The position numbers were made by a program, and so were the translations under genes. The notes beneath the pieces were generated by a model. It had not been told where the DNA came from, did no database searches, and saw only the letters and a program-made list of their open reading frames with translations. From positions 1-48,003 of the forward strand of contig PHET01000016.1 in assembly GCA_002841275.1 (NCBI GenBank): a stretch of DNA of 48,003 nucleotides, in the 5' to 3' direction. Below, piece by piece: positions 1 to 48,003 of the stretch. Position 1 is the first letter of the stretch; the number at the start of each line of letters is the position of its first letter. This DNA is from Actinobacteria bacterium HGW-Actinobacteria-7. Lineage in GTDB: Bacteria > Actinomycetota > Coriobacteriia > Anaerosomatales > PHET01.

Positions 1-115
1 TAGAACGTCCACACGGAGGCATTGGCGGCCACCCACCGATCTCGCGGGTCAACTGACAACAACGTCCGTGGGAACTACAACTAGCCCTCGGCCAGAACCT
101 CCCCGGAGCCGCCTC
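1..115. other. Left-edge stretch without a recognised gene
   Basis: I see no gene, tRNA or convincing terminator here. Reading frames that cross it are antisense shadows of the exporter gene to the right. It is the downstream flank of the LysE-type gene. Confidence 0.5.
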
Positions 116-745
116 CTACAATGCCGAGACCACCGCAAGCAGGCCGAAGACCGCCACAACCGCGCCGGAGCCCTTCGTGATCCACGACACGGCGCGCTCG
201 CTCAACCCGTGGCGCGCAAGCGTGACACCGCCCACGAGCACCATCCACCAGGACAGGGAACCCAGCGCCACCCCGGCCGTCGAGACCGCTGCCGCAGTGA
301 CCCCCGGCGCAGCCACGAGTCCGGCGCTCGCAAAGACCGCCGCGAACGCCATGATCGTCATGGGGTTGGTGAGTGTCAGGCCCACCGCCGAGAAGTACAG
401 CGCTCCATGCCCGGGTCGGACAGGATCGGCGGCTATCTCCCCGGTCCTCTGGGCAGGCCTGCGCAGCAGAGTGGATACACCGAGAAAGATCAGGAACGCT
501 CCGCCAACCAACCGCAGCGGGGTCTGCCATGCCACGAGCCGACTCGAAACGGCCGCCACACCAAACGCGGCAAAGCCAGCGTAGATCGCATCCGCGGTCG
601 CTATGCCTGCGCCTGTGGCGATTCCCGAACGCCAGCCGTGGACCAGTGTCCGCTGGATGCACAGCACGCCCATCGCACCCACCGGCGCAGCTACCGCTAT
701 GCCGATGAGGAAGGTCCGCGCGAGCAGCGCGCCTGCTCCGGTCAC
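116..745 (-). CDS. LysE/RhtB-family amino-acid exporter
   Basis: Predicted inner-membrane exporter of about 209 residues, the usual size for LysE/RhtB proteins. It is almost wholly hydrophobic, with about six membrane segments. The N-terminal segment contains AVAAPVGAMGVLC, matching the family's small-residue 'GP.G' region. The middle holds TLTNPMTIMAF, the conserved 'NPK'-like loop. The frame is open much further upstream, but that part lies inside the response-regulator gene. I chose the GTG at 743-745, which overlaps the TGA of that gene in GTGA and implies translational coupling. The family exports amino acids or their derivatives; the substrate cannot be told. The link to the two-component pair suggests co-expression. 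Confidence 0.85.
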   Translation of the reverse strand: MTGAGALLARTFLIGIAVAAPVGAMGVLCIQRTLVHGWRSGIATGAGIATADAIYAGFAAFGVAAVSSRLVAWQTPLRLVGGAFLIFLGVSTLLRRPAQRTGEIAADPVRPGHGALYFSAVGLTLTNPMTIMAFAAVFASAGLVAAPGVTAAAVSTAGVALGSLSWWMVLVGGVTLARHGLSERAVSWITKGSGAVVAVFGLLAVVSAL

Positions 746-1323
746 GGCTTCGATGGACTCTCGGCCTCGTGAGCGAGGATGACGGCGTCCGCCACTTCGC
801 GAAGCGTCTTTCGCTTGTCCATCGCCAGCTTCTGGAGGCGCTTGAACGCCTCGGGCTCGCTGATGCCGCGAGCCATCAAGAGCCCCTTGGCCCGGTCGAG
901 CGCCTTCCTTGTCTCGAGCAGCTCGTTCAGATCCGAGATGTCCTCGGCCAGCTCGGCGGCCTCGGCATAGCGTGATACGGCGATGGCCATGGCTGGAAGG
1001 ACGTCGACCCGCGAGAAGGGTTTGACGACGTAGGCCATCGCGCCTGCCTGACACGCCTGTTCCACATAACCGGCCTGAGAGAACGCGGTGACCATGACCA
1101 CGGGAGCGATATGTTCCTCGCCTATGACCGCGGCCGCCGCGATTCCATCCACACCCGGCATGTTGATGTCCATGAACACGACCTCCGGACGAAGCGAGCG
1201 TGCCAACTCTATCGCCTCGGCACCGTCACGCGCCTCACCCACGACCTCATGGCCGTCTTCTTCGAGCATCTCCTTGAGGTCGAGCCGTATGAGCGCCTCG
1301 TCCTCGGCAATCAGAACCCTCAC
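742..1323 (-). CDS. pdtaR: Response regulator with ANTAR RNA-binding output domain (PdtaR-like)
   Basis: Cytoplasmic response regulator of 193 residues. The receiver domain (about 1-120) shows the acidic cluster E7-D8-E9, phospho-acceptor D52 in VVFMDINMPG, T79 and K101. The C-terminal part (about 130-188) fits an ANTAR domain: a coiled segment, then ALDRAKGLLMARG and a final helix with LREVADAVI. ANTAR proteins bind paired hairpins in nascent RNA and prevent termination. It starts with GTG 18 bases after the kinase gene, which is its evident partner, and overlaps the exporter gene by four bases. I found no clear ANTAR target hairpin pair in the window. Confidence 0.94.
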   Translation of the reverse strand: MRVLIAEDEALIRLDLKEMLEEDGHEVVGEARDGAEAIELARSLRPEVVFMDINMPGVDGIAAAAVIGEEHIAPVVMVTAFSQAGYVEQACQAGAMAYVVKPFSRVDVLPAMAIAVSRYAEAAELAEDISDLNELLETRKALDRAKGLLMARGISEPEAFKRLQKLAMDKRKTLREVADAVILAHEAESPSKP

Positions 1324-1341
1324 TGCATCCTCGCCTCTGTC

Positions 1342-2742
1342 TCAGTCTTCAAGTGGCACGCGAACGGTGACTGTGGAACCCACTCCCGCCGAGAAACCCA
1401 GTGTCCCGCGCAGGTCATCCTCGACCACCGTACGAACGATCTCAAGCCCCAGATTCGCCGAGGAGTTCAGCTCGAAGCCCTCAGGCATCCCCCGTCCGTT
1501 GTCGCGCACGGTCATGACCAGCTCCCCGGGTACCCTGCGCATGGTGACCTCGACCCGGCCCTTCGCACCGGGCTCGAATCCGTGCTCGATGGCATTGTGC
1601 GCCAACTCGGCGAGAACCAGAGCGAGCGACGTCGCGAGATGCGCGTCAATCTCGCCTGTGGACCCACTGACCGGCACCTCGATCATCGCGTCGGCACCCA
1701 GCAGTCCCTGCCTGACCAGATCCACGACCGTATGGGCCGCCTGCGAGAAATCGATTCGCTCGTCGTCACTACCGGCGAGCAGGTCATGAACGACCGCCAT
1801 TGATGCGACGCGCTCGGTTGCCTCGGCCAGGGCGCGGCGGGCTTCGTCGCTACCGGTCCGGCGTCCTTGGATACGCAGCAGGCTTGCTATCGTCTGCAGG
1901 TTGTTCTTCACCCGGTGGTGCACTTCTCGGATAGTGGCGTCCTTGACCTTGAGCTCGACCTCGCGTCGGCGGGCCTCGGTGAGGTCTTCGACGAGCACAA
2001 GCACCCCGGCTGGCAGACCGATTGAGCGGTATTGGAGCACGCGCTCGGCGACCTCGGTGTCAACGCGGATCGCAGCGCTGGTACCAAGCACCGGCGCGAT
2101 GCCAAACCCGCCGCCGGGCAACGTGGAGGCCTGCGCACCCGCCAGTGCGCCTTCGACGCCCGCGAGCCGCATGATGTTGACCGCATTGGGCGATGCGTAC
2201 GTGATGGTGCCTGTAGCCCCCACGCGCATCACTCCGTCGCCGGCCCTGCGGGTGGTCGAGAACCGGCTGCCATCGCGTACATCGAGCAGCGGACCGGTTC
2301 TCAACGAATCGAGCAGCTCCTCGGCGGCCTCCATGAACGCGGTCTCCATGGCGCCGGGAGCGAGCGTGACCTGCTCGGCAACGTGCTTGACGACGATGGC
2401 CACGATCGGGTCGCCCACGGGAAACGCGCTGGTGGAGTACTTGATCCCCCGCGCCACTCGTCGCATTCCACCCTTGACGATGCGGCCGCTTGCCAGCGTC
2501 TCATACGCCTCGTGCTCGGCATCGTGACCGAGTGTCAGGCCTACTCGCACGGCCGGCACCGGGGCGACCGCGGTGTTGGGGCGCGCGTCGGCGAGGATCT
2601 GCAGGCCTCCGTCCGGTAGCGCGAGTACGAGCGCCACGTCGCCGTACGCAAGATCGGCGACGAGCTGCAAGTTGTCGGCGACATTGCCGAGATGGGCGCG
2701 AGCCCCCTCGGTGAGGCTCTGAAGCGAATCGAAGTCGGCCAT
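1342..2742 (-). CDS. pdtaS: PdtaS-like soluble sensor histidine kinase
   Basis: Sensor kinase of 466 residues with no membrane segment. Residues 5-150 fit the N-terminal GAF-like sensor found in PdtaS kinases, followed by a PAS-like segment (about 165-255). The HisKA_2 dimerisation helix has its phospho-acceptor in REVHHRVKNNLQ (H275/H276), as in the HWE/PdtaS class. The ATPase domain shows an N box ELAHNAIEH (379-387) and a G box DNGRGMP (414-420). Mycobacterial PdtaS phosphorylates an ANTAR regulator, and the downstream gene is exactly that type. There is no Shine-Dalgarno sequence; a TATACT hexamer six bases before the ATG suggests a leaderless transcript. Confidence 0.94.
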   Translation of the reverse strand: MADFDSLQSLTEGARAHLGNVADNLQLVADLAYGDVALVLALPDGGLQILADARPNTAVAPVPAVRVGLTLGHDAEHEAYETLASGRIVKGGMRRVARGIKYSTSAFPVGDPIVAIVVKHVAEQVTLAPGAMETAFMEAAEELLDSLRTGPLLDVRDGSRFSTTRRAGDGVMRVGATGTITYASPNAVNIMRLAGVEGALAGAQASTLPGGGFGIAPVLGTSAAIRVDTEVAERVLQYRSIGLPAGVLVLVEDLTEARRREVELKVKDATIREVHHRVKNNLQTIASLLRIQGRRTGSDEARRALAEATERVASMAVVHDLLAGSDDERIDFSQAAHTVVDLVRQGLLGADAMIEVPVSGSTGEIDAHLATSLALVLAELAHNAIEHGFEPGAKGRVEVTMRRVPGELVMTVRDNGRGMPEGFELNSSANLGLEIVRTVVEDDLRGTLGFSAGVGSTVTVRVPLED

Positions 2743-2748
2743 GACTGC

Positions 2749-2754
2749 AGTATA
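2749..2754 (-). promoter_or_regulatory. Putative -10 element of the pdtaS-pdtaR-lysE operon
   Basis: TATACT on the minus strand ends six bases before the kinase ATG, with no purine-rich ribosome site between. If used, transcription would start at or next to the start codon. No good -35 hexamer is seen at 16-19 bases. Confidence 0.4.
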
Positions 2755-2763
2755 GGCGACCTT

Positions 2764-2791
2764 TTGCCCTGCGCATCTTCAACGCTATACT
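2764..2791 (+). promoter_or_regulatory. Putative promoter of tRNA-Leu
   Basis: TTGCCC (2764-2769) and TATACT (2786-2791), 16 bases apart, with the mature tRNA beginning nine bases after the -10 hexamer. Position and hexamers fit a sigma-70-type tRNA promoter. Confidence 0.5.
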
Positions 2792-2800
2792 ACGGCTCAC

Positions 2801-2886
2801 GCCCGGGTGGTGGAATGGCAGACACGGAGGTCTCAAAAACCTCTGAGGGAAACCTCGTGTGGGTTCGACTCCCACCCCGGGCACCA
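2801..2886 (+). tRNA. tRNA-Leu (anticodon CAA)
   Basis: Complete class II tRNA of 86 bases with encoded CCA. Acceptor GCCCGGG pairs with CCCGGGC. The anticodon stem GAGGT/ACCTC encloses loop CTCAAAA, giving anticodon CAA at 2834-2836, which reads UUG. A long variable arm (TGAGGGAAACCTCGT) is typical of leucine tRNAs. The T arm is GTGGG-TTCGACT-CCCAC. The gene ends ten bases before the stop of the convergent MFS gene. Confidence 0.98.
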
Positions 2887-2896
2887 CAACTCCCCG

Positions 2897-4183
2897 TTAG
2901 CTCGGCTCCCTCTCCGCATGCGCTTGGCTCCCCGACTTCCGGTACAGCGGCGCTGTCATCGCGACGAACGCCCCGCCGATCAGCCATGCGAGCTGGATGG
3001 AACTCCTGTCAGACACGCGCCCGAGCACCGGCTGCCCCGCCGAACCGCCCGCGTCGCCAAAGAACGCGTCGAGTGAGAGAACGGTCGCACGTTGGGACGA
3101 CGGGATGTGCTCGTTGAGGTAGCCCATGCGCACCGGGCCCGAGATTCCGAAGACAGCGCCAAACGCCAACCACAACGCGATCGCCAGCCCCGCCGGAAGC
3201 CACCCGGGCGCAAGCGCCGCGAATCCCACTCCTGCGATTCCAATGACAATGGCCGCATCCGCCCATGCAGCCATCTCCAGCACCTTCGCTGGATCGCGAC
3301 GTTTGGCGCCGGTGCCCATGATGCGTCCCACAAGCGCGTTGCTCCCGATCCCAACGGCCGAGAAGAGCGCCTGCGCGACGCCGAGGAGCCATACCGCGCT
3401 CTGATCACCCAACAGGTTCAGCACGTAGGGCTGCCAAGCGTAGAACCCGTACATGTAGAACACTCCACCAAGTGCTGAGGCCCACATCAGAGGCCTTACC
3501 ACCCTGCTCCGCCATCCATAGCGCACGCCGGCATCGAAGATCGCACGGGACTCTTTCGCGAACTCGGACAGTCGCAAAGGGCGCTTCTCGAACCCGAAGT
3601 CGTGGACGAATACGAGCACCACGAGGAAACAGCCAGCGATCAATACGGCCCGCACGACGAATGGCAGCGAGAGATCGAGCTGACCCAGCACCCCGCCTAG
3701 CAGCGATCCCGAGAGCATGCCAACGCCACTAGCCATCTGGCCTCGCGCAAACACCCGATCCTTGGGGGACGCGAAGCCTGAGGCGTCGAGCGCGTCGACG
3801 AGCCACGCGTCCACCGCGCCGGTCTGAAACGTGTAGCCAAGCCCAAGGACTACGCTGGCCACCGCGAACCCGACGAACCCGAGTCCAAGCACGGGCGTGA
3901 GAACATACATGATCGTCGAGAAGGCCAGCGTGGCCATAGACAGGAGCATCGACGCCTTGCGACCGATCGTATCGGCGACTACGCCCGTGGGAATCTCGAA
4001 GAACATCTGACCCACGGTGAAGATCGAGTTGACCAGCATCACCTGGAACAGCGTCAGGCCACCAGCACGAATCAGGAAGATGGTGTTGATTGCCCAGATG
4101 AGCGACGCAGCAAGCGTGAACAGGCCGTTCAGCGCCACGTACGTCCCGATCACGCGCTTCACCGTGTAGGTTGAGCGTTGCAC
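2897..4183 (-). CDS. Major facilitator superfamily transporter
   Basis: Integral membrane protein of 428 residues with about twelve hydrophobic segments in two halves, the usual MFS size. The loop after the second segment contains GVVADTIGRKASML, matching the MFS signature G-x3-D-x2-GRK. The second half carries GRIMG and the C-terminal half RATVLSLDAFFGDAGG, seen in drug- and metabolite-efflux members. The substrate is unknown. The gene starts at a GTG preceded by GAGGCAGG and lies 41 bases after the L,D-transpeptidase gene, so the two may be co-transcribed. Confidence 0.9.
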   Translation of the reverse strand: MQRSTYTVKRVIGTYVALNGLFTLAASLIWAINTIFLIRAGGLTLFQVMLVNSIFTVGQMFFEIPTGVVADTIGRKASMLLSMATLAFSTIMYVLTPVLGLGFVGFAVASVVLGLGYTFQTGAVDAWLVDALDASGFASPKDRVFARGQMASGVGMLSGSLLGGVLGQLDLSLPFVVRAVLIAGCFLVVLVFVHDFGFEKRPLRLSEFAKESRAIFDAGVRYGWRSRVVRPLMWASALGGVFYMYGFYAWQPYVLNLLGDQSAVWLLGVAQALFSAVGIGSNALVGRIMGTGAKRRDPAKVLEMAAWADAAIVIGIAGVGFAALAPGWLPAGLAIALWLAFGAVFGISGPVRMGYLNEHIPSSQRATVLSLDAFFGDAGGSAGQPVLGRVSDRSSIQLAWLIGGAFVAMTAPLYRKSGSQAHAEREPS

Positions 4184-4224
4184 CCTGCCTCATCTCCCGG
4201 CTCGGTGACTGCCCGGCCCGCCAT

Positions 4225-5601
4225 CTACTTCCGAGTGACCACCATGGTGCCCGTGGGCACCTGCGGGAACAGCTCGAGAACGTCTCGGTTATACATCCGG
4301 ATGCACCCGTGCGACGCCTGAGTGCCGATCACCCATTCCTGATTGGTCCCGTGGATCGCGTACGCCGAGAAGACGTACCGGTAGCCCCCCGACGTGGCCA
4401 CGCGCTTGAACATCCGCATCTTGCGTGGCCCGTAGACGCTACCCGGAGAGGTGTGGTACTTCGCATCGATGCGCCATACGCGCTCGGGTGTGCAGTTGTT
4501 CTTGCCGTGCGCGATGGGGTAGGTCTTCACGAGCATCTTGTTTCTGACCCAATAGAGCTTGAACGACGACTTGTCGATCACGATGTAGGTCTTCCACGGA
4601 TACGAGAACGGCGCCGGCCGCAGAGCGGTGAGCACCGAGCCCGTGACCCTGAAGACGTCGAGATCCGTTCGGGTGCCGCCGCTCGGGACGCTCGCCTGCC
4701 CCAACGACTTTATGATGACGTCATGCGTGGTGTTCTTCAGCCCGGTCGCCGCCCAAACCACGCGCTGGTTGACCGTCGCCGTGGCGTACTGGCTCACCAT
4801 GGCTACCTTCTTGCCGTCAAGCCACACCTCGGACAGGCCGTTTGACGGTCCTTTCCGGCCATACCAGATGACGTCGGTACCTTTGAAGCGCAGCGTCACC
4901 GCCGCACCACGCGCCCCCGTGCGCGCAAGCCCGCCACCATAGGCCGACGAATTGCGCAGCATCGACCATGTGCCTTTGCGATACAGACGACTGTCAGCCT
5001 CTTGCACGCTGATTCCGGGGACCTTACCCGTACGGGCTGATACCCCGTCGATATCGAACGCGTCCACATGTACGTACGTGTCGGTGCTCGAGGTCTCCTT
5101 CGACCCCAGCACAACAAGCTTGAGCGTGTGACGACCCGCTCCAAGTCCCGAAGCGCGGAACACCGCCTGCTGGCTCTGATGGACCGGCGCGTAGAAGCTG
5201 ACCGTCGCGGTCGAAACGCCGTCGAGATACACACGCGCCCGACCACGGTTCGGCCCAAGTTGGCCCACTACCGCGACCCCTGTACCGTCAAACGACATCG
5301 ACACAGCCGAATAGACGGTCTTGGAATACCGCGCGCTGTTCCCTGATGCGCTTGCTTGGTTGGCATACTTCCATGTTCCGGTGAAACGTACCGCCGAGAG
5401 ATCGTCTTCAAGACGGCGGGGAGCGGGTGTTGACGTGGGGTCAGCGTCGGCTGTCGACTCGCCGGTCACGATCAAGCTCTGGGCGGACGCGGGCACAACT
5501 GGATGCGTCCGGACCGAAGCCGTCGCCGAAACAGGCACGAGGCCGCTGCACAGAGAACACACCATCACGAGAGCGAACGCTCTTTGCAGGTCCTTGCGCA
5601 T
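4225..5601 (-). CDS. Secreted L,D-transpeptidase (YkuD) with tandem beta-sandwich modules
   Basis: Predicted cell-wall cross-linking enzyme of 458 residues. The ATG at 5599-5601 has GGAGG six bases upstream, so I prefer it to the longer frame. A signal peptide (MRKDLQRAFALVMVC...) is followed by two similar modules of about 120 residues (about 60-185 and 190-315). Each has a 'YLDG' or 'WLDG' strand, a 'VFRASGL' or 'VWAATGL' strand, and a 'HVDAFDI' or 'LDVFRV' strand, resembling carbohydrate-binding beta sandwiches. The C-terminal YkuD domain has H417 in HGTNQEW and catalytic C433 in SHGCIRM. L,D-transpeptidases form 3-3 peptide cross-links or attach proteins to peptidoglycan. The modules may anchor it to wall glycans (inference). 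Confidence 0.92.
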   Translation of the reverse strand: MRKDLQRAFALVMVCSLCSGLVPVSATASVRTHPVVPASAQSLIVTGESTADADPTSTPAPRRLEDDLSAVRFTGTWKYANQASASGNSARYSKTVYSAVSMSFDGTGVAVVGQLGPNRGRARVYLDGVSTATVSFYAPVHQSQQAVFRASGLGAGRHTLKLVVLGSKETSSTDTYVHVDAFDIDGVSARTGKVPGISVQEADSRLYRKGTWSMLRNSSAYGGGLARTGARGAAVTLRFKGTDVIWYGRKGPSNGLSEVWLDGKKVAMVSQYATATVNQRVVWAATGLKNTTHDVIIKSLGQASVPSGGTRTDLDVFRVTGSVLTALRPAPFSYPWKTYIVIDKSSFKLYWVRNKMLVKTYPIAHGKNNCTPERVWRIDAKYHTSPGSVYGPRKMRMFKRVATSGGYRYVFSAYAIHGTNQEWVIGTQASHGCIRMYNRDVLELFPQVPTGTMVVTRK

Positions 5602-5652
5602 GGCAATCCTCCAGATAGACAACTGGCAGACCATTCGTCTGCCTGCCCATGA

Positions 5653-5658
5653 TTATGC
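5653..5658 (-). promoter_or_regulatory. Putative -10 element upstream of the L,D-transpeptidase gene
   Basis: CATAAT on the minus strand lies about 50 bases before the start codon, in the divergent region with the helicase gene. The -35 match is weak. Confidence 0.3.
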
Positions 5659-5694
5659 CACGCCGATGATATCGAAATGGATACGAACGTTTGT

Positions 5695-5724
5695 TCGACA
5701 CGATGCAGGCCGCGTGGTAGTCTT
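5695..5724 (+). promoter_or_regulatory. Putative promoter of the UvrD-like helicase gene
   Basis: TTCGAC (5695-5700) and TAGTCT (5719-5724) are separated by 18 bases, 33 bases before the start codon. Both are partial matches to sigma-70 hexamers. Confidence 0.3.
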
Positions 5725-5757
5725 CGCACGTGACCACATCGAACAGGAGTTCGACTC

Positions 5758-7845
5758 ATGCTCCCGAAGTCTCTCTCGCCCGACAATGCGGCTCAAACCC
5801 AGGAGCTGCTTGAGGACCTCAATCCAGAGCAGCGCAGTGCCGTGTGTCATGACGACCGACCGCTTCTGTTGGTCGCAGGTGCCGGGACGGGCAAGACCAC
5901 GACGCTGGCGCACCGCGTCGCCTGGCTGATCGCCCGAGGCGCCGATCCGTCGCGCCTGCTGTTGCTGACCTTCACGCGACGCGCCGCATCCGAGATGATG
6001 CGCCGGGCCGAAGCACTCCTGGGCCGAAGCGCAGAGCGCGGTTCCCACATCCCGGCGAGTTCGAAAGTGTGGGGCGGAACGTTCCACGCAGCAGGAGCGC
6101 GGCTTCTTCGGATACACGCGCCTGACTTCGGTATGGAACCTGACTTCACCATTCTCGACAGGGGCGATGCAGAAGACCTCATGCACGTCTGCCGAACCAA
6201 TCTGGGACTGGGCACCGGCCGCAAACGCTTCCCACAGAAATCGACCTGCCTGGACATCTACTCACGCTGTGTGAACGCGCAAAGCGCCCTCACAGACGTG
6301 CTGCCAGCGACGTTTCCGTGGTGCAAACACGTCGAATCCGACCTCGCCCGCCTCTTCGTGGCCTACACCGACGCGAAAGAGGCCCAGCAGGTTCTGGACT
6401 ACGACGACCTGTTGCTGTTCTGGCGTGGTTTGCTCGCCGACCCTGTCGCCGGGGAGCGCGTGCGGACGCGCTTCGATTACGTGCTTGTCGACGAATACCA
6501 AGACACCAACGCGTTGCAGGCCGATATTGTCGCGCTCCTGCGTCCAGATTCGACCGGAATCACCTGCGTGGGTGATGACGCACAAGCGATCTACGGGTTC
6601 CGAGCAGCTACCGTGCGAAACATCCTCGACTTCCCCTCCAGGCACCCGGGCGGCGACCTGCTGACGCTCACACAGAACTACCGGTCGAGTGCCGCCATTC
6701 TCGACGCCACCAACGCGGTCATTGCGCAATGTGCGGAGCGCCACGCCAAGGATCTCTGGACCACGCGCTCAGGTGGCGGTCGGCCATCGCTCGTACGCTG
6801 CCGCGACGAGGCCGAGCAGACCCACTGGATCGCCGACCGCGTTCTCGAGCACCGGGAACAAGGTGCAGCGCTCAAGGACCAGGCCGTTCTGTTCCGCGCA
6901 CAGCACCACTCACTCGATCTCGAGATGGAACTGTCGCGACGACAGATCCCCTACCGGAAGTACGGTGGCCTCAAGTTCGCCGAAACCGCTCACGTCAAGG
7001 ACCTGTGTGCCTTCCTGCGTCTTGCCGAGAACCCCCTCGACTCCATGGCCGCACTGAGGGTGCTGGGCCTCTTGCCCGGTATAGGGCCCAAGACAGCCGC
7101 GACACTCGGAGACCTCCTGGCCCAGAGCGGCGGGAATCTTGATGTCTGGTCGCAGGCGGTCGTTCCAGAACCCGCACGCGCGATCTGGCCGCAGCTGGTG
7201 TCTTTGCTTCGGTGGCTGAGCGCGACCCGCGGAGACGTGCCCGCGCAGGTGCAAGCCGTCCGCACGGTCTACGCGCCACTTCTTCAGCAACGCTACGACA
7301 ACAGCGCCGCGAGACTCGCCGACCTCGAGCAGATCGAATCCATCGCCAGCAGGTGCAAGACCCGCTCGGCCTTGCTGACCGACCTGGTTCTCGACCCGCC
7401 CGCATGGACCGGCGACCTGTCCGGACCGCCACTGCTCGATGAAGACTGGCTCGTGCTCTCAACGATGCATTCTGCCAAGGGCCTCGAGTTCGACACGGTC
7501 TACGTGATCCACGCTGCGGACGGCAACATCCCCAGCGACATGGCCACCGGTTCAGCCGTGGAGATCGAAGAGGAGCGCCGCCTGTTCTACGTCGCGTGTA
7601 CTCGGGCGAAGCGCCATCTATACGTGACACACCCCTTGCGCTTCTACAAAGCCGGCAACCCGATGACCGACACGCACGGCTACGCACAGCGCACGCGGTT
7701 CATCAACGATGCTGTGGCGCCGTTCTTCGTCGAGATCGCAGCAGTCGCAGAGCCTGCGCCAGAAGACGACGCGGTTCAGGCACCCCCGCCAAACAACACG
7801 ACGAGCGCCGACATCCGGGCAAGCGTCAGAAAGCTCTGGACCTGA
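5758..7845 (+). CDS. UvrD/PcrA-type superfamily 1A DNA helicase
   Basis: ATP-dependent 3'-5' DNA helicase of 695 residues, as in UvrD, PcrA and Rep relatives that act in excision repair or remove proteins from DNA. Motifs appear in order: LNPEQRSAV (Q-motif region), Walker A AGAGTGKT (about 40-47), LTFTRRAASEM (Ia), DEYQDTN (II), GDDAQAIYGFR (III), QNYRSS (IV), STMHSAKGLEFD (V) and ACTRAKRHLYV (VI). The ATG has AGGAG eight bases upstream. It is the only plus-strand gene between 2.9 and 18.4 kb. It converges tail-to-tail with the LOG-family gene, leaving one base between the stops. The exact orthologue cannot be fixed; I see no C-terminal zinc ribbon or HRDC domain. Confidence 0.95.
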   Translation: MLPKSLSPDNAAQTQELLEDLNPEQRSAVCHDDRPLLLVAGAGTGKTTTLAHRVAWLIARGADPSRLLLLTFTRRAASEMMRRAEALLGRSAERGSHIPASSKVWGGTFHAAGARLLRIHAPDFGMEPDFTILDRGDAEDLMHVCRTNLGLGTGRKRFPQKSTCLDIYSRCVNAQSALTDVLPATFPWCKHVESDLARLFVAYTDAKEAQQVLDYDDLLLFWRGLLADPVAGERVRTRFDYVLVDEYQDTNALQADIVALLRPDSTGITCVGDDAQAIYGFRAATVRNILDFPSRHPGGDLLTLTQNYRSSAAILDATNAVIAQCAERHAKDLWTTRSGGGRPSLVRCRDEAEQTHWIADRVLEHREQGAALKDQAVLFRAQHHSLDLEMELSRRQIPYRKYGGLKFAETAHVKDLCAFLRLAENPLDSMAALRVLGLLPGIGPKTAATLGDLLAQSGGNLDVWSQAVVPEPARAIWPQLVSLLRWLSATRGDVPAQVQAVRTVYAPLLQQRYDNSAARLADLEQIESIASRCKTRSALLTDLVLDPPAWTGDLSGPPLLDEDWLVLSTMHSAKGLEFDTVYVIHAADGNIPSDMATGSAVEIEEERRLFYVACTRAKRHLYVTHPLRFYKAGNPMTDTHGYAQRTRFINDAVAPFFVEIAAVAEPAPEDDAVQAPPPNNTTSADIRASVRKLWT

Positions 7846-7846
7846 G

Positions 7847-8575
7847 CTATTCGTCCACGTGAGAGCAGCCGCGAGGGTGGTTGACGATGTACTCGACGGC
7901 CTGTTCGCACGAATCAGTCAGATGCAGCAGGTCGAGGTCCTTGGGTTCGATGGTCTTCTCGGGGACGAGGGTGTCCTCGACGAATCGCGTCAGCGGCGTC
8001 CAGAACTCGGTTCCCATGCACACGAGCGGGAACGGGTCGATCTTTCCGGTCTGCATGAGCGTCAGTGTCTCGAATATCTCGTCGAGCGTCCCGAACCCAC
8101 CTGGCATGACCACAAACGCGCATGAGAACTTCACCAGCATCACCTTGCGGACGAAGAAGTGCTCGAACTCCACATACCTGTCCAAGTAGGCGTTGGGCTT
8201 CTGCTCTTGGGGAAGATGGATGTTGGCCCCGATGGACAGGCCGCCCGCTTCCTGACATCCGCGATTGGCAGCCTCCATCACTCCCGGTCCGGCACCGGTC
8301 ATGACCGCAAACCCCCGCTCCGCGAGTTGGCGCCCCATGTTGCGGGCCAGCTCATAGGTGGGATGGTCCTCACCGAAACGCGCCGAACCAAAGACCGTCA
8401 CCACGGGTCTGCCAATATCCAGAAGCTCAAGACCACGCAAGAACTCGAGAAACACCCGAACCGAGCTCTCGAGATCATCTCCTCGTTCTCTTCCGTGCTC
8501 CAGGAATGCGCTTTCCGCACCAGCGAGCTGGCGGAGAACCGAGTCGTCAGGCAGCAGGTTTCGGCGATCGGGCAT
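7847..8575 (-). CDS. LOG-family (TIGR00730-type) Rossmann protein
   Basis: Cytoplasmic protein of about 242 residues from the family often mislabelled lysine decarboxylase. Characterised members are cytokinin-activating or nucleotide 5'-monophosphate phosphoribohydrolases. The nucleotide-binding part reads VTVFGSARFGEDH and MTGAGPGVMEAANRG, and the signature PGGFGTLDEIFETLT (PGGxGTxxE) is intact. I chose the ATG at 8573-8575, which has TAGGAG five bases upstream; an in-frame ATG at 8590 lacks a ribosome site. It follows the class II aldolase-like gene closely and ends the long minus-strand central-carbon run. The physiological substrate here is unknown. Confidence 0.88.
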   Translation of the reverse strand: MPDRRNLLPDDSVLRQLAGAESAFLEHGRERGDDLESSVRVFLEFLRGLELLDIGRPVVTVFGSARFGEDHPTYELARNMGRQLAERGFAVMTGAGPGVMEAANRGCQEAGGLSIGANIHLPQEQKPNAYLDRYVEFEHFFVRKVMLVKFSCAFVVMPGGFGTLDEIFETLTLMQTGKIDPFPLVCMGTEFWTPLTRFVEDTLVPEKTIEPKDLDLLHLTDSCEQAVEYIVNHPRGCSHVDE

Positions 8576-8583
8576 GTGGTCTC

Positions 8584-9180
8584 CTACCATTTCGCATAGT
8601 CTTCACCGTGCTCGCGATACTCCTTGAGCGTGGCGCCGGTCTGGTCGCGCAGGTTTAAGATCTTGCAGGCCATCTCCAAGCAGCTGATCCACTGGAACGC
8701 CTCTTCTAGCACCGTACCGATGGCGAACGGTCCGTGGCCGCGCAACAGGACGCATTTGTACTCCCGCAAAGCCTCGGACACGGTGTCAGCAACGGCGCTT
8801 GAGCCGGCGGTCTGAGGGAGTGAGTAGACGGGCACCTTGTGCAGCAGGTAGCTCGCCTCTGAATCGATGGGCACGATTTCGTCATCGATCATCGATCGAA
8901 GGATCGTATGCGGCGAGTGGGTGTGGACAATCGCCAACCCGTTGGTCCGAGCATAGATGGCGCGATGCACGACGATCTCGGTCGAGGCAAGGGCCACCTC
9001 GCTGTCGTCATGGTCGAGCGAAGTCTCAATGATGTCCCGCTCGGTGAGGCGCCCCAACATGGATCCCCGCCTGGTAATGAGGATGCGATCGCCCACCCGC
9101 ACGCTCATGTTGCCACCGTGGCTCGAAATCAGACCTGCCGTGTAGATGTCTTGCCCGATATCGCGGAACTGCTCGTACAT
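8584..9180 (-). CDS. Class II aldolase/adducin-family protein
   Basis: Predicted zinc-dependent sugar-phosphate aldolase or epimerase of 198 residues, in the fuculose-1-phosphate aldolase / ribulose-5-phosphate 4-epimerase family. SSHGGNMSVR is the phosphate-binding segment. STEIVVHRAIY holds the expected catalytic Glu. VHTHSPHT gives two zinc ligands and LLRGHGPFA the third. Its ATG overlaps the acyltransferase stop in TGATG, so the two are translationally coupled. Family members make dihydroxyacetone phosphate plus lactaldehyde or similar aldehydes. The aldehyde oxidoreductase two genes upstream makes an aldehyde-handling role plausible (inference). Confidence 0.9.
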   Translation of the reverse strand: MYEQFRDIGQDIYTAGLISSHGGNMSVRVGDRILITRRGSMLGRLTERDIIETSLDHDDSEVALASTEIVVHRAIYARTNGLAIVHTHSPHTILRSMIDDEIVPIDSEASYLLHKVPVYSLPQTAGSSAVADTVSEALREYKCVLLRGHGPFAIGTVLEEAFQWISCLEMACKILNLRDQTGATLKEYREHGEDYAKW

Positions 9181-10220
9181 CAGCTGGCCTTCTTCCTGAA
9201 AGGTGCCCCTGCGATAAGGTCAGCCAAGCGCGGAATGGGTCCGAGTCCGAAGACCAGCACCAAGGCCGTCGTCGTCAGCAGGACGGCTGGAAGAGTCCCC
9301 GTCAGCATCTCTCGGTAATCGTAGAACTTGATGGTCTGCACGAACAGCGCATGCCACACGTATATCGACAGAGAAGCCACGCCCAGCGTCGACAACAGGG
9401 ACTTCGAGCGCGGAACCAGCTGAAGAAAGGCTGCAATCAGGAGACCGGCGATAGCGAGCAGCTCGAGTCTGATGACACCTGCGGGCGCGCCCACCAGATG
9501 CAGCCCCTTGTAGGGCGCGCGCCCCAAGAGCACTTCGCTTCCGGTCACGAGCACCCCAGAGTACAGCGCGGTGAAGGCGAGCACGAAGACGAGCACTGCG
9601 ACCACACGGGTCCACCGATTCCGTGGCATCGCCCAACCCATCTGCTTCACGCGATAGCCGGCCACATAGAACGGCAGAAAGGTGAACACGCGGTTGATGG
9701 TCAGCCACTGACCGCCTTTGATGAAGTACCCGGATGCTGCAGAAATCAGAACCGCAATGGCAATCGACACGAGAGCGGCCTTTGTGCCCTTGCCGACTGC
9801 AAACAGCGCAAGCGCAAGTTGCCACCACGCCATCGCGAGTAAGAACCACAATGCGAAAGCCGGGTGGAACAGAATCTGATTGAGGCCGAACGCCGGCCCG
9901 TCAAGCAACAAGTATCCCCATGCAAGACTGATCGTGTTGAACGCCAGATACCGCCAGAGGACCTTCCCCAACGAGTGCGCGCCCTTCTGGGTGAACTCGT
10001 AGGGTCGCGACAACATCCCGGTCACGAAGATGAAGGCAGGCATATGGAACAGCAGCACCATGAGATAGAAGGATCGCCCGGGCTGGACCTTGGCGACTTC
10101 CAGCGAGAACAGGTGGTTGAACACCACCAGGCTGATCAGTCCCGCCTTCGCATTGTCGAAGAACGGCACGCGCTGCTTGACGGGTTGTGCGATCGCCACC
10201 GCATCTTCTGCCACGCTCAC
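9180..10220 (-). CDS. Membrane acyltransferase (acyltransferase 3 / fucose 4-O-acetylase-like)
   Basis: Integral membrane protein of 346 residues with about ten hydrophobic segments. The N-terminal part has FFDNAKAGLISLVVFNH and MVLLFHMPAFIFVTGML. These match the acyltransferase-3 family, in particular the COG3594 fucose 4-O-acetylase-like group, with the conserved 'FHMP.F.F.SG' pattern. Such enzymes move acetyl or other acyl groups across the membrane onto surface glycans. It starts at a GTG overlapping the stop of the aldehyde oxidoreductase gene (GTGA), and its stop overlaps the next gene. Tight coupling to metabolic enzymes is unusual for this family. The substrate is unknown. Confidence 0.88.
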   Translation of the reverse strand: MSVAEDAVAIAQPVKQRVPFFDNAKAGLISLVVFNHLFSLEVAKVQPGRSFYLMVLLFHMPAFIFVTGMLSRPYEFTQKGAHSLGKVLWRYLAFNTISLAWGYLLLDGPAFGLNQILFHPAFALWFLLAMAWWQLALALFAVGKGTKAALVSIAIAVLISAASGYFIKGGQWLTINRVFTFLPFYVAGYRVKQMGWAMPRNRWTRVVAVLVFVLAFTALYSGVLVTGSEVLLGRAPYKGLHLVGAPAGVIRLELLAIAGLLIAAFLQLVPRSKSLLSTLGVASLSIYVWHALFVQTIKFYDYREMLTGTLPAVLLTTTALVLVFGLGPIPRLADLIAGAPFRKKAS

Positions 10221-12007
10221 ACCGCCCCCGCCAACTCGGAGAGCCCCAACTGTTCGAGCTTTGCTGACCTCGGTACGCCAGAACCGTTCCAGCCCCTGAA
10301 ACGGTAGTACTCCTCAAGCATCGGAGCCAGGTCGACCACCTGCCCGGCAGCGTTAGCGTCCTCGAGCAGGCGTGTCGGAAGGCGGTCGTCTGCAGCGGTG
10401 AATCCCTCCCGATTGTTGTACAGCCGCTCGAGATTCCAGATGCGCTCACCGGTCCCCAGCAGCTCCTGGCCACCCATCTCGAAACCCGTGACGGCCGAGA
10501 AGAGCCTCGCGTAGTGCTCCTCGGAAAGCGCGAAACTCGAGAACTTGCACAAGCTCAGCGAGTCCAGTGCAGCACCCAGATGCTGGGCGACGATCAGCAG
10601 CCCCGCCTTGCCGCCGGTGGCAGCCGGGTCGACCAGTTTGGGAGTGCCCAGCACCTCGAAACCCAGCATGTTCCCGCGAAGGTGGCAGCCTCCGCGGTTG
10701 CTCGTCGCGTAGCCCAGACCCTGGCCTTGCATGCCACGAGGGTCATACGCGGGCAGTTCAAGCCCTTTGACCTCCATGGCGATGTCCGGCCGCGCGAACG
10801 ATGCGCATAGTGCGCGTGCGCCGGACGCAGCGGCCTCTCCGAACTCACCCTTACGCGCACCCAGTGCGCGAATCGCATCAGCAACGCTGGCACTGTCGCC
10901 ACGCCGTGGGCCTTCCGCCAGCAGGCCCTCCTCGGCCAGCTCGATCGCTGCAGCGATGGTGCCACCCACCGAGATCGTGTCGAGCCCCAGCTCGTTACAC
11001 AGGTAGTTCAAGTCGACAACGGCCTCGAGCGAATCGATACCCAAGTTCGCGCCCAGTGCCCATATGGTCTCGTACTCGGGGCCGTGGCCCTCGCCCTTGG
11101 CGGTCCTGGTCTGACGCCCGCACACGATGGGGCATCCCCAGCAGCCGGCGCGCTTCACCAGGAACTCATCGGCAAGCCGTTCGCCGGAGAGTCCGTCAAC
11201 GAATGCGCCTCCGGGCTCGCGGTAGTTCATCGCTGGCATCAAGCCACGCTTCCCCAGCACGCCCACGAGCATGGCAGTCCCGAAACGAGGCAGTGCCGTA
11301 CTCGTGATCGGGTTGGCCGAAAGGGTCTTCTTGACCTCATACAGGAAGAACTCGAGGTCCTCAGGGTGAGCGACTGAGGGCCGCGTCAAGCCGGATACCA
11401 CGATGCCCTTGATTTTCTTCGAGCCCATCACAGCACCCATGCCGCCGCGGCCCAGTGCACGTCGGTTGTCGACCATGATCGTGGCGAGCAGGACCTCCCG
11501 CTCCCCCGCCGAGCCGATCACTGCAGCGCTCACGCCGGTGCGCCCCTCAAGCAGCGCCGTGGTCGCCCGCGAGACCTCGGCACCCGCCAGCGCGTCGGCG
11601 GCAACGAACCGCACGCCTTCTGCGTCGATCTCGAGCGTCGACAACGACGACGACGCTCCAGTCACCACCAGCGCGTCATAGCCCGCGCCTTTGAGTCGCG
11701 CGCCAAACGCGCCCCCGCAGTTGGTGTCGAGCACCGTTCCGGTCAGCGGGGACTTGCCCGTGAGCGAGAAGCGACCCGATGTGGGGGCCTTAGTGCCCGT
11801 CAAGGGCCCCGTCGCGAAGATCAACGGAGCCTCAGGCGACAGGGGGGCGACATCCGGAGGCGCGAGGTCGAAGAGCAGACGTGCGCCCAAGCCCCGTCCG
11901 CCTATGAAGTCGCGCGCCAATGCCACGTCGAGTTCTTCGACGTGATAGGTCTGTTCGCTGAGATCGACGTACAGTACGCGGCCGCAGTAGCCGTGCCATT
12001 CAGTCAT
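10217..12007 (-). CDS. Aldehyde ferredoxin oxidoreductase (tungsten/molybdenum)
   Basis: Oxygen-sensitive oxidoreductase of 596 residues that interconverts aldehydes and carboxylic acids with ferredoxin. The N-terminal half carries the family's pterin-binding features: GGRGLGARLLF near 37-47, TGPLTGT, and NCGGAFGARLKGAGYDALVV. The single [4Fe-4S] cluster is predicted at C289, C292 and C296 (CWGCPIVC) plus C487 (LSLCKF), almost the same numbering as the Pyrococcus enzyme. The length is normal. It sits five bases after the PPi-type phosphofructokinase gene and overlaps the acyltransferase gene by four bases. No molybdopterin-synthesis or ferredoxin gene is nearby. The substrate is not evident. 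Confidence 0.95.
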   Translation of the reverse strand: MTEWHGYCGRVLYVDLSEQTYHVEELDVALARDFIGGRGLGARLLFDLAPPDVAPLSPEAPLIFATGPLTGTKAPTSGRFSLTGKSPLTGTVLDTNCGGAFGARLKGAGYDALVVTGASSSLSTLEIDAEGVRFVAADALAGAEVSRATTALLEGRTGVSAAVIGSAGEREVLLATIMVDNRRALGRGGMGAVMGSKKIKGIVVSGLTRPSVAHPEDLEFFLYEVKKTLSANPITSTALPRFGTAMLVGVLGKRGLMPAMNYREPGGAFVDGLSGERLADEFLVKRAGCWGCPIVCGRQTRTAKGEGHGPEYETIWALGANLGIDSLEAVVDLNYLCNELGLDTISVGGTIAAAIELAEEGLLAEGPRRGDSASVADAIRALGARKGEFGEAAASGARALCASFARPDIAMEVKGLELPAYDPRGMQGQGLGYATSNRGGCHLRGNMLGFEVLGTPKLVDPAATGGKAGLLIVAQHLGAALDSLSLCKFSSFALSEEHYARLFSAVTGFEMGGQELLGTGERIWNLERLYNNREGFTAADDRLPTRLLEDANAAGQVVDLAPMLEEYYRFRGWNGSGVPRSAKLEQLGLSELAGAV

Positions 12008-12012
12008 GTGGC

Positions 12013-13254
12013 CTACTCGCAGGGTGTGTCGGAGTGCTCTCGTTGCTGATACTCGAGTGCGCGGGCAAGTCGGTAGAAGTCGCTGTCCTTGCGGATGAAG
12101 CGGATACGGGTCTTGAACGTGTCCGGATCGATCAACTCATCGAATGGAACATACTTCAAATCGAGCTGATCGCGCACGCTCACCATCACTCCGGTGCGTC
12201 CATCTTCAACAATCGCTCGGAATGCGCCGAATCCCAGCTGGCTCCCCAACATCACATCGAACGCCCCGGGTTCCGCACAGCGCGTCTCATAACCGATCTG
12301 CTTGGCCCTTACCTTGATGTTGCGACCGGTTCTGCGTTCGTACTCACGTTCGATGGCACCCGCGAGATGCTCGCCGATACGAACCGCTCCCAGCATCGAG
12401 TTCCCGTGTTCGTCGACCACGCAGGGTTGCTGCTCCTCGGACAGAAGCTCCGCAAGGCCCTCGGCGATACAGATGACCCCGTACTCACGACCGTCTGCGG
12501 CCCGCGTCTCCATCAGATCAACCATCTCGCGGGCCACGGCCTCGGCATCGAACCCGTCCTCGAAGTCCTCGACAGACATCATCCGGGTCGCTTCACCCGC
12601 GATTCCGGCGGCATACGTGAGCCATCCCGCCTTGCGTCCCATCATCTCGAGCACGTACCACGCCTTGGTCGAACGCGCGTCTGCCCCGATGTTTCGGATA
12701 GTCATGGCCGCGTAGTGCGCCGCCGAAGTGAACCCGAACGTCCAGTCGATGCCGAAGTAGTCGTTGTCGATGGTCTTCGGCAGATGCACGATGCGTATGC
12801 GGCGCAGCTCGGGCAGGAGCTCCTGCATCCGGTACAGGTAGTTCGCTGTCTTGAGCGTGTCGTCGCCGCCGATCGAGACCAGTGCATCGATCTCGTAGTA
12901 TTCAAGCGCCTCATAGACGGCCCGCAGCTTGACGTTCTTCTCGGGATCGACCAAATCGCACAGCTCTCGAACCGGCTTGCCGGGATTCGCTCTCGAGGTC
13001 CGCAGGATGATGTCCTTGCGCGACCGGATCCCTGAGACAAGGTCCCTGGTCAGACACAGGTAGTCCCGCCCCTCCACCAACGGTTGATCACAGGTGAAGC
13101 GCTCCAGGTCCTCATAGCCGTCCAGGAACCCGAATACTTGGATTCCGGCGTTCAGAAAAGAGATGGCGGCAGCAGAGATGACGGCGTTGGCCGCTGGCGC
13201 CGGACCTCCCGAGAACAGCATGCCCACACGACGCACAGGATGATCGGGGCTCAT
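12013..13254 (-). CDS. pfp: Phosphofructokinase, predicted pyrophosphate-dependent
   Basis: Glycolytic enzyme of 413 residues phosphorylating fructose 6-phosphate. The donor-specifying motif is GGDD (129-132) and the catalytic loop is PKTIDND (159-165). In this family Asp after GGD and Lys before TID mark pyrophosphate-dependent enzymes, while ATP enzymes have GGDG and PGTID. The prediction is therefore a reversible PPi-using enzyme. The N-terminal loop reads SGGPAPAANAV rather than the usual GGDAPGMN, and MMGRKAGW (substrate binding) is intact. The ATG has GGAGG upstream. It lies 39 bases after accA and in the same run as fructose-bisphosphate aldolase, the next step of glycolysis. Confidence 0.94.
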   Translation of the reverse strand: MSPDHPVRRVGMLFSGGPAPAANAVISAAAISFLNAGIQVFGFLDGYEDLERFTCDQPLVEGRDYLCLTRDLVSGIRSRKDIILRTSRANPGKPVRELCDLVDPEKNVKLRAVYEALEYYEIDALVSIGGDDTLKTANYLYRMQELLPELRRIRIVHLPKTIDNDYFGIDWTFGFTSAAHYAAMTIRNIGADARSTKAWYVLEMMGRKAGWLTYAAGIAGEATRMMSVEDFEDGFDAEAVAREMVDLMETRAADGREYGVICIAEGLAELLSEEQQPCVVDEHGNSMLGAVRIGEHLAGAIEREYERRTGRNIKVRAKQIGYETRCAEPGAFDVMLGSQLGFGAFRAIVEDGRTGVMVSVRDQLDLKYVPFDELIDPDTFKTRIRFIRKDSDFYRLARALEYQQREHSDTPCE

Positions 13255-13293
13255 GACGTACCTCCGGTTAAGCGGGTCGGGCGGCCACCTGGT

Positions 13294-14253
13294 CTACGGG
13301 GCGTACGCGCCCACCGCCCTCAGGCGCTCGTAACGTGTCGCAACCAGCTCTTCTCTGTGGATACCCGAAAGCTCGAGAAGCGCACGCCCTACCGACGTAC
13401 CCACCGCCACGAACATGGCAGCCGGGTCATGATGCGCCCCGCCAACCGGTTCGGGCACGATCTCGTCGATGATCCCCATGCCAAGCAGGTCGCTTGCGGT
13501 CATCTTCAAACACGCGGCCGCAGATGACGCCTGGGCGGAGTCGCGGTACAGGATCGAGGCACACGCCTCGGGGCTGATCACCGAGTAGTACGAGTTCTCA
13601 AGCATGATGAGCCGGTCGCCGAAGCCGATGGCCAGCGCCCCGCCGCTGCCTCCCTCTCCGATACCGACCGCGACCACCGGAACGCCCACAGCAGATAGCG
13701 TCGCAAGTGACTCCGCTATGGCCCACGCCTGTCCCCGCTCTTCGGCTTCGATCCCGGGAAACGCCCCCGCTGTGTCGAGGAACGACACGATAGGCAACCC
13801 GAACTTGTCGGCCATCTGCATGATGCGCATCGCCTTGCGAAAGCCTTCGGGATGCGGGGAACCGAAGTTGCGACGTATGTTCGACTTGGTGTCGGTGCCC
13901 TTGCGGTGGCCCAGGATCACCACACGACGGCCCTGGAAGGTGCCGAGGCCTGCGAACATCGCCTCATCGTCGCCGTACGATCGGTCGCCGTGCAACTCAA
14001 GCACGTCGTCGAAGAGCGCTGCGATGTAGTGCTCGGTCTTGGGCCTGGACGGGTGCCGCGCGATCTGGACCCGGTCCCACGGGCCGAGGTCACGGTAGGT
14101 CTGGTCGCGCAGGACCTCTATCTGCGCCGACAGCGCTTCAATCTCGGCCGCCAGCTCGGGATCCGCCGAGACGTCCATTCGCTTGAGCGCCACGACCTTG
14201 TCTTCAAGTGCGAACAGGGGCCGCTCGAACTCCATCACGTGACGACGGGCCAT
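13294..14253 (-). CDS. accA: Acetyl-CoA carboxylase carboxyltransferase subunit alpha
   Basis: Alpha subunit (319 residues, normal length) of the carboxyltransferase that moves the carboxyl group from biotin to acetyl-CoA, the first step of fatty-acid synthesis. Recognisable segments are HPSRPKTEHYI, LHGDRSYGDD, FGSPHPEGFRKAMRIM, DTAGAFPGIEAEERGQ and GEGGSGGALAIG. Its ATG abuts the accD stop (TAG then ATG) and is preceded by GGAGGTG. Biotin carboxylase and carrier-protein genes are not in this window. Separate accD and accA is the bacterial, not the fused actinobacterial acyl-CoA carboxylase, arrangement. Confidence 0.96.
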   Translation of the reverse strand: MARRHVMEFERPLFALEDKVVALKRMDVSADPELAAEIEALSAQIEVLRDQTYRDLGPWDRVQIARHPSRPKTEHYIAALFDDVLELHGDRSYGDDEAMFAGLGTFQGRRVVILGHRKGTDTKSNIRRNFGSPHPEGFRKAMRIMQMADKFGLPIVSFLDTAGAFPGIEAEERGQAWAIAESLATLSAVGVPVVAVGIGEGGSGGALAIGFGDRLIMLENSYYSVISPEACASILYRDSAQASSAAACLKMTASDLLGMGIIDEIVPEPVGGAHHDPAAMFVAVGTSVGRALLELSGIHREELVATRYERLRAVGAYAP

Positions 14254-15147
14254 CTAGCTCGCACCTCCATCAGAGACTCGTGGAGTGAGATAGTTCAACA
14301 ACAGCGCCAAACGCGATCGCAGCTCGCCTCTGGGCACGACCTCATCGATCAGGCCGTGCTCGAGCATGAACTCGCTCGTCTGAAAGCCCTTGGGGAGCTT
14401 CTGGCGAATCGTCTGTTCGATGATACGTGGACCGGTGAAGCCGATACTTGCGCCGGGTTCGGCAAGGATCACGTCGGCCAGCACCGGAAACGACGCGGTG
14501 ACGCCTCCATAGGTCGGATTGCTCAGCACGGAGACATAGGGCAGCCCTCGGGCGAGATGTCGCTGGACAGCGGCACTGGTCTTGGCCATCTGCATCAGCG
14601 AGAACATCCCCTCCTGCATGCGGGCGCCGCCGGACGCCGTGATCATCACGACGGGCAGACGCCTCTCAGTGGCCAGTTCGAACGCACGCGCGATCTTCTC
14701 GCCGACGACCGAACCCATCGATGCGCCGATGAATCGGAAGTCCATGACTCCCAGGACCACTGGTATGCCGTCGATTGCAGCTGTGCCGGTCACCACGCCC
14801 TCGTTCAGACCGCTCTTCGCTCGGCCCCCCTCAAGGGACTCGGCGTACGACTTGGCCGCAACGAAGGACAGCGGGTCCGCAGGGGCAAGGTGTCCGTCGG
14901 TCTCGAGGAACGAGCCCTCATCGGCGATCATCTCGATACGCTGCGGCGCAGGAACGTCGAAGTGGTGCCCGCAAGACGGGCACACCCTCATGTTCGCTAC
15001 AAGATCGCCTTCGTAGATGGTCTTGTGGCAGGTCTCGCACTTGATCCAGACGCCGTCGGGCACATCCGAAGCAGGCGCAGAGGCACCTTCGGAGACACGC
15101 GTATAGCGCCGGGCCTCTCTGGCGGAGAACCAGTCGGAAATGGGCAT
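14254..15147 (-). CDS. accD: Acetyl-CoA carboxylase carboxyltransferase subunit beta
   Basis: Beta subunit of the acetyl-CoA carboxyltransferase, 297 residues from the ATG at 15145-15147 (MPISDWFSAREARR). The longer open frame would run into the aldolase gene. An N-terminal four-cysteine zinc ribbon (C37, C40, C56, C59: CETC...CPSC) is followed by the crotonase-like domain with ITASGGARMQEG and SIGFTGPRIIEQT. It begins 16 bases after the aldolase stop and directly precedes accA, so the two subunits are made together. No strong ribosome site is seen, so coupling to the upstream gene is possible. Confidence 0.95.
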   Translation of the reverse strand: MPISDWFSAREARRYTRVSEGASAPASDVPDGVWIKCETCHKTIYEGDLVANMRVCPSCGHHFDVPAPQRIEMIADEGSFLETDGHLAPADPLSFVAAKSYAESLEGGRAKSGLNEGVVTGTAAIDGIPVVLGVMDFRFIGASMGSVVGEKIARAFELATERRLPVVMITASGGARMQEGMFSLMQMAKTSAAVQRHLARGLPYVSVLSNPTYGGVTASFPVLADVILAEPGASIGFTGPRIIEQTIRQKLPKGFQTSEFMLEHGLIDEVVPRGELRSRLALLLNYLTPRVSDGGAS

Positions 15148-15163
15148 CTGAGTGTCCGCGGCG

Positions 15164-16120
15164 CTAGACCGCGAAGTCCTTGTCTCCCGCGAACACTGCC
15201 AGCGCGTCAGCAACGCTCCAGTCACCAAGTGTGATGGCGCTGATTGCCTTGGTCAGACGAACCGCCTCGTCGAGCGAGCGCTGGTGGATGTTGCGACCCG
15301 TGGCGTTGCCGGTCGCGCCGCCCACGTGGATCTGGTCCCACAGCTGCTGCAAGAACACATCGGCCTCGACGGTGGAACCACCGGCACATACCAGACCGCA
15401 ACGGCCGGATGCGGACGAAGCCTCTTTGAGCTTGTCTGCCGAGGAGCCCGCGTCGTCGCCCTTGGGCGGGTTGACCTTCACGAAGTCGGCGCCCAGACAC
15501 AGTGCCGTGCCTGCTGCCCCAGCGATCAGGTGAGCGTCCTTCTCGTTAGCCACAGCCTTGCCACGTGGGTACATCCACAACACGACGATCAGACCGTTGG
15601 CGTGCGCGTCAGCGATGAGCTGGCCGGCCTCGGCCAACATCTGAGATTCATAGTCGCTGCCAAGGTAGATGGTGTATCCGATACCGACCACGTTCACACC
15701 GTTGTCGCGCATGTCGAGAACGGTCTCGATACCGTAGAGCTGCGGCGAGTACGGATCATCCTGATGCTTGGCGGGGTCCTGGCTGGTCTTGATGAGGTGG
15801 GTCTTGGAGTTCATCTTCACCAGATAGTTGATCTCCGGATAGTCCGCCGCGTAGGCGGCCACAAGACCCCGCTGACCTGCCAGAACGCCACAGACGCCCT
15901 GCGAACCGATACGAAACAGGTGCTCGGGCTCGGAGTCTGAGATATCGATGCCCGCACCGTGGAAGTCATCGTTGAGGTGCTCGATCTTCTGGTCGCAGGC
16001 AAACAACATCAGACGTCCGGTGCCGCGAGTTGCCTTCAAGTAGTTGTCTACGTAGGTGTCACGCGCCTCAGCGGACACATCTGCCGGAACGCGAACCTGG
16101 TCGCTAGTGATACTCGGCAT
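15164..16120 (-). CDS. Class I fructose-bisphosphate aldolase, archaeal (DhnA/FbaB) type
   Basis: Glycolytic aldolase splitting fructose 1,6-bisphosphate into triose phosphates through a Schiff base, 318 residues. The predicted lysine is K215 in LGADFVKVNPPKG. LMLFACDQKIEHLN near 37-50 is typical of the DhnA-type family, and VCAGGST is the phosphate-binding segment. The ATG is preceded by a strong AAGGGAGGG. It heads the minus-strand run that continues with accD, accA and the PPi-type phosphofructokinase. A 7-bp hairpin lies in its leader at 16155-16173. The rarer archaeal-type class I enzyme is used; no class II gene is seen here. Confidence 0.93.
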   Translation of the reverse strand: MPSITSDQVRVPADVSAEARDTYVDNYLKATRGTGRLMLFACDQKIEHLNDDFHGAGIDISDSEPEHLFRIGSQGVCGVLAGQRGLVAAYAADYPEINYLVKMNSKTHLIKTSQDPAKHQDDPYSPQLYGIETVLDMRDNGVNVVGIGYTIYLGSDYESQMLAEAGQLIADAHANGLIVVLWMYPRGKAVANEKDAHLIAGAAGTALCLGADFVKVNPPKGDDAGSSADKLKEASSASGRCGLVCAGGSTVEADVFLQQLWDQIHVGGATGNATGRNIHQRSLDEAVRLTKAISAITLGDWSVADALAVFAGDKDFAV

Positions 16121-16154
16121 GGAAACCCTCCCTTTCGTGAACCTAGACTCGAAT

Positions 16155-16173
16155 GGCGGCCTCGGGGGCCGCC
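16155..16173. repeat. GC-rich hairpin in the leader of the aldolase gene
   Basis: Perfect 7-bp inverted repeat GGCGGCC/GGCCGCC with a 5-base loop. No T-run follows on the minus strand, so it is not a convincing intrinsic terminator for nadE-GNAT. It may be an mRNA-stabilising leader hairpin. Confidence 0.4.
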
Positions 16174-16239
16174 TGAGAACACCGCTTTTTAGGTTATTCC
16201 ATCGAGGCCGTGCGCGCTACCGCTTGAAACCATGAAACC

Positions 16240-16698
16240 TCAACCGAGATGCTTTCGCATCGTCCGGTGCTCAATCCCCGTGAGTCCACTGACGAACACG
16301 TCACTGACTACCTGGTAGCCCAGTCGCTGGTAGAAGTCGATGGCGGTGTCGCGAGCGTGCAGCACCACTTCATCGTCCGCCTCAGCGCGAGCGCGCCGCT
16401 CGACCGCCTCCATGAGCGCACGTCCCACCCCTGTACCTCTGACAACCGGATCCACGGCCACCTGCCGGACCTGTCTCGGTGCCCCTTCCGACTGCGGCAA
16501 CAGGCGTGCCGTGCCCAGGAGTGCCCCGTCGGGGCCCAGGGCAACTGCGGTCACCGAGCCCGACTCATGTTCGCGCCACGCGCCTGCGCGATCCACGCCA
16601 AAGTCGCGATAGAGAATCTCGTAGAGCAATGCGGCGAGCTCTTCGGCGCGCTCCCACGCCAGAGCGTCAACGAACTCGATCTCCACCGGCAGCGTCAC
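16240..16698 (-). CDS. GNAT-family N-acetyltransferase
   Basis: Acetyltransferase of 152 residues using acetyl-CoA. The acetyl-CoA-binding segment is RQVAVDPVVRGTGVGRALMEAVERRA, with the R-G-x-G-x-G loop. HARDTAIDFYQRLGYQVV forms the usual C-terminal 'FY..LGF' part. It resembles ElaA-like proteins in its N-terminal layout. It starts at a GTG three bases after the nadE stop, so the two are co-transcribed. The substrate is unknown; the link to NAD synthesis is positional only. Confidence 0.9.
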   Translation of the reverse strand: MTLPVEIEFVDALAWERAEELAALLYEILYRDFGVDRAGAWREHESGSVTAVALGPDGALLGTARLLPQSEGAPRQVRQVAVDPVVRGTGVGRALMEAVERRARAEADDEVVLHARDTAIDFYQRLGYQVVSDVFVSGLTGIEHRTMRKHLG

Positions 16699-16701
16699 GC
16701 T

Positions 16702-18309
16702 TCAGCCACCGTACTGGTTGGTGATGGGCATCCTTCTGTCCTTGCCGAACGCCTTGGGCGTGATCTTGATGCCGGGCGCCCCTTGCCTGCGCTTGTACTC
16801 CGAGCGGTCGGTGAGTGCGATGACCCGGTCGACCACATCTGCCGAGAACCCCGTCGACACGATATCGTTGCGGCTGTCGTCGCCCTCCACGTAGCGCGAG
16901 AGGACCGCGTCGAGCACGTCGTAGGGAGGCAGTGAGTCCTGATCGGTCTGGTCCGGCCGCAGTTCGGCCGAAGGCGCCTTGTCGATGATCGCCTGCGGGA
17001 TGACGGCAGCCTCCGAGCGGCCATTGCGCCACTCGGCCAGCTCGTAGACCCGGGTCTTGAAGACATCCTTGAGCGGGGCGTACCCGCCCACCATATCGCC
17101 ATAGAGCGTGCTGTAGCCCACCGAGAGCTCGCTCTTGTTGCCTGTTGCAAGCGTGAGCCAGCCGAACTTGTTCGAAAGCGCCATGAGCAGCGTGCCGCGT
17201 ACCCGCGCCTGCAGGTTCTCCTCGGCCACGCCGGAATCAGTACCCTCGAAGCTCGGCGCCAGCGTCTCCAGCAGCGCCGAGAATGCCGGCTCCACGGATA
17301 GCTCCCGCGTCTCGATTCCCAGAAGCGAGGCCAGCTCGAGTGAGTCTTCGACGCTGCCCCCTGACGAGTAGCGGCTCGGCATCAGAACGCCGTGCACATG
17401 CTCAGGTCCCAGAGCGTCGGCCGCTATGGCGGCGGTAAGCGCCGAATCGATGCCTCCGGACAGTCCGATCGCGACATCAGAGAAGCCGTTCTTGCGCACG
17501 TAGTCACCGAGGCCGGTCACAAGCGCGCTGTAGACCTCATGACTACCCTCGACCACCGGTGCGAGATCGGCAGACGCACCCAGCTTCGCTCCTGGGGTGA
17601 AATCAGCGATCACGAGGTCCTCCTCGAACGCCTTGCCACGCGCGATCACCTCACCCGAGGGAGAAATCACCACGCTTCGCCCATCGAACACCAGCTCATC
17701 CTGGCCGCCAACGAGATTGCAGTATGCCAGCCAGACACCGTTGTCCCGAGCACGCGCGCGAAGCATGTCCTCGCGCTCCGCGCCCTTGCCCGCGTGGAAT
17801 GGTGACGCCGAGACATTCAGCAACAGCGTTGCCCCCGCCCGTACCGCCTCCTCGGCGAGTTCCGGTGTCCAGATGTCCTCACAGATAGTCGTGGCGAACA
17901 TGGTTCCGCCAAGTTCGGTCAGGCCAGGAGCTACTCCCTCGGAGAAGTAGCGGCGCTCGTCAAAGACGCCATAGTTGGGCAGACGCCGCTTGTGATAGAC
18001 CTGCAGTACCCGGTTGTTGCCACAAAGTGCAACAGCGTTGTAGAGGTTCTCGCCCACCCGGTCGACGAATCCCACCAGCGTGAAATGTCCGCACACCGCA
18101 GAGACCTGCTCGAGCGCCATCAGGTTGTCCTCGACGAAGTGCTCTTTGAGCAGCAGGTCCTCGGGCGGATAGCCGGTGAGTACGAGCTCGGGAAGAATGG
18201 TGATCCCGGCCCCTTGGTCGTCGGCAGCCTGCACAGCGCGCATGACGCGTGCCATGTTCCCTTGGATATCACCGACAGTGGGGTTGATCTGCGCAAGCGC
18301 AACTCGCAT
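16702..18309 (-). CDS. nadE: Glutamine-dependent NAD+ synthase
   Basis: Last step of NAD synthesis: amidation of deamido-NAD with glutamine and ATP. At 535 residues it is the two-domain form. The N-terminal nitrilase-type glutaminase has the E-K-C triad at E41 (LPELVLTGYP), K107 (YHKRRLPNYG) and C143 (TTICEDIW). The C-terminal synthetase has the P-loop LSGGIDSAL, TGNKSELSVGYSTLYGD and KRRQGAPGIKIT. The ATG has AGGAG upstream. It is transcribed away from hsp20, with a palindromic site between the two, and runs into the GNAT gene. Confidence 0.97.
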   Translation of the reverse strand: MRVALAQINPTVGDIQGNMARVMRAVQAADDQGAGITILPELVLTGYPPEDLLLKEHFVEDNLMALEQVSAVCGHFTLVGFVDRVGENLYNAVALCGNNRVLQVYHKRRLPNYGVFDERRYFSEGVAPGLTELGGTMFATTICEDIWTPELAEEAVRAGATLLLNVSASPFHAGKGAEREDMLRARARDNGVWLAYCNLVGGQDELVFDGRSVVISPSGEVIARGKAFEEDLVIADFTPGAKLGASADLAPVVEGSHEVYSALVTGLGDYVRKNGFSDVAIGLSGGIDSALTAAIAADALGPEHVHGVLMPSRYSSGGSVEDSLELASLLGIETRELSVEPAFSALLETLAPSFEGTDSGVAEENLQARVRGTLLMALSNKFGWLTLATGNKSELSVGYSTLYGDMVGGYAPLKDVFKTRVYELAEWRNGRSEAAVIPQAIIDKAPSAELRPDQTDQDSLPPYDVLDAVLSRYVEGDDSRNDIVSTGFSADVVDRVIALTDRSEYKRRQGAPGIKITPKAFGKDRRMPITNQYGG

Positions 18310-18392
18310 GGGTGCTCACTCCTGTCACCACTCAACAACGAAGGCACCTGGAAGCCAGGCAGTTCGAGTCTACCCGATGCCCGGTACGTAGT

Positions 18393-18408
18393 ATACCCCC
18401 CTGGGTAT
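18393..18408. promoter_or_regulatory. Palindrome resembling a CsoR/CstR-family operator
   Basis: ATACCC-CCCT-GGGTAT, a 6-bp inverted repeat with a 4-base centre, lies between divergent nadE and hsp20. GC tracts flanked by ATAC/GTAT are typical of CsoR-family copper, persulfide or formaldehyde regulators. No such regulator gene lies in the window. A second inverted repeat, GGTGG-CGAGA-CCACC, lies between it and hsp20. Confidence 0.4.
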
Positions 18409-18482
18409 GTCGATTAGAAGTGGGTATAGGTATCTATGGTGGCGAGACCACCATCCGAACGTGTTCGAAGGAGGTGAGAAAG

Positions 18483-18977
18483 ATGACACTGCTCATGAGA
18501 CGCGACCCGCTGTTGCGGGACGCGTGGGGGATACAGCGTGACCTGGACCGGCTGATGTCGGCCTTTGCCGCGTCATCGCCCTCAACCGACCTGATGGCCC
18601 GCACTGACGAGTTCGCTGTTCCCAGCATCGACGTGATACGCCGCGGCGAGGACCTGGTGTTCCACGCCGAGATGCCCGGTATGAAGTCGGAAGACATCGA
18701 TATCTCGGTCGCCGAGGGGCTGTTGACCGTCAGTGGCACCCGGTCGAGCGAAAGCACTACCGAGGAGAGCGATTATCTGGTTCGCGAGACCAGCTACGGA
18801 TCGTTCCAGCGTACGCTGCAGCTGCCGACCGGCCTCGACCCGAAGTCGATCCAAGCCGAGTACCGCGACGGGATTCTCGACATCGTGATTCCTGGTGCCG
18901 CGAAGAGCACCGAATCCCCCACTGTCCACATCCCGGTAAGCACGCACACGCAGGAGAGGCTCGATACGCATCACTAG
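18483..18977 (+). CDS. Hsp20/alpha-crystallin small heat-shock protein
   Basis: Small ATP-independent chaperone of 164 residues that holds unfolding proteins. The N-terminal arm (MTLLMRRDPLLRDAWGIQRD) precedes the alpha-crystallin domain. That domain contains FHAEMPGMKSEDIDISV, GLLTVSGTRSS, YGSFQRTLQLPTGLD and EYRDGILDIVIPGA. The C-terminal tail has VHIPV, an I-x-I/V-type oligomerisation motif. The frame is open further upstream, but AAGGAGGTGA just before this ATG fixes the start. I see neither a CIRCE nor a HAIR site upstream. A 13-bp hairpin terminator follows at 19024-19054. Confidence 0.96.
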   Translation: MTLLMRRDPLLRDAWGIQRDLDRLMSAFAASSPSTDLMARTDEFAVPSIDVIRRGEDLVFHAEMPGMKSEDIDISVAEGLLTVSGTRSSESTTEESDYLVRETSYGSFQRTLQLPTGLDPKSIQAEYRDGILDIVIPGAAKSTESPTVHIPVSTHTQERLDTHH

Positions 18978-19023
18978 CGACGCCGTGATGGACCCGGTGC
19001 CACTAGTCGACACAACTCAGTGC

Positions 19024-19054
19024 AACATGGCCGCCCACTACGGGTGGCCATGTT
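19024..19054 (+). terminator. Intrinsic terminator after hsp20
   Basis: AACATGGCCGCCC (19024-19036), loop ACTAC, then GGGTGGCCATGTT: a 13-bp stem with one G-T pair, followed by a short T run. It lies 46 bases after the hsp20 stop. Confidence 0.7.
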
Positions 19055-19118
19055 TGGCACGGCCTCTCTGAGCTGCGGCTTTGACAAAGATGGCATCGCA
19101 TTCGCTCTGAAACGGGCG

Positions 19119-19160
19119 GCCCCCCGCACACCCCGCGAAGACTACCCACAAGCGGGGGGC
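19119..19160 (+). repeat. GC-rich inverted repeat in the NlpC/P60 gene leader
   Basis: GCCCCCCGC (19119-19127) and GCGGGGGGC (19152-19160) can form a 9-bp stem around a 24-base loop, 72 bases before the predicted GTG start. I could not match it to a c-di-AMP (ydaO) or other known riboswitch. Its role is unknown. Confidence 0.45.
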
Positions 19161-19232
19161 GCCCTCAGGGCACCGACGGACACACTGCTCCGCACGGCCC
19201 CCGAAGGCACTGCAACCGTTGAAAGGCACCGT

Positions 19233-19871
19233 GTGAAGGTAAGAGTCCTGGTACCCAGCGTACGCGCTCTGGTGAGCGCCGCCCTCGTCGTCGCCTTCAT
19301 GGCGACATTTTCATTCTCGGCACCGGAACCAGCCGGAGCCATCACCCGATCCCAGATCATCAAGCGTGGCAACGTATGGGTGAAGAAGCGTATCCCCTAT
19401 AGCCAGTCACGGACCTACCACGGCTACCGTCGCGACTGCTCGGGATTCGTGTCCATGGCGTGGAAACTCAAGCATTCCTACACCACTCGCACCATCTCAT
19501 CGCGTGCAAAACGCATCAGGATCAGCTCGCTGAAACCGGGCGATGCCGTACTGATTCCGGGCCACGTGAGTCTCTTTGGTGGATGGAAGAACAAGAAGGC
19601 CCGCACGTACTGGGCACTCGAGGAGACCACCTGGGGAAGCCATGCCAAGAAGCGTGTGCGCAAGATTCCCCGCAACGCCAAGGCGCTTCGCTACAAAAAG
19701 CTCACCGCACCCAAGGTTGCGAAGAAGGTCCCTCCGGTGCCCGGCCCTGATGACGAGTCTTCGACTCAATCACTTATCGACCAGGGCTTGAAGTCGATCG
19801 TCGAGCGGTCCGTCGTGCCAACAGACATGGTCACGCTACTTACCCAGATAGAGTTGGTCACAGCCAACTAG
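19233..19871 (+). CDS. Secreted NlpC/P60-like cell-wall hydrolase
   Basis: Small exported protein of about 212 residues. A GTG start with GAAAGG upstream gives a signal peptide (basic start, then LVSAALVVAFMATFSFSA, likely cleavage after PAGA). The mature part matches the papain-like NlpC/P60 fold: IKRGNVWVKKRIPYSQS, the catalytic Cys in YRRDCSGFVSMAW, LKPGDAVLIPGHVSLF with the His, and an aromatic/acidic YWALEET segment. The basic C-terminal part (many K/R) may bind the wall. NlpC/P60 enzymes cut peptidoglycan stem peptides. The longer open frame upstream overlaps the hsp20 terminator and is rejected. Confidence 0.85.
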   Translation: MKVRVLVPSVRALVSAALVVAFMATFSFSAPEPAGAITRSQIIKRGNVWVKKRIPYSQSRTYHGYRRDCSGFVSMAWKLKHSYTTRTISSRAKRIRISSLKPGDAVLIPGHVSLFGGWKNKKARTYWALEETTWGSHAKKRVRKIPRNAKALRYKKLTAPKVAKKVPPVPGPDDESSTQSLIDQGLKSIVERSVVPTDMVTLLTQIELVTAN

Positions 19872-19887
19872 CCCGTGTGACGACTCC

Positions 19888-20673
19888 CTAGACGACCCCA
19901 TGCACGGCGTCGGCGAGCTCTCGGCATAGCGCACGGAGTTCGCCGGCGTCGTGCTGTCTGCGCACGAGCGCCGAACCCACGACAACGCCGTCGGCAGAGC
20001 GCGCCACAATCGCAGCCTGCTCGGGTGTCGACACCCCGAATCCCACCGCCACGGGAAGTGTCGTGCTTGCCTTCACTCGCCCGACCAGCGTGGCGAGCTC
20101 GTTCGGGAGTTCCGTACGCTCGCCGGTGACACCAGTGGTCGAGACGCAGTAGACGAAACCACGCGACATCTCGCCCACCTTGCTCAGCCGCTCAGGTGTG
20201 GAGGTCGGCGCCGCAAGAAACACCGTGTCTATTCCCGAGGAGACCGTCAGCCACATCGGCGCCATATCGGGCGGCAGGTCCGGCACTATGACCCCGCCGA
20301 TCCCCGCCGACCTAATCGCTTCAGCGACCCGTGGCAGCCCCATACGCATAAGTGGATTGAGATAGGTCATCAGCGCGAGAGGCGGAGCGCCCTCGCCCAT
20401 CTCAGCCAGAAACTCGGCGGCCAGGTCGATCGTCTCGGCCAGACCGAATCCGCCCGGGTTAGCGCTACGGGCGACATCTGCCGCCTCACGGATCACCGGT
20501 CCGTCGGCCAACGGGTCGGCGTAGGGCACTCCAAGTTCGATCAGATCGGCTCCGCCGTCCACGAGTGCGCGCAGGGCGTCCAGAGATCCGGCACGGTCGG
20601 GGTAGCCCGCCATGACGTAGGCAACGAGCGCGGGTCTGCCGTGGATGAATGCCCCGCGCAGTCCGTCACTCAC
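19888..20673 (-). CDS. trpA: Tryptophan synthase alpha subunit
   Basis: Cleaves indole-3-glycerol phosphate to indole and glyceraldehyde 3-phosphate; indole is channelled to TrpB. TIM barrel of about 261 residues with [16 protein letters not shown] carrying catalytic Glu (about 46) and Asp (about 57). [13 protein letters not shown] and [11 protein letters not shown] form the phosphate site. I prefer the GTG at 20671-20673, which overlaps the trpB stop in GTGAGTGA; a TTG two codons earlier is also possible. It is the last gene of the trp operon and converges with the NlpC/P60 gene 16 bases away. Confidence 0.95.
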
Positions 20674-21901
20674 TGCCAAGCCCGGCTTCTCGAACGATAT
20701 CTATGTCCTTGTCGCCACGCCCCGAAAGCGTCACAACTACCGTGGCATCAGGACCCAGCCGCTTCGCGAGCCGAGGCAACAACGCCAGCGCGTGGCTGCT
20801 TTCGATGGCCGGAATGATGCCCTCCGTGCGGCACAGCAGGTCAAAGGCCTCAAGCGCCTCGTCGTCGGTCACCGGCTCGTAACTGACCTTGCCTTCGTCT
20901 TTGAGAAACGCGTGCTCGGGACCGATTCCCGGGTAGTCGAGTCCCGCCGAGATCGAGTACGCCTCGAGTGGATTGCCGGCGTCATCTTGCAGCAAGTAGC
21001 TGTAGAAACCGTGCATCACTCCGGGAGTGCCCAACGTCATGGATGCACCGGTCTGATCTGTGTCGATACCCTTTCCCGCGGCTTCAGCCCCCACAAGCTC
21101 GGGTGAGCCAAAGAGGTCCGCAGCAAGCACGAACGGGTAGAACGTCCCTATCGCATTACTCCCGCCGCCCACGCATGCGACAACGGCATCCACCTTCTCA
21201 ATACCACGGCCTTGCAGTTGGTCGATCGTCTCAAGGCCGATGACGCTCTGAAAGTCACGCACCATCACTGGGTATGGGTGTGGGCCAACGGCGCTGCCAA
21301 GCACGTAGAACGTGTCCTCCACCCGCTCAACCCAGTGACGAAGTGCAGCGGTCACTGCGTCTGCGAGCGTGCCGGAGCCCTCATCGACTGGAATGACCTG
21401 GGCTCCCAGCAGCTTCATCTTGTAGACGTTGAGCGACTGGCGGCGGATGTCCTCCACTCCCATGAACACCGCGCACTCCAGGCCCATCAGTGCAGCGGTC
21501 GTCGCGGTCGCGACGCCGTGTTGCCCTGCACCCGTCTCGGCGATCACGCGCTTCTTGCCCATCCGCTTGGCGAGCAAACACTGGCCCAGTGTGTTGTTGA
21601 TCTTATGGGCCCCGGTATGACACAGGTCTTCCCTCTTGAGAAAGACGGTTCCCAGACCCACAGCCTCTGCGAGCCTGCGCGCCTGGTACAGGGGAGTGGG
21701 CCTACCCACATAGTCGACCCACAGGTCGCTCAGATCCTCTTGGAACGACGGATCATCAGACGCATCCTCGAACGCCGCCGTGAGTTCGAGCAGCGCCGGC
21801 ATGACCGTCTCGGGAACGAAGCGGCCGCCGTACGGACCGAAGAAGCCGTTCTCGTCTGGTCCGGTATAGACCTCATCGAGGCGAGGGAACATCTTGCTCA
21901 T
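20666..21901 (-). CDS. trpB: Tryptophan synthase beta subunit (TrpB1 type)
   Basis: PLP enzyme joining indole and serine to make tryptophan, 411 residues. The PLP lysine is in [25 protein letters not shown] (serine/indole site), [12 protein letters not shown] (phosphate loop) and the C-terminal [13 protein letters not shown] are intact. The N-terminal [12 protein letters not shown] is the usual TrpB1 segment that contacts TrpA. It overlaps trpF by four bases (ATGA) and trpA by eight, fitting a TrpAB complex. A second, TrpB2-type gene is in the same operon. Confidence 0.97.
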
Positions 21902-22533
21902 CGGTAGACCTCCTGGTCGACTGCGCGCACAGCAGCGCAGAATGCTGCGATCAAGCTGGGATCCTTGAGGCCGGGTGCAGACTCGACACCCGATGATACG
22001 TCGACCGCAAACGGGCGCATCGCGCGCACCGCCTCGGCCACATTGGATGGAGTCAGTCCCCCTGCGACAAACAGAGAAGCCCAGCCGGGGGACTCGCCGA
22101 TATCATTCCAGGCGAAAGTCTTTGAGGTACCGCCCATTTTGCCAGATACGTATGTGTCGAGTAGCTGGGCGGCGGCTTGCCCCCGGTAGGGCTCTAGCGC
22201 TGTCCAAGCGAAGGCCGTACCAACTCGCGACGCTTTGATGACAGGAACGGAGATTCCCGAGCAGAACTCAGGCGTCTCGCTCCCGCACAACTGCACAGCG
22301 GTCAACCCGACCACCCTGACTGCGCTCTCGACCTCTTCGAAAGACGCGTCGACGAACACGCCCACCCGAGCGACCGGAGGTGGCACCGCAGCCGCCAAAC
22401 GCGCCGCGTCATCGAGCGTGACCTGCCGAGACGACGGCGCGAACACGAACCCGACGGCATCCGCGCCGGCCTCAACTGCGGCCCGCACATCCTCGGCCCG
22501 CGTCAACCCACATATCTTGATCCGAGTCCGCAT
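21898..22533 (-). CDS. trpF: Phosphoribosylanthranilate isomerase
   Basis: Isomerises phosphoribosylanthranilate to its carboxyphenylamino-deoxyribulose phosphate form. 211-residue TIM barrel with the N-terminal [12 protein letters not shown] (catalytic Cys in KICG) and [29 protein letters not shown] and [15 protein letters not shown] form the C-terminal phosphate site. It follows the 102-bp palindrome after trpB2 and overlaps trpB by four bases. AAGGA lies about 12 bases before the ATG, a weak site. Confidence 0.95.
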
Positions 22534-22606
22534 ATCTAGAGGATTTCCTTGTCATGGATTTGGTTGAGCGAGAGCCGCCCGTTGGGGACAGGTTTGAGCC
22601 GCACGA

Positions 22607-22708
22607 GAGGGGTACCGGTGGCCCGAAGCGAAACACCCCGCAGAAGTGTTCGCTGTAAGACAGCGAACACTTCGAGGACGTTTCGCGTAGCGGTCATCGG
22701 TACCCCTC
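22607..22708. repeat. 102-bp near-palindrome between trpB2 and trpF
   Basis: Three nested inverted repeats share one centre near 22658. Outer arms are GAGGGGTACCG (22607-22617) / CGGTACCCCTC (22698-22708). Middle arms are GCGAAAC (22628-22634) / GTTTCGC (22680-22686). The inner stem is a perfect 14-bp GAAGTGTTCGCTGT (22643-22656) / ACAGCGAACACTTC (22660-22673) with a 3-base loop. It starts nine bases after the trpB2 stop. It could be a REP/MITE-like element or an RNA hairpin setting trpFBA expression within the operon. Confidence 0.85.
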
Positions 22709-22717
22709 CCCTCAGAA

Positions 22718-24085
22718 CTACAGGTCGTCGCCGCAGAGCGTAGCGCCCGCCGCGAAGTCGAAGTCCTCAAGCTCCCCAGCGTTGTACGCAGCGTACGCGG
22801 CCAGGTCGAAGTGACCGTGGCCGGACAGGTTGAACAGGATGACCTTGTCCTCGCCGGCCTCCTTCGCTGCGAGTGCCTCGTTGATCGCCGCAAGAATCGC
22901 GTGACTCGACTCGGGTGCGGGCAGAATACCTTCGGCGCGTGCGAACTGAGCCGCAGCTGCGAAACACGCGGTCTGGTCGACGGCAATCGCCTCGGCCTCG
23001 CCCTCGTGCACAAGCTGGCTGACGAGCGGCGAGTCGCCGTGATAGCGCAGGCCACCAGCGTGGATGCCTGCCGGAACGAAATCATGACCGAGCGTGTACA
23101 TGAGCATCTGCGGCGTCATGCCCGCCTCATCGCCCAGGTCGTAGCGATACTCGCCTGCGGTCAGCGTCGGGCACGCCTTGGGCTCTACCGCGAGCAGACG
23201 CGCATTGCTCTTGCCCTCGAGCTTGCGGTGGTAGTACGGGAACGCGAGACCGGCGAAGTTGGAACCGCCGCCTACACACGCGATGACGACATCTGGCTCT
23301 TCCTCGGCAAGTGCCATCTGCTCGATGGCCTCAAGACCGATGATCGTCTGGTGCAGACACACGTGGTTGAGTACCGACCCAAGCGCATAGTGCGTGTCGT
23401 CGTTCTTCATGGCGACCTCGACAGCCTCGGAGATCGCGATGCCGAGCGAACCAGTGGAGTTGGGATCCATCGCCAGAACGTGGCGACCAGCTTCGGTCAG
23501 GTTGCTCGGTGACTTATGCACGGTGCCACCATAGGTCTCCATGAGGATGCGGCGGTACGGCTTCTGGTCGTAGCTGACCCCGACCATGAAGACCTCGACG
23601 TCGATGCCGTACAGCGCACCGGCGATCGAGAGCGCACTGCCCCATTGGCCGGCACCGGTCTCGGTCGAGATCTTCGTGATGCCTTCCTGCTTGTTGTAGT
23701 ACGCCTGCGGGATTGCGGTGTTGGGCTTGTGCGAACCCGCAGGGCTGACTCCCTCGTACTTGAAGAAGATCTTCACGCCTGCAGGCAGGCCGAGCACCCG
23801 CTCGAGCTGCTTGGCGCGCAGGAGCGGCGAGGGACGATACGTCTTGTACACGTCGATGACGGCGCCGGGGATATCGATCCAGCGATCCGGCGACATCTCC
23901 TGTTTGAGGCACTCCATCGGGAAGAGCTTGGCCATGACCTCGCCAATCTGGTCGGGTCCAAGCTCGGTACCGTCGGGTGTGACCACACGCGGCGGTGCCG
24001 GTGGCGTCTTGAGGTCGGGCATGATGTTGTACCAAGCCTCAGGAATCCTGGTCTCGTCGAGCCCGAACCTCGTCTTGTCACTCAT
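22718..24085 (-). CDS. trpB2: TrpB2-type tryptophan synthase beta chain
   Basis: PLP enzyme of 455 residues in the TrpB2 branch, longer than TrpB1 and marked by the N-terminal region with RIPEAWYNIMPDL and YRPSPLLRAKQLE. The PLP lysine is in PAGSHKPNTAIPQAYY; STETGAGQWGSALS and CVGGGSNFAGLAFPY are intact. TrpB2 proteins make tryptophan from serine and indole, often without TrpA, and may act as indole scavengers. It lies between trpC and trpF in an operon that also has a standard trpB. AAGGGAGGAGAG precedes the ATG. Confidence 0.94.
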   Translation of the reverse strand: MSDKTRFGLDETRIPEAWYNIMPDLKTPPAPPRVVTPDGTELGPDQIGEVMAKLFPMECLKQEMSPDRWIDIPGAVIDVYKTYRPSPLLRAKQLERVLGLPAGVKIFFKYEGVSPAGSHKPNTAIPQAYYNKQEGITKISTETGAGQWGSALSIAGALYGIDVEVFMVGVSYDQKPYRRILMETYGGTVHKSPSNLTEAGRHVLAMDPNSTGSLGIAISEAVEVAMKNDDTHYALGSVLNHVCLHQTIIGLEAIEQMALAEEEPDVVIACVGGGSNFAGLAFPYYHRKLEGKSNARLLAVEPKACPTLTAGEYRYDLGDEAGMTPQMLMYTLGHDFVPAGIHAGGLRYHGDSPLVSQLVHEGEAEAIAVDQTACFAAAAQFARAEGILPAPESSHAILAAINEALAAKEAGEDKVILFNLSGHGHFDLAAYAAYNAGELEDFDFAAGATLCGDDL

Positions 24086-24156
24086 AGCTCTCTCCTCCCT
24101 TGCCGGGCCCTAACCAGACCCCGCCTCTCCGATGGACCGCTCCATCGAAACTGTCC

Positions 24157-24178
24157 CGCCGAGAAGTACCTCTCGGCG
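24157..24178 (-). repeat. Hairpin between trpC and trpB2
   Basis: Perfect 8-bp inverted repeat CGCCGAGA/TCTCGGCG with a 6-base loop, followed on the minus strand by a second stem GATGGA/TCCATC. There is no U-run, so it is more likely an mRNA-processing or stability hairpin than a terminator. Confidence 0.45.
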
Positions 24179-24186
24179 TTCTGAAC

Positions 24187-24986
24187 CTATCTTTTCGAGC
24201 GCTTCATCACGCCCGTGAGACCCAACAACACATCTTCGGGGAAGTCCGAGCGCATCAGCGCCTCCCCTACGAGCACCGCATCGGCACCCGCTCGTGCGGC
24301 CGCCTCGACGACTCCACGATCTCGCACGCCGCTTTCGGCCACCACTACGGCGCCCGCCTTCTTTGCACGCGTAAGCAGTGGAATGACCTTCTCAGGTGTC
24401 ACTTCGAGGGTTCGCAGGTTCCGACTGTTCACACCGATGAGCGGCGCCTTCACCGAAAGCGCTATGTCGAGTTCGGTCGTGTCGTGCACCTCGACGAGCG
24501 CTGTGAGACCCAGGGTCGTAGCGAGATCGAGATACTCCCCGACGTCCTCGCCAAGCACACTCACCATCAGCAGCACGGCGTCGGCGCCGTGACCCCGGGC
24601 TGCGAACAACTGCACCGGATCGACCACGAAGTCCTTGCACAACACGGGGATGTCCACCGCATCGGCCACATCGGAAAGATCGGCGAACGATCCCCCGAAG
24701 AACTTCGGCTCAGTGAGCACGCTGATACAGGCAGCGCCGCCGTCTTGGTAGTGGAGAGCCTGCTTGGAGGCTTCGCACTCGGGCGCGATCTTGCCTGCGC
24801 TGGGCGAGCACTTCTTGACCTCGGCGATTATCGCGATGTCCTCACGCTCAACGATCGCTGCCAGGAAGTCCCGCGGACTGCGGGAAGCGCTGGCCAGTCG
24901 CTCACGGTCCGCCGGGCGCAGATCACCAAAGGCAACGCCAAGCGCCTCTCGCCGCGCACCGATCACCGTGTCGAGAAAGTGGTCGC

Positions 24987-24990
<4 letters not shown>
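24187..24990 (-). CDS. trpC: Indole-3-glycerol-phosphate synthase
   Basis: Closes the indole ring by decarboxylating the TrpF product. TIM barrel of 267 residues. IIAEVKKCSPSAG (catalytic Lys), ISVLTEPKFFGGS, VLCKDFVVDP (second catalytic Lys), GVNSRNLRTLEV and VVAESGVRDRG are present in the family order. It starts at a GTG overlapping the trpGD stop (GTGA). About 100 bases, including a hairpin, separate it from trpB2. It is not fused to trpF, unlike the enterobacterial enzyme. Confidence 0.97.
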
Positions 24991-26704
<1,714 letters not shown>

Positions 26705-26708
<4 letters not shown>

Positions 26709-28198
26709 GAGTTCACCTCCACGTCAGCGCGCATGCCCGCCGCGAGTTCGAGGGCCTTATGGAGGGCCGCCGCTTTGTGTCGGCACTCTTCATATTCCTT
26801 CTCCGGGACTGAGTCGGCGACTATCCCCGCGCCCGCCTGCAGGTATGCGGTGCCGTCGACTAGAACGACCGTGCGGATGGTGATGCACATGTCCATCGCT
26901 CCATCGAGGCCCACATAGCCGACTGTTCCCGCGTACGGTCCGCGTGCCGCCGGCTCAAGCTCTCGAATCAGTTCCATCGCGCGTACCTTGGGAGCACCGC
27001 TCACTGTGCCTGCCGGAAACGTCGCCTCCAACGCATCGAAGGCGTCCTTGTCCGGCGCCAGGGTGCCGGTGACGTTGCTCACGATGTGCATGACGTGGCT
27101 GTAATACTCGACCTCCATCAGCTCGTCCACACTCACCGAACCCGGCGTCGAGACACGTCCCAGATCGTTTCGACCCAGGTCCACGAGCATGACGTGCTCG
27201 GCACGCTCCTTCTCGTCAGCAAGAAGGTCTGCGCGCAGCTGACCGTCTTCGCTGGCCGTAGCTCCGCGCGGGCGGGTTCCGGCAAGGGGGCGAGTGAGCA
27301 CCGTCTCGCCCTCGACGCGAACCAGCGGCTCGGGGCTCGATCCCACCAAGGTCACATCGCGGGTGCGGAGATAGAACATATAGGGGCTCGGATTCACCGC
27401 ACGCAAGACCCTGTACAGATCGATACCGTCGCCCTCGAATGGAGCGCTGAACCGCTGCGAGAGCACGATCTGGAAGATATCTCCGGCGGCGATATGTTCC
27501 TTGGCGGTCTCGACCTGCGTGAGGAAGTCGGGCTTTGAGGTGTGGGCCTTGAGCGGTACCTCTCGCGTCACACCGACGTTGCCCAGTTCGGCACCGCGAG
27601 GGCCTGCGTCGATGCGACGCAGATAGCTGTCGATGCGCTTGAGAGCCGCGTCGTAGGCCATCTCCGGCGCCCCGCCGGGGCGCACCGGCGCGATTACCTG
27701 CATGACTCGGCGAGCATGGTCGAAGGCGACCACGACGCCGGCCATCATGAAGCTGAAGTCCGGCACCGAGAACTCACTGTTGTCGTGGCGCGGTACACGT
27801 TCGAAGGTGGATGTGGTCTCGTAGCCCACGTAGCCCACGGCCCCGCCGACGAACAGAGGCAGCCCTGGAACGCGAGCTACCTTGCCCGCGTCGAGTTCTC
27901 GAGAAACGACTCGCAGCGGGTCCTCGGCACGCTCTCCGTGAACACCGCCGTTCTCGACCACGACCTCGTTGCCCCGGCCAGTGATCACCGCCCGCTCGCC
28001 GATTCCCAGGAAGCTGTAGCGGCCCAGCCTCTCCCCCCCCACAACGCTCTCAAGCAGAAAGGCCTGCTCGGCACCATCGGCCAGAGCCATAAAGGCACTG
28101 ATCGGAGTGGCCATGTCCGCGTAGACTTCGCGGGCCACCGGCACCACGTCATGATCCGCGGCCAGCCGCACGAACTCGTCTCTATTTGGCAGTATCAC
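26705..28198 (-). CDS. trpE: Anthranilate synthase component I
   Basis: Makes anthranilate from chorismate with ammonia from TrpG, the committed step. 497 residues, normal length. The N-terminal regulatory part contains LLESVVGGERLGRYSF, which includes the LLES element involved in tryptophan feedback binding. The catalytic part holds GDIFQIVLSQRF, PLAGTRPRGAT, VDLGRNDLGRV and FPAGTVSGAPKVRAMELI. It starts at a GTG, with GAGAGG upstream, and is the first gene after the T-box leader. Confidence 0.97.
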
Positions 28199-28247
28199 TT
28201 GTTCAACGCCTCTCTCCGCTTATCCTTCGTTCCCACAATCAGGGTCC

Positions 28248-28552
28248 GAAAAATACAAAGACCCCTCGTCCATCAAGGGACGAGAGGTTCTCTCGCGGTA
28301 CCACCCTTGTTGCCGGACCCGAAGGTCACGGCCACTCAGTCTCCGACAGTACTCGTGGCGCGAAACACGCCCTTCCATACCCGGCCCCTTGTATCGGTGG
28401 GTGTCCGCCGGAACTAGTAAGCGATTCCTCGCTGTTGCTCCGGAGCCTCAGGGGCCCATTCGGTCGGTCTTCCGCGCCAGGTTTCCACCGTCCCCAGCTC
28501 TCTAATGCTTCAGCACCGACGTACTCTTCCCCGTCAATGGCACATATTCGTT
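28248..28552 (-). promoter_or_regulatory. Tryptophan T-box riboswitch leader of the trp operon
   Basis: On the minus strand the leader shows the T-box AAGGGTGGTACCGCG (about 28294-28308), stem-I elements (AGAGAGCTGGGG, GGTGGAAACCTGGC) and a specifier loop containing GAATGGGCC. The specifier codon TGG at 28456-28458 is tryptophan. When uncharged tRNA-Trp binds, an antiterminator should form instead of the terminator at 28249-28287 and the operon is read. The leader lies directly between the predicted promoter and trpE. T-box control of trp genes is known in Firmicutes and some Actinobacteria. Confidence 0.95.
28249..28287 (-). terminator. T-box regulated intrinsic terminator
   Basis: Minus-strand stem CCTCTCGTCC / GGACGAGGGG with loop CTTGAT, followed by TCTTTGTATTTTTC. 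It lies just downstream of the T-box sequence, as expected for the competing terminator. Confidence 0.9.
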
Positions 28553-28558
28553 TGAGGC

Positions 28559-28589
28559 AGTCTACGCCTGCGACTCCCCTATCTGTCAA
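28559..28589 (-). promoter_or_regulatory. Putative trp operon promoter
   Basis: Minus-strand TTGACA (28584-28589), a perfect -35, and TAGACT (28559-28564) 19 bases away. The spacing is slightly long, but the position just upstream of the T-box stem I fits. Confidence 0.55.
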
Positions 28590-28626
28590 CACCCGCCGGC
28601 GTGATCTCCAACCGGCTCCGATCAGA

Positions 28627-29700
28627 CTACTTCGCGGCAGCAGGCTCGTTGGGGTCCATCAGCCGCACCACTTGTATCCTCGCGTTCTCCTTGTCGGCCA
28701 CCAATGCGAGGTCTCTGATCACATCCACATCGTTGGGGAACTCGAAGGCCGCCGGCATGGTACCGCGACTGCCATACGAGCGAATCAGCTCTCCGTCGGC
28801 CGAGATTCTCACCAGCGAGAACCTGAACGCATCGGCGACCATAGCCGAACCGTCCGACATGATACAGATGCCACGAGGCAACCCCAGCACAGCAGAGCCC
28901 GCCTTGGCAGCATCGAAGACCCAAAGCACAGTGCCGTCAGGGTCAAGCGCGACGACCCTCGCATTGTTGGTGTCGGATACGACCAGAGTTCCGTCGGCGG
29001 CAAAGACCACCCCGTTGGGGCGCATGAAGTCCGATCCCGGCTTCACCTTGGTGATGCTCGCCTTGAGCTGACCGTCTACCGAGAAGAGCTTGACCCCCGC
29101 AGCGTCAGTGACGGCCACCGTGTCCCCGGATACCGCGACGTCGGTAGGACTCCACGCCGAAGCGCGCTTCTTGTTCGTGGGAGGGTGAAACGACCTGATG
29201 AGCCGCCCGCGTGGGCTGTAGACCATGATGGCTCCACGTCGAAGGTCGGCCACAAACACCGTACCGTCTTTGGTCACGTCCAGCCCGGCCGGTTGGCTCA
29301 GGTTGTCTTTGCGCTGCGCGACGGGCGTGTCGGTAACAGTACGACCGAACTCTCTCCTGAAGCGACCCTTTTCGCTGAACACGCAGATCCGACCGTGACC
29401 GGTATCCGAGACGTAGATGTCGTTTGCCGGACCGTACGCGGCGGCCAACGGTCGGTCGAACCCGGGAAGGTCCCCTTCCCCCGGGCCCTTGACGATCAGA
29501 ACCGATTCGAGCCCCGCGCCCTCAACCGCATGCGGAGCGGGTTCACGCGCCCAGCGAAGGAGAAGCCAGATGAAGACGACCAGCAGCACGGCAATGAACG
29601 CCAACAACGCGACCTGCGCCGGGCGGCTGCCCAATCGAGAATCCTCGCGGCGGCGGCGCGGTGGCTGCGCGGAAGATACCGGCTCGACCGAGTCGGTCAT
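28627..29700 (-). CDS. Membrane-anchored NHL-repeat beta-propeller protein
   Basis: Protein of 357 residues from the ATG at 29698-29700, which overlaps the stop of the giant cytochrome gene in TGATG. A short basic N-terminus (PPRRRREDSR) precedes one membrane helix (about 30-52, VALLAFIAVLLVVFIWLLL), so the rest should lie outside the cell. It consists of about six NHL-type repeats such as YGPANDIYVSDTGHGRICVFS, QPAGLDVTKDGTVFVADL and RPNGVVFAADGTLVVSDTNN, forming one propeller. NHL proteins often accompany multiheme cytochromes, as here. It has no haem motifs and no evident active site. A binding or scaffold role for the neighbouring protein is likely (inference). Confidence 0.88.
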   Translation of the reverse strand: MTDSVEPVSSAQPPRRRREDSRLGSRPAQVALLAFIAVLLVVFIWLLLRWAREPAPHAVEGAGLESVLIVKGPGEGDLPGFDRPLAAAYGPANDIYVSDTGHGRICVFSEKGRFRREFGRTVTDTPVAQRKDNLSQPAGLDVTKDGTVFVADLRRGAIMVYSPRGRLIRSFHPPTNKKRASAWSPTDVAVSGDTVAVTDAAGVKLFSVDGQLKASITKVKPGSDFMRPNGVVFAADGTLVVSDTNNARVVALDPDGTVLWVFDAAKAGSAVLGLPRGICIMSDGSAMVADAFRFSLVRISADGELIRSYGSRGTMPAAFEFPNDVDVIRDLALVADKENARIQVVRLMDPNEPAAAK

Positions 29701-32700
29701 CACAGTCCGTTGCCGGCATGGGTGTGACAACCCGAAGCCGTGCAGTCCAAGGGCCAGACCGACAGGTCGGCCTCGGTATGATTGGCCACCGTGAGATCGT
29801 GACAGGAATCGCAGAAGAACCGCAGGTCCCAGCCGCCGCCGGGTACCGGCGCGACAACCAGGTTCTCGGCGGTATTGGCCGTGTTCGTACCCACAACCGT
29901 CTCGAGCAGCGCGAATTCGTTGATTGAGCCGTGTGCGTCATGACAGTTCGCGCAGGTAAGCCCGTCGCCCTTCGCGAATCCGAGACTACTCCTCAGCTCA
30001 GGCGAGACCGACGAACCGCCTCCGTGAACGTTGGTGCCCCACACCGCGGAGATGTTGGCAGTAGTGGTTGCTCCCCCGGCCGCAAGCGGTGCCTCGGCCC
30101 AACTGCCCGTCTGGGCAGCAGTTGGCAGCGCTGCATCGTGACAGCGGAAACAAAGCATCTCACCGGTAGCAGAGATCGTGTGGGTCGTAGTGGGGCTCTC
30201 CGGATCGACGCACGGGGTGGTTACCGAAGCGGTGTGCGGCTCGTGGCAGTTCGCGCAACCCAATCGCGAACCAGTCGCAATCGAGTCTTTCGACAACAAG
30301 TCATGCCGAGTGCCCGGGCCTGCTCCAACGAGCCTGGTCGCGATATCAGACGCTCCGCCCTCAACGCCGCCGGAGGTATGACAGCGCAGACAACGATCGT
30401 CGGCCGAGTACGGATACAATCCCGCTTCCCGTGACGTGTGGGCGATGTGGCAGCTCAGACAGACCACTTTGGTTCCGGTGGTCGGCTCGACCACACCGGT
30501 GCTATGCGCAGAAGCCTCAAAGCCGCGCAGGTCCCCGTTGGGTGAGTCTCCGGAAGTTCCGTGGCACTCGTAGCAAAACGCGTTGCCCGACGTCTCGGGA
30601 CCCGCCCGAAGCAACCCTTTGACGGTAGCCGTCTGATCGGCCGAGTGAACTCCGTGACACGATGAACACTGAAGAATGCCGGTGCCGCTTCCCATGGGAA
30701 CGGGATGACGCGAGGTGCGGCTCTCATCCAGGAAATCGCTCAGGACGTCTGAAGCCGACGTACCGTCATGACAACTGAGGCAGAGCGGCGCATCGATGGT
30801 CGTCGTGCCCACGAGCAAGTTCAGCCCCGTCGAAGCGTGGGTACTGTGACAGACCGCGCACATCGCAGTGTCGCTGCTGTACCCGCCATGCGGGGAGTCC
30901 GTCGTGGTCGTCGAAGACTCCGCGACCGTACGGATATACGACCGGGCACTTGGTGGACCGACATTATCCGACGCATCGACCGTAGCGACGCTGTACCAGT
31001 ACTCGGTATAGGAGGCCGTCGTTACATCGTGGTAGGTAGGTTCGGACACTGGTCCAGACGCCGTCATGGTCGTCGCGGTCGCGGTGCTGGAGGTTGACCG
31101 GTAGACGTGATAGCCGGCCGCGAGCGGAACCGGCGCCCAGGTAAGAGTGACCGACGCGGTATTCCTGGGACTGATGGCCGCTGGCGGCTGGATGTACTCG
31201 GGCGTTGTTGCGGTGAAAGTCGTGGGAGAACTCAGTGGGCCCTCGCCGCGCCCGTCCGACACGGAGACCCCGTATCGCAGCTCAACGAAGCGAGGCACCA
31301 TTGTGTCCTCGTACGACCGATCCATACCAGGGGTGATGGTGGCGATCGCCGAGAACGGCGCGCCTGCAATCGAACGCCATACTCGATAACTGACCGGTGG
31401 AACCGTCCCGGTGCTTTCGCCCCAGTTAAGCAGAACGCCCCGAGCCCCAGCATCTGTCGACAGTACGGCGATCGGAGAGCGAGGCACGTCCGCAAGAGTC
31501 GTGACCCATGCGCCACCCGAGGAATCAGAGACGTTTCCTGCGACATCGACCGCAGCGACGGTGTAGGAGTAAGCAGTCTCAGTCGTCAACGAACTCAACG
31601 TCATGCTGTTGACGGGCGAGGTCCCGACCAGCGACCCGAAGTTGCGGACCTCGTAGTAGCCCATCCCCGACGCCGTGTCGACGCTCGGATCCCACGTAAG
31701 GAGGACGCTCGAGGCCGATTGCGCCACAGCTGAAGGTGTCGACGGAGTGGACGGCGGGGTGGCATCGACCTTGCCGGACATGCTCTTGACGCTCTCCTTG
31801 TTGCCGCCCGGATCGATTGAGTACCAGTAGATGGTCTGCTCACCATCAACGGGAGGACTGATGGGGACCGAATAGGATTTCCAAGGACCTGCCGCCGACG
31901 TCCAGCTGTAGTACGTCAGTCCCGGCTCGTTCGAAACAAAGGAGATCTGGGGCTTGCCCAAGAACCAACCGTCGTTGCCGTTCGGCGCAGGCGGATCCAC
32001 CACGATTGACGTCACCGGCGGTGATAGGTCGGTTGTTCGCAAGATGGTTCCCGTTGCGCCCACGATCCAGCCATGATCAGCGTCCGTGAATCCGACTGCG
32101 TTGAGCTGATTGAGCGTGCCCGGAAGCTGTGAGGACCATGCAGAACCACCGTTGGCCGTCAGCCTGACCACGCCGCTGTCGCCGACCAGGTACCCACGCA
32201 TGGAGTCCAGGAACGTCATGCCTCGGAGAATCGTGGTGACCCCGGATGTCTGCGCGGTCCACGTGGTGCCGCCACTCGCCGCCGTCCTGAACAGAACGCC
32301 GCCACCACCCGCAACCCACCCTGTCTGTGTATCGACGAATGAACCTGCGTACAGGACCTGCGCGGTGATGGTCTGGGTGGTCCATGAGGAACCACCGTTC
32401 GTGGTCTTAGCTACTATTCCGCCGCTGCCCCAGGCATACGCCGTCTGGGTGCTGACCGCAGAAACACCCCACAGTGTCGTGGAGGTGGGGATGACGCCAG
32501 TCCCCTGAGGCGTCCAAGTGGTGCCGCCGTTCTGCGTCCCCAGAATCACACCTGACGCTCCGACTGCCCAGCCTGAGTTCACATCACGGAAGTCGACACC
32601 GTAGAGGGCCGTCGTGATACCGGAAGTCTGGGCCGCCCATGTCGTGTGGCTTGTTGTGGTTCTTATCTGACCCGCAGTGCCGACGGCCCACCCCTTGTCT

Positions 32701-34844
32701 TGTGTCACGAAGTCGACGCCGTAGTAGTTGCTACTCGTCCCAGTGGGCTGCTGAGCTCCCCACGTGCGCCCGCCGTCATGCGTATGGACGATTGAGCTGT
32801 CTCCCACCGCCCATCCCTCATCGCTTGACGCGAAGGAAAGGTTCCGGAAGTTGGCAATCGACCAGAATCCGGTGCTCTCCCACGTGGCTCCCGCATCGAA
32901 CGTGCGGCGCATTGCTCCCGCATCACCAACGATGCCCGCGACCGTCGCGTTCGCAACCGTGACCTGACGCAGAATACCCGTGAACCCTGAGTTCTGAGCG
33001 GTCCAGGTCGTTCCGCCGTTGGTGGTGTGCAGCACGACGGATCCGGTTGCGGCTCCCCCGACTGCCCATCCGTTGTTCACATCGGCCATCTCGATGGAGT
33101 AGAGCGCCAGCGTGGTGGGCACCGTCTGTGCGACCCAGGTGGTGCCCCCGTTGGTCGTCCTGCGAAGGCGACCCGTTGTGCTGGTAAACCATCCGTTGGT
33201 CACATCCGTGAATTGAACCGAGTAGATTGCCGAAGTCACGCCAGAGGTCCGAGCTGACCATGTCTCGCCGCCGTCGACCGTCGCCCTGATCGTCCCAGCC
33301 CCGCCGACCGCCCAACCGCGATCAGAATCGAGGAAGAACACATCGTAGAGCGGCTGGGTCGTGCCGGAGGGCTTGGCCATCCAAGTGGCTCCGCCATCGA
33401 CCGTCTTGAGTATCGTGCCGCCCGCTCCGACCGCCCAAGCGGTCTGCGCGTTCACGCCAGTGACCGAATACAGTATCTGCGAGGTGCCTGATGCCTGCGG
33501 TGACCAACTCGCACCTGCGTCGGTCGTCTTGCGAAGGAATCCACCAGAACCGACTATCCACCCGTTCACGTTGTCGACGAACTTCACTGCATACAGGTCG
33601 CTGGCACCGAGGGTGCGGGTGGCCCATGAGTCGCCGGCGTCCTCGGTAGTCATCACCAGGCCCGCCGCACCGACCACTATTCCTGAGCTGGGTCCCGTCC
33701 AAGACGCCCCATTGAGGCGCGAAGTCGTGCCCTGTTGCTGGCCCTGCCAGACAGCGCCGTCATCGACCGTGCGAAGCATCACACCGTTCGCCCCGACCAG
33801 CTGGGCCTTGGAACCCTCGGCGGCGACCACTCCATACATCGTCTGGGCGCCAGACTTCTGAGACTCCCAAGTCACTCCGCCGTCGCGGGTGAACAACACA
33901 AGACCTGTGGCCCCCGCTATCCACCCGGTGGACGAGTCTCGGAACGAGACCGACTGCATAGTGCTGGTGAGCGTGGTGGGCACACTTAGGTTGTTCATGT
34001 ACTTCACCGTCAGCGAGTTCCACGTCGACCCGCCGTCTGTGGTCTTCAAGAATGTCCCCGACGCACCCACCGCGTAGCCGATTTGTCTGTCGACAAAATC
34101 GACACCGTTGAGGACCGCCGTTACACCGCTCGTTTGCGTCGTCCACGTGGACCCATTGGCTGTTCCGACGATGGTTCCCGCCGCGCCGACCGCCCATGCG
34201 TGGGTCGTGTCGACAGAGCTGACTCCGTAGAGAATCTGCGATGTGGGCGACGGCGTTGCTGCAGACCATCCCGTGCCGCCGTTCGTGGTCTGACGAAGCG
34301 CCCCGCCAGCACCGACCGCCCAACCCGTTTGAGTTGTGGCCATGGAGATTCCGTAAAGGTTCTGGTTGATGCCCGACGTCTGCGTCGTCCAGGTGGATCC
34401 ACCGTCAGTCGTGTTCTTGATGACTCCGTTGCCGGTACCGCCGAGTCTGTTTCCGACGACCCAACCAATCCGAGAGTCAACGAAATCAACGGCCCGAAGC
34501 GTGTCGGTCGAGCCCGGATCAAGCGAGTTCCACTGCGCGCCGTCATCGTCGGAGTGGAGCAAGATTCCCGGTCCACCCACGGCCCACGCTTCCGAGCCGA
34601 CAACGTCGACGCCGTAGAGCAGGTTGCCTTGCGGGAGCGGATTCTGCCAGTACCAGGACTTCTGGCCGGTCGGAGCGGTCGAGAGGGCACCATACGCAAG
34701 AGAGATCGCACCGATCACGAGCCCGACTGTCGTGAACACGATCAGGGTCCGGAAACTCCGGGCCGAGACACGCCGAACAGGCCTTCGGGACATCCTCCCT
34801 CGGCCTGTGGACCTTCGTGGGGTGCGCTCAGTCAGAAATCCCAC
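29700..34844 (-). CDS. Giant exported fusion: 21 Ycf48/BNR-like repeats, Ig-like and FN3 modules, undecaheme cytochrome c domain
   Basis: Protein of 1714 residues starting at a GTG with GGAG upstream. A basic, R-rich start and one hydrophobic segment (about 32-56) serve as signal peptide or anchor. Residues about 60-940 hold 21 repeats of about 42 residues with the pattern GWAVG..G.I..T.DGG.TW..Q.SG, as in Ycf48/BNR propellers; 21 is three seven-bladed propellers. An Ig-like module (about 940-1022) and three FN3 modules (about 1025-1310) follow. From C1329 to about 1707 there are ten CxxCH motifs (CAVCH, CLSCH, CSSCH, CYECH, CLSCH, CLRCH, CANCH, CFRCH, CANCH, CDSCH) and a final CTASGCH: eleven predicted haems. 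I infer a surface electron-transfer or adhesion role. No cytochrome-maturation genes are in the window. Confidence 0.93.
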   Translation of the reverse strand: MGFLTERTPRRSTGRGRMSRRPVRRVSARSFRTLIVFTTVGLVIGAISLAYGALSTAPTGQKSWYWQNPLPQGNLLYGVDVVGSEAWAVGGPGILLHSDDDGAQWNSLDPGSTDTLRAVDFVDSRIGWVVGNRLGGTGNGVIKNTTDGGSTWTTQTSGINQNLYGISMATTQTGWAVGAGGALRQTTNGGTGWSAATPSPTSQILYGVSSVDTTHAWAVGAAGTIVGTANGSTWTTQTSGVTAVLNGVDFVDRQIGYAVGASGTFLKTTDGGSTWNSLTVKYMNNLSVPTTLTSTMQSVSFRDSSTGWIAGATGLVLFTRDGGVTWESQKSGAQTMYGVVAAEGSKAQLVGANGVMLRTVDDGAVWQGQQQGTTSRLNGASWTGPSSGIVVGAAGLVMTTEDAGDSWATRTLGASDLYAVKFVDNVNGWIVGSGGFLRKTTDAGASWSPQASGTSQILYSVTGVNAQTAWAVGAGGTILKTVDGGATWMAKPSGTTQPLYDVFFLDSDRGWAVGGAGTIRATVDGGETWSARTSGVTSAIYSVQFTDVTNGWFTSTTGRLRRTTNGGTTWVAQTVPTTLALYSIEMADVNNGWAVGGAATGSVVLHTTNGGTTWTAQNSGFTGILRQVTVANATVAGIVGDAGAMRRTFDAGATWESTGFWSIANFRNLSFASSDEGWAVGDSSIVHTHDGGRTWGAQQPTGTSSNYYGVDFVTQDKGWAVGTAGQIRTTTSHTTWAAQTSGITTALYGVDFRDVNSGWAVGASGVILGTQNGGTTWTPQGTGVIPTSTTLWGVSAVSTQTAYAWGSGGIVAKTTNGGSSWTTQTITAQVLYAGSFVDTQTGWVAGGGGVLFRTAASGGTTWTAQTSGVTTILRGMTFLDSMRGYLVGDSGVVRLTANGGSAWSSQLPGTLNQLNAVGFTDADHGWIVGATGTILRTTDLSPPVTSIVVDPPAPNGNDGWFLGKPQISFVSNEPGLTYYSWTSAAGPWKSYSVPISPPVDGEQTIYWYSIDPGGNKESVKSMSGKVDATPPSTPSTPSAVAQSASSVLLTWDPSVDTASGMGYYEVRNFGSLVGTSPVNSMTLSSLTTETAYSYTVAAVDVAGNVSDSSGGAWVTTLADVPRSPIAVLSTDAGARGVLLNWGESTGTVPPVSYRVWRSIAGAPFSAIATITPGMDRSYEDTMVPRFVELRYGVSVSDGRGEGPLSSPTTFTATTPEYIQPPAAISPRNTASVTLTWAPVPLAAGYHVYRSTSSTATATTMTASGPVSEPTYHDVTTASYTEYWYSVATVDASDNVGPPSARSYIRTVAESSTTTTDSPHGGYSSDTAMCAVCHSTHASTGLNLLVGTTTIDAPLCLSCHDGTSASDVLSDFLDESRTSRHPVPMGSGTGILQCSSCHGVHSADQTATVKGLLRAGPETSGNAFCYECHGTSGDSPNGDLRGFEASAHSTGVVEPTTGTKVVCLSCHIAHTSREAGLYPYSADDRCLRCHTSGGVEGGASDIATRLVGAGPGTRHDLLSKDSIATGSRLGCANCHEPHTASVTTPCVDPESPTTTHTISATGEMLCFRCHDAALPTAAQTGSWAEAPLAAGGATTTANISAVWGTNVHGGGSSVSPELRSSLGFAKGDGLTCANCHDAHGSINEFALLETVVGTNTANTAENLVVAPVPGGGWDLRFFCDSCHDLTVANHTEADLSVWPLDCTASGCHTHAGNGL

Positions 34845-35057
34845 ATTCTCTCCAGCGACGAATACACCACAATACTACCATCATGAGGGACGTTCTTCGA
34901 GGTCAGGTACACAATCCACACAACTTGTGAACCGAATAACGAATAGAAGCGAAGCTGATAGTAGATTAAGCGACTGCCATGCCGTCGCGATGCCCGGGTT
35001 CGCGCATCTGGCTGCGAGGATTCAGTGCGGGGCTATCGAATCCGGAATGCCGAGAAG
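34845..35057. other. Intergenic region upstream of the giant cytochrome gene
   Basis: Noticeably more AT-rich than its surroundings at 34861-34970. It should hold the promoter of the cytochrome-NHL gene pair; TAGTAT on the minus strand near 34875 is a possible -10, with no convincing -35. I see no gene. Confidence 0.4.
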
Positions 35058-35089
35058 CCCCCTTGCGTGACGGTACGTCTCACAGGGGG
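35058..35089 (-). terminator. Probable terminator of the his operon
   Basis: Hairpin 34 bases after the hisE stop. A 6-bp stem (CCCCCT/AGGGGG), a 3-base bulge and a further GTGA/TCAC stem close a 9-base loop. The sequence after it on the minus strand (CTTCTCGG) is only weakly T-rich, so termination efficiency is uncertain. Confidence 0.5.
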
Positions 35090-35123
35090 AATCATCGAGC
35101 GCGATGCAGCGGCGCTCGGCTAC

Positions 35124-35423
35124 CTACTTGAAGCGCGAAGCCAACTCTTCAGCCAGCTCATTGGGGGTGAGGCCCCATCGCGCCAGCACCACCATGAGGT
35201 GGTACGTCAGGTCTGCGGCCTCGTAGCGCAGATGATCGCGGTCGGCGTCCTTTGCGGCCATGATCACCTCTCCGGACTCCTCGGCGATCTTCTTGAGCAG
35301 TGAGTCCTCTGGGCCGGTCAGCAGCCTAGCAGTGTACGAAGAGTCCGGATCCGCGCTACGACGCGAGTCGATAGTCGACCAAAGCTGGTCGATCGCCTCT
35401 CCGAACGCCCGAGCGTCACTCAT
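35124..35423 (-). CDS. hisE: Phosphoribosyl-ATP pyrophosphatase
   Basis: Second step of histidine synthesis, hydrolysing phosphoribosyl-ATP to phosphoribosyl-AMP. 99 residues from the ATG at 35421-35423, which overlaps the hisI stop in ATGAGTGA and has AAAGGCGG upstream. [16 protein letters not shown] and [15 protein letters not shown] contain the E-x2-E and E-x2-D metal-binding motifs of the all-alpha MazG-like fold. It is separate from hisI and is the last gene of the his operon. Confidence 0.95.
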
Positions 35424-35799
35424 TGCTGCCGCCTTTCGCAAGTGAACGTGCTACCGGATAGAGCTGTCGATAGAAGCAACTGCGCTCGTTGGTGTGGCAT
35501 GCTCCAGGGCCGTTCTGTGTCACCTTGACGACCAGGCAGTCCGCGTCGCAGTCGTAGAAGATCTCGTGGACGTCCTGGGTGTGCCCCGAAGACTCCCCCT
35601 TCATCCAGTACTTCTGCCGGGAACGGCTCCAGAACCAGGTCTTGCCGGTCTCGACGGTCTCGACGAGCGACTCTCGGTTCATGTAGGCGACCATCAACAC
35701 GTCGCCCGTCTCGGAGTCTTGAACCACTGCCGGAATGAGTCCCGCATCGTCGTACTTCATTTCGTCTATGCCGAGAAGGTCCTGCTCACGGTTGGACAT
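35416..35799 (-). CDS. hisI: Phosphoribosyl-AMP cyclohydrolase
   Basis: Third step of histidine synthesis, opening the adenine ring of phosphoribosyl-AMP. 127 residues. [30 protein letters not shown] and [12 protein letters not shown] (metal ligands, with Cys) are the family segments; [15 protein letters not shown] is the C-terminal zinc part. The ATG is preceded by GAGAGG and lies 15 bases after hisF. Confidence 0.96.
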
Positions 35800-35814
35800 C
35801 GGTGTGTCTGCCTC

Positions 35815-36582
35815 TCAGAGTCTCACGGGTATGCCCGCGGCCGCCATATGCTTCTTGACCTGCTCGACGGTGAACGTCCCGAAGTGGAACACGCTCGCCG
35901 CGAGAACGGCATCCGCATCCGCCTCTATGACCACTTCGGCGAAGTGGTCCAGCTCACCAGCGCCCCCGCTTGCGATTACCGGCACATTGACCGCCCGGGT
36001 GACCGCTCGGGTCAGGTCGATGTCGTAGCCTTGCTTCACGCCGTCGCAGTCCATGCTGGTCAGCAGGATCTCACCACTCCCCAGCCGCTGCGCCTCCTCG
36101 GCCCACCGCACGGCGTCGAGTTCGGTGTTGATGCGCCCGCCGTTGATGAACACCTCCCACCGAGCAGGGCTGGAGCCGGGTACCCGCCGAGCGTCGATGG
36201 CGGTCACGATGCACTGGGCTCCGTAGATGCGAGCGGTGAGCGTGATGAGCTCGGGGTTACGGACTGCGGCGGAGTTCAACGAGATCTTGTCGGCGCCCGC
36301 CTTGAGCATCGCGCGGATGTCTGCAGCCGTGCGCATGCCGCCACCAACCGTGTAGGGAATGAAGCACTCCTCGGCGGTGCGAGTGGCAACATCGAGCATG
36401 CTAGGGCGGTCTTCGTGACTCGCCGTGATGTCCAGGAAGACGACCTCGTCAGCGCCAGCCTTGTCGTAGACGGCCGCCATCTCGACCGGATCGCCGGCGT
36501 CGCGCAGGTTGACGAAGTTCACGCCCTTGACCACACGACCCTCATGCACATCAAGGCAGGGAATCACTCGCTTCATCAACAT
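35815..36582 (-). CDS. hisF: Imidazole glycerol phosphate synthase cyclase subunit
   Basis: TIM-barrel subunit that makes imidazole glycerol phosphate and AICAR, using ammonia from HisH. 255 residues from the ATG at 36580-36582, with AGGTG six bases upstream; the longer frame would overlap his[21 protein letters not shown] carries catalytic Asp11. [47 protein letters not shown] and [14 protein letters not shown] are in order. It follows hisA by 40 bases. Confidence 0.96.
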
Positions 36583-36622
36583 GGGCGCACCTGCGATAGG
36601 TGACTCGTGCTTCGCGTCATCG

Positions 36623-37354
36623 TCAGTACTCCCCGCGTGCAGCACGGATGGCGTGCTTGAGCCTGAAAGCGCCTTCGTACAGAGCGCGCCCGGTGATGGC
36701 GCCTTCGACCGTGTCGGGGCCAAGGGCCGCGAGTGCCGCGAAGTCATCCAAGGTGGAGACGCCGCCGCTCGCGATCACGGGGAAGCCTGCTGTCTCGGCG
36801 ATCTGCTCATAGGCGTCAACATTGACGCCGGTCTGCATCCCGTCTCGGCTGATGTCGGTGTATACGAGATGGCTGATTCCCAGTTCGCGCAGCTCAGAGA
36901 CGAGTTCTGCGGCTGGCGTGGCCGTGCCCTCGCGCCACCCTTCGACCGCGACAAGACCGTCTCTGGCGTCGATACCCGCCACCACGTGATCGCCGAAGCG
37001 GGCGACCGCCTCCTTCACGAAAGCCGGGTCGGTGGCGAGCTTGGTGCCCAGCACCATCCGGCTCACTCCAGCCTGAGACAATCGCGCCATGGTCTCGATG
37101 GTGCGGATTCCGCCGCCCGTCTGCACGGGGATTCCGATCTCACGCACGATTCGCTCGATCACTGCCGTGTTTCCCGGCACGCCGTCACGCGCGCCGTCCA
37201 GGTCAACGACGTGCACCCATTCAGCGCCCGCCTCCGCGAACTCGCGCGCCTGGGCAACGGGATCCTCGTTGTAGACGGTCACTCGCTCGTAGTCACCTTG
37301 GGCAAGACGTACGGCGCGGCCGTCAAGGATGTCGATTGCGGGAAAGACGATCAC
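36623..37354 (-). CDS. hisA: ProFAR isomerase (HisA)
   Basis: Isomerises the ProFAR intermediate of histidine synthesis. 243-residue TIM barrel with catalytic Asp8 in [50 protein letters not shown] and [13 protein letters not shown] follow. In many actinobacteria this enzyme (PriA) also does the TrpF reaction, but this genome has its own trpF, so single function is more likely here. It starts at a GTG overlapping the hisH stop (GTGA). Confidence 0.95.
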
Positions 37355-37971
37355 GTGCGTGCTCCTTCCACGATGCTGGCGAAGTTCCTGAGCAGCTTCA
37401 GCCCGGCCGAGGAGCTCTTCTCGGGATGGAACTGGACCGCGAAGACGTTGTCGAGCTGCACAGCAGCTGCGAACCGCACCCCGTACTCGGTCGATCCGAC
37501 AACCACGTCCGGGTCCGATGGCTGCAGACGGTAGCTATGCACGAAGTAGAACGCCGTGGACTCGGGGATATCGGCGAACAGAGGGCTCTCGATGGGGTAC
37601 TCGACTGTGTTCCAGCCGATGTGCGGGATCTTCACGCCGGCGGGCAGCCGATCGCATATTCCGGGGACGAGCCCCAGCCCCTCCCACTCGCCGTCCTCAA
37701 AGCCTGCGTCCGCCAACATCTGCATGCCCAGACAGATACCGAGAAAGGGTGTTCCCTCGGTGACGCGGGACCTCAGCACATCCTCGCAGCCGGACTCTCG
37801 CAGGTTGGCCGCGGCATCGCGAAACGCACCGACGCCGGGCAAGACGATGCCGTCCGCACGCTCGATATCGGCGGGGTCGTCGGTCACGACCACGTCTGCT
37901 ACACCGGCGTGCTCGAACCCCTTCTGCACGCTGCGAAGGTTGCCCATCTTGTAGTCGACTATCGCAATCAC
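37351..37971 (-). CDS. hisH: Imidazole glycerol phosphate synthase glutaminase subunit
   Basis: Class I glutamine amidotransferase of 206 residues giving ammonia to His[12 protein letters not shown] forms the oxyanion region. The nucleophile is C80 in [11 protein letters not shown], and the His/Glu pair lies in [10 protein letters not shown] near the C-terminus. It starts at a GTG overlapping the hisB stop (GTGA) and is followed by hisA, so the two subunits of the synthase are separated by one gene. Confidence 0.96.
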
Positions 37972-38555
37972 AGCGAGCCCTTGGTAGATGGCACGCCGCC
38001 GACACGCGAGTCGAGCGCAACCGCTTGGAGCAGGGCGCGTGCGACCGCCTTGAACGCCGCCTCGATGATGTGGTGGCTGTTCTCACCGGCAAGCGAGCGC
38101 ACGTGCAACGTCAGCCCTGCGTTGGCCGCCAACGCGATGAAGAACTCCTTGGCAAGCGTGGTGTCGAAGGTCCCGATCATCTCAATGGGCAGTTCCACGG
38201 CGTAGTGAAGCTGACCTCGCCCGGACACATCGATGGCGGCCAACACGAGTGCTTCATCCATCGGCAACGCAGAGGAGCCGAATCGCGTGATACCCACCTT
38301 GTCGCCCAGCGCTTCAGCGATGGCCTGTCCCAGGACGATTCCCACGTCCTCAACGGTGTGGTGCGCATCCACGTCCAGATCACCGGTGGCGCTCACCGAA
38401 AGATCGAGCGTTGCGTGACGACCCAGAGCCTCGAGCATGTGGTCGAAGAAGGGCACACCCGTGCTCACCGTAGTGGAGCCGGTCCCGTCAAGGTCGACGG
38501 CGACCGCAATCGATGTCTCGGCCGTTGTTCGCGTGATTTTGGCTGTTCGGCTCAT
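37968..38555 (-). CDS. hisB: Imidazoleglycerol-phosphate dehydratase
   Basis: Dehydrates imidazole glycerol phosphate. Monofunctional form of 195 residues from the ATG at 38553-38555 ([18 protein letters not shown]), without the HAD phosphatase half found in enterobacteria. The manganese ligands lie in the twin motifs [10 protein letters not shown] and [25 protein letters not shown] is also conserved. The longer frame would overlap hisC. GAAGGGG lies 11 bases upstream. Histidinol-phosphate phosphatase is therefore missing from this operon. Confidence 0.95.
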
Positions 38556-38577
38556 ACGCTCGCTGCCCCTTCGTCTC

Positions 38578-39702
38578 TCATTCGACTCCCCTGCCTCGGG
38601 CACCACCGGTACCCGCCAGCTCAGCCGCAGAACGACGGCCACCGATGACCTCGGCCACACCCTCCAGAAAGCGCACGCTCTCCTCGGCCGTACCCACCGT
38701 CACACGCAGACAGTTCTCCAGACCCGGCGTGCGGGTGAAATCCCTGATCAGTACCGAGTGGGTGTGCAACATATCGCGCCAGAGCGCACTCGCATGCTCG
38801 ACGCGGAACAGGACGAAGTTCGCTTCGCTGGGAAACACCTCGACTCCGGGGACCTGGGCAAGCTCCCTGCTGATCATGTCGCGATTGCGGATGATGTCCG
38901 AGATCACCTGTTCGAACATGACGCGCTCCCGGTAGACGGTCGCGGCGACCCACTGGCTGAATGCGTCGACCGAGTACGGCTGACGGACCTTCATCAGCTC
39001 GCAGATCACGTCGGCGTCGCCGAGCAGATAGCCCACGCGCAGCCCGGCAAGCGAGAACGCCTTTGAAAACGTCCGCAACAGAACGAGGTTGGGATGACGC
39101 GACATGTGGTGGCGCATGGTGAGCCGACTGAATTCGAAGTACGCCTCATCAACCAGCACGATCGCATCCGAGGCACCCAGCAGGTCGATGAGGAACGACT
39201 CGTCGATCAGCCCGCCGGTGGGATTGTTGGGGTTGGCTATCATCACCAGATCGATATCGCCCTGACGCACCCGCTGCAGTACTGCGTCCTGATTCACCGA
39301 GAAGTCCTCAAGGCGCGGAATGCTCACGACACTGGTGCCGGTCGTCGCCGCATCGATGGCGTACATACCGAATGTCGGCGGCAGATCGAGCATCGTACGC
39401 CCAGGCCCGCCCCAAGCGAGGAGCAGGTCGAAGATGAGCTCATCGCCACCGTTTCCCACCAGGACGTTCTCGGGTTCGAGACCGTTGGCCTCGGCCAGAA
39501 GACGTCTGAGTGCACTGGCAGTGGGATCCGGATAGCGGTTGAACTGGAACTGTGAAAGGCGTTCGCTGAGCTTCTTGACGATCTCCTGCGGGAGATTCAT
39601 CGGGTTCTCGTTGCTCGCCAACAACACCTCAGCACGAACGTCCTTGGCGTCATAGGGCACGAGCTGGTCAAGCTCCTCTCGGGCGGATCTGAATCGGTTC
39701 AC
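38578..39702 (-). CDS. hisC: Histidinol-phosphate aminotransferase
   Basis: PLP aminotransferase of 374 residues converting imidazole-acetol phosphate to histidinol phosphate. LLASNENP at the N-terminus, VGNGGDELI (cofactor phosphate), [20 protein letters not shown] and the PLP lysine near residue 214 in [16 protein letters not shown] are present. The C-terminal tail ([14 protein letters not shown]) is low-complexity. It starts at a GTG with GAGGAG upstream, six bases after hisD. Confidence 0.95.
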
Positions 39703-39708
39703 ACTCTC

Positions 39709-41028
39709 TCACTCCTCTTCTTCGAGCGACAGGCGGAACTGCTCGGCCGCATCGAGGCGCAGACTCACGGCTCGCCCATGCGCCCACAGACCCTCTTTGC
39801 CGGCGAGTTCGAGAACGGTGGGGCCGTCCATCTCGAGAGCCTCGTAGCTGTATCCCAGCACACTGGACTTCTTGACGAAGTCATCGACCGACAGCGGGCT
39901 CGAGAACCGTGCGGTACCTCCTGTGGGCAGGACGTGGTTAGGCCCGGCAACGTAGTCACCAACGGACTCCGGCGTCCACGGACCCAGGAATATCGCGCCC
40001 GCGTTGCGGATCGATCCGAGAAGTTCGTAGGGATCGGCCATCTGCACTTCGAGGTGCTCAGGTGCGATGAGGTCCGAGGTCTCGAGCGCGGCGACGATAT
40101 CCGGGCAGATGATCACGACACCGTTGTCCGTAAGCGACCGCTGGGTGATCTCCCCGCGCGGCGACTCGTCGATGAGCGCGCGCAAGGCCTCCTCCACCAG
40201 ATCGGGAAGCTCGGGATCGGTGGTCACCAGATAGGTGGCGGCACGCGGGTCGTGTTCGGCCTGCGCCATCAGGTCGATAGCGACGAACGCTGGGACCGCG
40301 GTCTCATCGGCAAGCACGAGGACTTCCGAGGGACCCGCGAGCATGTCGATGCCGACATCGCCCATCACGAGCTTCTTGGCCGCCGTGACATACGCGTTTC
40401 CGGGGCCAACGACCTTGTCCACCCGCGGGATGGTGTCCGTGCCGTAGGCCAGCGCGGCGACGGCTTGGGCTCCCCCGACCTTGTAGATCTCGGTGACTCC
40501 GGCCTCGGCAGCGGCAGCCAGCGTGTACGGGTTCACCGTGCCGTCGGCAGCAGGCGGCACGACCATCGCGATCTCGTCGACACCTGCAACGATGGCGGGA
40601 ATGGCCGTCATAAGCACGCTGGAGGGATAACGGGCACGACCGCCGGGGACGTAGATGCCCACGCGGGCCAGCGGCGTGATCTTCTGACCGAGGAACACTC
40701 CGCCTTCCTGAGCGTTGAACCAGCTCTGCGGCAGCTGCCGACGGTGGAAGTCCTCGATCGCTCCCGCGGCAACCGTGAGAGCATCGAGAAAGGCCTCGTC
40801 GCACTGGGCCACCGCGGCCTCGATCTCCTCCTCGGTGACGCGGAAGTCCGCCAGATCGCATCCGTCGAACTGCTTGGTGAGAGCGCGAAGTGCCTCGTCT
40901 CCGCGTGCGCGCACGTCATCGACGATCTTGGCGGCGACGCCAAGGATCTCGGCGTCCACTCCCCCGCTGCGCGCGAGATCCGCCTCGGTGAGGCGCTGGC
41001 CGGGCTCGAGCACGATGCGTCGCAGCAT
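39709..41028 (-). CDS. hisD: Histidinol dehydrogenase
   Basis: Zinc enzyme of 439 residues that oxidises histidinol to histidine with NAD in two steps. [61 protein letters not shown] and [21 protein letters not shown] are the characteristic segments in order; zinc and catalytic residues lie in [10 protein letters not shown] and APEHLEVQ. It lies 30 bases after hisG and six before hisC. Confidence 0.97.
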
Positions 41029-41058
41029 GCTAGGACTCGCTTTCTGTCAGAGACGCGG

Positions 41059-41742
41059 TCACAGACCGGCCTCGGGATCACGGGCGGACAACTCAGCAAG
41101 GGTATCAGCGAGGCGTGACACCCGCGGATCGGTACGCACGGCGACCGGGTTGCCCACGAACCGCGCGCTACTGGGAAGCACGTCTTCGATTATCCGCAAA
41201 TCGTTCTCGCGCAGAGTGGTTCCGGTCGCGGTGATATCGACCACGACATCAGCGATGCCGATAAGCGGCGCGAGCTCGATGTTGCCGTTGAGCTTCACGA
41301 TCTCGACCTGGATGCCCCGGGCATCGAAGTGCGCCTGAGTGATGACCGGGTACTTGGTCGCCACCCTGACGACACCTAAGTGCCGGGCACGCTCGCTCAC
41401 CTCGGCCTGCGTCCCGCCCTTCTCGGCCACCACGAACCGGCAGGCGCCGAAGCCGAGGTCGACAAGCTCGACGACGTCCAGACCCGCCTCGATCAGCACG
41501 TCCTTGCCGCCGATACCGCAGTCCGCAGCACCGTAGGCGACATAGACAGGGATGTCGGTGGGCTTGCCGATGATGTACTCGGCGTCGTCGGTGCGCACGA
41601 TGAGCTGGCGACCCGGGTTCTCGAGCGCGCCTGTGTCCAGCCCTGCGGCCTGCAGCAGACGGACACTGTCGGCGAACAACGAGCCCTTGGGGACCGCTAT
41701 CCGCAGCGGACGACCCTCTTCAGATTCGCGATAGGCGATCAC
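41059..41742 (-). CDS. hisG: ATP phosphoribosyltransferase, short form
   Basis: First and feedback-controlled step of histidine synthesis, joining ATP and PRPP. At 227 residues it lacks the C-terminal regulatory ACT-like domain, so it is the short form that needs HisZ. LRIAVPKGSLFADSV, DCGIGGKDVLIE, VATKYPVITQAHF and the PRPP-binding VVDITATGTTLREN are present. Its GTG overlaps the hisZ stop (GTGA), matching the need for equal amounts of both subunits. Confidence 0.96.
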   Translation of the reverse strand: MIAYRESEEGRPLRIAVPKGSLFADSVRLLQAAGLDTGALENPGRQLIVRTDDAEYIIGKPTDIPVYVAYGAADCGIGGKDVLIEAGLDVVELVDLGFGACRFVVAEKGGTQAEVSERARHLGVVRVATKYPVITQAHFDARGIQVEIVKLNGNIELAPLIGIADVVVDITATGTTLRENDLRIIEDVLPSSARFVGNPVAVRTDPRVSRLADTLAELSARDPEAGL

Positions 41743-42998
41743 AGGGCCTCACCGCCTTGCGCCCATGACGTCGTGGGCGCGTAGGGAATCGGGTCCTCGA
41801 TGGGCAGAGCGACTTCGCCCGAACGATCGAGGCGGTACAAACCCTTGCCAGTGGCAACGAGAGCCTCCACAGCACCTCGGTGCTCGGCCTCCCGCACCAG
41901 AGCGGATCCTTCGCGCTGCGAGAGCGTCACACGCCACCCGGCGCCACGCAACCGTGCCGCGACCTCGAGGGCGAGACCGGGCTCGCCGCCCAGCACTGCA
42001 TCCAGACCCCGCGTGCGCGGACCGCCGTCCTGTTCCACGAGTGCGATCGCGACTCGTTCGAGCCCCAAGGCGAAACCGGCTGCAGGTGATGGTGCGTCGA
42101 ACGCAGCCAGCACGCCGTCGTAGCGCCCGCCGCCGCCCAAGGGAACACCGAGGCCCGGCGCGTACGCCTCCACGACCAACCCGGTGTAGTAGTCAAACGA
42201 ACGCATCACCGAGAAGTCCACGGCGACCTTGTCGGCCACGCCTGCGGACTCGAGAAGTTCGTATGTCGTCTGCAGATCGTCGAGTGCACCGTCGCAGCCG
42301 CATCCCGATGCGGCCGAGCGGCACGCCTCAATCGCCTCCACACCACCACGGATGCGAGGCACCGCGCGAAGAGCAGCTGCCGCCCGTGGGGCGACATCCG
42401 GCTCGGCCGCGAGGCGATCGAGCTCCACGAGATTGCGGTCGTGTGCGGCGGCGAACACGGCCGCACCCCACGTCTCGCCCGCCCCGGCCGCATCAACGAT
42501 CGCCTGGAAGACTTCTACCGTTCCCATGCCGATGCTGAAGCGACTGAGTCCGGCTGCACGCAGCGCCTCGACCAGCATCGCAACGACCTCGGCGTCAGCC
42601 GCAGGACCGCGGGCGCCCACCAGCTCGACACCGACCTGTGTGAACTGCCGAGACTGGCCACGCAGGGACTCGTGCTCGCGAAAGACGTTCGCACAGTAGC
42701 GCAGACGGTGCGGTCCCACCTCGTCGCCCATACGCGAGGCGACCAGCCGCGCTATCGGCACCGTGACGTCGGGGCGAAGGGCGAGCAGCTGACCATCGAG
42801 GTCGACCAGTCGAAACGCGGTGCCCTCCAGAGAGCCGGCGGCCGCTTCGAGGGCGTCGAGACGCTCGACTACAGGGGTCTCGACAAGGCCGTAGCCCCAC
42901 GCCGAGAAGACATCACCCAGCCGGCGTTGAAGCGCCTCGCGCTCGGCTGCCTCTTCAGGTAGAACGTCGCGAAATCCTCGCGGCGTGACAGGACGCAT
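41739..42998 (-). CDS. hisZ: ATP phosphoribosyltransferase regulatory subunit
   Basis: Histidyl-tRNA-synthetase-like regulatory partner of short HisG, 419 residues. It keeps the class II synthetase core (TPRGFRDVLPEEA, LLALRPDVTVPIARLVASR, RYCANVFREHESLRGQSRQFTQVGVEL) and GFALGLERVAIAL. It is expected not to charge tRNA. The adjacent short hisG supports HisZ over HisS. It is the first gene of the his operon, about 75 bases after a palindrome that overlaps the predicted promoter. Confidence 0.95.
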   Translation of the reverse strand: MRPVTPRGFRDVLPEEAAEREALQRRLGDVFSAWGYGLVETPVVERLDALEAAAGSLEGTAFRLVDLDGQLLALRPDVTVPIARLVASRMGDEVGPHRLRYCANVFREHESLRGQSRQFTQVGVELVGARGPAADAEVVAMLVEALRAAGLSRFSIGMGTVEVFQAIVDAAGAGETWGAAVFAAAHDRNLVELDRLAAEPDVAPRAAAALRAVPRIRGGVEAIEACRSAASGCGCDGALDDLQTTYELLESAGVADKVAVDFSVMRSFDYYTGLVVEAYAPGLGVPLGGGGRYDGVLAAFDAPSPAAGFALGLERVAIALVEQDGGPRTRGLDAVLGGEPGLALEVAARLRGAGWRVTLSQREGSALVREAEHRGAVEALVATGKGLYRLDRSGEVALPIEDPIPYAPTTSWAQGGEAL

Positions 42999-43071
42999 AT
43001 GAGTGGCCCCCAGGGTCAGTGTGAAACGGCATTGTCAGCAACGTGCCACGGGTACGGGTACCCGCTGGAGG

Positions 43072-43093
43072 GCACTCTATCACAGTAGAGTGC
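43072..43093. promoter_or_regulatory. Palindromic operator candidate upstream of the his operon
   Basis: GCACTCTA-TCACAG-TAGAGTGC, a perfect 8-bp inverted repeat with a 6-base centre. The core GCACTC...GAGTGC resembles CIRCE, but the spacing is 10 rather than 9 and only one arm extends to TTAGCACTC. It overlaps the predicted -10 of the his operon, as expected for a repressor site. The nearby YerC/HisR-like regulator is one possible ligand. Confidence 0.6.
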
Positions 43094-43110
43094 TAAAGCG
43101 CAATCGCCAA
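43082..43110 (-). promoter_or_regulatory. Putative his operon promoter
   Basis: Minus-strand TTGGCG (43105-43110) and TACTGT (43082-43087), 17 bases apart. A second reading, TTGCGC (43098-43103) with TAGAGT (43074-43079), has 18. Either places the palindrome over the -10 region. Confidence 0.4.
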
Positions 43111-43114
43111 TCGA

Positions 43115-46100
43115 TCAGGCCGCGTGCTCGACCGAGCCTCCCCCGAACAACTCCATCAGCTCGGCGAACAGCCCACTCGCCGCAGCGTTCACCCGCTCGC
43201 CCATGGTGCACACCACCGTGCGCTGATTCTCGACGTCCCAAACATGAAGCTCGACTACATCCCTGCCCGGGAAATGCGTGAGTATCCGCTTGAGTGAGTC
43301 CGACCGACCGTTGACCAGCGCGCCGGCGTCCGTGCGCACGATGACCTTCTGCGGGGGCTTCGCGAACGCGTCACCGTTGAACGGTTCGATCTCCAACACG
43401 ATAAGCTTCCGGCCACGGTCGTCTTCTTCGACCTTGCCCTTCACCCGCAACACGGCGTCCTCGACAACGATATCGCGGTACTTCTCGAGTGTGGCAGGGA
43501 ACAGTACCGCCTCGATGGAGCCGTCGAGGTCCTCGAGAGCCGCGATCGCCATCATCGGCCCCTTCTTGGTGGGCTTGAGCGAGACCGAAGCGAGCATGCC
43601 CGCAAACCAGCAGGTCCGTCCCGGCGTCAGCTCTTCGCCGATCGAGCAGTCGGCGGCCTTGCGAACCGCATCCTCGATCTCTTTGAGCGGATGGTCGGAG
43701 ACGTAGATGCCCAGCATCTCCTTCTCGAAGGCCAACTTCATCCGCTTCTCCCATTCGACACCGTCTGGCGCCGGAATCTCCTCGGAGAAACCGTGGTCCT
43801 CGGCATCGAACAGGTCGAACATCGAGACCTGACCGCTGGCCCGGTCCTTCTGCCGCTTGACAGCCGCCTCGAGCACGCCGCCGTCCTCGAGAAAGCCCAT
43901 GAGCTGCTTGCGCGTGTAGCCGGTCGAATCGAAAGCGCCGGCCTTGATGAGCGATTCGAGCGTCTTCTTATTGACCTTGTTCAGCTCGACACGGCTCAAG
44001 AAGTCGTGCAGCGAGGTGAAGGCGCCACCGTCCGTGCGCGCCGCAGTAATACCCTCGACCACGCCTTCGCCCACGCCACGGATGCCAGCCAGTCCGAATC
44101 GGATGCCCTCACCCATGACCGCGGTGAAGTCGCTTCCCGAGGAGTTCACATCCGGGGGGAGCACCGGCATGCCCGAACGGTTGCAGTCCCCGACGTACTT
44201 GACGATGTCGTCGGTGCGCCCCGTGTAGCTGGTCAGCACCGCGGCCATGTACTCGAGCGGATAGTGCGCTTTGAGGTATGCGGTCTGCATCGTGATCAGA
44301 CCGTAGGCCGCCGAGTGACTCTTGTTGAACGCGTACTCCGCGAACGGCAGGATGTCTGCCCACATGTTCTGAGCGAGCTTAGGATCGAATCCGTTGTTCG
44401 CGGCTCCGTCGACCCAGTCGGTCTCGAGCGCCTCGAGCACGTCGAGCTGCTTCTTGCCCATCGCCTTGCGCAACTTGTCGGCCTTGGCTGCCGAGAAGCC
44501 CGACATAGTCATGGAGATGCGCATGACCTGCTCCTGGTACACGATGGCGCCGTACGTCTCTTCGAGAATGGGCTTGAGCCGTTCGTCGTAGTAGGTGACG
44601 GCGCGCTTGCCGCGTTTGCGGTCCACGAAGTCGTCAACCATGCCCGCCTTCAGGGGTCCGGGGCGGTACAACGCGAGGATGGCCACAATATCGGCGAAGG
44701 TCTCGGGCTTCATCCGCTTGAGCAGCTGCCGCATCCCCGCCGACTCGATCTGGAACACGCCCGACGTGTCACCGCGCTGCATGAGTGCGAACGTATCGGC
44801 ATCGTCGAGCGGTAGATCATCGGGGACCAGCTTGACCCCGTGAGTGCGTTCGATGTTGCGAACGGCCGTGGCGATGACCGTCAGGGTGCGCAGTCCAAGG
44901 AAGTCCATCTTGAGCAGACCCATGTCAGCGACGGTGGGGCCGTCGTACTGGGTGATGACCGCGCCGCCCTTGGTGTCGTACTTGACCGGAACGTAGTGGT
45001 GCAGCGGGTCTCGGCAGATGACGACGCCTGCTGCATGCACGCCCTCGCCACGCGTGATGCCCTCCAGTGCGATCGCCGAGTCGACGATGCGCTTGGTGTC
45101 GGGGTTGGACTGGTAGTCGGCGTTGAACTCCGTGCTTGCCTTGAGCGACCCTTCGATCGTCGCGCCCAGCTCCTCGAGGATCATCTTGCTGATCTTGTCC
45201 GGCACACCGTAGGGGTATCCCAGGACCCGACCGGCGTCGCGCACGGCGGCGCGCGCCTTCATCTTGCCGAACGTGATGATCTGCGCCACCTTGTCGGCGC
45301 CGTACTTGTCGCGTACGTAGTCGATGACTTCGCCGCGGCGCTCGTCGTCGAAGTCCATATCGATATCGGGCATCTCTGTGCGTTCCGGGTTCAAGAACCT
45401 CTCGAAGAGCAGACCCTCCGCTATCGGGTCGAGCGCGGTGATCCCCAGCGCGTAGGCGACGATCGAGCCCGCAGCCGAACCACGGCCGGGGCCAACGCCG
45501 ATACCCTGCTCCTTAGCCCAGCGCGTGAAGTCTTGGACGATGAGGAAGTAGGCCGCGATTCCCTTGGGCGTGATGATCGACAGCTCATAGTCGAGCCGCT
45601 CGATCACCTCGGCAGGTAGCGGGTTCGAGTATCGCTGCTTCAGTCCGATCAGGCACTGCTCGCGCAGGAAACTCTCGGTGGTGTGCTCCTCGGGAACGCC
45701 GAACACCGGTAGGATGATCTTGCCGAACTCGATCTCGACGTTGCACTTCTCGGCGATCTCAAGGGTGTTCGAGAGCGCCTCGGGGTAGGTGCCGACCGCT
45801 TGGCGCATCTCCTTGGCGGACTTCATGTAGAACTCATCGCACGAGAACTTCATGCGTCCAGGCTGGTCGACGGTCGAGTTGGTGCCGATGCACAGAAGCA
45901 GGTCTTGGGTCTTGGCATCCTCACGGGTGAGGTAGTGGATGTCGTTGGTCGCAACGAGCGGGAGGCTCAGCTCGTCGCCCAGTTGCGCGATAGCGGCACT
46001 GATCTGCGTCTGAGTGACGCCGTTGTTGGCGGTGATCCCCTGGTCTTGGATCTCAAGGTAGAAGTCGCCGGGTGCGAAGACGCGGGCGTACTCCTGCGCC

Positions 46101-46561
46101 CAGCGCCGTGCCTCGTCCGGCTCACCACGCTCGATGGACTTGCTCACGATGCCGCTCATACACGCCGAAGTGCCGATAAGTCCCGCCGCGTAGCGCTCGA
46201 GCGTCTCGAGGTCCACCTGCGGCTTGTAGTAGAAGCCCTTGACCGCGGCGTCACTCACCAGCGCCATCAGATTGCGGTAGCCCTCGTTGTTCTTGGCGAG
46301 CAACAGCAGGTGGTAGAGATCGGGCTTGCCTCCGCTGAGCCTGCGCTGCGGAGTGAAGTAGACCTCACAACCGATGATCGGCTTGACTCCGGCGCTTCGC
46401 GCCTGACGGTAGAAGTCCACCGCCCCATACATGTAGCCATGGTCGGTGATTGCAAGCGCCGGCATCTCGTACTCGGCTGCGCGCTTCACGAGTGACTGCA
46501 CCCGGGCGGCACCGTCGAGAAGGGAGTATTCGGAATGCGTGTGGAGATGGACGAAAGACAA
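43115..46561 (-). CDS. dnaE: DNA polymerase III subunit alpha
   Basis: Replicative polymerase of 1148 residues, normal DnaE length. The N-terminal PHP domain (FVHLHTHSEYSLLDGAARV, LAITDHGYMYG) keeps metal-binding histidines. The palm has GVGPGRGSAAGSIVAYALGIT and PDIDMDF, with catalytic D401 and D403 as in E. coli. A HhH-like region (LIKAGAFDSTG) and a C-terminal OB domain follow. The start is TTG, because the essential PHP residues begin at codon 2; AGGGAGG lies ten bases upstream. It is 15 bases after yerC. Confidence 0.97.
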   Translation of the reverse strand: MSFVHLHTHSEYSLLDGAARVQSLVKRAAEYEMPALAITDHGYMYGAVDFYRQARSAGVKPIIGCEVYFTPQRRLSGGKPDLYHLLLLAKNNEGYRNLMALVSDAAVKGFYYKPQVDLETLERYAAGLIGTSACMSGIVSKSIERGEPDEARRWAQEYARVFAPGDFYLEIQDQGITANNGVTQTQISAAIAQLGDELSLPLVATNDIHYLTREDAKTQDLLLCIGTNSTVDQPGRMKFSCDEFYMKSAKEMRQAVGTYPEALSNTLEIAEKCNVEIEFGKIILPVFGVPEEHTTESFLREQCLIGLKQRYSNPLPAEVIERLDYELSIITPKGIAAYFLIVQDFTRWAKEQGIGVGPGRGSAAGSIVAYALGITALDPIAEGLLFERFLNPERTEMPDIDMDFDDERRGEVIDYVRDKYGADKVAQIITFGKMKARAAVRDAGRVLGYPYGVPDKISKMILEELGATIEGSLKASTEFNADYQSNPDTKRIVDSAIALEGITRGEGVHAAGVVICRDPLHHYVPVKYDTKGGAVITQYDGPTVADMGLLKMDFLGLRTLTVIATAVRNIERTHGVKLVPDDLPLDDADTFALMQRGDTSGVFQIESAGMRQLLKRMKPETFADIVAILALYRPGPLKAGMVDDFVDRKRGKRAVTYYDERLKPILEETYGAIVYQEQVMRISMTMSGFSAAKADKLRKAMGKKQLDVLEALETDWVDGAANNGFDPKLAQNMWADILPFAEYAFNKSHSAAYGLITMQTAYLKAHYPLEYMAAVLTSYTGRTDDIVKYVGDCNRSGMPVLPPDVNSSGSDFTAVMGEGIRFGLAGIRGVGEGVVEGITAARTDGGAFTSLHDFLSRVELNKVNKKTLESLIKAGAFDSTGYTRKQLMGFLEDGGVLEAAVKRQKDRASGQVSMFDLFDAEDHGFSEEIPAPDGVEWEKRMKLAFEKEMLGIYVSDHPLKEIEDAVRKAADCSIGEELTPGRTCWFAGMLASVSLKPTKKGPMMAIAALEDLDGSIEAVLFPATLEKYRDIVVEDAVLRVKGKVEEDDRGRKLIVLEIEPFNGDAFAKPPQKVIVRTDAGALVNGRSDSLKRILTHFPGRDVVELHVWDVENQRTVVCTMGERVNAAASGLFAELMELFGGGSVEHAA

Positions 46562-46576
46562 GAGGTGGTGCCTCCC

Positions 46577-46888
46577 TTAGAGGCCGCCGTCGACCTCAGA
46601 ACCGCTCAAACGGTCCAAGGTGCGTCGGTAGCCGTCGGCTCCGTAGTTGAGTGCCTTGCTCACGCGCGAGATCGTGGTGGCCGAGGCGCCTGTTGACTCC
46701 TGGATGGCTGTGTAGTGTTCGCCCGCAGCCAGCAACCGAGCGACTTCAAGCCGCTGCGCCATCTCCTGAATCTCACGAACCGTACACAGATCGACCAGGA
46801 GGCTCCATGCGTCATCAGGCGTCTCGACACTGAGAAACGCGCGAATCAACTCATCGACTTCGCGCGTGCGAAGACGTTCTTCGGCCAT
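46577..46888 (-). CDS. yerC: YerC/YecD-type TrpR-family regulator
   Basis: Small all-helical DNA-binding protein of 103 residues from the ATG at 46886-46888, with GGGGGAG nine bases upstream. It belongs to the TrpR superfamily: LCTVREIQEMAQRLEVARLLAAGEHYTAIQESTGASATTISRVSKALNYG is the helix-turn-helix region, in two pieces joined by GEHYTAIQ. Comparative work has proposed YerC-type proteins as histidine-metabolism repressors (HisR) in Gram-positive bacteria. Here it precedes dnaE and lies close to the his operon, whose promoter carries a palindrome. That link is inference. Confidence 0.9.
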   Translation of the reverse strand: MAEERLRTREVDELIRAFLSVETPDDAWSLLVDLCTVREIQEMAQRLEVARLLAAGEHYTAIQESTGASATTISRVSKALNYGADGYRRTLDRLSGSEVDGGL

Positions 46889-47272
46889 GTGAGGCGACTC
46901 CCCCGGACGAGTGAGAAACCACAATATGTCGGGGTCAGGATAGCACGCACCGACGACATACTGTGCCTGTGGATAGCCGAGCGGCGGCGCGTGCGCGACG
47001 AGCGGAGACCTCCGCGAGACACCTGCGGCACACCCTCAGGTGAGCGGGCTTATGGGGTCGTCAGTGGCGAACGCCTCGCAAAGGCCTCCACGCACCGATG
47101 CGCCAGTGGTGCGGCGGCATCTTGGCTCGCAGAACCAACGCTGGACAGAAGACTCGGCGCGTGACCTACCAGACAAAATGTGACAGAGTGTGTCAAAGGG
47201 TATGAGCTAGGCTGCTCAGTCAGGGACGCAAACAGCCCCAAGGCTGCGCTTGAGCGGCCAGAGGAGGCGTTG
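46889..47272. other. Intergenic region between divergent yerC and the right-edge gene
   Basis: No gene is supported. Frames here are out-of-frame shadows. It must hold divergent promoters; TATCCT on the minus strand near 46940 is a possible yerC -10. A short inverted repeat TGACA-GAGTG-TGTCA lies near 47183. Confidence 0.4.
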
Positions 47273-48003
47273 ATGGACGGAGTTCGCGCATCTTCTCTTC
47301 GCGTGAGACATCGCGACCAACCTTCATCTGGCTCGTGCCCACTTGAGCACGACGCCAGTAGCTCCGTTGGCGCCAACCATGACAGCCCGAGCCCACCGTC
47401 ATCAATCGGCATGTCCGGCCCATGCTACCGAACTTGCGAAACTAGTCTCGGTGACAAAGTGGTCTTCTTCTGCGATTGGGATCAGTTACACGCGCCTGAC
47501 GTCTCGTTCCTCGGCAAGCCGGTGTACTTCGAAAACGTCTCGCTTGGCTGCATGCCGTTTGTCAGAAAGCGAATCGGGGACCGGGACTACTTCGACATGG
47601 CAAAGACAAGTCCTCGCTTCCTCCCCGTCTCGGATATTGGCCTCAAGCTGATCTTGGCGAACCTCGATCGACACATTCTCTTGGACAACTCGGGTTCACC
47701 GCTGTCCAGCCTCTGCCTAGTCAGGACCGGGGCCGTGGTCGACGAGACTGACAGCCTATCTGCTGCAATAAGGGCCGAATCCGTCCCGGAGCTTAACGCA
47801 GCCCTTTCAATTGTCAAAGCCGTACTTCCAATGGATTGCACTCTGGGTCTTGTGGGCTACGGTGCGCTCGAAATGCTGCTAGGCGGCGACCTCGACATCG
47901 TCGTATCCGCTTTGTCGCTCGATAGGCTGCATGCAGCCCGGGCGGCAATCGCCGGACTGGCGGGACGTGGCGAGAGCAGCTATCTCGAGTACCTCTGGCC
48001 TCT
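47273..48003 (+). CDS. Unidentified protein, cut by the right edge (possible nucleotidyltransferase-like region)
   Basis: Open frame of at least 243 codons without a stop, starting at an ATG with AGGAGG five bases upstream. The first 55 residues are low-complexity (Ser, Pro, His), then KVVFFCDWDQLHAPDVSF begins an ordered region. A segment GLVGYGALEMLLGGDLDIVV recalls the GS...DLDIVV pattern of minimal nucleotidyltransferases, but the match is loose. The gene uses AT-ending codons (ATA, TTA, AGT, TCA) more than its neighbours, so recent acquisition is possible. I cannot name a family. Confidence 0.7.
   Translation, partial: MDGVRASSLRVRHRDQPSSGSCPLEHDASSSVGANHDSPSPPSSIGMSGPCYRTCETSLGDKVVFFCDWDQLHAPDVSFLGKPVYFENVSLGCMPFVRKRIGDRDYFDMAKTSPRFLPVSDIGLKLILANLDRHILLDNSGSPLSSLCLVRTGAVVDETDSLSAAIRAESVPELNAALSIVKAVLPMDCTLGLVGYGALEMLLGGDLDIVVSALSLDRLHAARAAIAGLAGRGESSYLEYLWP

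Follow-up and report, generated by a model that had tools for sequence, protein, structure and literature searches.

A 21-blade propeller head joined to an eleven-haem cytochrome core in one gene of a Gram-positive actinobacterium

Introduction

How Gram-positive bacteria pass electrons across their thick wall, and how the last carrier is attached to its acceptor, is poorly known. The question is raised by a gene of Actinobacteria bacterium HGW-Actinobacteria-7 (Actinomycetota; Coriobacteriia; Anaerosomatales), which lies in the 48,003-nucleotide stretch of DNA analyzed here (contig PHET01000016.1 of assembly GCA_002841275.1, positions 1 to 48,003; hereafter, the window). An initial annotation, made from the sequence alone, read this gene as a fusion of propeller repeats, Ig/FN3 modules and a chain of haem motifs, which could place an electron conduit at a chosen surface or mineral. 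Is the fusion real, where does its head come from, and what would such a head do for a cytochrome? The host lineage consists of subsurface Gram-positives known for iron reduction. Both cultured members of the order are Gram-positive and have 17-18 multihaem genes, and a cultured Anaerosomatales member reduces ferrihydrite obligately (PMC9686372).

Results

Encoded on the minus strand, the gene extends from a GTG at 34844 to a stop at 29700 as one open frame of 1714 amino acids (Table 1); a likely alternative start codon is the ATG at 34793. A Pfam search of the protein matched PSII_BNR/Ycf48 in the head (E 3e-83), one fn3 module and, in the haem region, Paired_CXXCH_1 (E 2e-23). It should be noted that a fusion of two genes could be an artefact of assembly or of a frameshift. 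However, the same order of parts was found in eight genes of seven genomes: G001 and G002 (both of the window's family), G037, G032, G026, G038 and the present genome, which carries a second fusion gene on contig C4 (L036:7035-12869). A contig end truncates the gene of G038; the seven others are complete, and the homologues match the window protein in length as well. Since the fusion recurs in homologues and in a paralogue on another contig of the same genome, and the open frame is intact, a join or frameshift is ruled out, leaving the artefact with next to no probability; the fusion, domain order and haem count of the initial annotation were correct. The predicted export signal is composed of an arginine-rich n-region, a hydrophobic core and an AxA-like end, and the hydropathy scan revealed no other membrane segment in the protein. 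No wall-anchoring signal was seen in it, so the protein may simply be released from the cell.

Table 1. Features of the fusion gene and its downstream neighbour (positions are those of the window)
Feature	Residues	Position	Strand	Basis or remark
Whole gene		29700..34844	-	Open frame; homologues of the same length and order
Predicted export signal	18-53	34686..34793	-	Hydropathy scan; homologues with clear AxA ends
WYWQNPLPQGN strand before blade 1	64-74	34623..34655	-	Homologue alignment; blade alignment
Head, 21 Ycf48/BNR-type blades	76-940	32025..34619	-	Pfam; blade HMM; Ycf48 structure matches
Ig-like module	943-1028	31761..32018	-	OmpL47-like, under that model's cut-off; AlphaFold/Foldseek
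FN3 module 1	1029-1117	31494..31760	-	Pfam; confident AlphaFold model
FN3-like module 2	1120-1212	31209..31487	-	AlphaFold/Foldseek, moderate confidence
FN3-like module 3	1213-1305	30930..31208	-	AlphaFold/Foldseek, moderate confidence
Eleven-haem core	1306-1714	29703..30929	-	Ten CxxCH, one CX4CH and eleven invariant distal His
Haem motif 11, CTASGCH	1701-1707	29724..29744	-	In five homologues this site reads CxxCH
Next gene downstream, 357-aa NHL-repeat propeller, one N-terminal transmembrane helix		28627..29700	-	ATG overlaps the cytochrome TGA (TGATG)

Blades were counted with an HMM built from the window protein itself and then run on the homologues and on relatives that lack the head. 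The 21 repeats of the initial annotation were recovered, and each of the six other complete homologues also has 21; one additional 0.5-bit match outside the head in G001 was put down to chance. This count is fixed across the seven complete fusions despite about 36-48% identity, which points to a fixed architecture. Conservation between homologues is 0.39-0.57 per blade, with no blade much above the others. The "three propellers" of the initial annotation are the natural reading, because 21 is 3 x 7 and the solved, seven-bladed Ycf48 aligns over seven repeats (residues 528-812, E about 1e-22); with a pLDDT of 50 (3 sequences), the AlphaFold model obtained for the head is too poor to show rings, and the Foldseek matches to it were discarded for this low pLDDT. 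The conserved WYWQNPLPQGN is probably the strand that closes a propeller, as blade 21 has no such strand. We also looked for internal triplication of a seven-blade unit, and there was no clear excess of similarity at blade offsets 7 or 14; thus, a recent triplication is unsupported. With 279.9 bits, the head passes the cut-off of the PSII_BNR/Ycf48-like superfamily (PF14870, 27 bits), whereas it falls short of the Ycf48 equivalog cut-off (270.9 versus 326 bits). Its blades are alike in sequence to those of the Ycf48/HCF136 photosystem II assembly factors; however, there are 21 of them instead of 7, and they are joined to a cytochrome.

Between the head and the haems, one Ig-like and three FN3 modules had been annotated. 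Pfam accounts for one fn3, which matches the FN3 structure of chitinase A1, and the other sandwich modules were recognized by AlphaFold/Foldseek, two of them at moderate confidence. The third module aligns with the FN3 module that precedes the haems in the headless relatives. In the AlphaFold model of this tail, the Ig-like and first FN3 modules are good, the next two are moderate, and the haem part, with pLDDT of about 30, yielded no haem geometry.

The ten CxxCH motifs lie at residues 1329, 1355, 1393, 1424, 1462, 1485, 1530, 1565, 1631 and 1678, and all eleven sites, including the CTASGCH reported in the initial annotation, are kept in 12 homologues. Five of the eight fusions have CxxCH at the last site, and others have CX4CH or CX5CH there; for this reason, CTASGCH is very probably a genuine haem site. 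The 12 core sequences share exactly 22 invariant histidines, 11 in the motifs and 11 distal, and we therefore predict eleven bis-His haems with every ligand within the protein. The core profile resembles MtrA, OmcE and OmcS; this similarity is detectable in the haem part and is partial, the MtrA match covering positions 59-205 of 430 in the profile (E 1.9e-14) and not the full length. OmcS and OmcE are nanowire formers of Gram-negative bacteria, and MtrA sits in an outer-membrane porin. The window cytochrome may form a polymer as well; with 11 distal histidines for 11 haems, a ligand from outside the protein would be unnecessary, unlike the shared ligand in a polymer of the OmcS/OmcE type.

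Variation in haem motifs was also observed elsewhere. In the second fusion gene of this genome and its homologues in L033, L034 and L035, C-x-C-H, as CICH or CGCH, stands in place of the first CxxCH motif, with the surrounding histidines retained; a literature search found no paper on such a haem motif. Two open frames of related Actinobacteria, L060:1508-13822 (4104 amino acids, an Anaerosomatales record) and L064:2-15082 (5026 amino acids), contain about 75 haem-type motifs each.

The NHL gene adjoins the fusion downstream in all three genomes of the window's family that carry this fusion (this genome, G001 and G002) and was not found beside the other fusions. The same NHL family is present in 61 of the 69 genomes of the order that we sampled, and several members of this membrane-anchored family share a contig with multihaem genes. 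The host genome has c-type cytochrome assembly genes and many other multihaem genes, some with an N-terminal membrane helix. The second fusion gene is followed by a gene for a 436-aa six-haem protein (L036:12880-14190), and similar-looking six-haem proteins are encoded on contig C28 near hydrogenase-like and other redox genes.

The eleven-haem core was detected in 13 of the 69 genomes sampled in Anaerosomatales/OPB41 (Coriobacteriia), and among 398 sampled genomes of the class, all core matches (E up to 1e-20) were confined to this group. With the whole protein as query, 85,000 named genomes gave no match, whereas matches were obtained when the haem alignment served as the query. Is the haem part a separate protein in relatives, a point raised in the initial annotation? 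It is headless in five genomes and has another head in one, but it is fused to propellers in seven. The headless proteins (G009, G011, G019, G033 and G138) share the FN3 module and the core with conserved haem sites; they differ from the window protein in being 712-804 amino acids long and in lacking propeller blades (zero matches to the blade HMM, except for one 1.1-bit chance match in G011). In G009, G011, G033 and G019, the headless gene follows what we take, from sequence, to be transketolase genes, and in three of these four it is seen before presumable ftsE-ftsX genes; in G032 and G026, this locus is occupied by the propeller fusion. In G126, the same core carries an Ig-rich head with zero blades. 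An Ig/FN3-rich head of this sort precedes the core at L095:6842-11275, with a weak, sub-threshold match to DUF2808 and no propellers.

In the core tree, headless and propeller genes are separated by a fully supported branch, and the G126 gene is nested among the propeller genes, as the sister of G037. Blades are also lacking in two distant eleven-haem homologues from other parts of the phylum. Haem-free propeller proteins occur commonly across the phylum (5-36 blades in the portions retrieved), so the propeller module was at hand. One of them, L229 (G706, contig C173), has at least 36 blades in an open frame of 2898 amino acids. Among 196 multihaem ORFs sampled from the fetched loci, we found no propeller-haem fusion beyond this family, and none of the 36 blade-containing ORFs at the sampled haem-free propeller loci was fused to haem motifs. 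Because relatives are headless or have another head, and the distant homologues lack propellers, a common propeller module was probably added to an older, ordinary cytochrome as an exchangeable head. The simplest account would be a gain of the head within the order, followed by its replacement in G126. A gain in the ancestor of the order with loss in the headless branch is also possible, given that the tree leaves the root within the order unsettled.

Discussion

Our preferred explanation, held with moderate confidence, is that the window protein would be an exported multihaem c-type cytochrome acting in electron transfer at the surface or outside the cell, with a 21-blade docking or scaffold head on an FN3/Ig stalk and with the NHL protein as a partner. 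The C-terminal core would carry electrons through its eleven predicted bis-His haems and hand them on at the cell surface, either to another cytochrome or to an acceptor outside the cell. Stalk and head would position the cytochrome, the head docking or scaffolding it on a partner, most likely an extracellular surface or another protein of the envelope; in the window's family, the cytochrome would work with the membrane-anchored NHL propeller encoded next to it. The electron-transfer role proposed in the initial annotation is well supported indirectly, by the eleven self-contained bis-His sites, the multihaem-rich genome and the iron-reducing cultured relative. Three observations stand against the preferred explanation. 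The protein has no recognizable wall-anchoring signal, the headless relatives retain the core, so the head would be dispensable for the core's basic job, and the window gene lies outside any cytochrome cluster, between genes that we take, from sequence, to be trp and his biosynthesis genes.

The constant blade number at this divergence, indicative of a fixed length or shape, and the even conservation of the blades are what would be expected of a mere structural spacer that carries the haem part across the thick wall or past it without specific binding. However, the much shorter headless relatives keep the same core, and propellers are unusual as spacers; we consider this role rather unlikely. 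Surface adhesins commonly contain FN3 and propeller modules, and the head could accordingly be an adhesin in direct electron exchange with another cell; yet nothing in these data links the protein to a partner organism, which makes this quite improbable. A weak profile similarity to NrfA-type nitrite reductases would suit an extracellular reductase, in which one haem is catalytic, instead of a pure conduit; conversely, eleven distal histidines for eleven haems leave no predicted open catalytic site, and we regard such a function as very improbable.

The idea of the initial annotation, a head that recognizes one particular mineral or solid and directs the haem chain to it, is compatible with an exported propeller head joined to an electron carrier, and mineral nanocrystals have been proposed as ligands of NHL propellers encoded near cytochrome genes (PMC12016550). 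However, the head has widespread haem-free relatives across the phylum, which is indicative of a general module; the idea is doubtful, since docking, spacing or the assembly of proteins would suit the data just as well, and docking or scaffolding in general is favoured over mineral choice. Tentatively, and with lower confidence than in the preferred explanation, the genes could represent a modular family of Gram-positive conduits, in which exchangeable heads (none, three propellers or Ig) direct one eleven-haem core to different targets, and the propeller version would genuinely recognize a solid or a partner. The same core with and without the head, in some cases at the same locus, is a natural set for a direct test of the head's role, and isolated modules could tether electron carriers to surfaces.

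FN3-multihaem fusions (PMC12016550) and propeller proteins encoded beside extracellular cytochromes (PMC8322314) are already known. For the covalent union of a 21-blade head with a multihaem chain, the literature searched contained no paper naming such a fusion. By description, the closest likeness in Gram-positive iron reducers is to the secreted multihaem cytochromes OcwA of Thermincola potens and OmhA of Carboxydothermus ferrireducens; the latter has 11 haems and was detected on cells and on magnetite (PMC7829351). The window protein has the predicted export signal and about 11 haem sites of this type, whereas the published account of OmhA describes neither a propeller head nor an FN3 stalk (PMC7829351). 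A large cytochrome of Geoalkalibacter ferrihydriticus, with 24 haems and two N-terminal FN3 modules, likewise combines FN3 with a multihaem chain, although no propellers are described in it (PMC12016550). The cytochrome island of Desulfovibrio ferrophilus encodes 6- and 7-bladed propeller proteins alongside extracellular cytochromes, but in genes of their own (PMC8322314), whereas in the window protein, propeller blades and haem chain are parts of one polypeptide.
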